Shown here: positions 1-35,626 of the stretch, one piece after another
How the letters are laid out: each line of letters opens with the position of its first letter
Position numbering within the stretch: position 1 is the stretch's first letter
IMG/VR virus record: IMGVR_UViG_3300042326_000155
Coordinates: 1 to 35,626 of that record
Reading direction: 5' to 3' (one strand)
DNA: 35,626 nt
Source of the DNA: a virus
Notes under the pieces: model-generated
What the model saw: only the letters and a program-made list of their open reading frames with translations
Database searches by the model: none
What the model was told of the DNA's origin: nothing
Position numbers and translations under genes: made by a program

Positions 1-212
1 CACCTGGCACAACTCCTTCTACTTCTTTGGTCTTGCTCCAAGCCCAGCAGAAGCTGAACGAGAACGCAGCTGTGATGTCCCCACGTTACGCTACCGTGAA
101 CCCTGCTGCTAACGCTGGCTTGGTTGAAGGCATGAAAGGTCTGTTCAATCCTACAGACACTATCAGCAAGCAATTCAAGAACGGCATGATGGGCACTGGC
201 GTGTTGGGCTTT
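1..212. repeat. Contig-end overlap, left copy
   Basis: Positions 1-212 match 35415-35626 at 205 of 212 bases. The seven differences are at 11, 38, 62, 80, 104, 107 and 110; all fall on third codon positions of the coat gene and none changes the protein. This is the signature of two natural variants of one gene rather than sequencing error. It shows the molecule is circular or circularly permuted in assembly. Confidence 0.9.
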
Positions 213-806
213 GACGAGATCAACATGTCTCAGTCTATCAAGCAATTCACAACTGGCTCTCGCGTTGCCACCGGCAACTCTGTGACTACCACTGTGTCTT
301 CTGAAGGCGCTGCAAGCATTGCTTTGACCATCGGCTCTGGCCTGACAGTTAAAGCCGGTGACGTGTTTACTGTTGCTGATTGCTTCGCTGTGAACCCACA
401 GACCCGTGAATCCACTGGTTCGTTGTTCCAGTTCGTTGCTTTGGCTGACGCCACTGCCAGCGGCACTGCAATCGTTGTGACCGTTGCTCCTATTTACACC
501 GCCAACAACGCTTTGGCCACCGTTGACAGCTTCCCTGTCGCCGGTAAGGCTGTCGTGTTCGTGGGTGCTGCATCTAGCCAGTACGCTCAGAACTTGGTCT
601 ATCACAAAGACGCCATCACTTTCGCAACTGCTGACTTGCTGTTGCCACAAGGTGTTGACATGGCTGCTCGTGCCGTTCACAACGGTATCAGCTTGCGTGT
701 GGTTCGCCAGTACGATATTAACAACGACCGTATGCCTTGCCGTATTGACGTTTTGTACGGCTTCAGCACGATCCGTCCACAAATGGCCTGCCGTATCTGG
801 GGCTAA
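1..806 (+). CDS. Major capsid (coat) protein, P22 gp5-like, 3' part
   Basis: This is the C-terminal two thirds of the coat protein. The reading frame is open from position 3, so the start lies outside this end; the 5' part is at 35018-35626. Joining the two through their shared 212 bases gives a 400-residue protein, close to the P22 coat (about 430). The family forms the HK97-fold icosahedral shell around a scaffold. The assignment rests on the P22-like order portal, scaffold, coat, gp4, gp10 and on the N-terminal part of the protein. A UUCG-loop hairpin follows the stop. The apparent start at TTG 27 is not real. Confidence 0.9.
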   Translation, partial: PGTTPSTSLVLLQAQQKLNENAAVMSPRYATVNPAANAGLVEGMKGLFNPTDTISKQFKNGMMGTGVLGFDEINMSQSIKQFTTGSRVATGNSVTTTVSSEGAASIALTIGSGLTVKAGDVFTVADCFAVNPQTRESTGSLFQFVALADATASGTAIVVTVAPIYTANNALATVDSFPVAGKAVVFVGAASSQYAQNLVYHKDAITFATADLLLPQGVDMAARAVHNGISLRVVRQYDINNDRMPCRIDVLYGFSTIRPQMACRIWG

Positions 807-813
807 TCTGATT

Positions 814-834
814 GGGGCTTCGGCCCCTTTCGTC
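814..834 (+). terminator. Hairpin with UUCG tetraloop after the coat gene
   Basis: GGGGC (814-818), loop TTCG (819-822), GCCCC (823-827), then TTT and a mixed pyrimidine run. A five-pair GC stem closed by the extra-stable UUCG loop directly after the coat stop looks like an intrinsic, possibly partial, terminator or an mRNA 3'-end stabiliser. The short T run suggests read-through to the next gene. Confidence 0.7.
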
Positions 835-859
835 TTAACATCTTTTTAAGGAAATTATC

Positions 860-1267
860 ATGGCATTACCTAATGGCGCAGGCGGTTACCAAGTTGGTGA
901 CGGCAATCTGACAGAAGCAGTACTCGGCGTACAAACTATTCCCGCAACCTTGACTGGCGACACTACGTTGACCGCTGCTCAAGTGGCTGTTGGTTTGGTT
1001 GTTTGCAACAAAGGTAGCGATGCTACATTGACCGTGACTCTGCCCACAGCAGCGTTGCTCGATGCAGCCGTTCCTAGCGCAAAAGTTGGTTCAGCTTTTG
1101 AGTTGACAATCTGCAACAACAACAACACTGGCTCTTCGTCTACCGTTCCTGTCACCACAGGCACTGGTATCACGATCTTTGGCTCTGTGACTGTTCCACG
1201 TTTCGGCGCACACACATACCGTTTTGTGCGTACCGGCGACGCTGCCTACTCGGCTTTCTTGAAGTAA
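860..1267 (+). CDS. Unrecognised virion-cluster protein, beta-rich, possible capsid decoration protein
   Basis: 135 residues, lying between two UUCG hairpins directly after the coat gene. The start at 860 has an AAGGAAA ribosome site 6-10 bases upstream. The protein is rich in Thr, Val, Gly and Ala with alternating hydrophobic positions, suggesting a beta-sandwich. Its middle (around residue 55, TLTVTLPTA) resembles the beta domain at the end of the gene at 3999-4694 (CTVTLPSAS). Its place after the coat gene suggests a capsid-surface or head-completion protein, but that is inference. No signal peptide, membrane segment or catalytic motif is visible. Confidence 0.8.
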   Translation: MALPNGAGGYQVGDGNLTEAVLGVQTIPATLTGDTTLTAAQVAVGLVVCNKGSDATLTVTLPTAALLDAAVPSAKVGSAFELTICNNNNTGSSSTVPVTTGTGITIFGSVTVPRFGAHTYRFVRTGDAAYSAFLK

Positions 1268-1270
1268 ACA

Positions 1271-1295
1271 ATGGGGGCTTCGGCCCTCATTTTTA
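1271..1295 (+). terminator. Second UUCG hairpin terminator
   Basis: An eight-pair stem (1271-1278 with 1283-1290, one G-U pair) closed by TTCG at 1279-1282 and followed by a run of five T. This is a good intrinsic terminator shape. It sits between the stop at 1267 and the ribosome site of the next gene, whose likely ATG is 1307; the ATG at 1271 lies inside the stem and is not a start. Confidence 0.75.
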
Positions 1296-1306
1296 AAGGA
1301 ACAATC

Positions 1307-1630
1307 ATGCCTACAAACACCAAACCGATTGGCGTTGCGTACGAAGACCAGCAATTAGATGGCGCTGTTATGGGTGCTAGTGGCGGTACTGCTGGATTTT
1401 TTGGTGCAACTCCTGTTACGAAGCCTGCGGCTAATACCGCTGCTTTGACCACAATCACGTCTACTGCACCTGGCACGCCAGATTATGCAATTCAAGACTT
1501 GACATCTACCACGCCTTTTGGTTTTGTTACTAAAGATGAGGGTAACTCTGTGTTGTCAGTAGTTGCAAATTTGCAAACGCGAGTGGCGCAACTTGAAGCC
1601 AAGTTGCAAACACTCGGCCTGTTGGCCTAA
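1307..1630 (+). CDS. Probable virion fibre-like protein with the NTKPIGVAYEDQ N-terminal module
   Basis: 107 residues. The start at 1307 is chosen for the AAAGGA site six bases upstream. Residues 4-15 read NTKPIGVAYEDQ and are identical to residues 3-14 of the protein at 27296-27724; the DNA of the two stretches matches at 31 of 36 bases. A Gly/Ala/Thr/Pro-rich middle follows, then a C-terminal stretch with heptad spacing (from about residue 80, SVLSVVANLQ to VAQLEAKLQ) that should form a coiled coil. A short docking peptide plus an oligomerising tail suggests a small fibre or decoration protein on the head; this is inference from context only. Confidence 0.8.
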   Translation: MPTNTKPIGVAYEDQQLDGAVMGASGGTAGFFGATPVTKPAANTAALTTITSTAPGTPDYAIQDLTSTTPFGFVTKDEGNSVLSVVANLQTRVAQLEAKLQTLGLLA

Positions 1631-1634
1631 ACCA

Positions 1635-1660
1635 AATGGGGGCTAATCACCCCCATTCTT
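1635..1660 (+). terminator. Third hairpin terminator in the capsid region
   Basis: AATGGGGG (1635-1642), seven-base loop, CCCCCATT (1650-1657), then CTT. The eight-pair stem follows the stop at 1630 at once. The T run is weak, so partial termination is likely. Confidence 0.65.
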
Positions 1661-1665
1661 AAATT

Positions 1666-1851
1666 ATGAACCTTACGCTAATCCACCCTCTCCACGGTGC
1701 TAAAGTTGCCACAATGGAACTTGAAGCCGAAATGGATGAAAGAAATGGCTGGACTCGCTATAATCCAGACACGCCTTCCGAACCCGAAGCGGCTCCTGTG
1801 AACGTGCTGGAAGTTAAGCGCCGTAGAAAAGTGACTACTGAAGAGGTTTAA
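1666..1851 (+). CDS. Small unrecognised protein between coat and tail genes
   Basis: 61 residues. The N-terminal half contains an acidic patch (ELEAEMDE, about residues 18-25) and the C-terminal end is very basic (KRRRK, about residues 51-55), so the protein is strongly bipolar in charge. The stop lies three bases before the start of the gp4-like gene, so the two are probably translated together. There is no clear ribosome site beyond the preceding hairpin, so expression may depend on read-through. A minor head-completion role is possible from position alone; I recognise no domain. Confidence 0.7.
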   Translation: MNLTLIHPLHGAKVATMELEAEMDERNGWTRYNPDTPSEPEAAPVNVLEVKRRRKVTTEEV

Positions 1852-1853
1852 GC

Positions 1854-2567
1854 ATGACAACGTACACCGCTGGCCAACAAATTGAACGTGCCCTTCGGCT
1901 TCTCGGTGTGCTTGCTGAAGGCGAAACGCCCTCCGCTGCTACTTCTCAAGACGCCTTGATGGCGCTAAATCAGATGATCGACTCGTGGAATACCGAGCGT
2001 CTGTCAGTTTTCTCCACGCAAGATCAAATCTTCACATGGCCAGCAGGCTTCATTAGCCGCACCCTTGGCCCGTCTGGTGACTTTATTGGCCTTCGCCCTA
2101 TCTTGCTTGACGATGCTACATACTTCAAAGCGGCAAATAACGTGTCGTATGGCATCAAAATGATTAACCAACAGCAGTACAACGGTATTGCTGTTAAGAC
2201 CGTAACGTCCACTTACCCACAAGTCATGTGGGTCAACATGACGTTCCCCAACATTGAGATATACCTCTACCCACGCCCTACGCAGGATTTAGAGTTTCAC
2301 TTTGTGTCGGTTCAAGAGTTGAACAACCCCGCCAACTTGTCCACGATTTTGTACTACCCACCAGGCTATCTGCGTGCGTTTACTTACAACTTGGCCATGG
2401 AGTTTGCTCCTGAGTTTGGCGTTGAGCCAAGCCCACAAGTGCAGCGCATCGCCATGACTTCTAAGCGTGACTTGAAGCGCATTAACAACCCAGATGACGT
2501 GATGGCGCTGCCTTACGCATTGGTGGCCAACCGCCAGCGTTTCAACATCTATGCCGGTAACTATTGA
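1854..2567 (+). CDS. Tail accessory factor / head-tail adaptor, P22 gp4-like
   Basis: 237 residues. The N-terminal third (AGQQIERALRLLGV, then DALMALNQMIDSWNTERLSVF) is the helical pattern seen in gp4-type head-tail adaptors, which bind below the portal ring and close the packaged head. The family member in P22 is shorter (about 166 residues); the extra length here lies in the beta-rich middle (about residues 80-160). It is followed by the gp10-like gene with a one-base TGATG overlap, exactly the P22 order. The identification combines sequence pattern and gene order. Confidence 0.82.
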   Translation: MTTYTAGQQIERALRLLGVLAEGETPSAATSQDALMALNQMIDSWNTERLSVFSTQDQIFTWPAGFISRTLGPSGDFIGLRPILLDDATYFKAANNVSYGIKMINQQQYNGIAVKTVTSTYPQVMWVNMTFPNIEIYLYPRPTQDLEFHFVSVQELNNPANLSTILYYPPGYLRAFTYNLAMEFAPEFGVEPSPQVQRIAMTSKRDLKRINNPDDVMALPYALVANRQRFNIYAGNY

Positions 2568-4006
2568 TGAAAACGCCTATCCTTGGCTCGACCTACGTCA
2601 CAAGGTCTGTTAATGCGGCAGACGCACGCATGGTCAATCTCTTCCCTGAGATTGTCCCAGAGGCCGGTAAAGAGCCTGCGTTCCTGAACCGCGCGCCAGG
2701 TCTGAAGTTACTCAACACCATTGGCAACGGCCCGATCCGTGGCCTGTGGGCGTTCTCGTCCAACGACAGCACAGCCTTTGTGGTGTCAGGCACTCAGCTT
2801 TACAAGATTACTACCTCGTATGTGGCCACGCTAATTGGCACTGTGGCCGGTACTGGCCCTGTCAGTCTGGCTGACAACGGCACGCAGTTGTTCATTGCGG
2901 CCAACGGCCCCAGCTACATCTACAACAACACGACAAACGCTTTTGGCCAAATCACCGACCCTGACTTCCCAGGCGCTGTGACTGTCTGCTATCTGGACGG
3001 CTACTTCGTGTTTAATCAGCCCAACAGCCAGTTGCTGTGGGTGACACAGCTGCTAGACGGCACATCCATTGACCCACTCGACTTTGCAAGCACTGAAGGC
3101 TCTCCTGACGGCTTGGTGGCCGTGGTGTCCAACTTCCGTGAAGTCTGGGCCTTTGGCACTAACTCAATTGAAGTCTGGTACGACTCTGGCGCGACTGACT
3201 TCCCACTTCAGCGCATCCAAGGCGCGTTTAACGAGTTGGGCTGCGCTGCCCCTTACTCGATTGCCAAGATGGACAACGGCCTGTTTTGGCTTGGCCGTGA
3301 CCGCCGTGGTCAGGGTATCGTCTACCGCGCCAATGGCTACACTGGCGTTCGCATCTCGACCCATGCGGTTGAGTGGCAGATTCAGCAGTACGCTGACTTG
3401 TCGGACGCTATTGGCTACACCTACCAGCAAGACGGCCACAGTTTCTATGTACTGGTTTTCCCTAGTGCTAACACGACTTGGGTTTATGATGCGGCAACGC
3501 AAGCCTGGCATGAGCGTGCAGGCTTTGTCGATGGCAACTTTACCCGTCACCGTGGCAACTGCCAGATGGCGTTCAACAACAAGGTCGTTATTGGCGACTT
3601 TGAAAACGGCAACATCTACGCATTTGACCTAGACGACTTTAGCGACAACGGCAGCATCCAGAAGTGGCTGCGCTCATGGCGCGCGCTTCCAACTGGCCAA
3701 AACACCTTGCGCCGCACAACCCAGCACATGCTTCAAATGGACTGTGAATCTGGCGTGGGCATCAACTTAGGCCAAGGCAGTGATCCTCAGATCATGCTTC
3801 GTTGGTCAGATGATGGTGGCCACACATGGTCAAACGAGCATTGGGCATCCATGGGCAAGATCGGTCAGTATTACAAACGTGTAATCTGGCGGCGCTTGGG
3901 CATGACTGTCAAACTGCGAGATCGTGTTTATGAGGCGTCTGGCACTGACCCTGTGAAGATTGCAATCATGGGCGCAGAACTTATTCTGAGTCCAACGAAT
4001 GCCTAG
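2567..4006 (+). CDS. Packaged-DNA stabilisation protein / tail hub, P22 gp10-like
   Basis: 479 residues from ATG 2567, whose first base is the last base of the previous stop (P22 gp10 has 472). The N-terminal segment PILGSTYVTRSVNAADARMVNLFPE is typical of this family. The rest shows repeated beta blades with aromatic and Gly turns, as expected for a propeller-like hub that forms the hexameric nozzle below the gp4 ring. A TTG three bases earlier is a weaker alternative start. The stop overlaps the next gene by eight bases. Confidence 0.85.
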   Translation: MKTPILGSTYVTRSVNAADARMVNLFPEIVPEAGKEPAFLNRAPGLKLLNTIGNGPIRGLWAFSSNDSTAFVVSGTQLYKITTSYVATLIGTVAGTGPVSLADNGTQLFIAANGPSYIYNNTTNAFGQITDPDFPGAVTVCYLDGYFVFNQPNSQLLWVTQLLDGTSIDPLDFASTEGSPDGLVAVVSNFREVWAFGTNSIEVWYDSGATDFPLQRIQGAFNELGCAAPYSIAKMDNGLFWLGRDRRGQGIVYRANGYTGVRISTHAVEWQIQQYADLSDAIGYTYQQDGHSFYVLVFPSANTTWVYDAATQAWHERAGFVDGNFTRHRGNCQMAFNNKVVIGDFENGNIYAFDLDDFSDNGSIQKWLRSWRALPTGQNTLRRTTQHMLQMDCESGVGINLGQGSDPQIMLRWSDDGGHTWSNEHWASMGKIGQYYKRVIWRRLGMTVKLRDRVYEASGTDPVKIAIMGAELILSPTNA

Positions 4007-4694
4007 TCCTAACGCTACGCCAACGCCGATCACGCCACCGCGAGTGCCGCTGATCGACCCTCGCACGGGTCTGATCGACCGCGCTTGGTATTTGTTCTTT
4101 CTGTCGCTCAATGACATTGCCACGGCGGTTATTGACGACTCTGGACTTACATTTAGTTCTGAGTCTCTGATCGCGTCCTATGATCAGGCTTTGCTGTCGG
4201 TCAACCAAGAACTGCAAACTTTACCGCCAGTAGTTACCTTGCCAGTTCCTGACGTATTGGGCGACTGCTGTTCGGCTTTAGAATCTCAAATGGCTGAGAT
4301 GCAAAAGCAGATTGAGGCTTTGCAAGTTCAACCGATTGTTGACATTAGCGTAATAAGCGCAAGCATTGCCGCGCTGTCTAGTGCGCCAGTCACCAAGACC
4401 GCTGACTTTACGGTTGCCGCTAATGAGACTTGGTTTATCAATAACAAGTCAGGCTCGACTTGCACCGTGACCTTACCTTCAGCGTCTTTGTATGTTGGTA
4501 GGTATCTGACTTTTAAGAACATGCAGGCACAGACTTTAGTGTCGGCATCTAGCAACGTTGTGCCAATCGACAGTACCAGTGCTGGCACAGCAATCCTCTT
4601 GGCAGTTGTAGGAAATTGGGCGACAATGGTGTCTGACGGCACAAATTGGGTCATCATGCAACAAGCCGCTAATAACTGCCTCTTATTGGAGTAA
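3999..4694 (+). CDS. Tail needle-position protein (P22 gp26 slot) with C-terminal beta knob
   Basis: 231 residues, nearly the length of P22 gp26 (233), and in the same place after gp10. The N-terminus has a proline-rich docking motif (PPRVPLIDPRTGLIDRAW, residues 14-31) common in podovirus tail proteins. The centre (about residues 80-110, SALESQMAEMQKQIEAL) is a coiled coil. The C-terminal 100 residues are a beta domain (TVTLPSASLYVGRYLTFKN, then VVPIDSTSAGTAIL, DGTNWVIM) like the knobs that end some tail needles. It may plug the tail and open the host membrane. The long gp26 coiled-coil rod itself is not visible, so a short fibre is the alternative. Confidence 0.65.
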   Translation: MPSPNATPTPITPPRVPLIDPRTGLIDRAWYLFFLSLNDIATAVIDDSGLTFSSESLIASYDQALLSVNQELQTLPPVVTLPVPDVLGDCCSALESQMAEMQKQIEALQVQPIVDISVISASIAALSSAPVTKTADFTVAANETWFINNKSGSTCTVTLPSASLYVGRYLTFKNMQAQTLVSASSNVVPIDSTSAGTAILLAVVGNWATMVSDGTNWVIMQQAANNCLLLE

Positions 4695-4697
4695 ACC

Positions 4698-5033
4698 ATG
4701 ACAGTCACCGTCAAAGTCCTCGTACCGGCTAAATTTGCCGAGAACGCACAAACAACCCAGTACACCGCGACTGGCGTCACCGCCATCATCGACAAGTTCA
4801 CCGCGACTAATATCAGCGCGTCTGCCGCCACGATTAGCGTCAACTTGGTCACATCCGCAGGCTCTGCTGGCAACACCAACTTGATCACCAAGACCAAGAC
4901 CTTGCAAGCGTCTGAGGTCTACACGTTTCCAGAACTGGTTGGTCAAGTGCTTGGCATTGGCGACTTTATCAGTACAATCGCAGGCACAGCCAGCGCAATC
5001 AACATCCGCGTTTCTGGACGTGAGGTGACCTGA
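4698..5033 (+). CDS. Unrecognised small beta-rich structural protein
   Basis: 111 residues with alternating hydrophobic and Thr/Ser residues over the whole length, no Cys, no membrane segment; probably a single beta-sandwich. The start follows GGAG and the previous stop closely. It ends REVT, and the last codons (GAGGTGACC) also make a near-perfect ribosome site for the next gene, whose ATG shares the A of the stop. The location between the needle-position gene and the cupin gene suggests a virion component, but no function can be read from the sequence. Confidence 0.75.
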   Translation: MTVTVKVLVPAKFAENAQTTQYTATGVTAIIDKFTATNISASAATISVNLVTSAGSAGNTNLITKTKTLQASEVYTFPELVGQVLGIGDFISTIAGTASAINIRVSGREVT

Positions 5034-5497
5034 TGAGGATTGTTTACGGCAAAGGGTTTGAGATTGACAAGCCCACTTCGATGCTAGACAAGGTGCAAAC
5101 CTTGCAAGTCGAAGTGTCTAAGCTGCCTCAATACGAACCTGAAACAAAGCACTATTTCCATGGCGGTATGTACTGCCGTGAAGTGTTTCGTCATGCCGGA
5201 GTCTTGGTCGTGGGCGCAGTCCACAAGAAAGAACACTTCTATTTAATCGTGTCTGGTACGGTGGCGATCACCACAGACGATGGGGTGCAAGAGGTTACTG
5301 GGCCTCACTTGTTCTCAAGTAAACCAGGAACTAAACGTGCGGTGTATGCAGTTACTGATGCGCTGTGCATGACTTTCCACGCCATCGAGGCGAAAACTGT
5401 TGAGGAAGCGGAGGCCGAACTGGTTGAAGCAGAGCCTAATAGCATGTATAGTCTCGGTAATCAAGTTAAACATCAATCATTAGAGGTGCTGCCATGA
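5033..5497 (+). CDS. Cupin-fold protein in the tail cluster
   Basis: 154 residues. Residues 61-75 (GAVHKKEHFYLIVSG) fit cupin motif 1 and residues 93-107 (LFSSKPGTKRAVY) fit cupin motif 2, so the core is a small beta-barrel. The two His of motif 1 (64, 68) are kept, but the usual His of motif 2 is not, so metal binding and catalysis are uncertain. The last 35 residues are acidic and helical. Its place corresponds to gene 14 of P22, before the ejection genes. It could be a structural protein, or an enzyme acting on a small molecule or sugar; the sequence does not decide. Confidence 0.8.
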   Translation: MRIVYGKGFEIDKPTSMLDKVQTLQVEVSKLPQYEPETKHYFHGGMYCREVFRHAGVLVVGAVHKKEHFYLIVSGTVAITTDDGVQEVTGPHLFSSKPGTKRAVYAVTDALCMTFHAIEAKTVEEAEAELVEAEPNSMYSLGNQVKHQSLEVLP

Positions 5498-6234
5498 CAT
5501 TTTGGGTCGCTGGAGCCGTAGTCGTAAGTTCGGCAATTGGAAGCAGCGCGGCCAAAAGCGCGGCTAAAACACAATCCGCCGCCGCAGATCGCGCCGCAGA
5601 ACTTCAAAACGAGCAGTTTCAACAAACTCGACAGGACTATGCGCCCTATCGTGAAGCTGGTTATAACGCGCTAGCGGAATTGCAACGCACTGCCGGTAAT
5701 GTGCCTGGCGCGTTTAAGTTTGGCGCGGGCGATTATCAAGCTGACCCAGGCTACGCATTCCGTTTGTCTGAGGGCCAAAAAGCGCTTGACCGCCAAGCCG
5801 CTGCCCGTGGTGGTTTGATCTCTGGCGGCGCTTTAAGAGCAGCGCAACGCTATGGTCAAGAGATGGGTTCGCAAGAATTTGGTAACGCATACAATCGGGC
5901 GCTAACGTCATACAACACTGGCGTGTCTAGTGAAAATCAGTTGTACAACCGTCAAGCCGCATTGGCTGGTATTGGTCAAACCGCTACTGGTCAAGTAGCG
6001 CAGGCTGGTCAAAACTATGCAAACACCGCTGGCAATCTAATAACTGGCGGCGCAGCCGCTCAAGCGGCTGGTCAAGTTGGCCAAGCCAACGCAATTACTG
6101 GTGGCTTGGGTACATATTTGAACTACAGCCAAGGCAACGCATTAACTAACGCATTACGTGGGGGCGGTTATGGCGGCAACTATGCTACCGTTAGCAACCC
6201 CTATTTCACCCCTATGGGTGGCGTTACACCATAA
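5494..6234 (+). CDS. DNA ejection protein, P22 gp7-position
   Basis: 246 residues (P22 gp7 has 229). The N-terminus is hydrophobic and small-residue rich (WVAGAVVVSSAIGSSAA), followed by a long Gln/Ala/Gly-rich region with repeated aromatic-Gly steps (RQDYAPYREAGYNALAELQ about residues 48-66). This composition is typical of proteins packed in the capsid and pushed into the host envelope with the DNA. It overlaps the cupin gene by ATGA and is followed by two more such genes, matching P22 order 7-20-16. Confidence 0.78.
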   Translation: MTFWVAGAVVVSSAIGSSAAKSAAKTQSAAADRAAELQNEQFQQTRQDYAPYREAGYNALAELQRTAGNVPGAFKFGAGDYQADPGYAFRLSEGQKALDRQAAARGGLISGGALRAAQRYGQEMGSQEFGNAYNRALTSYNTGVSSENQLYNRQAALAGIGQTATGQVAQAGQNYANTAGNLITGGAAAQAAGQVGQANAITGGLGTYLNYSQGNALTNALRGGGYGGNYATVSNPYFTPMGGVTP

Positions 6235-6243
6235 GGAACGACA

Positions 6244-7578
6244 ATGGCTATTGACCCAAACATTGCTCTTGGCGTTAGAGGTATTGAAGTCGCCAATCCT
6301 TTGGCGCAGTACAGCCAAATTGCGCAAATTCAAAACGCGCAAAATCAAAATCAATTGGCACAGTTTCAACTTGGTTCGGCTCAACGCGCAGAAAAATCGC
6401 AGAACTTGTTAGCGGATGCGTATTCGCAAGCGACTGATCCAGAAACAGGCAAAATTGACTACAACAAATTGACTGGCCTTGTAGCGGCTGGCGGTGGTGG
6501 TGCGCAAATACCTGGCATTCAAAAATCACGCCTTGAGTTTGAAACCGCACAGACAGCGCAACAGAAAGCGCAAACTGATTTGTTGGACGCAAAGTTAAAA
6601 CAATCGCGGGGGTTTCTTGACACGTTAGACCCTAACGATCCTACTGCCCCTGCACGCTATATTGCTTGGCATGAGGCTAATCACAAAGACCCAGTCATCG
6701 GCCCAGCGTTAGCCGCCCGAGGTGTTTCTGTTGACCAATCCCGTCAAAGCATTGAAACTGCAATTGCAAAAGGCCCATCGGCTTTTGCAGCCTTGCTAAA
6801 CCAGTCTAAATTGGGCACTGAAAAGTTCATGGAATTGAACAAGCCTCAGTTGTCGACTAAAGACACTGGTGGCACAGTAGTCGACCGCACGTTTGAACCA
6901 TTAACAGGCAAACTTACTACCCTCAGTACAACTAACAAAACAGCAACGCCTGGTGAGTTGTTGACCAACGCCCGCGCTAAAGAGAACATTGAAATTAGCC
7001 GGACAAAAATGCAGCGCGAAGCTGACCCAGTGTTCCAGCAAACAATGGCTGCTGCTAAAGCAACTGGCGAAGCAATTGCTAAAGGTGATGTGGCCGCTAA
7101 ACAAGCGTTGCCCAAGATCATTAGTGATGCGCAGTTGGCGCTTGACGTTGTTGATCAGATGGTCGGCAAACAAGAAGTGCGCGACAAGAACGGCAAACTT
7201 ATTCAAGCGGCTACCAAGCCCCACCCAGGCTTTCAAGATGCTGTGGGCGCTACTTATTTGCCCGGCGCTCGCTTTGTGCCTGGTACAAACGCGGCCAGCT
7301 TCCAAGCCTTGCAAAACCAAGTTGAAGGCACTGCGTTCTTGTCAGCGTTTGAAGCCCTTAAAGGCGGCGGCGCTATCTCTGAGAAAGAGGGTGAGAAAGC
7401 CACGGCTGCTCGTATGCGCATGACTTTGGCTCAGAACGAGCAAGAGTACATTAAAGCCGCCCGCGAGTTCCAAGATATTGTTCGCACAGGCGTGCAAAAT
7501 GCACAACGTAAAGCTGGCGGCGCTGCTGCGGCTGGCGGCGCAGGCGGTGTGGACACTAGCAATCCTTTGTTGAAGTAA
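6244..7578 (+). CDS. DNA ejection protein, P22 gp20-position
   Basis: 444 residues (P22 gp20 has 471). The first 60 residues are a Gln/Asn/Ala-rich helix (YSQIAQIQNAQNQNQLAQFQ). A low-complexity Gly/Ala tail closes the protein before NPLLK. No enzyme motif is visible. Size, composition and position between the gp7- and gp16-position genes indicate the second of three internal virion proteins that build the trans-envelope conduit. AAGGAACG before the ATG is a fair ribosome site. Confidence 0.75.
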   Translation: MAIDPNIALGVRGIEVANPLAQYSQIAQIQNAQNQNQLAQFQLGSAQRAEKSQNLLADAYSQATDPETGKIDYNKLTGLVAAGGGGAQIPGIQKSRLEFETAQTAQQKAQTDLLDAKLKQSRGFLDTLDPNDPTAPARYIAWHEANHKDPVIGPALAARGVSVDQSRQSIETAIAKGPSAFAALLNQSKLGTEKFMELNKPQLSTKDTGGTVVDRTFEPLTGKLTTLSTTNKTATPGELLTNARAKENIEISRTKMQREADPVFQQTMAAAKATGEAIAKGDVAAKQALPKIISDAQLALDVVDQMVGKQEVRDKNGKLIQAATKPHPGFQDAVGATYLPGARFVPGTNAASFQALQNQVEGTAFLSAFEALKGGGAISEKEGEKATAARMRMTLAQNEQEYIKAAREFQDIVRTGVQNAQRKAGGAAAAGGAGGVDTSNPLLK

Positions 7579-7587
7579 GGAGCCAAA

Positions 7588-9627
7588 ATGGCAGATTTAG
7601 CCGCAGTCCTTACCGACCCAAATTTTGTCAACGCCAACCCTGCTACTAAGCAGGCGATCTTTGACAAATGGGCGCCTCAAGACCCTAACTTTGCAAATGC
7701 TAACCCTGCTACTCAGCAGGCTATCATGCAAAAGTTTGGGTTAGGCGCGCCAGCATTACCTACGGCTTTACAGCCTTCAATGCGCGCCGACACAGGCATG
7801 CCCGTTGAGCGCAAGCCGCCCACAACATACGAGCGCGTCCGTGAGTTTGTCACCCCTACCGTTGAGATGTTGGGCGCGGCAGGCGGCGGTTTGTTGGGTG
7901 CTGGCGCAGGCACTTTGGTTGCGCCTGGCGTTGGTACAGCAACCGGCGCAGTAGGCGGTGCAGGCCTTGGCTACGGCATGGCCAAAGAAGCGCTTAACTT
8001 GGCTGACATCTATATTGGCGGCAAAGCCCCACGCCAAGGCGCAGCACAAGTTACTGAGCCAGTTCGTAACGTCCTTGAAGGCGCAACCTTTGAGGCCGGT
8101 GGCCGTCTTCTTGGCCCTGCGCTTGGCTATGTGGCCGGTAAAGTCGCAGACCTGCGTCAGATCCCTCAACAGAAAGCCGCTAAGATCGTAAAAGACGCGC
8201 TTGGCCCTGACTTTGAACAAGTCACTAACGCCCTTCGCGCCGCCCAAGGCAAAGGTGTTAGCGCCGCGCAAGCTACTGCTGAGATTAACAGCCCAACATG
8301 GCAAGCGCTGATTGACCGCGCCACAGCACGCGATCCGCGATTCCTTCGTGCGCTAGAAGACACTCAAGGCAAAGAGTCTATTAACGCCCTTACTAGGTTA
8401 GCAGGCGGCGCTACTGCGGCTGAAGCCCGTGGCACAGTTGAGCAAGCTAAAACTAACCTTAACAAAGTGACTGGCCCCATGAGAGAAGCGTCGCTTAAGC
8501 GCGCTGACTTGGGTAAATACGTTGCCGATGAAACAGCCGTGCGCGAAGCAAATGACTTGGCTACGCTAATCGGGTCTGGCACAAGCGTTGACCCTGTTCG
8601 TTTTGCGGCCCAAGCCACTGGCGCTGAAAAAGCACTTCGCTCAGTAGGTATCAAACCGCTTGAAAGCGCGTCTCTTATCCAGCGCATTTCATCAACTGCC
8701 GACAACCCAGCATTTGCGGGTAACGATTTAATCAGCGGTGCAGTTAAAAACGTTGCTGACGACATCGCCAAGTGGACAGGTAGTAACGGTATTATTGACG
8801 CGGCGGCTTTAGAGGCTATCCGTAAGAATTCTGTCAACGCCGCTATTGCTCAACTGCGCCCAGGTGCAGACGCTACCGCCCAGCGCAATCTGGCCGCAAG
8901 CGTATTGTCTAAGATCAAGCCTGCAATCGACGACGCAATTGAAGCCGCAGGCGGCGCTGGTTGGCGCGACTACTTAAACGCACATGCCAAGGGCATGAGC
9001 GCAATTGCTGAAAAGAAACTGACAGGCGAAGCCTTACGTTTATGGAAAGCCGACAAAGATGCGTTTGTGCGCTTGGTGCAAAACGAATCGCCTGAAGCTG
9101 TTGAGAAGATCCTTGGCCCAGGTAAGTACAACATCGCCACTGAGTTGGCTGATGACGCCATGGCGGTGTTGCAAAACCAAGCGAAAAAGCGATTGGCGGA
9201 AATTTCCGTTAAGGAGCAAGTCAGCGCGGGTCAAGATGCATTGAAACAGTTGTTGCTAGACAACATGTCCAAGTTGCGTGTGCCATCATATTTGAGCGCT
9301 GTGGCTGCGACAACCAACAAGGCTTTGCAAATCTTAGAGAACAAGATTGGCACTAAGACGATGAGTACGCTGACCGAAGGTTTGAAAACGCCTGAAGGCG
9401 CTGCCAAACTGTTGGAGACTTTACCCGCCGCTGAACGCAACCGCGTAATTAAATTGATCTCTGATCCATCTGTGTTAGGGCCAACAAGCGCTAAAAAAGC
9501 CGCAGAAGCAATTCGTACCGGCACGGTCACTACTGGCGTCAATATGTTGGCGCCCGAACGCAACAACGAGAACGCGCTAAACAATCAGCCGGTGCGTAGA
9601 ATTGAACTAACAGGTATGGCGCAGTGA
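7588..9627 (+). CDS. DNA ejection protein, P22 gp16-position, with N-terminal repeat and glycine-zipper segment
   Basis: 679 residues (P22 gp16 has 609). Residues 10-51 are two tandem copies of a 20-22 residue unit, DPNFVNANPATKQAIFDKW then DPNFANANPATQQAIMQKF. Residues about 90-145 are a Gly/Ala-rich hydrophobic stretch (MLGAAGGGLLGAGAGTLVAP, then GTATGAVGGAGLGYGMA) that looks able to enter a membrane. The rest is long, helical and Ala/Lys rich. The third and largest internal protein in P22-like phages reaches the inner membrane, consistent with this. AAGGAG precedes the ATG. Confidence 0.78.
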   Translation: MADLAAVLTDPNFVNANPATKQAIFDKWAPQDPNFANANPATQQAIMQKFGLGAPALPTALQPSMRADTGMPVERKPPTTYERVREFVTPTVEMLGAAGGGLLGAGAGTLVAPGVGTATGAVGGAGLGYGMAKEALNLADIYIGGKAPRQGAAQVTEPVRNVLEGATFEAGGRLLGPALGYVAGKVADLRQIPQQKAAKIVKDALGPDFEQVTNALRAAQGKGVSAAQATAEINSPTWQALIDRATARDPRFLRALEDTQGKESINALTRLAGGATAAEARGTVEQAKTNLNKVTGPMREASLKRADLGKYVADETAVREANDLATLIGSGTSVDPVRFAAQATGAEKALRSVGIKPLESASLIQRISSTADNPAFAGNDLISGAVKNVADDIAKWTGSNGIIDAAALEAIRKNSVNAAIAQLRPGADATAQRNLAASVLSKIKPAIDDAIEAAGGAGWRDYLNAHAKGMSAIAEKKLTGEALRLWKADKDAFVRLVQNESPEAVEKILGPGKYNIATELADDAMAVLQNQAKKRLAEISVKEQVSAGQDALKQLLLDNMSKLRVPSYLSAVAATTNKALQILENKIGTKTMSTLTEGLKTPEGAAKLLETLPAAERNRVIKLISDPSVLGPTSAKKAAEAIRTGTVTTGVNMLAPERNNENALNNQPVRRIELTGMAQ

Positions 9628-9848
9628 TGGACACTCAAGTTTTATTTAACATCGCGGTCAGTCTTGCAGGGTTTATGGGTGGGTGGATATTGAACAACAT
9701 CTACCGATCCATTGAACGCCTTGACACGGACGTTCGGGCGTTACCTTTGAATTACGTCACACGCGATGACTATCGCAACGACATAAAAGACGTTCGGGAA
9801 ATGCTTGGCAAAATCTTTGACAAACTGGATGGTAAAGTTGATAAATGA
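9627..9848 (+). CDS. Small membrane protein with coiled coil, lysis cassette
   Basis: 73 residues from ATG 9627, which shares its A with the previous stop; a GTG at 9624 is a weaker start. One N-terminal membrane segment (about residues 5-23, VLFNIAVSLAGFMGGWILN) is followed by an amphipathic, charged helix ending KIFDKLDGKVDK. This layout recalls haemolysin XhlA-like proteins that accompany holins, but the similarity is structural, not a clear family match. It overlaps the next gene by ATGA, so it is translated with the lysis genes. Confidence 0.75.
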   Translation: MDTQVLFNIAVSLAGFMGGWILNNIYRSIERLDTDVRALPLNYVTRDDYRNDIKDVREMLGKIFDKLDGKVDK

Positions 9849-10342
9849 TCATCGACCCCATTACCGCGCTCGAAGGACTACAAAGCGCGATTAGCGTAGT
9901 CAAAAAGGCAAGCAAGGTTGCTAATGACCTTGCTGGTCTTGCGCCGTCTATCGCCAAAATGTTCGACGCCCAGAGCAACGCCACTAAGGCGATGCTCCAC
10001 GCCAAACGCTCTGGCGGCAAATCTAACTTGGGTGCGGCGCTTCAAATTGAGATGGCACTGGACGAGGCCAAGCGGTTTGAAGAACAGTTAAAAATGCTGT
10101 TTATGCAGTCTGGCCGCATAGACGTGTGGAACGCCACCAAAGCACGGCAAGCCGAGATGGATAGAGACGACGCCAAAGAGATGGCGGCGCTAAAGGCAGA
10201 AGAAAAGAAGCGCAAAGAGGAAGAGCAAGAGCAACTGGCGTGGGCGATTGGTATTGTCGTCATCGTCATGTTCCTTGGCGCTATCGGCTGGGGCATTGCT
10301 GAGATACAAGATATGTGCGCTAGAACGCGCTGTGGGCGATGA
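9845..10342 (+). CDS. Coiled-coil protein with C-terminal membrane anchor, lysis cassette
   Basis: 165 residues. A helical N-terminal half is followed by a highly charged coiled coil (about residues 100-135, AEMDRDDAKEMAALKAEEKK) and one membrane segment near the end (about residues 137-154, WAIGIVVIVMFLGAIGWGI). The tail contains two Cys. A tail-anchored coiled coil next to a holin suggests a lysis accessory or envelope protein; spanins of the Rz type have the anchor at the other end, so this is not a simple spanin. Overlaps on both sides by ATGA. Confidence 0.75.
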   Translation: MIIDPITALEGLQSAISVVKKASKVANDLAGLAPSIAKMFDAQSNATKAMLHAKRSGGKSNLGAALQIEMALDEAKRFEEQLKMLFMQSGRIDVWNATKARQAEMDRDDAKEMAALKAEEKKRKEEEQEQLAWAIGIVVIVMFLGAIGWGIAEIQDMCARTRCGR

Positions 10343-10491
10343 ATGAGTATCAGAAGCAGTTTGACCTTTTCCTTAAAATCTTCGTGCGTCTGTGCGTGGT
10401 TTGGTGGGTGCTTGGCCTGCTCAAGTATTTGCCTGACGAGTTGGCAAAGAAAATTGTAGATAAACTTCTTGGAATGATTGGACTTGGATAA
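10339..10491 (+). CDS. 50-residue single-pass membrane protein
   Basis: A short gene fitted exactly between its neighbours: ATG overlaps the previous stop (ATGA) and the stop overlaps the next start (TAATG). The protein has one hydrophobic helix (about residues 11-29, FLKIFVRLCVVWWVLGLL) with a double Trp, then an amphipathic C-terminal helix. Size and position suggest a holin partner or antiholin. I recognise no family. Confidence 0.7.
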   Translation: MNEYQKQFDLFLKIFVRLCVVWWVLGLLKYLPDELAKKIVDKLLGMIGLG

Positions 10492-11006
10492 TGCTCACAC
10501 TACTGTCAACCCTTATCAGTTTCCTAATGGGCGGTTTGCCGAAGATTCTTGACTTCTTCCAAGACCGCGCTGACAAGGCGCATGAGTTGGCGCTGGCGCA
10601 AATGCAAATACAGCGCGAATTGGAAATGCGAAAGGCAGGTTTTGAAGCGCAAGAGCGCATTGAACACATCAAGTCTGAGCAGCTGGCCACCGAGAGCGCC
10701 GCCAACACCACGCAAGTTTTGATTGGCGCCCAGCAAGCTGAGATGCAAGCCATCTACGCCCACGACACGGCGCTCAACGAAGGCACTAGCGAGTGGATGA
10801 AGAACCTCCGCGCCAGCGTTCGCCCCGTCATTACTTATGGTTTCTTCTTTCTGCTAGTCTTTGTTGACATCGGTTTGTTCGCTTACGGCTGGAGCCGTGG
10901 CGTGCCATTTTCTGAGTTGGCCGAGATGCTGTGGGATCCTGAAACCCAAGCGTTGTTTGCTAGCATCATTGCGTTTCACTTTGGCGGCAGAGCGTTTGGC
11001 AAATGA
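10491..11006 (+). CDS. Holin, 3TM (GTA-holin) type
   Basis: 171 residues. A hydrophobic N-terminal segment (residues 1-16) is followed by a long charged coiled coil (about 22-75), then the conserved segment SVRPVITYGFFFLLVFVDIG (about 109-128) and a C-terminal hydrophobic hairpin ending LFASIIAFHFGGRAFG. The SVRP-x-x-TYGFF and FHFGGRAF motifs are those of the 3TM holin family. It should time lysis by opening the inner membrane to the lysozyme encoded directly downstream (ATGA overlap). Confidence 0.82.
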   Translation: MLTLLSTLISFLMGGLPKILDFFQDRADKAHELALAQMQIQRELEMRKAGFEAQERIEHIKSEQLATESAANTTQVLIGAQQAEMQAIYAHDTALNEGTSEWMKNLRASVRPVITYGFFFLLVFVDIGLFAYGWSRGVPFSELAEMLWDPETQALFASIIAFHFGGRAFGK

Positions 11007-11479
11007 ACATCTCAGCCAAATGCCTGCACATGATTGAACACCATGAGGGTGTTCGATTTAAACCATACCAGTGCCCAGCAAAGCTGTGGACAATAGGAGT
11101 CGGACATGTTCTTTATCCAGATCAAGGCAAGCTACCAATGGATCAAAGAGGCGCTTACGCGCTTCGCCCAGAAGATAACCGCCAGTTTTCCAAGGAAGAA
11201 GTAAATGGGATTCTCAGAGGCGATCTTGATCGGTTTGAGCGTGGAGTGGCCAGATTCTGTCCTGTCCCTCTTACACAAGGGATGTTTGATGCTCTTGTGT
11301 CTTTTAGTTTCAATGTCGGTCTTGGAACACTCCAGCGTTCGACGCTTCGTCAGAAGTTGCTTCGCGGCGACAAAGAAGGCGCTGCTGAAGAACTTCTGAA
11401 GTACTGCATGGCTGGCGGTAAAGTCTTACGAGGACTTCAGAACCGGCGCATCGACGAGCGCGCCTTGTTCCTTAGTTAA
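11003..11479 (+). CDS. Endolysin, GH24 lysozyme
   Basis: 158 residues with the complete glycoside hydrolase 24 core. Catalytic Glu15 lies in HHEG and Thr30 in WTIGVGH, with the exact T4-lysozyme spacing (Glu, +9, +6). The middle catalytic position, Asp20 in T4, is Cys24 here (YQCPAKLWT); T4 lysozyme with that same Cys is known to stay active. The C-terminal motif GLQNRRIDERALF is typical. No signal peptide or SAR segment is seen, so export needs the holin. Its last 54 bases overlap the opposite-strand gene ending at 11426. Confidence 0.93.
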   Translation: MNISAKCLHMIEHHEGVRFKPYQCPAKLWTIGVGHVLYPDQGKLPMDQRGAYALRPEDNRQFSKEEVNGILRGDLDRFERGVARFCPVPLTQGMFDALVSFSFNVGLGTLQRSTLRQKLLRGDKEGAAEELLKYCMAGGKVLRGLQNRRIDERALFLS

Positions 11480-11626
11480 GGTGCGGTACGCTTCAATCGC
11501 AGTCTTGAGGTCGCACTGCAACTGCTGAATGATGTCGTCCTGCTCGCACAGTTTGGCGTAAGCCTCGCCTGCGAACTTGGTCAAGTTGGCTTGGCTCCAA
11601 GTAGAAAAGTCTGGTCTGTTAGTCAT
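11426..11626 (-). CDS. Small unrecognised helical protein, end of leftward block
   Basis: 66 residues, helical, with Gln/Leu/Ala-rich coiled-coil pattern (about residues 24-50, KLCEQDDIIQQLQCDLKTAIEAY). It is the last gene of the leftward block and overlaps its upstream neighbour by eight bases. Its 3' end runs antisense through the last 54 bases of the lysozyme gene, and I see no clear terminator hairpin between the two converging units. No function recognised. Confidence 0.7.
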   Translation of the reverse strand: MTNRPDFSTWSQANLTKFAGEAYAKLCEQDDIIQQLQCDLKTAIEAYRTLTKEQGALVDAPVLKSS

Positions 11627-11810
11627 TGATCTCTCTCTTTGATGGTGCGTCTAATTCAAGGCGGTAATACTTGGCGGGCATTTTGGCGTTCTTGTCCAAG
11701 TGTTTGCGCAGCCAGTCTATGCCGCCTAGTTCTTGAAAGATCATCATGTGACGATCTGTCAGCCTGATCTGGCGTCCTTTAAGCGGCTCAAGTGGTTTTG
11801 GGCGTGGCAT
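11619..11810 (-). CDS. Small basic protein, possible DNA-binding
   Basis: 63 residues. It starts with a basic, proline-rich arm (MPRPKPLEPLKGRQIRL) and continues as a compact helical domain (TDRHMMIFQELGGIDWLRKHLDKNA), a layout seen in small phage DNA-binding proteins. The basic charge and helix-loop-helix spacing are visible; the DNA-binding role is inference. It overlaps the upstream Cys-rich gene by 23 bases and the downstream gene by eight, so all three are translated together. Confidence 0.7.
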   Translation of the reverse strand: MPRPKPLEPLKGRQIRLTDRHMMIFQELGGIDWLRKHLDKNAKMPAKYYRLELDAPSKREIND

Positions 11811-11940
11811 ATTGTTTCAAATGTCTGTTGGTTGTTCGGTTAATCCAGCATCTTTGGCAGTGCCATCTAACCCCTATGTCTACGCCGCCTTCGGGCGGTT
11901 TGTCTGCTTTGCACTCGGCGCAGAATTTAAATTTGTGCAT
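11788..11940 (-). CDS. Zinc-ribbon-like small protein
   Basis: 50 residues from ATG 11940. Two Cys pairs, CAEC (7-10) and CQRC (30-33), with a basic tail after the second pair, make a small zinc ribbon. Such proteins often bind nucleic acid or a host protein. The same frame stays open upstream to an ATG at 12066, which would add 42 residues with another CPPC pair; I prefer the shorter form because the upstream part is better explained by the overlapping gene at 11880-12086. Confidence 0.6.
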   Translation of the reverse strand: MHKFKFCAECKADKPPEGGVDIGVRWHCQRCWINRTTNRHLKQYATPKTT

Positions 11941-12086
11941 TGTTTTTGAAGTGAGATGGGCATGTAAATACACGCCTTGGATTTGCTGTTTTGCACGACA
12001 AGGCGGGCAGTAGGCGCGCGTCGTTTGCAGTTCATGCACTTGGCGCATGGCTGAACGGGCGCGCATTCGATGTAATTAAAAAGCAC
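11880..12086 (-). CDS. Cys-rich small protein overlapping the zinc-ribbon gene
   Basis: 68 residues from GTG 12086. Cys residues at about 8, 14, 17 and 20 (ECAPVQPCAKCMNC) and again at 39 suggest a metal-binding knuckle. The frame reads well up to about residue 48 (SKACIYMPISLQKQ) and then runs 61 bases over the start of the zinc-ribbon gene in another frame. The start overlaps the previous gene by 11 bases. The alternative is that the competing frame with ATG 12066 is the real one; both frames are Cys-rich and without stops, so the call is uncertain. Confidence 0.5.
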   Translation of the reverse strand: MLFNYIECAPVQPCAKCMNCKRRAPTARLVVQNSKSKACIYMPISLQKQCTNLNSAPSAKQTNRPKAA

Positions 12087-12255
12087 GGACTTTCTCAGGT
12101 GGGGGCGGTTGCATGTTTTCAGACGGTGGCGTCCAACCATTCTCACGCCAGCGTGCCTGCACATCTGAGCCGCGCTGGTAGTTAAACGTGGGGTCGTTCA
12201 AGCACTTGCTCGGGTAGGTTATTTTAGTGCCTTGGGGTGGCGTCCAATTTATCAT
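12076..12255 (-). CDS. Small unrecognised protein with WTPP repeats
   Basis: 59 residues. The motif WTPP occurs twice (residues 4-7 and 41-44), and the C-terminal part contains a run of prolines (QPPPPEK). It starts inside the stop of the upstream gene (ATGA). Little regular structure is expected. No known domain; it is a typical small adaptor-like early phage protein. Confidence 0.7.
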   Translation of the reverse strand: MINWTPPQGTKITYPSKCLNDPTFNYQRGSDVQARWRENGWTPPSENMQPPPPEKVRAF

Positions 12256-12443
12256 GGTTGTATTGCTCCTTTGAGTAGTTCTAGTCTCTCCCGCGCAACG
12301 CGCAGGGTGTTGTAGCGCTGATGAAGGCGCTGAAGCATGGAGACGCGCTTGGCGCCTTCACGTTCTTCGTTTAGCAGGCTGAGGACTTCCTCTTCGCTCA
12401 GACGGCTTAATTTGTTATTGAGGCTTCGCCAGGTGTCGTTCAA
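12252..12443 (-). CDS. Small helical protein, TTG start
   Basis: 63 residues. The start is taken as TTG 12443 because GGAG lies eight bases upstream in the mRNA; a TTG 18 bases earlier is the alternative and no ATG is available. The protein is an almost continuous charged helix (LSEEEVLSLLNEEREGAKR, then LQRLHQRYNTLRVARERLELL), probably a coiled-coil dimer or hairpin. It overlaps the upstream gene by 29 bases. Function unknown. Confidence 0.68.
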   Translation of the reverse strand: MNDTWRSLNNKLSRLSEEEVLSLLNEEREGAKRVSMLQRLHQRYNTLRVARERLELLKGAIQP

Positions 12444-12579
12444 TTTTGTTCTCCAGTTCAATAATCTCTTTTTTGCAATTAGCGTAAGCGCGGGCGGCGG
12501 CGTTAAAGTTACGATACCTAATACGTCTTTCGGCTTTGGCCGTTTTAAGTTTGGCCTTCCAAAGGTCTAGTCGTTTCAT
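12415..12579 (-). CDS. Small basic helical protein
   Basis: 54 residues, Lys/Arg/Ala rich (KAKLKTAKAERRIRYRN, then KKEIIELENKIERHL), predicted as two helices with heptad spacing. ATG overlaps the glutaredoxin stop (ATGA) and its 3' end carries the ribosome site of the next gene. A nucleic-acid-binding or coiled-coil partner role is possible from charge alone. Confidence 0.72.
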   Translation of the reverse strand: MKRLDLWKAKLKTAKAERRIRYRNFNAAARAYANCKKEIIELENKIERHLAKPQ

Positions 12580-12875
12580 TTCAATGCTTCCTGTAGTCCA
12601 GCCAAACCGCCTACGCGCTGACCGTTGATAAAAATATGTGGCATCTGGCGCACGCCTGTGGGCAAGTTGTCAAGTAGTGCGGGCATTGACTCAACGTCCA
12701 TCTCAACATAGTTGATGTTCTTAGCCCGCAAAAGCTGTTTGGCGGCTGTGCAGTTGGGGCACTTGCGCTTGGTGTAGATCACCACTTCCATGGCGCTCCA
12801 ATAGTAGGGTTGCCCCTTAAGATTGTTTTCCATGGCAATGCGGTCAAACTCGTCGTCTTCGTCGGTGCGGATCAT
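12576..12875 (-). CDS. Glutaredoxin with N-terminal extension
   Basis: 99 residues. The thioredoxin fold starts at about residue 29 (MEVVIYTKRKCPNC) with redox-active Cys39 and Cys42 in a CPNC motif; the cis-proline segment RQMPHIFINGQRVGG is at about residues 76-90. The first 28 residues are an acidic extension (IRTDEDDEFDRIAMENN) outside the fold. It could supply electrons to host ribonucleotide reductase, since the phage itself encodes none. Overlap by ATGA on both sides. An internal ATG at residue 29 could give a core-only form. Confidence 0.88.
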   Translation of the reverse strand: MIRTDEDDEFDRIAMENNLKGQPYYWSAMEVVIYTKRKCPNCTAAKQLLRAKNINYVEMDVESMPALLDNLPTGVRQMPHIFINGQRVGGLAGLQEALK

Positions 12876-13504
12876 GTGTTTCTCTCCTTAATGTCATAAA
12901 ACCAATCGTCGCCAGCTGACCATTTGCGTGTGCCGTCAACCGTCCACAAGCGCTGCGCGGCTTGGAAGTCAGGGAACTTTGTCTCAGCAGGGATCAGGCT
13001 CTGGTCGTACCACAGGCATCGGTTGTTGGGCTGGCAGGCAAACTGGCCATTGTCCAATGCAATCCAATTGAAAGACTTATGCTCTTCGGCCTGCTCAGTA
13101 AAGCCAGTGTCTAAGTCCATGCCTTCGGCGCAGAAGTCCACCGTAAACAGATAGCGCCCGAAGTGCCATTTTTTGTCTTTGCCCAAGAACTTAACGCCCA
13201 GGTTACGCAAGCCAATCTTCTCAATGATCGTGAAACGGTAGCCCATGCAGTCCCACAGCTGGAGCGTGTCAATAGGCAGATTGCCAGCGTCTGCGTGCCA
13301 GACATAGGCGTGGATCGGCAGCTTGTCGTACAAGGCGCCGTAGTTGGGCAACAGCGACTCGATGCGGAACACTTGGCCACGCAGGGCTTTGAGGCTGACC
13401 CAGATGGCAGGCTCAAGTTCGTTGTGCCCCTTGTGGTCGTTGTACAAAAACTCGCGCTTTACAAAGCACTTCATGGGCGGCAGCGATGCCACGATATAAC
13501 TCAT
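12872..13504 (-). CDS. Unrecognised 210-residue protein
   Basis: A soluble, mixed alpha/beta protein rich in Trp, Phe and Tyr (about 9 Trp), with several conserved-looking stretches: FVKREFLYNDHKGHNELEP (about 14-32), LPIHAYVWHADAGNLPIDTL, and near the end AGDDWFYDIKE. No catalytic motif that I can name. It lies between a 30-residue gene and the glutaredoxin with ATGA overlaps on both sides, so it belongs to the nuclease/helicase operon. A role in nucleotide or DNA metabolism would fit the context but is not shown. Confidence 0.8.
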   Translation of the reverse strand: MSYIVASLPPMKCFVKREFLYNDHKGHNELEPAIWVSLKALRGQVFRIESLLPNYGALYDKLPIHAYVWHADAGNLPIDTLQLWDCMGYRFTIIEKIGLRNLGVKFLGKDKKWHFGRYLFTVDFCAEGMDLDTGFTEQAEEHKSFNWIALDNGQFACQPNNRCLWYDQSLIPAETKFPDFQAAQRLWTVDGTRKWSAGDDWFYDIKERNT

Positions 13505-13593
13505 AGTGGGGCGTCCTCAAAGTTATCAGGGTTGAACTTGGGCACGTTAGCGCCCTTGTCCTTGGGGTTTGGGAATGGTGGGAATGGCCACAT
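13501..13593 (-). CDS. 30-residue proline-rich protein
   Basis: A tiny gene wedged without gap between the helicase and the next gene: its ATG shares one base with the helicase stop (TAATG) and its stop overlaps the next start (ATGA). The peptide begins MWPFPPFPNPKDKG and ends acidic (FEDAPL). The exact fit at both ends argues for real, coupled translation. It may be unfolded and bind a host partner; unknown. Confidence 0.6.
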   Translation of the reverse strand: MWPFPPFPNPKDKGANVPKFNPDNFEDAPL

Positions 13594-14918
13594 TATTTAA
13601 GTTCCTCCATGGCAATTTCAGAGATGGCGCGCTTGTCGTGAAGCGCCGCCCAGATTTTCTCGTCGACCGTTTTGTTGGTCAGCATCACGTAGCACCACAC
13701 ATCGTGTTTTTGCCCGCTGCGGTGCAAACGACCAATGGTCTGTTCGTACAACTCCAGACTCCACGGCAACGACAGAAACACCATGTGACAGCCGCCGTGT
13801 TGTAAGTTGAGTCCGTGTCCGGCTGATTTTGGGTGGACGGCCAATAGCCTGACCTTTCCAGCATTCCATCGCTCGATGACGTTTGCGTCATCAAGGGTTT
13901 GCAAGTGTCCGAAGCGTCGCTTGAGTTCGGCGAGTTCTTCTTGGTAGGTGTAAGCAATGATGGTGTTGGCATGCTGGTTCTCGTCTAATAATTCTTCAAG
14001 GCGTTCAAACTTGTGCAGGCTATACCAGATGGGCTTCTGCTCGACCTTAAACTTGCCTGGTGAGTCAGACGGCGTGGTGGTCGTGTCGTACACAAAGCCT
14101 GACGCCAGCTGTTGCAACTTGCCCGTGACCACTGCCGCGTTGACCGCCGTGATGCCTTCCAGCACAAAGTCTTTCTTCATCGTGTTGTAAGGCTTGAGAT
14201 CCATGTCGCACTTGATCTCGACCGTATGCAAAGGCGGTAGTTTGTCTTTATACTCACCTGCCTCTAAGACAAATGTGGCAGGCTTAATTACGCGCATGAC
14301 CTTCTCAAGCGCGCCTACACGCGGCGCCCATTCGCCAAACTCCTTATTGATTAGCACAAAATACTGCTGCATGAACGCGCCCTTGGAACGGCCAAGCAAA
14401 GACTGGTCAACAATCTTGCACTGACCAAACACGTCTTCCAAACCGTTGCTGGTAAATGAGCCAGTCAAGCCCCAGCGCTTAGTCATGGGGTCAACCACTT
14501 TCAGGAACGCTTTGAAGCGTGTGCCTGATGGGTTTTTTAATCTAGTAAGTTCGTCAAACACCACGCCGTCAAAGTTCAGCTTTTGCTCGGCCAGCCACTG
14601 CAAGTTGTCGTAGTTGGTGACGACCACTTGGGCGTTGCTTTTGAGGGCGTCTAGACGCTGCTTAGGTGTGCCAACGCACAGAGCCATGCTCATGCGGTCA
14701 GCCCACTTAGGGCGCTCGACTGGCCACACGTCGGTGCAGACGCGCTTGGGCGCCAGCACCAGCCAGCGCTTGACGTGGCAATCGCGCAACATCTCCCACA
14801 TGGCCGTCAGCGTGATGGCGGTCTTACCCGCACCCACTGGCGCCAAGATCATGGCGCGGTCATGCTCGTAGAGAAAGTCAGCGGCTGTCTCTTGATACGG
14901 ACGCAATGAAAGCATCAA
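13593..14918 (-). CDS. SNF2-like superfamily 2 helicase
   Basis: 441 residues. Walker A is APVGAGKT (26-33), motif II is FDELT (121-125), and motif VI is QTIGRLHRSGQ (393-403), the last being the SNF2/Rad54 hallmark. The Q-motif-like RPYQ (6-9) stands at the N-terminus. Such short phage SNF2 proteins translocate on DNA and are thought to serve recombination, replication restart or protection against host enzymes. Its start lies 41 bases inside the VRR-NUC gene, so helicase and nuclease are made together and may act together. A second ATG three bases on is an equal start. Confidence 0.92.
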   Translation of the reverse strand: MMLSLRPYQETAADFLYEHDRAMILAPVGAGKTAITLTAMWEMLRDCHVKRWLVLAPKRVCTDVWPVERPKWADRMSMALCVGTPKQRLDALKSNAQVVVTNYDNLQWLAEQKLNFDGVVFDELTRLKNPSGTRFKAFLKVVDPMTKRWGLTGSFTSNGLEDVFGQCKIVDQSLLGRSKGAFMQQYFVLINKEFGEWAPRVGALEKVMRVIKPATFVLEAGEYKDKLPPLHTVEIKCDMDLKPYNTMKKDFVLEGITAVNAAVVTGKLQQLASGFVYDTTTTPSDSPGKFKVEQKPIWYSLHKFERLEELLDENQHANTIIAYTYQEELAELKRRFGHLQTLDDANVIERWNAGKVRLLAVHPKSAGHGLNLQHGGCHMVFLSLPWSLELYEQTIGRLHRSGQKHDVWCYVMLTNKTVDEKIWAALHDKRAISEIAMEELK

Positions 14919-15165
14919 CTTGTTCCTTAGTCCATAAACAGGCGTAGTTTTGTTGCAACAACGCCATCTCAGTTTGAAATAATTTTTGCAGTTCTGACAG
15001 TCTGCCGCCCTTGGTTTTCAACTCGACAAACCATGTCTGGCCATCGGGTAAACACGCAATGCGATCTGCTACACCTTTGCGTCCAGGCGAAGTAAACTTC
15101 CAAGTCCTGCCGCCGAAGCGCTGCACCGCCCAGTCAAAATAAATTTCAATTTCTTTTTCACGCAT
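14878..15165 (-). CDS. VRR-NUC domain nuclease
   Basis: 95 residues from ATG 15165 (MREKEIEIYFDW). The PD-(D/E)xK active site is complete: Asp34 (GVADRI), Glu48 and Lys50 (VELK), Gln60. Single-domain VRR-NUC proteins in phages cut branched DNA and may resolve replication or recombination intermediates. Upstream the frame is open for 11 more codons, but that part would overlap the promoter. The predicted transcription start falls on or one base before the ATG, so the mRNA would be leaderless. It is the first gene of the leftward nuclease/helicase block. Confidence 0.9.
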   Translation of the reverse strand: MREKEIEIYFDWAVQRFGGRTWKFTSPGRKGVADRIACLPDGQTWFVELKTKGGRLSELQKLFQTEMALLQQNYACLWTKEQVDAFIASVSRDSR

Positions 15166-15172
15166 GCCGCAA

Positions 15173-15200
15173 AGTATACATGTAAAAAAGATTTGCACAA
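15173..15200 (-). promoter_or_regulatory. Leftward sigma70-like promoter
   Basis: On the minus strand: -35 TTGTGC (15200-15195), 16-base spacer, -10 TATACT (15178-15173). The expected start of transcription is about 15166-15165, at the VRR-NUC ATG. The -35 box overlaps that of the rightward promoter. Confidence 0.7.
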
Positions 15201-15221
15201 CAATTATTTTTGTGCTACATT
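15193..15221 (+). promoter_or_regulatory. Rightward sigma70-like promoter for the replication block
   Basis: -35 TTGCAC (15193-15198), 17-base spacer, -10 TACATT (15216-15221) preceded by TGC, an extended -10. Transcription should start near 15228, giving a leader of about 22 bases before the GTG at 15251. Confidence 0.72.
15195..15215. promoter_or_regulatory. Inverted repeat shared by the divergent promoters, operator candidate
   Basis: GCACAA (15195-15200) and TTGTGC (15210-15215) form a perfect 6-bp inverted repeat around an AT-rich 9-base centre. It covers the -35 boxes of both divergent promoters, so one bound protein could control both blocks. Confidence 0.5.
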
Positions 15222-15250
15222 AAAGATTCATTAAACGAAAGGACAGTAAA

Positions 15251-15451
15251 GTGAAAAACATACCAGCGTTCCCCGCCATGCACTTTGACTTGGCAGACAA
15301 CGAACATGGCTTGACCATGCGCGACTACTTCGCAGCCAAAGCCATGCAAGGCTTATTAGCCTCTGAAGTTAACGCACCCTTAAAAACATTCGCAAATCAA
15401 GCCTACACAATGGCAGATGCAATGATGGAGGCACGCAATGCAGCACAGTAA
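15251..15451 (+). CDS. Small conserved-type phage protein, first gene of the replication block
   Basis: 66 residues from GTG 15251, with AAAGGA seven bases upstream. The segment LTMRDYFAAKAMQGLL (about residues 21-36) followed by a helical AYTMADAMMEAR tail is a pattern I associate with many small phage proteins of unknown role. It overlaps the nuclease gene by 14 bases. Being first behind the promoter, it is expected to be made early. Confidence 0.78.
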   Translation: MKNIPAFPAMHFDLADNEHGLTMRDYFAAKAMQGLLASEVNAPLKTFANQAYTMADAMMEARNAAQ

Positions 15452-16565
15452 TATCGTAGGCGGCTCGACAGCCAAGCGCGTCATCAACTGCCCAGGCAGT
15501 GTGGCGCTGGTGCAGAAGATGCCGCCCAAGCCCTCAAGCGAACACGCCGACCGTGGCACACTCTTGCACAACATGATGGAAGAAATCCTCACGTCAGGCG
15601 ATGCGCCCGAGAGTTTCATCGGCGCGCGTTACAACGATCAGATTCTCACGCAAGATTTGATCGACGAAAAAATCAAACCGGCCATGGAGGCGCTCGATGC
15701 GATTGACCCCGATCAGACAATGGAATATGAAGTCGAAACACGGGTTGGGTTCGGCGATCTTTTGCCTGGTGTTTTTGGTTCCACTGATCTTATTGGTCGG
15801 ATTGGTAGCCGTGCCATTGTGTTGGATTGGAAATTTGGTGATGGTGTCATGGTTGAAGTGGAAGAAAACCCGCAACTGATGTTCTACGCCGCCGCTGCCA
15901 TGCGTACTAAAGAAGCCGCATGGGCGTTTGAAGGCGCAACTGAGATCGAGATGGTCATTGTGCAACCTCCTGAAGTGCGCCGCTGGGTGACAACGCCTAT
16001 GCGTATTGCCCGTTTTGAGCAAGAGTTGGTGCAAGCGGTTCACGCGGCTGAGAAACCTAACGCGCAATTGGCCGTTGGCGATCACTGCCGTTGGTGCGCC
16101 GCCAAGCCAATCTGTCCTAAGATGACCGGCGCTGTTGACCGCGCATTGAAGGTGCAGATCGACGCCCTGCCAGCCGCGCAGATCAGCAACTATCTTAAGA
16201 ACGCTGACATGCTTGAGGACTGGATCAAAGACCTGCGCTTATTGGCGCTCCAGATGCTTGAGTCAGGTGCTAAGTTACCCGAATACAAACTGGTGGCCAA
16301 GCGTGCCATCCGTTCATGGTCAGACGAAGAGAAGGCCAAGGTCGCCCTCTTCGCACACGGCCTCACAGAATCTGAAGTGATGGAGTCCTCTGTCGTCTCC
16401 CCTGCGAAGGCCGAGAAGGCGTTGAAGAAACGCAAGCTCGGCCTACCAGAAGACCTCGTGGTCGCCATCTCGTCAGGTAACACTTTGGCAAGCGCGGATG
16501 ACCCGCGCCCCGAAGTGATGCTCTTGGGCAAACAGTTATCTGCTGCCCTTTCTAAAATCCAGTAA
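15438..16565 (+). CDS. DUF2800-type PD-(D/E)xK nuclease, Cas4/RecB-like
   Basis: 375 residues. The nuclease core shows GTLLH at about 41-45, Asp117 (GSTDLIG), Asp130 and Lys132 (LDWKFGDG), and a QLMFYAAAA helix. Four Cys sit in the iron-sulphur arrangement of Cas4/AddB proteins: Cys18 near the N-terminus (INCPGS) and Cys217, Cys220, Cys226 in the C-terminal part (HCRWCAAKPICP). It probably resects DNA ends for recombination-dependent replication. The C-terminal 100 residues are a helical domain of unknown role. It stands in front of the probable DNA-binding protein and the polymerase. Confidence 0.85.
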   Translation: MQHSNIVGGSTAKRVINCPGSVALVQKMPPKPSSEHADRGTLLHNMMEEILTSGDAPESFIGARYNDQILTQDLIDEKIKPAMEALDAIDPDQTMEYEVETRVGFGDLLPGVFGSTDLIGRIGSRAIVLDWKFGDGVMVEVEENPQLMFYAAAAMRTKEAAWAFEGATEIEMVIVQPPEVRRWVTTPMRIARFEQELVQAVHAAEKPNAQLAVGDHCRWCAAKPICPKMTGAVDRALKVQIDALPAAQISNYLKNADMLEDWIKDLRLLALQMLESGAKLPEYKLVAKRAIRSWSDEEKAKVALFAHGLTESEVMESSVVSPAKAEKALKKRKLGLPEDLVVAISSGNTLASADDPRPEVMLLGKQLSAALSKIQ

Positions 16566-16574
16566 AGGAAAATC

Positions 16575-17207
16575 ATGTCTAGTTTAGTAACCTTCTCTCA
16601 AGCAAACCTGCCAGCAGTTTCAACTCTGTCATCTGCGCTTCGTTCAATCCAAGCTGAAGTCGGCCCTGCCGGTGTTGTCATCCTCAAGATGGACAAGACT
16701 GGCCACTGGGTTTTCGGCGCGGATCAGACCGAAGTCGAAGACGACGCAGTGTGGGCTGTCAATCCCTTCTCTTTTGTCCACGGCTTTATTGCTTGGGGTG
16801 ATGGTGAAGTGTTGGGCGAAAAGATGACCAGCGTGAGCAACCCCTTGCCTGCTTTGGATGAGGCGCCCCCTCAAGCCAAGAAAGGTTGGGAGAGCCAAGT
16901 CGGTATGTCTTTGAAGTGCATTTCAGGCGAAGACAAAGGTATGGAAGCACGTTTCACCACCACGTCAGTGGGCGGTAAGCGCGCAGTTCAGACCTTGGCT
17001 GTTGCTCTGGCCGAGCAAGTCGAGAAAGACCAAACCAAGCCAGTGCCAGTCGTGCGTCTGAAGAAAGACCACTACGCTCACAAGTCCTACGGCAAAATCT
17101 ACACGCCAGTCTTTGAGATTGTCGAGTGGGTGTCGATGGATGGTGAGGCGCCTGAAGTAAAGGCCGAGCCGGAAGCTGCGCCAGCACGCCGCCGCCGTAG
17201 CGTCTAA
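16575..17207 (+). CDS. Probable single-stranded-DNA-binding-like protein of the replication block
   Basis: 210 residues, beta-rich in the middle (VVILKMDKTGHWVFGAD at about 34-50; VGMSLKCISG at about 109-118; KIYTPVFEIVEWV near 175-187) with an acidic then very basic tail (EAPEVKAEPEAAPARRRRSV). I do not recognise the family. In related replication modules the slot between the DUF2800 nuclease and the family A polymerase holds a ssDNA-binding protein, and the size and tail fit that role, so the call is by context. AAAGGA precedes the ATG and a hairpin follows the stop. Confidence 0.6.
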   Translation: MSSLVTFSQANLPAVSTLSSALRSIQAEVGPAGVVILKMDKTGHWVFGADQTEVEDDAVWAVNPFSFVHGFIAWGDGEVLGEKMTSVSNPLPALDEAPPQAKKGWESQVGMSLKCISGEDKGMEARFTTTSVGGKRAVQTLAVALAEQVEKDQTKPVPVVRLKKDHYAHKSYGKIYTPVFEIVEWVSMDGEAPEVKAEPEAAPARRRRSV

Positions 17208-17214
17208 CTTTCTG

Positions 17215-17238
17215 AAGCCCCGTGACAGGGGGCTTTGG
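17215..17238 (+). terminator. Hairpin between the DNA-binding protein and polymerase genes
   Basis: AAGCCCC (17215-17221), loop of seven bases, GGGGCTT (17229-17235), then T. The seven-pair stem with a short T run should act as a partial terminator, lowering polymerase expression relative to the abundant upstream protein. The GTG at 17222 lies in it and is not a start. Confidence 0.6.
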
Positions 17239-17251
17239 AAAGGAGATGCCA

Positions 17252-19153
17252 ATGCTTTGGTTAGATTTTGAGACTCGCAGTACATGCGACCTACGCGCCA
17301 AGGGCGTGTACAACTATGCGCAAGATAGCACAACTGAGGTCTTAATGTTGTCGTATGCGTTTGACGATGAGGATGTGGTGACATGGGTTCCGTCCCAGCC
17401 CTTCCCCGAGCGCGTGCGCAACTACACCGGCCAGATCAGGGCGCACAACGCGGCGTTTGAGCGCTTGATCTTTTGGTACGTCTTGCAGGTCAACTTTGAT
17501 CTCACACAATTTTATTGCACTGCAACACAAGCCCGCGCCAACTGCGCGCCTGGTAGTCTGGAGGACGTTGGCCGCTTTGCTGGCGCGCCCATGAAGAAAG
17601 ACCACAGAGGCGCGCAACTCATTCGCCTGATGTGCGTGCCGCCATTCAAAGACTCGCCAGAACTGATGGCCGAGATGATTGCCTATTGTGAGCAAGACGT
17701 CCGCGCCATGCGTGCAATCAGCAAGGCCATGCGCGATTTATCAGACATTGAGCTAAAAGACTACCACGTCAACGAGCAGATCAACGATCGCGGCGTGTTG
17801 GTCGACGTGCCGCTGTGCCATGCGGCTGTTAAGTTTGCGTCCGATGAACTGATCGAGATCGAAGAGATCGTCAAAGAAGTTACCGGCGGCGCTATCACTT
17901 CCGTTCGCTCCCCACGCATGCGTGAGTGGGTGCTTGAGCGCGTGGGTGACGAAGCTAAGAAGTTGATGGAAAAGGATGGCAAGTATTCCATCGACAAAAC
18001 TGTGCGTGCCAATTTACTAACGATGGAGAATCCCGATGAAGTCCCTGCCGATGTCCAAGAAGTTATCCAATGCGCCGACGACCTCTGGGCGTCCTCGGTG
18101 GCAAAGTTCAGCCGACTCGCAGCTTTGGCAGATGAGGAGGATGAACGAGTACGAGGAGCGTTCGTATTTGCTGGCGGCTTGGCAACAGGACGCGCATCGT
18201 CCTACGGCGCGCAAGTCCACAACTTCACCCGCAAGTGCGCGGATGAGCCAGAGGCCGTCAGACAAGCCATGGTCAGAGGACACGCAATCGTGCCTCGGTA
18301 TGGAAAGCGCGTTACCGATGTTCTCAAAGGAATGCTCCGTCCCGCACTCATACCCGCCGCAGGGAAGCATTTTGTGGTTGCCGACTGGGCGGCCATTGAA
18401 GCGCGTGTCAACCCGTGGCTTTCCGGTCGAGGAGACGATAAACTGGAACTATTCCGCACTGGGGAAGACGTCTATAAAGTCAATGCCGCCGCAACGTTTA
18501 ATGTCCGAGTCGATGCCGTCACAAAAGACCAGCGCCAGATCGGAAAGGTTCAGGAACTTGCCTGCGGCTTTGCTGGTGGTGTGGGAGCTTTTGCTGCCAT
18601 GGGCCGCGCTTATGGCATTTCTTTACCTGAGCCTGTCGCCAAGCGAATGGTCGATGGCTGGCGCCGTGCTAATCCTTGGTCTGTTCCTTATTGGTCGGCG
18701 CTTGAAGAATCTTACACCCGCGCCATGAGAAACAAGGGGCGTGAATTTAAGGCTGGCCGTATAACATATTTGTTTGACGGCTTGCACTTATGGTATGCCC
18801 TACCCTCTGGTCGCATTTTGTGCTACCCCTATGCCAAATTGGAATCGGAGGGCGTCACTTATGCCAAAGCGGCATGGAAGCCCGCGCAAGATGCAAAAGA
18901 ATGGCCACGCGCCCGCCTTTGGAAAGGCTTGGCATGTGAAAATGTGACTCAGGCTGTGGCCAACGATCTGCTTCGCCACGCCCTGCGCCAACTCGATGAC
19001 GTTGTGCTACATGTGCATGATGAGATCGTATTAGAGACGGCGAACCCTAACGCCGCAGAAGAATTAAAACGTGTGATGTGTACAGCGCCAGCATGGGCAG
19101 ACGGCCTGCCTTTGAACGCTGAAGTTGAAACTATGAAAAGGTATGGCAAATGA
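17252..19153 (+). CDS. DNA polymerase, family A, with 3'-5' exonuclease domain
   Basis: 633 residues from ATG 17252 (AGGAG six bases upstream). Exonuclease motif I is LDFETRS (Asp5, Glu7); motif II is HNAAFERL, with Glu where Asp is usual; motif III is YCEQDVRA. Polymerase motif A is VADWAAIEAR (Asp378), motif B is the RQIGKVQELACGF region and motif C is VHDEI (Asp590). The 5'-3' exonuclease domain of bacterial Pol I is absent, as in T7-like replicases. It copies the phage genome together with the primase-helicase encoded directly downstream (ATGA overlap). Confidence 0.93.
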   Translation: MLWLDFETRSTCDLRAKGVYNYAQDSTTEVLMLSYAFDDEDVVTWVPSQPFPERVRNYTGQIRAHNAAFERLIFWYVLQVNFDLTQFYCTATQARANCAPGSLEDVGRFAGAPMKKDHRGAQLIRLMCVPPFKDSPELMAEMIAYCEQDVRAMRAISKAMRDLSDIELKDYHVNEQINDRGVLVDVPLCHAAVKFASDELIEIEEIVKEVTGGAITSVRSPRMREWVLERVGDEAKKLMEKDGKYSIDKTVRANLLTMENPDEVPADVQEVIQCADDLWASSVAKFSRLAALADEEDERVRGAFVFAGGLATGRASSYGAQVHNFTRKCADEPEAVRQAMVRGHAIVPRYGKRVTDVLKGMLRPALIPAAGKHFVVADWAAIEARVNPWLSGRGDDKLELFRTGEDVYKVNAAATFNVRVDAVTKDQRQIGKVQELACGFAGGVGAFAAMGRAYGISLPEPVAKRMVDGWRRANPWSVPYWSALEESYTRAMRNKGREFKAGRITYLFDGLHLWYALPSGRILCYPYAKLESEGVTYAKAAWKPAQDAKEWPRARLWKGLACENVTQAVANDLLRHALRQLDDVVLHVHDEIVLETANPNAAEELKRVMCTAPAWADGLPLNAEVETMKRYGK

Positions 19154-21456
19154 ATTTTCTTGAATTTTTAATTTCCTTGGCACCCGAGGGTGAGACAGCG
19201 CTGATCGTGCGCCAGAAACCCATGCTCAAAGACGGTGAGATGCAATTCCACGCAGACGGCGCTATCAAATGCACATGGCCTGCAATGCTTCCCACCGCAC
19301 GCATCAAGCCCGACTGGGCAATCTATGGCAATACGGCCAGCTTTATCATAGACCGCTTCAAAGATGGCCACGTCTCAGCGTCTGCCGCCAACTGCGAGTA
19401 TGTGCTTGTGATGGTGCTTGATGATGTGGGCACCAAAGCCGCCATCCCGCCACTTGAGCCGACTTGGAAGATCGAGACGTCTGAAGGTTCGTTTCAGTGG
19501 GGTTATGCCTTTTCAGACCAGCCTACAAAGATGGACTTCGCAGCCGCTATCAAAGCCATCGCCGATGCAGGCTACACTGATGCTGGCGCTATCAACGCGG
19601 TGCGTAATTTCCGTTTGCCCGGCTCGATTAACTTGAAGCCCGGTCGTGAGAACTTTGCCGCCAAGTTGATTGAGTTTGAACCCAAGCGCGAATTCACCCT
19701 TGATGAAATTTGCACAGCCTTGAATGTCACCCCCGCGCCTGCTGACTCGATTGGCGTGCGCCCTATTCGCTTGTCAGACGATGGCGCTGACGATGTGATG
19801 GCATGGCTGTCAGGCCAAGGCGTGCTGTTGTCAAAACCCAACGCTGAGGGCTGGGCCGGTGTGATCTGCCCAAACTCTTCCGAGCATACTGATGGCAACC
19901 CCGAGGGCCGTTACATGCCCGCTAACCGTGCTTACCGTTGCCTGCACAGCCATTGTGTTGACTTTGACTCTAATGCGTTCTTGCAATGGGTGTCAGATCA
20001 AGGCGGCCCCAAGCACGCCCCCGGTTTGCGCGAAGAGTTACTCACGTTTGCCATGGACGCGGCGCTTGCTAAACTGACCCCTAATGAGGCTTACCCTGAC
20101 GCGGCTGCGGCCATCGTCGCCGAGGTCGAGCGCAAGGAACTGGGCCGCATTGAAAAGGACGGTTGGTGGGAGCGCTTCGCGTACATTCAAGACGATGACG
20201 CTTACTTTGACATGCAAGACCGCCGCGAGATCGGACGCGGTACGTTTAACGCTTTGTTCCGTCACATTGACTGCAAGTCAATCAACAACGTTAAGCGCAA
20301 GATTGAGGCGTCTGTCTGCTTTGATGAAAACCGCCAAGCCAAGGGTGCCAAGACTTTGGTCGGCGTGACCTACGCCCCCGGCGAGAACATCCTTTGCGCC
20401 CGTGAGGGTCTGGTGTACGGCAACCGATGGCGTGACGCCCGCCCACCCGTGGCTGGTGGTGTTGACCCTACGCCGTGGCTTGACCATGTGACGCGCATGA
20501 TTCCCGATGACATTGAGCGCGAGCATGTTCTGAACGTGATGGCCTTTAAAGTGCAAAACGCCAACGTCAAGGTCAATCACGCCGTGTTGCATGGCGGGCA
20601 CCCAGGCTCAGGCAAGGACACCATGTGGGCGCCGTTTTTTTGGGCTATTGGTGGCGAGTCCTTGGCTAACGTCAAGAAGCTCGATAACAAAGACTTGTCA
20701 ACCCCTTGGGGTTATCACCTTGAATGTGAGGTGCTGATTATCAATGAACTGCGCCAGCCCGAGGCGTCTGACCGCCGCGCCCTTGAGAACAGTCTTAAGC
20801 CCGTGATCGCCGCACCCCCTGAATACTTGTCAATTCAGCGTAAGGGTCTGGCCCCCTATGAGGCCGTGAACCGTTTGCAAGTGGTGGCGTTCTCGAATGA
20901 ACGCATGGCGATAACCATCCCTTCAAATGACCGCCGGTGGTTTGTATTGTGGTCTGACGCCCTTTGCATGGACTCTGACGCCGCCGCCCGTATGTGGGCA
21001 TGGTACAAGGCGGGCGGGTTTGCGGCGGTGGCGGCGTGGCTTGCCGCCCGTGACGTGTCGGCCTTTAACGCCGGTGCTGCCCCTCCGATGACTGAGGCTA
21101 AGGCCATCATGGTCGAGACGGGCATGAGTGGCGCTGAGTCGTTCCTTGTTGAGATGATGCGCTCTCGCATTGGTGAGTTCGCCGCCGGTGTGCTGGGTGG
21201 CCCGTGGCAGTCGGTCTGCGACCGCCTGACTGGACAAGCCCCGACCGGCATGAAATTGCCCGTGGCGGCTTTGTTGCATGCCTTCCGTGAGTCGGGCTGG
21301 GTTGATATGGGTCTGCTCAAGTCGCGGGCGCACACGACCAAAAAGCACATTTTCTGCGCCCCTGATATGGTCAACCGTGGCAAGTCAGAATTGAGAGACG
21401 CGGTGCAAGTGTTGCCGGATTCTAAAATCGCACCGTTGGTGCGGTTGGTGAAGTAA
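19150..21456 (+). CDS. Primase-helicase (RepB/AEP-type primase, zinc motif, SF3-type helicase)
   Basis: 768 residues. The N-terminal 200 residues resemble RepB-like archaeo-eukaryotic primases (VLVMVLDDVG; FQWGYAF; AVRNFRLPGSINLKPGRE). A Cys/His cluster follows (Cys240, His246, Cys264, His266, Cys269), fit to bind zinc. The C-terminal half is a DUF5906/SF3-type helicase: Walker A GHPGSGKDT (Lys489), Walker B EVLIINEL, and LQVVAFSNE as sensor region. The protein should unwind and prime phage DNA for the family A polymerase. A bidirectional terminator follows the stop. Confidence 0.9.
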   Translation: MNFLEFLISLAPEGETALIVRQKPMLKDGEMQFHADGAIKCTWPAMLPTARIKPDWAIYGNTASFIIDRFKDGHVSASAANCEYVLVMVLDDVGTKAAIPPLEPTWKIETSEGSFQWGYAFSDQPTKMDFAAAIKAIADAGYTDAGAINAVRNFRLPGSINLKPGRENFAAKLIEFEPKREFTLDEICTALNVTPAPADSIGVRPIRLSDDGADDVMAWLSGQGVLLSKPNAEGWAGVICPNSSEHTDGNPEGRYMPANRAYRCLHSHCVDFDSNAFLQWVSDQGGPKHAPGLREELLTFAMDAALAKLTPNEAYPDAAAAIVAEVERKELGRIEKDGWWERFAYIQDDDAYFDMQDRREIGRGTFNALFRHIDCKSINNVKRKIEASVCFDENRQAKGAKTLVGVTYAPGENILCAREGLVYGNRWRDARPPVAGGVDPTPWLDHVTRMIPDDIEREHVLNVMAFKVQNANVKVNHAVLHGGHPGSGKDTMWAPFFWAIGGESLANVKKLDNKDLSTPWGYHLECEVLIINELRQPEASDRRALENSLKPVIAAPPEYLSIQRKGLAPYEAVNRLQVVAFSNERMAITIPSNDRRWFVLWSDALCMDSDAAARMWAWYKAGGFAAVAAWLAARDVSAFNAGAAPPMTEAKAIMVETGMSGAESFLVEMMRSRIGEFAAGVLGGPWQSVCDRLTGQAPTGMKLPVAALLHAFRESGWVDMGLLKSRAHTTKKHIFCAPDMVNRGKSELRDAVQVLPDSKIAPLVRLVK

Positions 21457-21458
21457 AA

Positions 21459-21486
21459 AAGAAGGCCCCGATTAAGGGGCCTTTTT
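21459..21486. terminator. Bidirectional intrinsic terminator
   Basis: GGCCCC (21464-21469), loop GATTAA, GGGGCC (21476-21481), flanked by an A run on the left and a T run on the right, so it works on both strands. It separates the rightward replication block from the leftward small-gene block. Confidence 0.88.
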
Positions 21487-21502
21487 AATGGTGTGGCAAC
21501 CG

Positions 21503-21562
21503 TTACAGATCAAGGAGAATTGACAGTAACGCGCCCAGTATAAGCGCAATTAGTAAAACCAT
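21503..21562 (-). CDS. 19-residue hydrophobic peptide
   Basis: ATG 21562 shares its A with the stop of the upstream gene, and AAGGAG lies about six bases before it. The peptide (MVLLIALILGALLSILLDL) is one short membrane helix. It is the last gene before the terminator. The good ribosome site and the exact coupling make translation believable, but a peptide this small could be chance. Confidence 0.45.
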   Translation of the reverse strand: MVLLIALILGALLSILLDL

Positions 21563-21762
21563 CAATAACTCCTTGTCATGGCCTCCAACGCGCCTCTGTT
21601 GAGTAATCTGCGCGCCTCTTGCCCCTCGGCTTGAGCGCGTTTGTACTCGTGTTCATTGGCCTTGCCTAATTCGTGCTGATAGCCTAAGTCGATGTAGTAA
21701 TGCTCGGCGTACGTCAACGGCCTAAACGGTGCCAATGCTTCGGCGATAACTGGGTGGGTCAT
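21562..21762 (-). CDS. Small unrecognised helical protein
   Basis: 66 residues from ATG 21762, which overlaps the previous stop (ATGA) behind a GGAGGCG ribosome site. Helical and charged, with a Tyr-rich segment (LTYAEHYYIDLGYQHELGKANEHEYKRAQ) in the middle. An ATG 24 bases earlier is possible but ignores the coupling. No function recognised. Confidence 0.7.
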   Translation of the reverse strand: MTHPVIAEALAPFRPLTYAEHYYIDLGYQHELGKANEHEYKRAQAEGQEARRLLNRGALEAMTRSY

Positions 21763-22172
21763 TTGAGCGCCTCCGTCAAGATACACTGAGCCGTGTCGAT
21801 GTCACCCAGCTTAAGGGCGTCAAGGGCTTGCACAATGGCTTGTTTTGCCGTGATCTTGCGCGCCTTTGGTGCCGGTGGCGTCCAGTCGGGGTCAAGTTCC
21901 TCCAGCACTTCAGGAAACGCGCCATCGTAAAGCGCGGGCGTGCCGTGATAGTTTGCGCAGCCGTGCGCGCAGTCAATCATGCGGCGGCGCTCATTTAATC
22001 GGGTATAAGCGCGTACGTATTCACACGCGCTCATGTTTGGGTTCCACTTTGGATAATCGCGCTTCTCACTGACTGTTTTAACCTTGGGCGGCTTGTCCAT
22101 ATCGGCGCGGTATTGCATCGCGTTTTCAGGCTTGCATTTTACTTTGATGCCGTGGTGTGTGAATTCGATCAT
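21759..22172 (-). CDS. Unrecognised early protein with His/Cys-rich centre
   Basis: 137 residues from ATG 22172, one base after the previous stop; an ATG nine bases earlier is possible. The middle (CAHGCANYHGT, about residues 69-79) has a Cys/His cluster that could bind a metal. The C-terminal 35 residues are a clear amphipathic helix pair (ITAKQAIVQALDALKLGDIDTAQCILTEAL). Nothing identifies the function; it is the second-largest protein of the early chain. Confidence 0.75.
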   Translation of the reverse strand: MIEFTHHGIKVKCKPENAMQYRADMDKPPKVKTVSEKRDYPKWNPNMSACEYVRAYTRLNERRRMIDCAHGCANYHGTPALYDGAFPEVLEELDPDWTPPAPKARKITAKQAIVQALDALKLGDIDTAQCILTEALK

Positions 22173-22173
22173 G

Positions 22174-22389
22174 TTATACATCCCAGTCTTCGGTTGAAAT
22201 TTTGATGTTGCAAAAGTCGGCGTGCGCCGCGTGGATATGCTCACGCATGAGCGTACAGATGGTTTCGATTAACTCGCTACCTACTAGGTCGTTAATCGTG
22301 ACCGTGGCGAACGGTTCGGCCTCGATGCCTTCCGGCGTGAACGCGTTGCCACGGTGAAACGTTATTTTTGTGCGGTCGTAATGGTTCAT
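22174..22389 (-). CDS. Small unrecognised early protein
   Basis: 71 residues, acidic and His-rich, with a beta-rich first half (KITFHRGNAF; FATVTINDLVG) and a helix (SELIETICTLMREHIHAAH) in the second. ATG overlaps the previous stop (ATGA). No domain recognised. Confidence 0.7.
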   Translation of the reverse strand: MNHYDRTKITFHRGNAFTPEGIEAEPFATVTINDLVGSELIETICTLMREHIHAAHADFCNIKISTEDWDV

Positions 22390-22589
22390 AATTTTTTAAT
22401 CCGATAATCTGCGGGGTTAAAGTCTGCAAGGTGTTTGCATGAGGCTTCAAAGGCCATATCGTCAAGAAAGCCCGCAAGTTCTGCGGCGGCTTCGGCGTAA
22501 GTGTTGAACTGAACCGGCTCCACGCCGTCCTCCGTCCAAGTGTTTTCCCATTGATTGAGAAAAGTCAGGGTTTGTACTTCGTAGGTCAT
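22386..22589 (-). CDS. Small acidic early protein
   Basis: 67 residues. Starts MTYEVQTLTF and continues with a Trp-rich acidic stretch (WENTWTEDGVEPVQF) and an Ala-rich helix (YAEAAAELAGFLDDMAFEA). Its start belongs to the repeated junction GAGGTGACGGCATGA shared with three neighbours. The beta-helix pattern is like other small phage proteins that bind host targets; function unknown. Confidence 0.72.
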   Translation of the reverse strand: MTYEVQTLTFLNQWENTWTEDGVEPVQFNTYAEAAAELAGFLDDMAFEASCKHLADFNPADYRIKKL

Positions 22590-22834
22590 GCCGTCACCTC
22601 AAAATCTAAGTCTGCGCTGATAAAGTACAAAGACCGCCCATCCTTCAATTGAATGTAGCAATAGGCGTGGTCGTCTGGGTCTGCGGGGTCGTCGCCTTGC
22701 GTTGCGCCCTCTAGTTCTGCCGCGCTGATATAAACAATGTCGCCTAAGGTGTCGTACTTCTCAAAAGTAGCGGAGGCGGGCACCGATAACCCCTCCTCTG
22801 CTAGATCGTCTCTCATGCGTGCGGTGTAGGTCAT
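22586..22834 (-). CDS. Acidic early protein ending VTA
   Basis: 82 residues, strongly acidic (GDDPADPDDHAY at about 48-59). The last codons, GAG GTG ACG GCA, encode EVTA and at the same time make the ribosome site and part of the start of the next gene. It begins MTYTARMRDD, like the MTY start of its downstream neighbour. An acidic DNA-mimic role (as in T7 Ocr) is possible in principle, but there is no direct sign of it. Confidence 0.72.
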   Translation of the reverse strand: MTYTARMRDDLAEEGLSVPASATFEKYDTLGDIVYISAAELEGATQGDDPADPDDHAYCYIQLKDGRSLYFISADLDFEVTA

Positions 22835-23004
22835 TCCGTCACCTCCTCAATGTCCGTGTCTGTCCATTCGCCCGTGTGCAAGTAGTCGCCTTCGTCACGT
22901 TGCAACATGCCAAGGGCGATATTCTCGGCTTCGTCTCTATCCTCGGCTTCTACCTCATAATGAGCATAAGTTTCATATTTAAAACTGACTGAATAGGTTT
23001 TCAT
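22831..23004 (-). CDS. Acidic 57-residue early protein ending VTE
   Basis: The protein reads as beta strand (KTYSVSFKYETYAHYEVEAED), helix (RDEAENIALGMLQRDEGDY) and an acidic tail (DTDIEEVTE), net charge strongly negative. This strand-helix pattern with an EAED turn is common in small DpnD/PcfM-like proteins, but I cannot assign it firmly. Start and end both lie in repeated junctions. Confidence 0.72.
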   Translation of the reverse strand: MKTYSVSFKYETYAHYEVEAEDRDEAENIALGMLQRDEGDYLHTGEWTDTDIEEVTE

Positions 23005-23264
23005 TCTGTCACCCCTTGATTGATAGTTTTTTGAATGTATTGATTCGCTTCGTCTAAAGTAGAAAAACTAAGAAAGTTGCCTTTTTTATCTACCCATTCG
23101 CGCCCGTCACTAAAAATGGCGTATTGGCCTGCGCCACAGTACACCGCCTGCCATTCTGGTTCGTCAATGGCAATATTAAGAATTCGAGCGCCGTCAAACA
23201 TTTCTACAATTTCATAATCAACACCCGCGCCGTCTAAAAGTTTGTAAAGTTCTACTGGTGTCAT
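23001..23264 (-). CDS. 87-residue early protein ending VTE, AT-rich
   Basis: A mixed alpha/beta protein: helix (TPVELYKLLDGAG), strands (YEIVEMFDGARILNIAI; QAVYCGAGQYAIFSDG) and a C-terminal helix (TLDEANQYIQKTI). The gene is visibly richer in A/T than its neighbours, with runs such as TTTTTT, which suggests a separate origin. It starts and ends in the repeated junction (GAGGTGACAGCATGA and GGGGTGACAGAATGA). Function unknown. Confidence 0.75.
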   Translation of the reverse strand: MTPVELYKLLDGAGVDYEIVEMFDGARILNIAIDEPEWQAVYCGAGQYAIFSDGREWVDKKGNFLSFSTLDEANQYIQKTINQGVTE

Positions 23265-23686
23265 GCTGTCACCTCAGCAAGGTTACGGCGCGCGGCTTTG
23301 TACGCGGCGCGGTTCAATAGGCGCGCGACTGCCCCCCGGTATTCCGTGGGCCAATACTGACCAACACAATAGTCAAGATCAAACCCGCCCGCCGTGCGTT
23401 CAATGGTCAAACGTTCGCCTTGACTGCATTCAACTAGATCGTCATCAGTGACGCCCGCATAGTAAGCGGAGAGAATCGCCTTACGTACGCGGTCAAGGTC
23501 TTTTGTAATGCTACGGGCTTCACTGAAATAAGCCGCCCGCCCGTCTTTATCTTGCCAGTCGCGGCAATAATCGCGGAAATCAAGCCCCGGATTTTTTGCG
23601 GCATATGCGGCGAGCAAACGGAGGGTTTGCGGTTGCGCCTCAATATCAACCCATGATGGAAAAAGTGAGAGAGTACGTTTGTTCAT
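23261..23686 (-). CDS. 141-residue early protein ending VTA
   Basis: The largest protein of the early chain. It is mainly helical with many Arg and Asp (TLRLLAAYAAKNPGLDFRDYCRDW; ITKDLDRVRKAILSAYYAGV) and a C-terminal basic helix (GAVARLLNRAAYKAARRNL). The final codons GAG GTG ACA GCA make the first of four repeated junctions. It starts three bases after the preceding small membrane gene. No domain recognised. Confidence 0.78.
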   Translation of the reverse strand: MNKRTLSLFPSWVDIEAQPQTLRLLAAYAAKNPGLDFRDYCRDWQDKDGRAAYFSEARSITKDLDRVRKAILSAYYAGVTDDDLVECSQGERLTIERTAGGFDLDYCVGQYWPTEYRGAVARLLNRAAYKAARRNLAEVTA

Positions 23687-23689
23687 TTT

Positions 23690-23785
23690 TTAACTCCAAA
23701 GGATGTCGAAGTAGGCCAATGCGCCCACGGTTAAAAGTAAGCCGATAACTACGGCGGCGGCGATGTCATAAATTGTTTGTTTCAT
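23690..23785 (-). CDS. 31-residue single-pass membrane protein
   Basis: Almost the whole peptide is one membrane helix (YDIAAAVVIGLLLTVGALAYF), with a short Lys/Gln head and an ILWS tail. The ATG is three bases after the previous stop and the stop codon TAA is followed three bases later by the next ATG. Small membrane peptides of this type can alter host envelope physiology or exclude other phages; that is inference. Confidence 0.6.
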   Translation of the reverse strand: MKQTIYDIAAAVVIGLLLTVGALAYFDILWS

Positions 23786-23788
23786 GGC

Positions 23789-23926
23789 TTAAGCCCTCCA
23801 GATTGAAAACGCGCCGTTATATTCGCGCCATGCGGTGACCGGCAACGCTAACGCGTGCCATGTACCCGCGCATTGACGCAAAACGCAAATTGTCCCTTTG
23901 GGGTGACCGGCGTTAAAGTAGTTCAT
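23789..23926 (-). CDS. 45-residue early protein
   Basis: Starts in the ATGA overlap with the gene before. The peptide (MNYFNAGHPKGTICVLRQ to AFSIWRA) has two strand-like segments and two Cys; it looks like a very small beta hairpin protein with four aromatic residues near the end. No family recognised. Confidence 0.6.
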   Translation of the reverse strand: MNYFNAGHPKGTICVLRQCAGTWHALALPVTAWREYNGAFSIWRA

Positions 23927-24063
23927 TTTGTTTGTTCCTTAATTTGTGATTCGAGTTTGACAATGGCGCGCTTGACGCGCTCAATTTGTACGGGGTCACG
24001 GCTTTGCTTTAAAACGTGCCGTTGCCAAAACAGAGAGTTTTCTAATACTTTGAGGCTTGTCAT
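23923..24063 (-). CDS. 46-residue basic helical early protein
   Basis: Mostly helix with heptad-like spacing (LKVLENSLFWQRHVLKQ; IERVKRAIVKLESQIKEQ), net positive. Starts two bases after the previous stop and ends in an ATGA overlap. It may be a coiled-coil partner or nucleic-acid binder; unknown. Confidence 0.62.
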   Translation of the reverse strand: MTSLKVLENSLFWQRHVLKQSRDPVQIERVKRAIVKLESQIKEQTK

Positions 24064-24065
24064 AA

Positions 24066-24227
24066 TTATTCGCTCCAGCACTCAGAAGTCACACACCGCA
24101 TTTCAGAGTCAGCGCGTACCCATTCAAGCGCGGCTTTTTTAGTGTCAAAACGGCGGCGTTCAATCCATCCGTCAGCGTGGAATTGAACACAAACAATAAA
24201 ACCGTAGGGGTTAAAACGTAATTTCAT
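24066..24227 (-). CDS. 53-residue protein, first gene of the leftward early chain
   Basis: A basic, beta-rich N-terminus (KLRFNPYGFIVCVQF) followed by HADGWIERRRFDTKKAALEW, the compact strand-turn-helix layout of AP2-like or integrase-arm-like DNA-binding units. The similarity is only in pattern. It is the first gene behind the strong promoter at 24278-24305, so it would be the earliest leftward product; AAAGG precedes the ATG. A DNA-binding regulator is a reasonable guess, no more. Confidence 0.68.
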   Translation of the reverse strand: MKLRFNPYGFIVCVQFHADGWIERRRFDTKKAALEWVRADSEMRCVTSECWSE

Positions 24228-24277
24228 GGTGTTTGCCTTTACTTTATTAAATGCCGCGTTTGTTTCGCGGTATAGAT

Positions 24278-24305
24278 ATTGTAAAAGATTCTTTTACATT
24301 GTCAA
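24278..24305 (-). promoter_or_regulatory. Leftward early promoter
   Basis: On the minus strand: consensus -35 TTGACA (24305-24300), 16-base spacer, -10 TACAAT (24283-24278). Transcription should start near 24271, about 44 bases before the first early ATG at 24227. It is the strongest sigma70-like promoter in the window. Confidence 0.82.
24281..24297. promoter_or_regulatory. 17-bp perfect palindrome inside the early promoter, operator candidate
   Basis: GTAAAAGA-T-TCTTTTAC is a perfect 8+1+8 inverted repeat. It fills the spacer and runs into the -10 box, so a protein bound there would block RNA polymerase. No repressor gene is evident in the phage, so the binder could be a host protein or one of the small early proteins. 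Confidence 0.65.
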
Positions 24306-24423
24306 CAACTATTTTCTAGGTACAAACCCTAATGTGTGTGCGAATGTGTGCGGAGGGTGTGCGGCGTTTGCGTGCCTCAATGACCTACGCGCAAAGCCTT
24401 GCAACATATAGATAAAAGCCATT

Positions 24424-24692
24424 TGTGTGTCAATGTGAGTTATGTTTTGTTGATAACTAAAAAAAATATCTGTGTGTAAGTTTGTGTAAGGCTCACCGTT
24501 TTGGGCGCGCTTGAAAGTACCGCTCACGACTGCCCACACTGCCCACAAACTGAAAACACAAAGTTTGCTACTTTTCCCGCGTGAGTCAACGTGAGTTATA
24601 AAAAGGGAATGACTCACAATGACTCACAGACCATGCGACACAATGACGCAGTGCAACATGGCCGTGCAAACCATGGCTCACAATGACCCACG
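24424..24692. repeat. Array of five 17-bp elements built from half-sites 10 bp apart
   Basis: Consensus ACTCACAWTGACTCACA. Copies lie at 24424-24440 and 24580-24596 on the minus strand and at 24612-24628, 24636-24652 (degenerate) and 24676-24692 on the plus strand. Each contains two TGACTCAC-like half-sites spaced 10 bp, one helical turn; 24608-24627 is a perfect tandem of a 10-mer. Copies 2 and 3 face each other as 16-bp arms (14 of 16 paired) around TATAAAAAGGG. Confidence 0.75.
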
Positions 24693-24780
24693 GCCAAAAG
24701 GGATTTTGCTTGAGGGGGAGGGGGTAGGGCCGAGCGCAAAGGGCCAGCAAAAACGTAGCGTCTGCAAACAATTTTTTTTC

Positions 24781-24808
24781 TTACAGAATTTTTATTTTTT
24801 GTTATATG
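24781..24808 (+). promoter_or_regulatory. Weak rightward promoter candidate for the late block
   Basis: TTACAG (24781-24786), 16 bases, TATATG (24803-24808) within an AT-rich tract. The match to sigma70 consensus is modest. Something must start the long late transcript in this region, and this is the best candidate I can see. Confidence 0.35.
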
Positions 24809-24818
24809 ATCACGGCAC

Positions 24819-24923
24819 ACGTCAACACGCATGAAGATTCTGTGGATTGCCCCCGGCAAGTTGTTGCAACCTTGGCCACACCCCCTAGAGTGAGACATCA
24901 AGAGTTTTCAGCCGTGTTGACGT
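24819..24923. repeat. 11-bp inverted repeat upstream of the small terminase
   Basis: ACGTCAACACG (24819-24829) and CGTGTTGACGT (24913-24923) pair perfectly with 83 bases between. The right arm ends 20 bases before the small terminase ATG. It may be a two-site operator looped by a dimer, a long-range stem in the leader, or part of a packaging site. Confidence 0.55.
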
Positions 24924-24943
24924 TGGCTCTATAGGAAGATGCT

Positions 24944-25381
24944 ATGTTCCACTCGATTCCATTTACACCGCGCAAGGTCGAAGCGACCGAATCGCGTCTG
25001 AAGGCTGTCTATGACGCAGCCAAGCTCGGCCTCAAAGGCGACGCACTCGCGCTGGCCGCAGGCATGCTGCCCCAAGAATACCGACAACTCACGCAACTTG
25101 ACCCCGTGGTAGAACTGGCCGCGCAAAAGGGCAAGGCAGACGCTGAGATAGAGATGTCCCGAGTCTTACACCAAGCGGCCAACAACGGCGACGCTAAATC
25201 AGCGCTTGAGATCCTCAAACATCAACACGGCTGGGTGGCCAAGCAGGCTATCTCGGTTGAGGTCGACCAGCGCATCTCCATCACTGGCGCACTGGCCGAG
25301 GCGCAGAAGAGGGCGCTGACAGTCGAAGACGCAAACATCATAGAAGCCCAAGTCCATGCAATCGACCATATACAGCGCTGA
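24944..25381 (+). CDS. terS: Terminase small subunit
   Basis: 145 residues. The N-terminal half has a helix-turn-helix pattern (AAKLGLKGDALALAAGMLPQEYRQL, about residues 26-50), the centre is helical (QKGKADAEIEMSRVLHQAANNGD) and the C-terminal part should bind the large subunit. The protein recognises the packaging site and regulates headful cutting. AGGAAG lies five bases before the ATG. The large subunit gene begins 26 bases before its stop, as expected for a coupled pair. Confidence 0.82.
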   Translation: MFHSIPFTPRKVEATESRLKAVYDAAKLGLKGDALALAAGMLPQEYRQLTQLDPVVELAAQKGKADAEIEMSRVLHQAANNGDAKSALEILKHQHGWVAKQAISVEVDQRISITGALAEAQKRALTVEDANIIEAQVHAIDHIQR

Positions 25382-26882
25382 AGACGAACAGGAACTCATG
25401 GCGCGGCTATGGGCGCCAGCAATCAAGGATAACCCACTGGCGTTCGTCATGTTCGCGTTTCCTTGGGGTCAGCCTGGCACACCACTGGAACATTTCAAAG
25501 GCCCACGCAAATGGCAGCGCGAGGTACTTCAGCAGATCGCCACGCACATACAAGAGAACAAAGGCAAGGTCGACTTCAACACCTTACGGCACGCTGTCTC
25601 ATCTGGCCGTGGTATTGGTAAGTCAGCCCTAGTCTCATGGATCACGATTTGGATGCTTACAACCCGCATCGGCTCCACGACCATCATCTCGGCCAACAGT
25701 GAGTCTCAGCTCCGGTCGGTCACATGGGCTGAGATTACCAAGTGGCTGGCGACTGCCATCAACAGCCATTGGTTTGAAGTGTCGGCCACCAGACTGATGC
25801 CCGCCAAGTGGCTCACGGAATTAGTCGAGCGTGATCTTAAGAAGGGCACACGCTACTGGGGCGTTGAGGGGCGGCTGTGGTCAGCGGAGAATCCCGACGC
25901 TTACGCGGGTGTCCACAATTTTGACGGTGTGCTGGTCGTGTTCGACGAGGCGTCTGGTATTGACGACAGCATCTGGGCGGTAACAAGCGGATTCTTTACA
26001 GAGAACACGCCTAACAGGTTTTGGATGGCGTTCTCCAACCCGCGCCGCAACACGGGGTACTTCTACGAGTGCTTTAACAGCAAAAGGGAGTTCTGGTCAA
26101 CCAAGGTGGTGGACGCGCGCACGGTCGAGGGGACGGACAAGCAGGTCTATCAGCAGATCATCGACGAATACGGCCCTGAGTCATCCCAAGCGCACGTCGA
26201 GGTCTACGGTCAGTTTCCGTCTGAGGGCGACGATCAGTTCATCTCGGCCTTGTTGGTTGACGAGGCTATGAAGCGGCCCAAGTACAAAGACCAAAGTGCC
26301 CCAATAGTGATTGGCGTTGACCCCGCACGCTTTGGCGCGGATGCGACAGTCATCGCTATTAGGCAAGGACGGGACATTATCTCGATACAACGCCATCGGG
26401 GCGACGACACTATGACGGTGGTCGGGCATGTGATCGAGGCGATTGAAGAGTACAAGCCAACTCTGGTCGTGATTGACGAGGGTGGGCTGGGCGCAGGCAT
26501 TGTGGATCGGCTCAAGGAGCAGCGCTACAAGGTCAAGGGCATCAACTTTGGTAATAAGTCAACGAACCCCATCATGTACGGCAACAAAAGGGCTGAAATG
26601 TGGGGCAAAATGAAAGATTGGTTGAAAACAGCCTCAATTCCGCTTGACAGGTTCCTGAAAACTGATCTAATTTCGCCTATGATGAAGCCCGACTCCAAGG
26701 GTACTATTTTCTTGGAGTCGAAAAAGGACATGAAGGCGCGCGGTTTGGCGTCACCAGACGCGGCTGACGCGATCTGCGTGACTTTTGCCTTCGCCGTGGC
26801 CCACCGTGAGGCGCGTGAACCCACGCAGCGCCGCACATACAGTGATCGAAGCGTGGTTGCAACTTCTTGGATGGGGTCGTGA
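25356..26882 (+). CDS. terL: Terminase large subunit, ATPase and nuclease
   Basis: 508 residues (P22 gp2 has 499). Walker A is SSGRGIGKS (Lys89), Walker B is VVFDEAS (Asp197, Glu198). The RNase H-like nuclease has Asp322 (GVDPARFGADAT), Asp374 (VVIDEGGLGAG) and Asp468/Asp471 (SPDAADAI). The protein pumps DNA into the prohead through the portal and cuts it when the head is full. Its type is in keeping with circularly permuted genomes and the end overlap seen here. Its stop overlaps the next gene by TGATG. Confidence 0.95.
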   Translation: MQSTIYSAEDEQELMARLWAPAIKDNPLAFVMFAFPWGQPGTPLEHFKGPRKWQREVLQQIATHIQENKGKVDFNTLRHAVSSGRGIGKSALVSWITIWMLTTRIGSTTIISANSESQLRSVTWAEITKWLATAINSHWFEVSATRLMPAKWLTELVERDLKKGTRYWGVEGRLWSAENPDAYAGVHNFDGVLVVFDEASGIDDSIWAVTSGFFTENTPNRFWMAFSNPRRNTGYFYECFNSKREFWSTKVVDARTVEGTDKQVYQQIIDEYGPESSQAHVEVYGQFPSEGDDQFISALLVDEAMKRPKYKDQSAPIVIGVDPARFGADATVIAIRQGRDIISIQRHRGDDTMTVVGHVIEAIEEYKPTLVVIDEGGLGAGIVDRLKEQRYKVKGINFGNKSTNPIMYGNKRAEMWGKMKDWLKTASIPLDRFLKTDLISPMMKPDSKGTIFLESKKDMKARGLASPDAADAICVTFAFAVAHREAREPTQRRTYSDRSVVATSWMGS

Positions 26883-27139
26883 TGGCTAAAAAAGGCGTAT
26901 CTCTAAGTGTCGGACGCGGTGAAAAACTGCCCACCAGCAAAGGCGCTGGCCTGACGGCCAAAGGGCGTGAGAAGTACAACGCCGCGACTGGCTCGAACCT
27001 CAAGGCGCCAGCACCCAACCCCAAAACTAAGGCAGACCAAGGTCGCAAGGACTCATTTTGTGCAAGGATGGGCGCAGTAGCGGCCAACGCCAAGGACGGC
27101 GAACGCGCTAAAGCGGCTCTTAAACGATGGAAGTGTTGA
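26882..27139 (+). CDS. Small basic protein, DUF6321-like
   Basis: 85 residues from ATG 26882, which shares its A with the terminase stop. Very basic and rich in Lys, Gly and Ala (KKGVSLSVGRGEKLPTSKGA; KAPAPNPKTKADQGRK) with FCARMGAV and a C-terminal KRWKC. I associate this pattern with the DUF6321 family found next to terminases in many phages. The charge suggests contact with DNA during packaging or in the virion. Confidence 0.75.
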   Translation: MAKKGVSLSVGRGEKLPTSKGAGLTAKGREKYNAATGSNLKAPAPNPKTKADQGRKDSFCARMGAVAANAKDGERAKAALKRWKC

Positions 27140-27140
27140 T

Positions 27141-27293
27141 ATGGCTACTAAACCTGGCTTGTATGCCAATATTGCAGCAAAACGTGAGCGCATAGCCGCT
27201 GGCAGCAAAGAAAAAATGCGCCAGCCAGGCGACAAGGGCGCACCGACCGCCAAGGCTTTTAAAGAATCTGCTAAAACTGCGAAAAAGAAATAA
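27141..27293 (+). CDS. 50-residue basic protein
   Basis: One base after the preceding stop. It reads MATKPGLYANIAAKRERI, then GSKEKMRQPGDKGAPTAKAF and ends KTAKKK; about a third of residues are Lys or Arg. It forms a run of three small basic proteins with its neighbours, all between terminase and portal. Function unknown; DNA contact is likely from charge. Confidence 0.7.
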   Translation: MATKPGLYANIAAKRERIAAGSKEKMRQPGDKGAPTAKAFKESAKTAKKK

Positions 27294-27295
27294 TC

Positions 27296-27724
27296 ATGGC
27301 AAATACCAAACCCATTGGCGTGGCATACGAAGACCAAAACATCATTGGTGCTGATATTGTTCAAGCTACCAACATTGCCACCACTGGCACAATTGGCTAT
27401 GCGGCTGGTGCATACGACACCGTAACGCAGACCAACAACAAGACTACAGCAGTCACGATCAACACGCCTTCTGGCCAGATCATCACGGCTAACGCGCAGA
27501 TGGCCCCTAGCGCCAATGCGGTGTTTGTGGTCAATTGCAGCACAGTCAGCACCAAAGACGTGGTGGTAATCAGTGTGGCTTCTGGCGGCACTTTGGGTGC
27601 ATACAACGTGTTCATTGTGGCCGTTAGCAATGGCTCGTTCACGGTAGAACTCAAAAACGTGACCAACAATGCGTACAGTGAAGCTATTCACTTGAACTAC
27701 GCTATTTTCCACACGGAGACTTAA
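27296..27724 (+). CDS. Probable virion protein with the NTKPIGVAYEDQ N-terminal module
   Basis: 142 residues. Residues 3-14 (NTKPIGVAYEDQ) are identical to residues 4-15 of the protein at 1307-1630; the similarity ends a few residues later (shared GA). The rest is different: a Thr/Val/Ala-rich beta domain (VNCSTVSTKDVVVISVASGG; VFIVAVSNGSFTVELKNV) like other phage capsid or fibre beta domains. The shared N-terminus suggests that both proteins dock at the same site on the virion. Confidence 0.78.
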   Translation: MANTKPIGVAYEDQNIIGADIVQATNIATTGTIGYAAGAYDTVTQTNNKTTAVTINTPSGQIITANAQMAPSANAVFVVNCSTVSTKDVVVISVASGGTLGAYNVFIVAVSNGSFTVELKNVTNNAYSEAIHLNYAIFHTET

Positions 27725-27862
27725 ATGCCACTCGTCAAGTCCAAAACTCCTGAAGCCTTCCGCAAGAACGTCAAAGCTGAAGTGCAAGCCGGTAAGCCCG
27801 TCAAGCAGGCCGTGGCCATTGCTTACTCAGTCAAACGCGCGGCAGAGAAAAAGAAAAAATGA
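27725..27862 (+). CDS. 45-residue basic helical protein
   Basis: Starts directly after the previous stop and ends with ATGA overlap to the GroES-like gene. Peptide: AFRKNVKAEVQAGKPVKQAV then AIAYSVKRAAEKKKK, a single amphipathic basic helix pair. Similar short proteins with AGKPxKQAVAIAYSVKR are frequent in phages next to packaging genes. Function unknown. Confidence 0.72.
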   Translation: MPLVKSKTPEAFRKNVKAEVQAGKPVKQAVAIAYSVKRAAEKKKK

Positions 27863-28092
27863 AAGCACTCCAAGACTGCATCATCATTGAGCGCGATGTT
27901 GAGAAACATCCCTTGTTTGTATTGCCTGCGAACTCACAGACCGAAACCGGCATTGCCGTGGCTGTTGGGCCAAAATGCCTAGACATCAAGGTCGGTGACC
28001 ATGTATACTTTGGCGTAGGGCAAGAATTTAAACAAGACGGCAAGATGTATGTCGTCATGCGTGAGCCTCATATTTTAGGGGTTTTGGAATGA
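27859..28092 (+). CDS. GroES-like co-chaperonin, short form
   Basis: 77 residues. The match to GroES runs over the whole length: LQDCIIIERD (4-13, GroES PLHDRVIVKR), a shortened mobile loop with LFVLPA (GroES GGIVLTG), GIAVAVGP (31-38), KVGDHVYFG (44-52) and a C-terminal MREPHILGVLE (GroES SESDILAIVE). The loop and the roof hairpin of GroES are trimmed, so it is about 20 residues shorter. It could cap host GroEL to fold the portal or coat, as T4 gp31 does for the T4 capsid. It overlaps the portal gene by ATGA. Confidence 0.78.
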   Translation: MKALQDCIIIERDVEKHPLFVLPANSQTETGIAVAVGPKCLDIKVGDHVYFGVGQEFKQDGKMYVVMREPHILGVLE

Positions 28093-30275
28093 ATGATCCA
28101 ACCGGAATAGTCGCAGCCGCTAACGTAGCTGCTGGCGGCAAACCACCAAAGTCTGATTCAGACATTCTGACAACCGCCCGCGCTCGGTTGGACATGGCTG
28201 TCGCCGCACTGGCTGAAAGCCGCGAAGATGAAATTGACGATCTGCGCTTTTATGCCGGTTCTCCCGACAACCACTGGCAGTGGCCTGCTGACGTGCTGGC
28301 TACCCGTGGCGCGGTGCAAGGTCAGACAATCAACGCCCGCCCAACGCTCACAATCAACAAACTGCCGCAGCACGTTCGTCAAGTGACGAATGACATGCGT
28401 CAGAACCGCCCAGGCGCGAAGGTCATCCCAGTTGATGACAACGCTGACGTGGAAGTGGCAGACATTTTCAACGGCATGATCCGCCATATTGAGTACATCT
28501 CCGATGCTGACGTAGCCTACGACACCGCTTGCGAGAATCAAGTGTCCTACGGCGAAGGCTACATCACCCTGATGACCGAGTACTGCGACGAAAACACATT
28601 CGATCAAGACATCAAGATTGGCCGTATTCGCAACTCGTTCAGCGTCTACATGGATCCTTTGATCCAAGACCCAACGGGTGCAGATGCCAAGTATTGCTTT
28701 ATCACTGAAGACCTGACAAAAGCAGAATATGAGCGCCAGTACCCAGATGCTGCGCCTATCTCTACCTTGCAGTCCCTCGGTGTAGGTGACCAGTCAATCA
28801 GCAACTGGCTCAATGAAGACACTGTACGCATTGCCAGTTATTACTACATTGACTACGACAAAACCAAGCTGAATTTGTACCCTGGCAACCAGTCGGCTTT
28901 TGAAGGTACGCCCGAGGACAAGATGCTCAAGGGCATGTTTGGCAAACCTGTAAAATCACGCATGTCTGAGCGCCCACGGGTGATGTACTGCAAGATCAAC
29001 GGTTATGAAATCCTCGAACAAAAAGAGTGGGCTGGCAAATGGATCCCTGTGATCCGTGTTGTTGGCAACGAGTTTGAGGTTGATGGCCGTCTCTACATCT
29101 CTGGCCTTGTGCGTAACGCCAAAGATGCCCAACGCATGTATAACTATTGGGTGTCTCAGGAAGCTGAGATGCTGGCTCTGGCCCCCAAGGCTCCTTTTAT
29201 TGGCTACGGTGGCCAGTTCGAGGGCTATGAGGACAAGTGGAAGACAGCCAACACAAACAACTGGCCATACCTCGAAGTAAATCCTGACGTTACAGACGGC
29301 CAAGGCGCAGTCTTGCCACTACCCCAGCGGGCACAGCCGCCAATGGCCTCTAGCGGTCTATTACAGGCCAAGGCAGGCGCATCTGAGGACATTAAGTCCA
29401 CAACCGGTCAATATAACGCCTCTTTGGGCATGGGAAGCAACGAACGCTCTGGTAAAGCCATTCTGGCTCGCCAGCGTGAGGGTGATGTAGGTACTTTCCA
29501 CTACGGGGATAACCTGACCCGTGCCGTGCGCCATGTGGCCCGTCAGTTGGTGGACTTGATTCCCAAGATTTACGACACACAACGCATTGCTCGCATCATT
29601 GGTGAAGACGGCGAGACTAAGATGGTCAAGATTAACCCTGACCAGCCTCAACCCGTCAACAAGATCATGGATCAAAACGGCATTGTGATCGAGAAGATTT
29701 ACAACCCTGGTGTGGGCAAATATGACGTAGTGGCCACCACTGGCCCAGGCTACGCAACCAAGCGCCAAGAAGCTCTTGAAGCCATGGCTCAACTGTTACA
29801 GGGTAATCCCCAACTGTGGCAAGTGGCTGGTGACTTGTTCGTTAAGAACATGGACTGGCCTGGCGCACAGGAAATGTCCAAGCGCTTTGCCAAGACCATT
29901 GATCCCAAGTTCTTGTCCGATGGTGATGAAGACCCAGCCTTGCAAGCGGCGCAGCAACAGATTCAGGCCATGGGCGCTGAGATGGAGCAGATGCACCAGA
30001 TGATCCAGAATGTCGGCAAATCAATTGAGATGCAGGACTTGGAGCGCAAGGACTTTGAGGCTCAGATCAAACTGTATGATGCCGAAACCAAGCGTATCGC
30101 TGCGGTGCAGGCTGGTATGACTGAAGAGCAGATTCAAGACATCGCCATGGGCGTGGTTGCTGCGGCCATGGAGTCGCAGAGCATGATGAACCAGATGCCT
30201 GAAATGTTGCCTCCGCAGGAACCTATGGAGATGCCACCAGAACAAATGATGCCCCCACAAGGAATGCCACAATGA
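28089..30275 (+). CDS. Portal protein, P22 gp1-like
   Basis: 728 residues, practically the size of P22 gp1 (725). It has the typical early segment (DDLRFYAGSPDNHWQWPADV; QHVRQVTNDMRQNRPGAKV), the ASYYYIDYDKTKL wing region and the GQYNASLGMGSNERSGKAI segment. The last 130 residues are helical, ending in a Met/Pro/Gln-rich tail (MPEMLPPQEPMEMPPEQMMP). In P22 the C-terminal helices form the barrel inside the head. It forms the dodecameric DNA gate onto which the terminase docks and below which gp4 binds. Confidence 0.93.
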   Translation: MNDPTGIVAAANVAAGGKPPKSDSDILTTARARLDMAVAALAESREDEIDDLRFYAGSPDNHWQWPADVLATRGAVQGQTINARPTLTINKLPQHVRQVTNDMRQNRPGAKVIPVDDNADVEVADIFNGMIRHIEYISDADVAYDTACENQVSYGEGYITLMTEYCDENTFDQDIKIGRIRNSFSVYMDPLIQDPTGADAKYCFITEDLTKAEYERQYPDAAPISTLQSLGVGDQSISNWLNEDTVRIASYYYIDYDKTKLNLYPGNQSAFEGTPEDKMLKGMFGKPVKSRMSERPRVMYCKINGYEILEQKEWAGKWIPVIRVVGNEFEVDGRLYISGLVRNAKDAQRMYNYWVSQEAEMLALAPKAPFIGYGGQFEGYEDKWKTANTNNWPYLEVNPDVTDGQGAVLPLPQRAQPPMASSGLLQAKAGASEDIKSTTGQYNASLGMGSNERSGKAILARQREGDVGTFHYGDNLTRAVRHVARQLVDLIPKIYDTQRIARIIGEDGETKMVKINPDQPQPVNKIMDQNGIVIEKIYNPGVGKYDVVATTGPGYATKRQEALEAMAQLLQGNPQLWQVAGDLFVKNMDWPGAQEMSKRFAKTIDPKFLSDGDEDPALQAAQQQIQAMGAEMEQMHQMIQNVGKSIEMQDLERKDFEAQIKLYDAETKRIAAVQAGMTEEQIQDIAMGVVAAAMESQSMMNQMPEMLPPQEPMEMPPEQMMPPQGMPQ

Positions 30276-30634
30276 AAGCGAATGAATTTTTAGGCTTGCT
30301 GTTCCTAGCCCGCGACGTTGCGCACAGTGTTCACTTGAACACCCGCAGTTTCAGCAAGCACGAAGCGCTCAACATCTTCTACAACCGCATCATTGGTGCG
30401 GCTGACGACTTTGCTGAAGCCTACCAAGGCCGCTACGGTCTGATTGGCCCCATCACCCTGCATTCGGCTAAAAAGACGGCTAATATCATCGAATTCCTGC
30501 AAGATTCACTTGCTGAAATTGAAGCCGCAAGATACGATGTGTGTGATAAATCAGACTCATCACTGCAACAATTGATAGATAATATCGTTGAGGTATATCT
30601 CCGGACTTTGTACAAACTTAAATTCCTCGCATAA
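30272..30634 (+). CDS. DUF5856-like helical protein
   Basis: 120 residues, all helix. The pattern LLFLARDVAHSVHLNTRSFSKHEAL (about 8-32), NRIIGAADDFAEAYQGRYG and the C-terminal IVEVYLRTLYKLKFL with several conserved His/Asp/Glu resembles the DUF5856 family of phage proteins, which look ferritin/Dps-like in arrangement. I cannot say whether it binds metal. It overlaps the portal gene by ATGA. Confidence 0.75.
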   Translation: MKANEFLGLLFLARDVAHSVHLNTRSFSKHEALNIFYNRIIGAADDFAEAYQGRYGLIGPITLHSAKKTANIIEFLQDSLAEIEAARYDVCDKSDSSLQQLIDNIVEVYLRTLYKLKFLA

Positions 30635-30643
30635 GGAACCATG

Positions 30644-30946
30644 ATGGAACTTCTCAACCCCCTATCAAAGACCGACTTCCCCGGTCGCACTGCTTCGTAC
30701 ACCGGCACTGCTGCTAATACTGCTGACTGGAATCCCGGCCCCGAAGGTGTGGTGATCTGGTCTACGACTCCTTGCTATGTGGAAGTTGGCCCAGGTGCTG
30801 TGGCCACAACTGCCAGCACCCCGATCCCTGCGTTCACACCAATCCCGTTCTATGTGATCATGGGCACTGGCGCTCCTTTCCGAGTCAGTGCTATCCGTAT
30901 TGCGGATGACGGCGTGATCTACTGCAAACCCATCAACAAGCAATGA
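30644..30946 (+). CDS. Unrecognised virion-cluster protein
   Basis: 100 residues from ATG 30644, which is six bases behind AGGA; the ATG at 30641 is too close. Beta-rich with many Pro, Gly and Thr (VVIWSTTPCYVEVGPGAVAT; TPIPAFTPIPFYVIMGTGAPF). It looks like a small single-domain beta-barrel. It is coupled by ATGA to the next gene and stands ahead of the tail module. Role unknown; a small capsid or tail decoration protein would fit. Confidence 0.72.
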   Translation: MELLNPLSKTDFPGRTASYTGTAANTADWNPGPEGVVIWSTTPCYVEVGPGAVATTASTPIPAFTPIPFYVIMGTGAPFRVSAIRIADDGVIYCKPINKQ

Positions 30947-31107
30947 GCTTCGGTGTCGCCCTTCGCAATGCGCTAGGTCTTGGGCTTGGCGGCATTGCTA
31001 CGCTGTTTACAGGCACACGCGACAGTGGCGGCTCCGTGGGTAACCTTCTCACCGAGTCTGGCGACAACCTCGTCCAAGAGGACGGTGGGCAAATTCTTTT
31101 GGAGTGA
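30943..31107 (+). CDS. 54-residue protein ahead of the tail fibre module
   Basis: A Gly/Leu-rich hydrophobic N-terminus (ALRNALGLGLGGIATLF) is followed by a polar part (LLTESGDNLVQEDGGQILLE). The C-terminal TESGDNLVQEDGGQILLE is a repeat-like motif met in many phage tail-region proteins. Five bases separate its stop from the next ATG. Not recognised beyond that. Confidence 0.65.
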   Translation: MSFGVALRNALGLGLGGIATLFTGTRDSGGSVGNLLTESGDNLVQEDGGQILLE

Positions 31108-31112
31108 CCTAA

Positions 31113-31616
31113 ATGGCCGTTGTATACCTTTCTCCCGTGGGCGGTGTTGCGGCCCAGTTCTTTACAAATACCGGCGCAGTTCTGACTGGCGGCAAACTGT
31201 ACACCTACGCTGCGGGTACAACTACGCCTTTAGTTACTTATACGACTAGCGCAGGAAATGTTGCACGCACTAATCCTGTTGTCCTAGACGCTGCTGGCCG
31301 AGTGCCAAGTGGCGGTCAAATTTGGATAACATCTGCATCGTATAAGTTTGTTCTTACTGATTCAACGGATGTTTTGATTGCCACATACGATAATATTTTA
31401 GGTATTGGCGTATTAATTTATCAAACACAAAATTTTACTGGTAACAATACAACAGTTAATTTTACATTGTCTTCTGCTCCAAGCGATGAAAATTCAACCT
31501 TTGTGTACATTAATGGCGTATATCAAAACAAAAATACATACTCTGTTAGTAGTACAACACTTACGTTTTCAGAAGCACCACCCCTTACTTCAAAAATTGA
31601 AGTAATGTTTAATTGA
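31113..31616 (+). CDS. Tailspike/tail fibre head-binding domain as a separate protein
   Basis: 167 residues. Residues 14-95 follow the head-binding domain of P22 tailspike: FFTNTGAVLTGGKLYTYAAG, then TNPVVLDAAGRVPSGGQIWI and YKFVLTDSTDVLIATYDNI (P22: GKIYIG, QPLIINAAGKIVYNGQ, SMAIYDANGS). The remaining 70 residues are a separate beta domain (NFTGNNTTVNFTLSSAP). It should anchor the receptor-binding proteins to the virion neck. Base composition shifts to AT-rich at about 31370, inside this gene, so the second domain looks recombined. Confidence 0.78.
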   Translation: MAVVYLSPVGGVAAQFFTNTGAVLTGGKLYTYAAGTTTPLVTYTTSAGNVARTNPVVLDAAGRVPSGGQIWITSASYKFVLTDSTDVLIATYDNILGIGVLIYQTQNFTGNNTTVNFTLSSAPSDENSTFVYINGVYQNKNTYSVSSTTLTFSEAPPLTSKIEVMFN

Positions 31617-31629
31617 TAAGGATTTATCA
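31614..31629 (+). promoter_or_regulatory. Hairpin presenting the ribosome site in its loop
   Basis: TGATAA (31614-31619), loop GGAT, TTATCA (31624-31629) form a perfect 6-bp stem. The upstream stop codon TGA, the GGA of the ribosome site and the A of the next ATG all lie within these 16 bases. Translation of the upstream gene would open the stem and couple the two. Confidence 0.5.
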
Positions 31630-32192
31630 TGGCAGATAAGAAAATCTCCGCGCTGACCGCAGCATCCACCCCACTGGCGGGAACCGAGGTTTTGCCGATT
31701 GTTCAATCTGGCGCAACGGTCAAAGTGGCTGTATCCGATTTGACAGTCGGACGCGCAATTAGCGCAACGCAACTTACATTGACCACAGGCAATGTTATTG
31801 TTTCAAGCGGTCAAGGCATCGACTTTTCTGCTACACCGGGCACCGGCACAAGTGAGTTGTTGAACGACTATGAAGAAGGTACTTGGACGCCAACACAAGG
31901 GGCTGGTCTGACAGTTGTTGGTGCTTTTAGTTCCACTGGCGTTTATACAAAAATTGGAAGAATTGTTACAGTTTCAGGAACGTTAACTGGCGCAACAACA
32001 ATTAGTGCCGCGATAAGTCAAATTTTGTGCGGTAATTTACCGTTTGCTCCAACAGGAAATCAAGTTGGGTGCACTTCTGTTGGTAATATTAATCAATTTG
32101 GCGGTATTGTTACGATTGGCACAAATCTTTATGCAGTTACTGCAATTACTGTAGATGCGCAAATTTTGTTTAATATTACTTTCACCATTTAA
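31629..32192 (+). CDS. Tail fibre/adaptor protein
   Basis: 187 residues. The N-terminal part KISALTAASTPLAGTEVLPI (4-23) and GIDFSATPGTGTSELLNDYEEGTWTP (about 68-93) are widespread phage tail fibre motifs. The C-terminal 90 residues are a beta domain with many Thr/Ile (GRIVTVSGTLTGATTISAAI). It lies between the head-binding protein and the lyase-like spike and probably links or branches them. AT-rich from about residue 90 onwards, like the spike gene. Confidence 0.78.
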   Translation: MADKKISALTAASTPLAGTEVLPIVQSGATVKVAVSDLTVGRAISATQLTLTTGNVIVSSGQGIDFSATPGTGTSELLNDYEEGTWTPTQGAGLTVVGAFSSTGVYTKIGRIVTVSGTLTGATTISAAISQILCGNLPFAPTGNQVGCTSVGNINQFGGIVTIGTNLYAVTAITVDAQILFNITFTI

Positions 32193-32204
32193 ACAGGTAA
32201 GAAA

Positions 32205-33881
32205 ATGTCACTTACAAAAGTTTCTTACAGCATGATAGAGGGTGGCTGTGCCAACGTCCTTGATTTTGGTGCGGTTGGTGACGGAGTAACCAACGACACA
32301 GCAGCTATTCAGGCTGCCGTTGACAGTCTTTCTGCTAATGGCGGCGCTGTTTATTTTCCTGCTGGTACTTACAAAGTTGTTTCACCAACTGCAACATCAG
32401 GGTGTATTTGGGTTCCTTATGACAACATTACATTATTTGGTGACGGAGAAGCATCTAAAATTCAAACTGTTACAAATGATGCTGTACCCATTCACGTTTG
32501 TTCTACTAATGATTTAAGCGTTAGTCCTTCTGGAATAGCCACAGCCGTGCAAAACTTTGTTTGCCGTGATCTTTCAGTAAGCGGATCAGGCACACCGTTT
32601 TATTATGCGTTAGCGTATGGTCGGGGAATTTTATTGCGAGTTGTAACAAATGCAATTGTAAAAAATTGTTTTGTAACCAACATGAGCATGATTGGCATTT
32701 GTTCCGAAGGAGGCAACGGTAAATTTTTGGTTGACGGAAACATTGTCACCAACTGCTATTACTCGGCAATCAATTACAACGGACGATGCTACCAGTCCAT
32801 CATCACAAACAACATCTGTTTTGGCTCAAACATCAGTGCAAACTCAGTAGCTATCCAAGCAAACGGGCATTGTGTAATTCACAATAACACGGTATATGGT
32901 AGCCCCGGCGACTACGCAAATTGTGGTGGCATCATGTGGGGTGAAGGAGCATACACGGGTGTGGGTGTAATTAGCGGTAACATTGTCAAACATTGCCGGT
33001 ATGGTATTTTGGCAATTTACAACGGCCCATGCACGATCACCGATAACCTAATTGTCAATTGTTTGACTACAGGCGGCATCAACTTGGTAGGTCAAATCAC
33101 ATTGCCAAATTTTCCGGTTGGTTCAAGCGATAACATTGTTTCAAACAATACGCTTATCAACAACTATCCGACTCAGATCAATTGTTCTGCGCCCAACAGT
33201 TTATTAAACGGCAATAGGTTAATAGGTGGTTTGGCAGCAATTAATAATAGTGGGCCAACCGAGCCGGATACAATTATTAATGTAATTCCCGAAATATCTT
33301 TTGAAATAAGCGCTAACTACTGTTCTGTTACAAATAACATCATAAATGGCTCTGTACGAGGTGTTGTTCAACTAGAGGGCAAAATTCTTGGTGTTTTTGC
33401 AAACAACGATATGTATGGTGTCAGTGCGGGAAACATGACAGTTGCGACTGCAACGTTTGTTATTTGTGCAATTACAGGGTTAATAAATCGCGTTTCTGAC
33501 GGAACTGGATTGTATCAATCACAGATCAACGCGGCTTTAAAACCTACAGAAGGGTTTTGGCAAGCGGGCGATATTTGGAACCGTTATCCATTAGTTGCTA
33601 GTTCAACATTGGGTGCGGTTGTTCTTGCCGTTGTAAGTACCACCACAACCGCAACTGCCGCTGCTGGCGCTACTGCCATTACAACGGCCGCCGCGCCGTC
33701 CGCTGCGGCGGGAAATATTTTAGGCATACAGTTAGACAACGGCTCATACCATTGGACAACCGCAACAAGTGTTGTTGGCGCTACAGTAAACTTTTCTGCG
33801 GCTATTCCTGTAGGGCGTTCAGTTGCAAATGGCGCAAAAGTTTATGGGCAAGAATGGCGTGATTTAGCGGTATTGGCATAA
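32205..33881 (+). CDS. Tailspike, pectate-lyase-like beta-helix
   Basis: 558 residues. The segment NVLDFGAVGDGVTNDTAAIQ followed by GGAVYFPAGTYKV (about residues 17-55) is the start of a Pectate_lyase_3/right-handed beta-helix. Many Asn-rich coils follow, e.g. NNTVYGSPGDY, SNNTLINNY, every 20-25 residues. An Ala/Thr-rich linker at about 480-500 leads to a short C-terminal domain (YHWTTATSVVGATVNFSA). The protein should bind and cut capsule or O-antigen on the host. Catalytic residues cannot be named. AT-rich relative to the genome, a sign of recent exchange. Confidence 0.88.
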   Translation: MSLTKVSYSMIEGGCANVLDFGAVGDGVTNDTAAIQAAVDSLSANGGAVYFPAGTYKVVSPTATSGCIWVPYDNITLFGDGEASKIQTVTNDAVPIHVCSTNDLSVSPSGIATAVQNFVCRDLSVSGSGTPFYYALAYGRGILLRVVTNAIVKNCFVTNMSMIGICSEGGNGKFLVDGNIVTNCYYSAINYNGRCYQSIITNNICFGSNISANSVAIQANGHCVIHNNTVYGSPGDYANCGGIMWGEGAYTGVGVISGNIVKHCRYGILAIYNGPCTITDNLIVNCLTTGGINLVGQITLPNFPVGSSDNIVSNNTLINNYPTQINCSAPNSLLNGNRLIGGLAAINNSGPTEPDTIINVIPEISFEISANYCSVTNNIINGSVRGVVQLEGKILGVFANNDMYGVSAGNMTVATATFVICAITGLINRVSDGTGLYQSQINAALKPTEGFWQAGDIWNRYPLVASSTLGAVVLAVVSTTTTATAAAGATAITTAAAPSAAAGNILGIQLDNGSYHWTTATSVVGATVNFSAAIPVGRSVANGAKVYGQEWRDLAVLA

Positions 33882-33900
33882 TTAACGAAGGGAAATTATT

Positions 33901-34143
33901 ATGAATAAAGAAAATGTTTTTGTAGATCAAATAGAAGTTGGAAACAATGGCGTTGTCCAAGTAAGAACTTGCACCCAAGTCTTTGGTGAAATGAATAAAG
34001 TAAGTGCATCATTCCATCGACATGTTGTCGTGCCCGGCCAAGACTACAGCGCAGAAGACGCCCGTGTTCAGGCCATTTGCGTTGCAACGCACACGGCTGA
34101 AGTTATTGCTGCTTATCAAGCAACACTTGCACAAGTATCATAA
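33901..34143 (+). CDS. Unrecognised 80-residue protein after the tailspike
   Basis: Beta-strand-like first half (VFVDQIEVGNNGVVQVRTCTQVF), then SASFHRHVVVPGQDYSAEDARVQAIC and an Ala-rich helix (ATHTAEVIAAYQATLAQ). AAGGGAAA precedes the ATG. It marks the return to average base composition. It might be a tail-region chaperone or minor structural protein; no family named. Confidence 0.72.
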   Translation: MNKENVFVDQIEVGNNGVVQVRTCTQVFGEMNKVSASFHRHVVVPGQDYSAEDARVQAICVATHTAEVIAAYQATLAQVS

Positions 34144-34156
34144 ATTCCAGCATAAT
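34127..34156 (+). promoter_or_regulatory. Candidate promoter for scaffold and coat
   Basis: TTGCAC (34127-34132), 18-base spacer, CATAAT (34151-34156). The -10 box sits in a 13-bp palindrome, CAGCAT-A-ATGCTG (34148-34160). A promoter here would boost the scaffold and coat genes, which need high expression. The match is fair only. Confidence 0.4.
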
Positions 34157-34207
34157 GCTGACAAAACCGTATCGGCGAGGTTCACCGAGGAATCTTAGGA
34201 TTCATAC

Positions 34208-34996
34208 ATGACTGAAGAAGTCCAAGCCCTAGCGGAAGTAGACTCCGCGCCAACGATGGATGTGACGGCCACACCTGAAGTTGCTGAAAGTACGCCGGAA
34301 GTCGTTGAGAACCAAGTTGATCAGGTCGAGGAGAAAAAATACTCCCAGGCTGAAATTGATGCGATGATCGGCAAACGCCTCGCAAGAGAGCAACGTAAGT
34401 GGGAAAGAGAGCAAGCAAATCGGTCTGCGGAAACGCAAATCGTGAAAGCCGCGCCAACTGCCAACGTTGACCAGTTCGAGTCTCCTGAAGCCTATGCGGA
34501 AGCAATGGCCTACCAGAAAGCCGAAGAACTGATCGCTAAACGTGAAGCAGCCAAGCAGCAATCAGCCGTTCTCGAAAGCTATCAAGAGCGTGAAGAGCAA
34601 GCACGGGACAAGTACGATGACTTTGAACAAGTCGCTTACAACCCCAAATTGCCGATCACAAACGTGATGGCTGAAACGATCCAGTCTTCGGACATTGGGC
34701 CTGAGTTAGCGTACTACCTTGGCTCAAATCCAAAAGAAGCAGATCGTATCTCGCGTATGACGCCACTCGGTCAGGCGAAAGAGATTGGGAAAATTGAGGC
34801 CAAATTGGCTGACGCGCCCCCAGTCAAGAAAACAACATCTGCGCCAGCGCCGATTTCTCCTGTTACTGCACGCTCCGCAGGAGCGACAACTTTGGACACT
34901 ACCGACCCACGCTCTATCAAGAGCATGACAACCGGCCAGTGGATTGAAGCTGAACGTGCAAGACAGATTAAGAAGCTGCAATCGCAGACCCGCTAA
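34208..34996 (+). CDS. Scaffolding protein, P22 gp8-like
   Basis: 262 residues (P22 gp8 has 303). Acidic N-terminal 45 residues, then YSQAEIDAMIGKRLAREQRKWEREQAN (about 46-72), a long charged helix, and a helical C-terminal end with ARQIKKLQSQTR, basic as in scaffold proteins that dock to the coat. It guides coat assembly and leaves the prohead before packaging. It stands directly upstream of the coat gene (21 bases). AGGA lies seven bases before the ATG. Confidence 0.85.
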   Translation: MTEEVQALAEVDSAPTMDVTATPEVAESTPEVVENQVDQVEEKKYSQAEIDAMIGKRLAREQRKWEREQANRSAETQIVKAAPTANVDQFESPEAYAEAMAYQKAEELIAKREAAKQQSAVLESYQEREEQARDKYDDFEQVAYNPKLPITNVMAETIQSSDIGPELAYYLGSNPKEADRISRMTPLGQAKEIGKIEAKLADAPPVKKTTSAPAPISPVTARSAGATTLDTTDPRSIKSMTTGQWIEAERARQIKKLQSQTR

Positions 34997-35017
34997 TTTT
35001 TTTAAAGGACTTTTAAA

Positions 35018-35626
35018 ATGTCAAACAGTATTCTGACGATCGACATGATCACAAGAAAAGCTCTCGAAATCCTCGAGAACAACCTTGTGATCACCCGTAA
35101 CGTGAACCGCCAGTACGACGACAGCTTCGCTGTTGAAGGTGCTAAGATCGGTTCAACCCTGCGTATTCGCTTACCCGATCGCGCTTTGGTAACTGACGGC
35201 GCTGCCTTGCAAGTGCAAGACGACAACGAACAGTTCACCACTTTGACCGTTGCCAGCCAAAAGCACATCGGTGTCAACTTCACATCTGCTGAATTGACCA
35301 TGCAGTTGGATGACTTCGCAGAGCGTGTGTTGAAGCCTCGTATCAGCCAATTGGCGTCTTCCGTTGATGCTGACGTGGCCAATGCGTACAAATCAATCGG
35401 TAACACCGTTGGTACACCTGGCACCACTCCTTCTACTTCTTTGGTCTTGCTTCAAGCCCAGCAGAAGCTGAACGAAAACGCAGCTGTGATGTCTCCACGT
35501 TACGCTACCGTGAACCCAGCAGCCAACGCTGGCTTGGTTGAAGGCATGAAAGGTCTGTTCAATCCTACAGACACTATCAGCAAGCAATTCAAGAACGGCA
35601 TGATGGGCACTGGCGTGTTGGGCTTT
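35018..35626 (+). CDS. Major capsid (coat) protein, P22 gp5-like, 5' part
   Basis: 203 codons from ATG 35018 (AAAGGA about 8 bases upstream), running off the end of the window. The N-terminus (SNSILTIDMITRKALEILEN, then RQYDDSFAVEGAKIGSTLRI) fits the P22-type coat. Codon phase at the window end matches that at position 213, so it joins the 3' part at 1-806 without a shift, giving 400 residues. Confidence 0.92.
   Translation, partial: MSNSILTIDMITRKALEILENNLVITRNVNRQYDDSFAVEGAKIGSTLRIRLPDRALVTDGAALQVQDDNEQFTTLTVASQKHIGVNFTSAELTMQLDDFAERVLKPRISQLASSVDADVANAYKSIGNTVGTPGTTPSTSLVLLQAQQKLNENAAVMSPRYATVNPAANAGLVEGMKGLFNPTDTISKQFKNGMMGTGVLGF
35415..35626. repeat. Contig-end overlap, right copy
   Basis: Counterpart of 1-212 with seven silent differences. 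After removing one copy the circle is about 35,414 bp. Confidence 0.9.

Follow-up and report, generated by a model that had tools for sequence, protein, structure and literature searches.

Receptor-binding proteins of SP6/K1-5/K1E-like phages are attached via conserved N-terminal peptides of 7 or 11 residues (PMC6872550). In KP32-like Klebsiella phages, the first 29 aa of the second receptor-binding protein form a conserved N-terminal peptide, and models place this peptide in contact with the T4gp10-like domain of the other receptor-binding protein, the first, as its docking site (PMC6872550). Here, we analyzed a 12-residue peptide, NTKPIGVAYEDQ (the module), found near the N-termini of two proteins, P0001 and P0002, that are encoded in a 35,626-nt stretch of viral DNA (the window).

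As in the SP6/K1-5/K1E-like phages, a short N-terminal peptide would be carried by several appendage proteins of one virion with unrelated C-terminal domains, as judged here from the genes. Unlike their large enzymes mounted on the tail adaptor, the carriers considered here are 69–240 aa long and not enzyme-like, and they differ further in being encoded at two separate gene sites, in belonging to P22-like phages, and in the peptide sequence. The KP32-like system shares the conserved N-terminus, the highly diverse remainder, and the fixed gene site, but it is a branched receptor-binding system with depolymerases. Thus, docking by a short N-terminal peptide has precedents in SP6/K1-5-like and KP32-like phages, and the present case differs from them in the peptide itself, the small size and non-enzymatic nature of its carriers, the P22-like lineage of the virus, and the use of two gene sites. 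The proteins also resemble phage head fibers and capsid decoration proteins, as they are small, encoded beside the coat gene, dispensable, and variable in their distal domains; unlike the known head fibers, they match no head-fiber family in Pfam or PHROG, and their place on the virion may or may not be the head.

Genomic setting and predicted structures of P0001 and P0002

The P0001 and P0002 genes flank the portal–scaffold–coat block of a freshwater P22-like podophage (Table 1). The gene order is terminase, site A (P0002), portal, tailspike region, scaffold, coat, an 860-like gene, site B (P0001), a small gene, and tail adaptor; site A is defined as the position between terminase and portal, and site B as the position after the coat gene. 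The coat protein matched the P22-type coat family (PF11651, E 5.4e-25) and the Sf6 gene 5 structures, and the portal was of the P22/Sf6 type (E 6e-40 to the Sf6 gene 3 protein). The closest named genomes were DSL-LC05, which is an assembly from a lake metagenome (PMC10611076), and ctNMl277. A GroES-like co-chaperonin gene is present in some relatives and absent from others. The gene at 31113–31616 encodes a short protein with a P22-tailspike-type head-binding N-terminus (GGKLYTYAAGTTTPLVTY) beside separate tailspike-like genes, and this region differs strongly among relatives.

An earlier note on this DNA had placed the two module genes 26 kb apart, which was an artefact of the contig cutting. 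Comparison of the two contig ends, which cut the coat gene in two, revealed an overlap, from which the contig is judged to be circular or permuted. Linear distances across the window are therefore misleading, and the 212-bp overlap places the P0001 and P0002 genes approximately 9.4 kb apart. In a relative with both module genes on one contig (G002), they are located at 2375 and 11522, approximately 9 kb apart.

Table 1. Positions of the module genes, their parts, and the neighboring genes in the window.
Feature	Position	Strand	Basis or remark
End overlap	1..212	none	205/212 identical to 35415-35626
P22-like coat protein, C-terminal part	3..806	+	PF11651, phrog_283
860-like gene, between coat gene and site B	860..1267	+	conserved N-terminus MALPNGAGGYQxGDGN, variable rest
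Site-B protein P0001, 107 aa	1307..1630	+	N-terminal module, GFFGATPV-type linker, C-terminal helix
P0001 module	1316..1351	+	NTKPIGVAYEDQ; degenerate search, DNA comparison
P0001 predicted C-terminal helix, residues 76-102	1532..1612	+	AlphaFold2 pLDDT about 79-87
Tail adaptor/head completion protein, downstream border of site B	1854..2567	+	profile match; named relatives
Terminase large subunit, upstream border of site A	25356..26882	+	gene order as in DSL-LC05, ctNMl277; conservation
Site-A protein P0002, 142 aa	27296..27724	+	N-terminal module and beta domain
P0002 module	27302..27337	+	NTKPIGVAYEDQ; degenerate search, DNA comparison
P0002 predicted beta-sandwich domain, residues 37-138	27404..27709	+	phage fiber cap- and H-type lectin-like; phrog_18251
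GroES-like co-chaperonin gene	27859-28092		directly before portal gene
Portal protein, downstream border of site A	28089..30275	+	matches Sf6 and P22 portals
Scaffolding protein	34208..34996	+	phrog_8865
P22-like coat protein, N-terminal part	35018..35626	+	continues at 3-806
End overlap	35415..35626	none	pairs with 1-212

Both ORFs and the identical peptide near their N-termini were present as the note had described, with position 1307 likely being the start of P0001 rather than 1271, as given by the ORF caller. The degenerate search of the whole window retrieved the module in exactly two places, with zero expected in shuffles. Apart from the coat gene at both ends, NTKPIGVAYEDQ was the only peptide of at least eight residues common to different ORFs in the window, and the longest peptide shared between ORFs in 100 shuffles was nine residues; a chance match was rejected on these grounds.

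Neither protein reached the cut-off of any Pfam family, and the only PHROG match was that of P0002 to phrog_18251 (unknown function). Among the named phages of INPHARED, P0001 had no match. Using a 41-residue query, one weak match was obtained in ctNMl277 (E 0.4), in which the gene following the 860-like gene was found to be module-led on reading the locus. Sequence searches of the structure databases with the P0001 and P0002 family profiles gave nothing meaningful.

In the AlphaFold model of P0002, residues 1–36, which include the module, were without predicted secondary structure (block-mean pLDDT 53 to 83), and residues 37–138 were predicted to form a beta sandwich (pLDDT mostly >90) with a fiber-cap-like fold. 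The same domain also ends long phage fiber-like proteins in BFVD (TM about 0.7–0.8, 24–60% identity) and is labelled as tail fiber in two Acinetobacter phage records. The best alignments to solved structures were with H-type lectins (such as Helix pomatia agglutinin), the R1 pyocin fiber tip, and the ends of phage tailspikes and depolymerases (such as the C-termini of Klebsiella phage depolymerases), at Z 6–7.6 over 73–86 residues with 10–21% identity, which is below the tool's mark of Z 8 and no proof of family membership or sugar binding. For the H-type lectin fold, the best values were Z 7.2–7.6, with Foldseek E > 0.01, and the likeness is only suggestive of a shared arrangement. The overall AlphaFold2 model of P0001 was weak (pTM 0.48), and too weak for a fold search, apart from its predicted C-terminal helix, which is probably a trimeric coiled coil.

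Distribution of the module over genomes and gene sites

In IMG/VR, homology searches retrieved 336 proteins related to P0001 and 204 related to P0002, and the module consensus was NTK[PAS][VI]GVA[YF]xD[PQA]. Two DNA pattern scans of IMG/VR were performed with the motif only. Among the matches listed, all 186 occurrences were within 10 codons of the start codon, 178 of them at codon 2 or 3, and a Shine–Dalgarno (SD)-like sequence preceded 163 of 185. Over all the loci fetched, at least 411 module occurrences and at least 257 distinct complete proteins of 69–240 aa were obtained, and the module was located a few residues from the start codon in each of the 411 occurrences read. Clustering of the sequence after the module yielded at least eight unrelated C-terminal families, and the stalk and tip were further exchanged inside the C-terminal groups on reading the sequences. 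Ten other C-terminal types were scanned against PHROG and Pfam, in nearly all cases without a match. The note had proposed looking for the motif across phage proteins, and it was always N-terminal and followed by varied C-termini.

The note had also named occurrences inside unrelated enzymes as a finding that would speak against docking; these were not seen. A longer pattern, run over 84,980 bacterial and archaeal genomes, matched only twice, both times at protein starts in P22-like phage loci next to the tail-adaptor region. One match belongs to an apparently complete prophage of Rhizorhabdus histidinilytica UM2, a cultured sphingomonad (L644, L645), in which the motif gene (NTKPVGVAYSD) is located at 690949–691350 of the 768,618-bp contig NZ_FUYM01000001.1. 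The portal and coat of this P22-like prophage were 66–77% identical to those of the window, and the UM2 genome had no match to the terminase of the window.

Site-B regions were fetched via the neighboring tail-adaptor gene, without use of the motif, and 62 were readable. The site was filled in 59, comprising 58 genes with the motif (57 in the first pass and L477, the motif of which was hidden inside a longer ORF) and one with a near-motif (NTKAIGVSYLDP in L533). No gene was present at site B in the remaining three loci, and none of the 62 held some other, module-less gene; therefore, every occupied site B was module-led. The three phages with an empty site, together with DSL-LC05, indicate that the site-B appendage is dispensable. 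The C-termini at this site were of many kinds and freely swapped behind the constant module: in 43 site-B pairs that were <35% identical beyond it, the module retained a mean of 8.9 of 12 residues.

For site A, 68 readable regions were fetched via the terminase, and at least 18 were filled (17 in which the motif was detected initially, and L554 on reading), so this site is optional. The beta-domain type was carried at site A in this terminase-fetched set, and a 240-residue protein not of the beta-domain type was found at site A of G030. Two different module proteins were encoded in each of G001, G002, G008–G012, G014, and the window. The modules at the two sites of one genome often differed, for example NTKPIGVAYEDQ with NTIAVGVAFEDA in G002; strict coevolution with one site was therefore not seen, nor was there any sign that the two modules of a genome evolve in concert.

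Proposed docking role of the module and competing explanations

We consider it fairly likely that NTKxxGVA[YF]xD serves as a docking peptide at the N-termini of short, exchangeable fibers of the virion. A flexible tail of about 12–15 residues would plug into a constant site on the P22-like podophage virion and would carry an appendage that is short, exchangeable, and probably trimeric, in the form of a coiled coil, a beta stalk, or a lectin-like tip. Site B would nearly always provide one appendage gene, with its C-terminus swapped by recombination and its module kept, and the optional site A would add a second, giving two kinds of appendage per virion on one kind of binding site. This reading is supported by the N-terminal position of the module, its conservation at the peptide level, the two fixed sites, the exchange of C-termini, the lack of predicted structure in the module, and the fiber-cap-like fold of the P0002 domain, and it is preferred because a conserved, apparently flexible N-terminal peptide precedes many unrelated fiber-like ends at two fixed sites in one lineage. 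From this, we infer presence in the virion, docking, a binding site on the coat, portal, or tail hub (head or neck), trimerization, and binding to glycans or the host surface. The note's own reading, a common docking peptide that would let the phage carry two different head or neck appendages, is partly supported. Counting against docking are the frequent differences between the two modules of one genome, the dispensability of the site-B appendage, and the failure to find a coevolving partner; in addition, the literature search found no virion proteomics or structure for any member of this phage group.

The note had derived selection on the peptide from the two module DNAs of the window, which are identical at 31 of 36 positions. 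All five differences were confirmed to be synonymous third positions (AAC/AAT, CCG/CCC, GTT/GTG, GCG/GCA, and CAG/CAA); this single pair lends no support to selection, which was instead borne out by 208 distinct module DNAs encoding 44 peptides. Their codon entropy was 0.35, 0.30, and 1.39 bits at positions 1, 2, and 3, respectively. The third positions vary and the peptide hardly does, which speaks for selection on the peptide; recent copying, an RNA element, and an anchor for recombination would all be at odds with this pattern. Module DNAs encoding the same peptide were identical at 30.4 and 30.5 of 36 positions within families and at 29.8 of 36 between the two families; thus, recent duplication or gene conversion was rejected, and the value in the window is ordinary for two old copies. 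All the invariant columns of the P0001 family were within the module. The scan patterns preset some of the motif letters, and their invariance is therefore partly by construction; the same motif core was also seen in the site-B set fetched via the neighboring gene. That the 5' sequence is kept as a feature of the DNA itself, i.e., a recombination anchor or an RNA or translation element, would agree with the exchange of C-termini beside the module and the SD-like sequence upstream of most copies, but it is highly improbable and already largely refuted by the codon entropy, since such an element would conserve bases and not amino acids.

A relict of common ancestry is an unlikely account of the same conservation. 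P0001 and P0002 would then be old fiber-gene duplicates with replaced distal parts, and the module a leftover shaft N-terminus without a docking role. Fiber genes do evolve by C-terminal exchange, the beta-domain family is common to site A and many site-B genes, and there is weak similarity beyond the motif ([LI]xGA; 51% over about 47 residues). However, N, G, V, A, Y/F, and D are fixed across unrelated tails despite saturated third positions, so that a shared constraint is needed, and the stretch directly behind the module varies freely. Alternatively, during procapsid assembly, the peptide might bind scaffold, coat, or portal and so bring its proteins inside the head, for retention or ejection. 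A short N-terminal peptide before unrelated passengers would fit such a signal, as would genes flanking the portal–scaffold–coat block, but the passengers resemble fiber tips and lectin-like caps and not enzymes or ejection proteins, and the annotated DNA transfer proteins have separate genes downstream in DSL-LC05; we regard this explanation as decidedly unlikely.

If the docking reading is true, the site may be not on the capsid shell but at the neck or tail, with the tail adaptor, the hub, or the base of the tailspike as candidates; we rate this possibility slightly below an even chance. Site B is just upstream of the tail-adaptor gene, and the known short docking peptides join receptor-binding proteins to tail adaptors (PMC6872550). 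However, site B is also directly after the coat and 860-like genes, so gene position does not settle the location, and the gene with the P22-tailspike-type N-terminus is located elsewhere (31113). The coat, portal, tail adaptor, and hub proteins occurred in module-bearing phages and module-less relatives alike, and no coevolving partner was found among them.

On a broader scale, the chances are about even for a universal appendage socket, in which a large uncultured freshwater P22-like clade displays interchangeable short fibers via one N-terminal plug, with one near-obligatory cassette site and one optional site giving a combinatorial virion display. If the docking reading is right, a 12-residue plug would explain how freshwater phages of a widespread group change their surface proteins without a change of the particle. 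The first 15 residues would then suffice to recognize many small hypothetical proteins of metagenomic genomes as virion appendages, and a short natural tag would be available for protein display on the P22-type shell.

The 860-like gene and distant relatives

The 860-like proteins retained the start MALPNGAGGYQxGDGN, with a variable remainder, in 166 distinct sequences, and this start is possibly a second, different N-terminal module. The 860-like protein was also considered as a general docking target, which is unlikely: in G029, a distant relative (coat 43% and portal 37% identical), two module genes are present but no 860-like gene was detected, although a very divergent copy could have been missed. 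A common partner is therefore more likely to be the coat, portal, or tail hub.

In four distant P22-like phages, L378, L381, L396, and G029 (G029:C1:25654-26515), two module genes (e.g., NSLAIGVAYSDQ and NAIGVAYEDQ) were observed in tandem upstream of the terminase.

Follow-up and report, generated by a model that had tools for sequence, protein, structure and literature searches.

What would a virus do with thirteen very small genes packed into a single leftward chain? We addressed this question for an operon of 13 minus-strand ORFs (24227 to 21503; products of 19–141 aa) in a 35,626-nucleotide stretch of viral DNA, the whole of which is called the window here (IMG/VR record IMGVR_UViG_3300042326_000155, positions 1 to 35,626). 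The phage, a freshwater bacterial virus, is a P22-headed podovirus judged by its genes; P22-type portal, coat, head-closure, and ejection proteins are present (phrog_156, phrog_283, phrog_578, and phrog_598), and relatives carry the database annotation "phage P22 like portal protein". The nearest relatives found are metagenome assemblies, and a megablast search with 22 kb of the window matched no phage record. The reading that we consider probable is that of an early accessory operon serving host takeover and counter-defence, in which a fixed frame of four proteins accompanies swappable cargo.

We examined whether the genes are real. A preliminary description had reported a leftward chain of 13 genes of 19–141 residues within 2.7 kb, with nearly touching stops and starts, and all 13 ORFs are indeed present on the minus strand. 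They tile 99.7% of the interval (coverage 0.997), and 11 of the 12 junctions span no more than 4 nt; 60 dinucleotide shuffles reached a coverage of at most 0.897 and at most 8 such junctions, and the opposite strand over the same interval gave a tiling coverage of 0.747. A second, independent tiling script recovered the same 13 genes but began g11 at ATG 22181, and the starts preferred from relatives are ATG 22172 for g11 (137 aa) and ATG 24063 for g2 (46 aa). Nei–Gojobori dN/dS values, calculated on short genes with dS saturated in many cases, are well below 1 in 11 of 13 genes (g2, g3, g4, g5, g7, g8, and g9–g13); g1 had no relative for comparison, and the g6 values were saturated or partial. 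All thirteen operon genes are genuine.

To compare the locus among relatives, we used a TerS scan and took the best 80 of at least 579 relatives, giving 81 sequences together with the window. The slot is complete in 58 of these, and removal of 9 duplicates left 49 distinct slots; 23 partial slots were set aside. The phages of these 49 listed slots have TerL proteins 91–99% identical. In relatives, the array runs divergently from terS/terL and convergently with the primase gene.

Four genes form a core. The smallest, g13 (21503..21562, minus strand, as are all genes below), encodes a hydrophobic membrane microprotein of 19 aa and is universal: tblastn over the whole locus found it in 49/49 listed slots, an ORF search in the last 260 nt in 42/49, and clustering in 44 (median dN/dS 0.15). 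It is followed by g12 (21562..21762; 66 aa) in 48/49 slots (median dN/dS 0.07), g4 (23690..23785; 31 aa, a single membrane helix) in 46/49 (median 0.13), and g10 (22174..22389; 71 aa, acidic at −7.1, with an alpha/beta model) in 43/49 (median 0.12). Three further genes are semi-core: g11 (21759..22172; 137 aa) in 21/49 listed slots by tblastn and 33/49 by clustering, g7 (22831..23004; 57 aa, charge −13.3) in 20/49 by tblastn and 26/49 by clustering, and g9 (22386..22589; 67 aa, charge −8.4) in 19/49.

The remaining genes are cargo, and g1, g2, g5, and g8 each occur in just one or two of the 49 listed slots. No relative of g1 (24066..24227; 53 aa) was found among those slots. The basic gene products are g2 (23923..24063; 46 aa, pI 10.3; 2/49 listed slots) and g3 (23789..23926; 45 aa, pI 9.4; 8/49, dN/dS ≤0.02). 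The largest product, g5 (23261..23686; 141 aa; 2/49), belongs to a broad family in which the motif GQY-x-PTEYR is invariant, and it gave a confident model. For g6 (23001..23264; 87 aa, charge −9.5) we found only partial matches to relatives, in 9/49 listed slots, and g8 (22586..22834; 82 aa, charge −13.4) is present in 2/49 with a dN/dS of 0.08. These properties bear out the earlier assignments of several acidic proteins (g6–g10, pI 4.1–4.9, net charge −7 to −13), two single membrane helices (g4 and g13, with maximum Kyte–Doolittle values of 2.6 and 3.1), and one basic protein (g2), to which g3 can be added.

The window and another listed slot have a median of 5 of 13 gene families in common, and the mean slot Jaccard index is 0.26 despite the 91–99% TerL identity, indicating high turnover at a fixed locus. 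The 32 promoter-anchored slots contain 90 gene clusters; the 49 listed slots contain 146, a count that includes some false upstream ORFs from the 17 slots in which no promoter could be placed at ≤8 mismatches. Such very high turnover, with its many singletons, would also be expected if the slot simply accumulated small, loosely constrained ORFs of little function. We find that explanation scarcely credible, as 11 of the 13 genes already speak against it: the core-gene dN/dS medians are 0.07–0.15, most cargo values are low too, tiling is nearly complete, and both promoter and dyad are kept.

Upstream of g1 lies a sigma-70 type promoter, TTGACA-16-TACAAT (24278..24305, minus strand), which agrees with the consensus at 11 of 12 positions and is also found upstream of the operon in relatives. 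A consensus scan of the 35.6-kb record identified it as the best match and the only 11/12 site, and the one strong promoter claimed previously thus holds as a consensus match. A perfect 19-bp dyad with 9-bp arms and a 1-bp center (24280..24298) occupies the spacer and overlies the −10 box, and it is a probable operator. The pattern TGYAA-N9-TTACR, derived from an alignment of 38 sequences that were chosen by similarity to the window site, lies upstream of the operon in 37/49 listed slots and elsewhere in the slot in 1/49; the strict pattern is absent from 12/49. It occurs once in this genome, with 0.12 occurrences expected per genome. Because the dyad is kept in 37/49 slots and unique in the genome, a repressor is likely to act there. 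Just beyond the last gene, next to the 3′ end of the primase gene that converges on the operon, is an intrinsic-terminator-like hairpin with a T run (21462..21483, minus strand).

A dyad placed over a −10 box would also suit a temperate phage that controls immunity or lysogeny from this region, the dyad then being the operator of its repressor, and the syntenic slot of phage DSL-LC05 contains an annotated "repressor protein C". We regard this interpretation as very improbable. A PHROGs comparison of 28 window proteins encoded elsewhere than in the operon, the sense ORFs of ≥200 aa included, revealed no integrase or partition gene, and the phage is apparently lytic. The genome has one operator, and an adjoining repressor gene was not recognized. 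In addition, a g5-profile scan of genome contigs yielded four MAG contigs at 35–40% identity, none with a terL or portal match to the phage. The DSL-LC05 slot itself (OR003940; PMC10611076), likewise from a metagenome assembly, resembles the window in having a leftward small-gene array between primase and terS, and its C9 and DUF7227 (C11) families recur in slots surveyed here. It differs from the window in its annotated repressor and in lacking the dyad pattern, and tblastn found nothing convincing there for g4, g10, g12, or g13. A word search of open-access literature found no paper on DUF7227.

The position of the operon raises a second question, namely, whether it mainly serves phage DNA replication through small factors that tune the neighboring primase, polymerase, and exonuclease. 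The operon abuts the primase gene, the slot of a distant relative (L023) contains a DnaN-like sliding clamp (Pfam DNA_pol3_beta_2, E 2.5e-11), and that of MW202483 contains an annotated "dnaa protein helix-turn-helix". However, the operon is convergent to the replication genes and ends at its own terminator, the replication genes are conserved whereas most cargo turns over, and no replication family was detected among 96 slot proteins scanned. We therefore judge a replication role to be unlikely.

The hydrophobic products deserve separate consideration. As g4 and g13 each consist of a single hydrophobic helix, they could be lysis or envelope-disruption proteins of an operon acting late, which seems to us distinctly improbable given that the endolysin gene (11003..11479, plus strand) and neighboring membrane proteins form a separate, rightward cluster ~10 kb away and that the operon runs opposite to the late genes and has a host-type promoter. 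The Ibs-type peptides of E. coli are toxic membrane peptides of 19 residues, type I toxins paired with an antisense RNA. While g13 is similar to them in size and hydrophobicity, it differs in being embedded in a polycistron, and Rfam identified no family in the window. A precedent for very small membrane proteins such as g4 and g13 acting on a host envelope process is Gp11 of S. aureus phage PhiNM1, a 53-aa membrane protein that emerged from an early-gene screen and blocks cell division (PMC11237401). Gp11 has two predicted helices, as opposed to one each in g13 (19 aa) and g4 (31 aa), and we claim no homology.

We searched for recognizable families and folds. The preliminary description could name no family for any of the genes, and this stands for the ten window proteins scanned against PHROGs and Pfam (g1, g2, and g5–g12; g3 was among the later slot-protein scans), with the exception that g7 matches phrog_1235, a family of unknown function (E 3e-4). 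No scanned window gene matched a known anti-defence or takeover protein. PADLOC, whose models describe defence and not anti-defence, gave one weak match among the 96 slot proteins. Structural matches to virion proteins had been put forward as evidence against a takeover role; matches to virion families were absent from these 96 apart from one weak "prohead" match (E 8e-4). Profiles of g5, g10, g11, and g12 gave no match below E 0.08 in a PDB sequence search; tblastn of the window g5, g10, and g12 and two other g5-family members against 50,697 phage records found nothing, nor did a search of a plasmid collection with another g5-family member. BFVD contains one true g5 relative, an uncharacterized protein from an uncultured phage. 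It had also been proposed to compare predicted structures with anti-CRISPR, anti-restriction, and RNA-polymerase-inhibitor folds. For the two of 13 proteins modelled, g5 and g10, no confident match to such folds emerged: Foldseek against the PDB returned no match at E 0.001, and the best VIA-align Z was 4.6 for each, with many rows tied. The phage protein p56 is an inhibitor of uracil-DNA glycosylase. A match of g10 to p56 in complex with that enzyme (3zoq_B, Z 4.0) was not used because dozens of unrelated folds score equally.

The slots of relatives offer a further cue. In five of the 49 listed slots there is a cluster of proteins of which one member, when tested, matched phrog_757, a DNA methyltransferase family (E 1e-48), and the MW202483 slot has an annotated cytosine methyltransferase; these genes may hint at counter-defence. 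The window itself has no DNA methyltransferase gene, such genes lying in the slots of its relatives. Taken together, the packing, the promoter match, the orientation opposite the late genes, the fast turnover, and the relatives' methyltransferases fit an accessory host-interaction operon. The layout proposed earlier for host takeover or anti-defence is supported in these respects and amended in one, as the genes are unequal candidates: g4, g10, g12, and g13 are near-universal, and the others are more or less exchangeable.

Known systems provide points of comparison. The host takeover module of Bacillus phage SPO1 (PMC6873191) comprises 26 early genes in several operons, several of them toxic. 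Both systems consist of mostly small, clustered genes; SPO1 has promoters and ribosome sites of the kind found in highly expressed genes, and the window operon has small, tightly packed genes and, by consensus, a strong host-type promoter. Unlike the SPO1 module, ours is one operon with a fixed core, exchangeable cargo, and a dyad that is conserved. In E. coli phages, accessory genes, some of them small, were chosen computationally and screened for anti-defence in hosts, and their targets are restriction enzymes or the cell surface (PMC12373910); they differ from the present genes in having been tested in hosts. A word search of open-access literature on takeover genes, hypervariable early regions, and tiny membrane proteins found no description of the operon.

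These observations suggest how the proposed takeover and counter-defence operon might work. Host RNA polymerase would transcribe it at once from the strong sigma-70 promoter, and later a dimeric repressor, bound to the dyad at the −10 box, would probably shut the operon off. The four frame proteins (g12, the acidic g10, and the two membrane peptides, g4 and g13) would be made in nearly every relative and probably share one constant host target, plausibly located in the membrane. The cargo, mostly of fewer than 100 residues and swapped rapidly among close relatives, most likely consists of inhibitors of variable host functions and defences. The terminator would isolate the operon from the convergent replication genes. 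A kept switch with four small genes, most others being swapped, would fit a toolkit for different bacterial hosts. More tentatively, the operon may be a dedicated cargo platform, in which a promoter controlled by a phage-specific repressor and g4, g13, g10, and g12 form an invariant engine directed at a single conserved host membrane target and single-gene cargo is exchanged among close relatives to match the defences of each host. If so, g13 would be among the smallest universally kept phage effectors.

The slot can be read as a ranked list, with four near-universal genes as candidates for a shared host target and ~90 families (32 promoter-anchored slots) as candidates for counter-defence; phages of freshwater bacteria are a large source of candidate small inhibitors. 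That g13, with 19 residues, was found by comparison and not by annotation highlights that the smallest gene of an operon can also be the best conserved. Conservation of the dyad makes the operon switch testable with a reporter.

Finally, we considered the GGTGAC stop–start junction, which seemed to link cargo genes in the window, as a general device for joining cargo and dropped it because it accounts for only 16 of 354 junctions in 32 slots. Plain 4-nt overlaps make up 177 of the same 354.

Thirteen open reading frames of 19-141 residues (g1, the first transcribed, to g13) fill 24227-21503 on the minus strand, as the preliminary description had stated, and an independent dynamic-programming tiler recovered the same 13 genes. 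ORFs cover 99.7% of the coding strand, and 11 of the 12 junctions are of 4 nt or less; the maxima in 60 dinucleotide shuffles were 89.7% and 8, respectively. Our dN/dS evidence covers every gene except g1, which is without a relative, and g6, for which it is partial and saturated. Values well under 1 for g2-g5, g7, and g9-g13, and of 0.08 for g8, indicate selection at the protein level on g2-g5 and g7-g13. The operon is flanked by a convergent primase gene, from which a terminator hairpin (21462-21483) separates it, and by divergent terS/terL on the other side.

We gathered relatives by a g5 scan (22 loci) and by a terS profile (the best 80 of at least 579 matches), and counted gene presence by tblastn over 49 distinct complete slots, a slot being the operon's place, in the window itself or at the corresponding site of a relative. 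Four genes are near-universal: g13 (49/49), g12 (48/49), g4 (46/49), and g10 (43/49). Intermediate counts were obtained for g11 (21/49), g7 (20/49), and g9 (19/49), while g6 (9/49), g3 (8/49), g2, g5, and g8 (2/49 each), and g1 (1/49) are rare. Gene order is nearly constant, running from the promoter through cargo, g4, further cargo, g10, and g11 or an alternative family (C9) to g12 and g13. Despite TerL proteins 91-99% identical to that of the window, the mean slot Jaccard index is 0.26, and a median of 5 of the 13 families is common to the window and another slot. The 386 proteins of 32 promoter-anchored slots, of which 326 do not exceed 100 aa, form 90 clusters, including 43 singletons, and the accumulation curve is still climbing. 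The operon thus combines a fixed frame with cargo drawn from an open set.

The operon's promoter, TTGACA-16-TACAAT, lies at 24305-24278 on the minus strand. The earlier claim of one strong promoter holds as a consensus match, with 11 of 12 bases agreeing and no better such site in the record. A perfect 19-bp dyad (24280-24298) occupies its spacer and covers the -10 box. Upstream regions of 37 of the 49 slots contain the pattern TGYAA-N9-TTACR, mostly 30-60 nt ahead of the first predicted gene, whereas only 1/49 has it elsewhere in the slot; the window holds one occurrence, versus 0.12 expected. The strict pattern was not found in 12 of the 49 slots or in DSL-LC05, one of the nearest annotated records. 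The 22 distinct sites are all complementary at pairs 2-18, 4-16, and 5-15, which the search pattern itself fixes; pair 9-11, on which the pattern sets no constraint, is complementary in 21, and pairs 6-14, 7-13, and 8-12 in 14, 6, and 6. Several slots retain the dyad where the -35 hexamer is absent at the reference position. Features of this kind would be expected of a repressor site. A second dyad, GCACAA-N9-TTGTGC (15195-15215), lies across the spacer of a probable promoter ahead of the exonuclease genes and is partly retained in two relatives' loci (L005 and L006).

Of the core genes, g13 encodes a hydrophobic peptide, 19 residues long in 44/44 clustered copies, with diversities of 0.228, 0.067, and 0.341 at the three codon positions and a median dN/dS of 0.15 (54 comparisons). 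The g4 product is a single-helix peptide of 26-34 residues, with one predicted copy of 42; hydropathy predicts that both peptides sit in the membrane. The acidic g10 protein carries an invariant stretch, TFH-x-GNAF, and is modeled as an alpha/beta fold (pLDDT 82.6), and g12 has 26 invariant columns. That almost all slots hold these genes points to a single constant function.

The sequence analysis demonstrates the genes, promoter match, dyad, terminator, core, and turnover. As to timing, repression, and function, we infer that host RNA polymerase would transcribe the operon upon phage entry and that a repressor would close it later; the core may have a constant target in the host, and the cargo variable targets. 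The operon would then work like the SPO1 host takeover module (PMC6873191) and like coliphage accessory genes (PMC12373910). Takeover modules are defined by expression and toxicity, and we regard the operon as a candidate, not a proven member. Systems of this class are already known, but a universal gene of 19 residues and a fixed-frame design are unusual features that can be tested.

Methyltransferases are a well-known means of evading restriction, and those in relatives' slots are the only direct hint of counter-defence. Besides a weak 'prohead' match, the one named PHROG function among 96 slot proteins is a DNA methyltransferase, whose cluster occurs in 5/49 slots; the slot of MW202483, another nearest annotated record, has an annotated cytosine methyltransferase. 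The same 96 proteins gave two Pfam matches (DUF7227 and DUF7249) and one weak PADLOC match, and NCBIfam gave two weak matches among the slot proteins scanned. In a further syntenic slot, L023:5359-5949 is a DnaN-like sliding-clamp gene (Pfam DNA_pol3_beta_2, E 2.5e-11). The DUF7227 family (C11; e.g., L116:6298-6954) is cargo in 12/49 slots and is also present in DSL-LC05; a word search of one open-access library found no paper on it.

The g5 family is wide, with 98 relatives on viral contigs, of which 80 were kept, and matches on 4 MAG contigs; it carries an invariant motif. Wherever TerL is recognizable near g5, down to 36-37% identity, g5 lies next to it on the opposite strand, as in the window. 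For g5, the structure prediction and fold search proposed at the outset gave a confident model (pLDDT 92.9) and no convincing PDB match. The C-terminal half of g6 (23001-23264) recurs in a relative (L008:5745-6035), where it is preceded by another N-terminal half (C18 family); this suggests that domains are swapped within the cargo.

The window is a complete IMG/VR record, classed linear. The major head (coat) protein gene is divided between its ends (35018-35626 and 3-806), which makes it probable that the record represents a nearly complete, circularly permuted genome. It encodes P22-type portal, coat, head-closure, and ejection proteins, and its replication genes are those of a DNA polymerase, an exonuclease, a helicase, and a primase; the window ORFs that were scanned included no integrase. 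Both closest annotated records are metagenome assemblies, MW202483 being judged so from its environmental source (Manatee Spring) and the absence of a stated host; the host of DSL-LC05 was predicted to be a gammaproteobacterium (PMC10611076). Direct repeats around ATGACTCACAATGACTCAC and GTGTGTCAATGTGAGTTAT (24425-24701), in the stretch from the operon promoter to terS, may represent an origin, a pac site, or sites for regulators. The leftward helicase unit includes a 210-aa protein (12872-13504; phrog_3704, named ferredoxin). The portal gene is preceded by a gene for a GroES-like co-chaperonin (27859-28092; phrog_3188) and followed by one for a 'starvation-inducible transcriptional regulator' (30272-30634; phrog_858).
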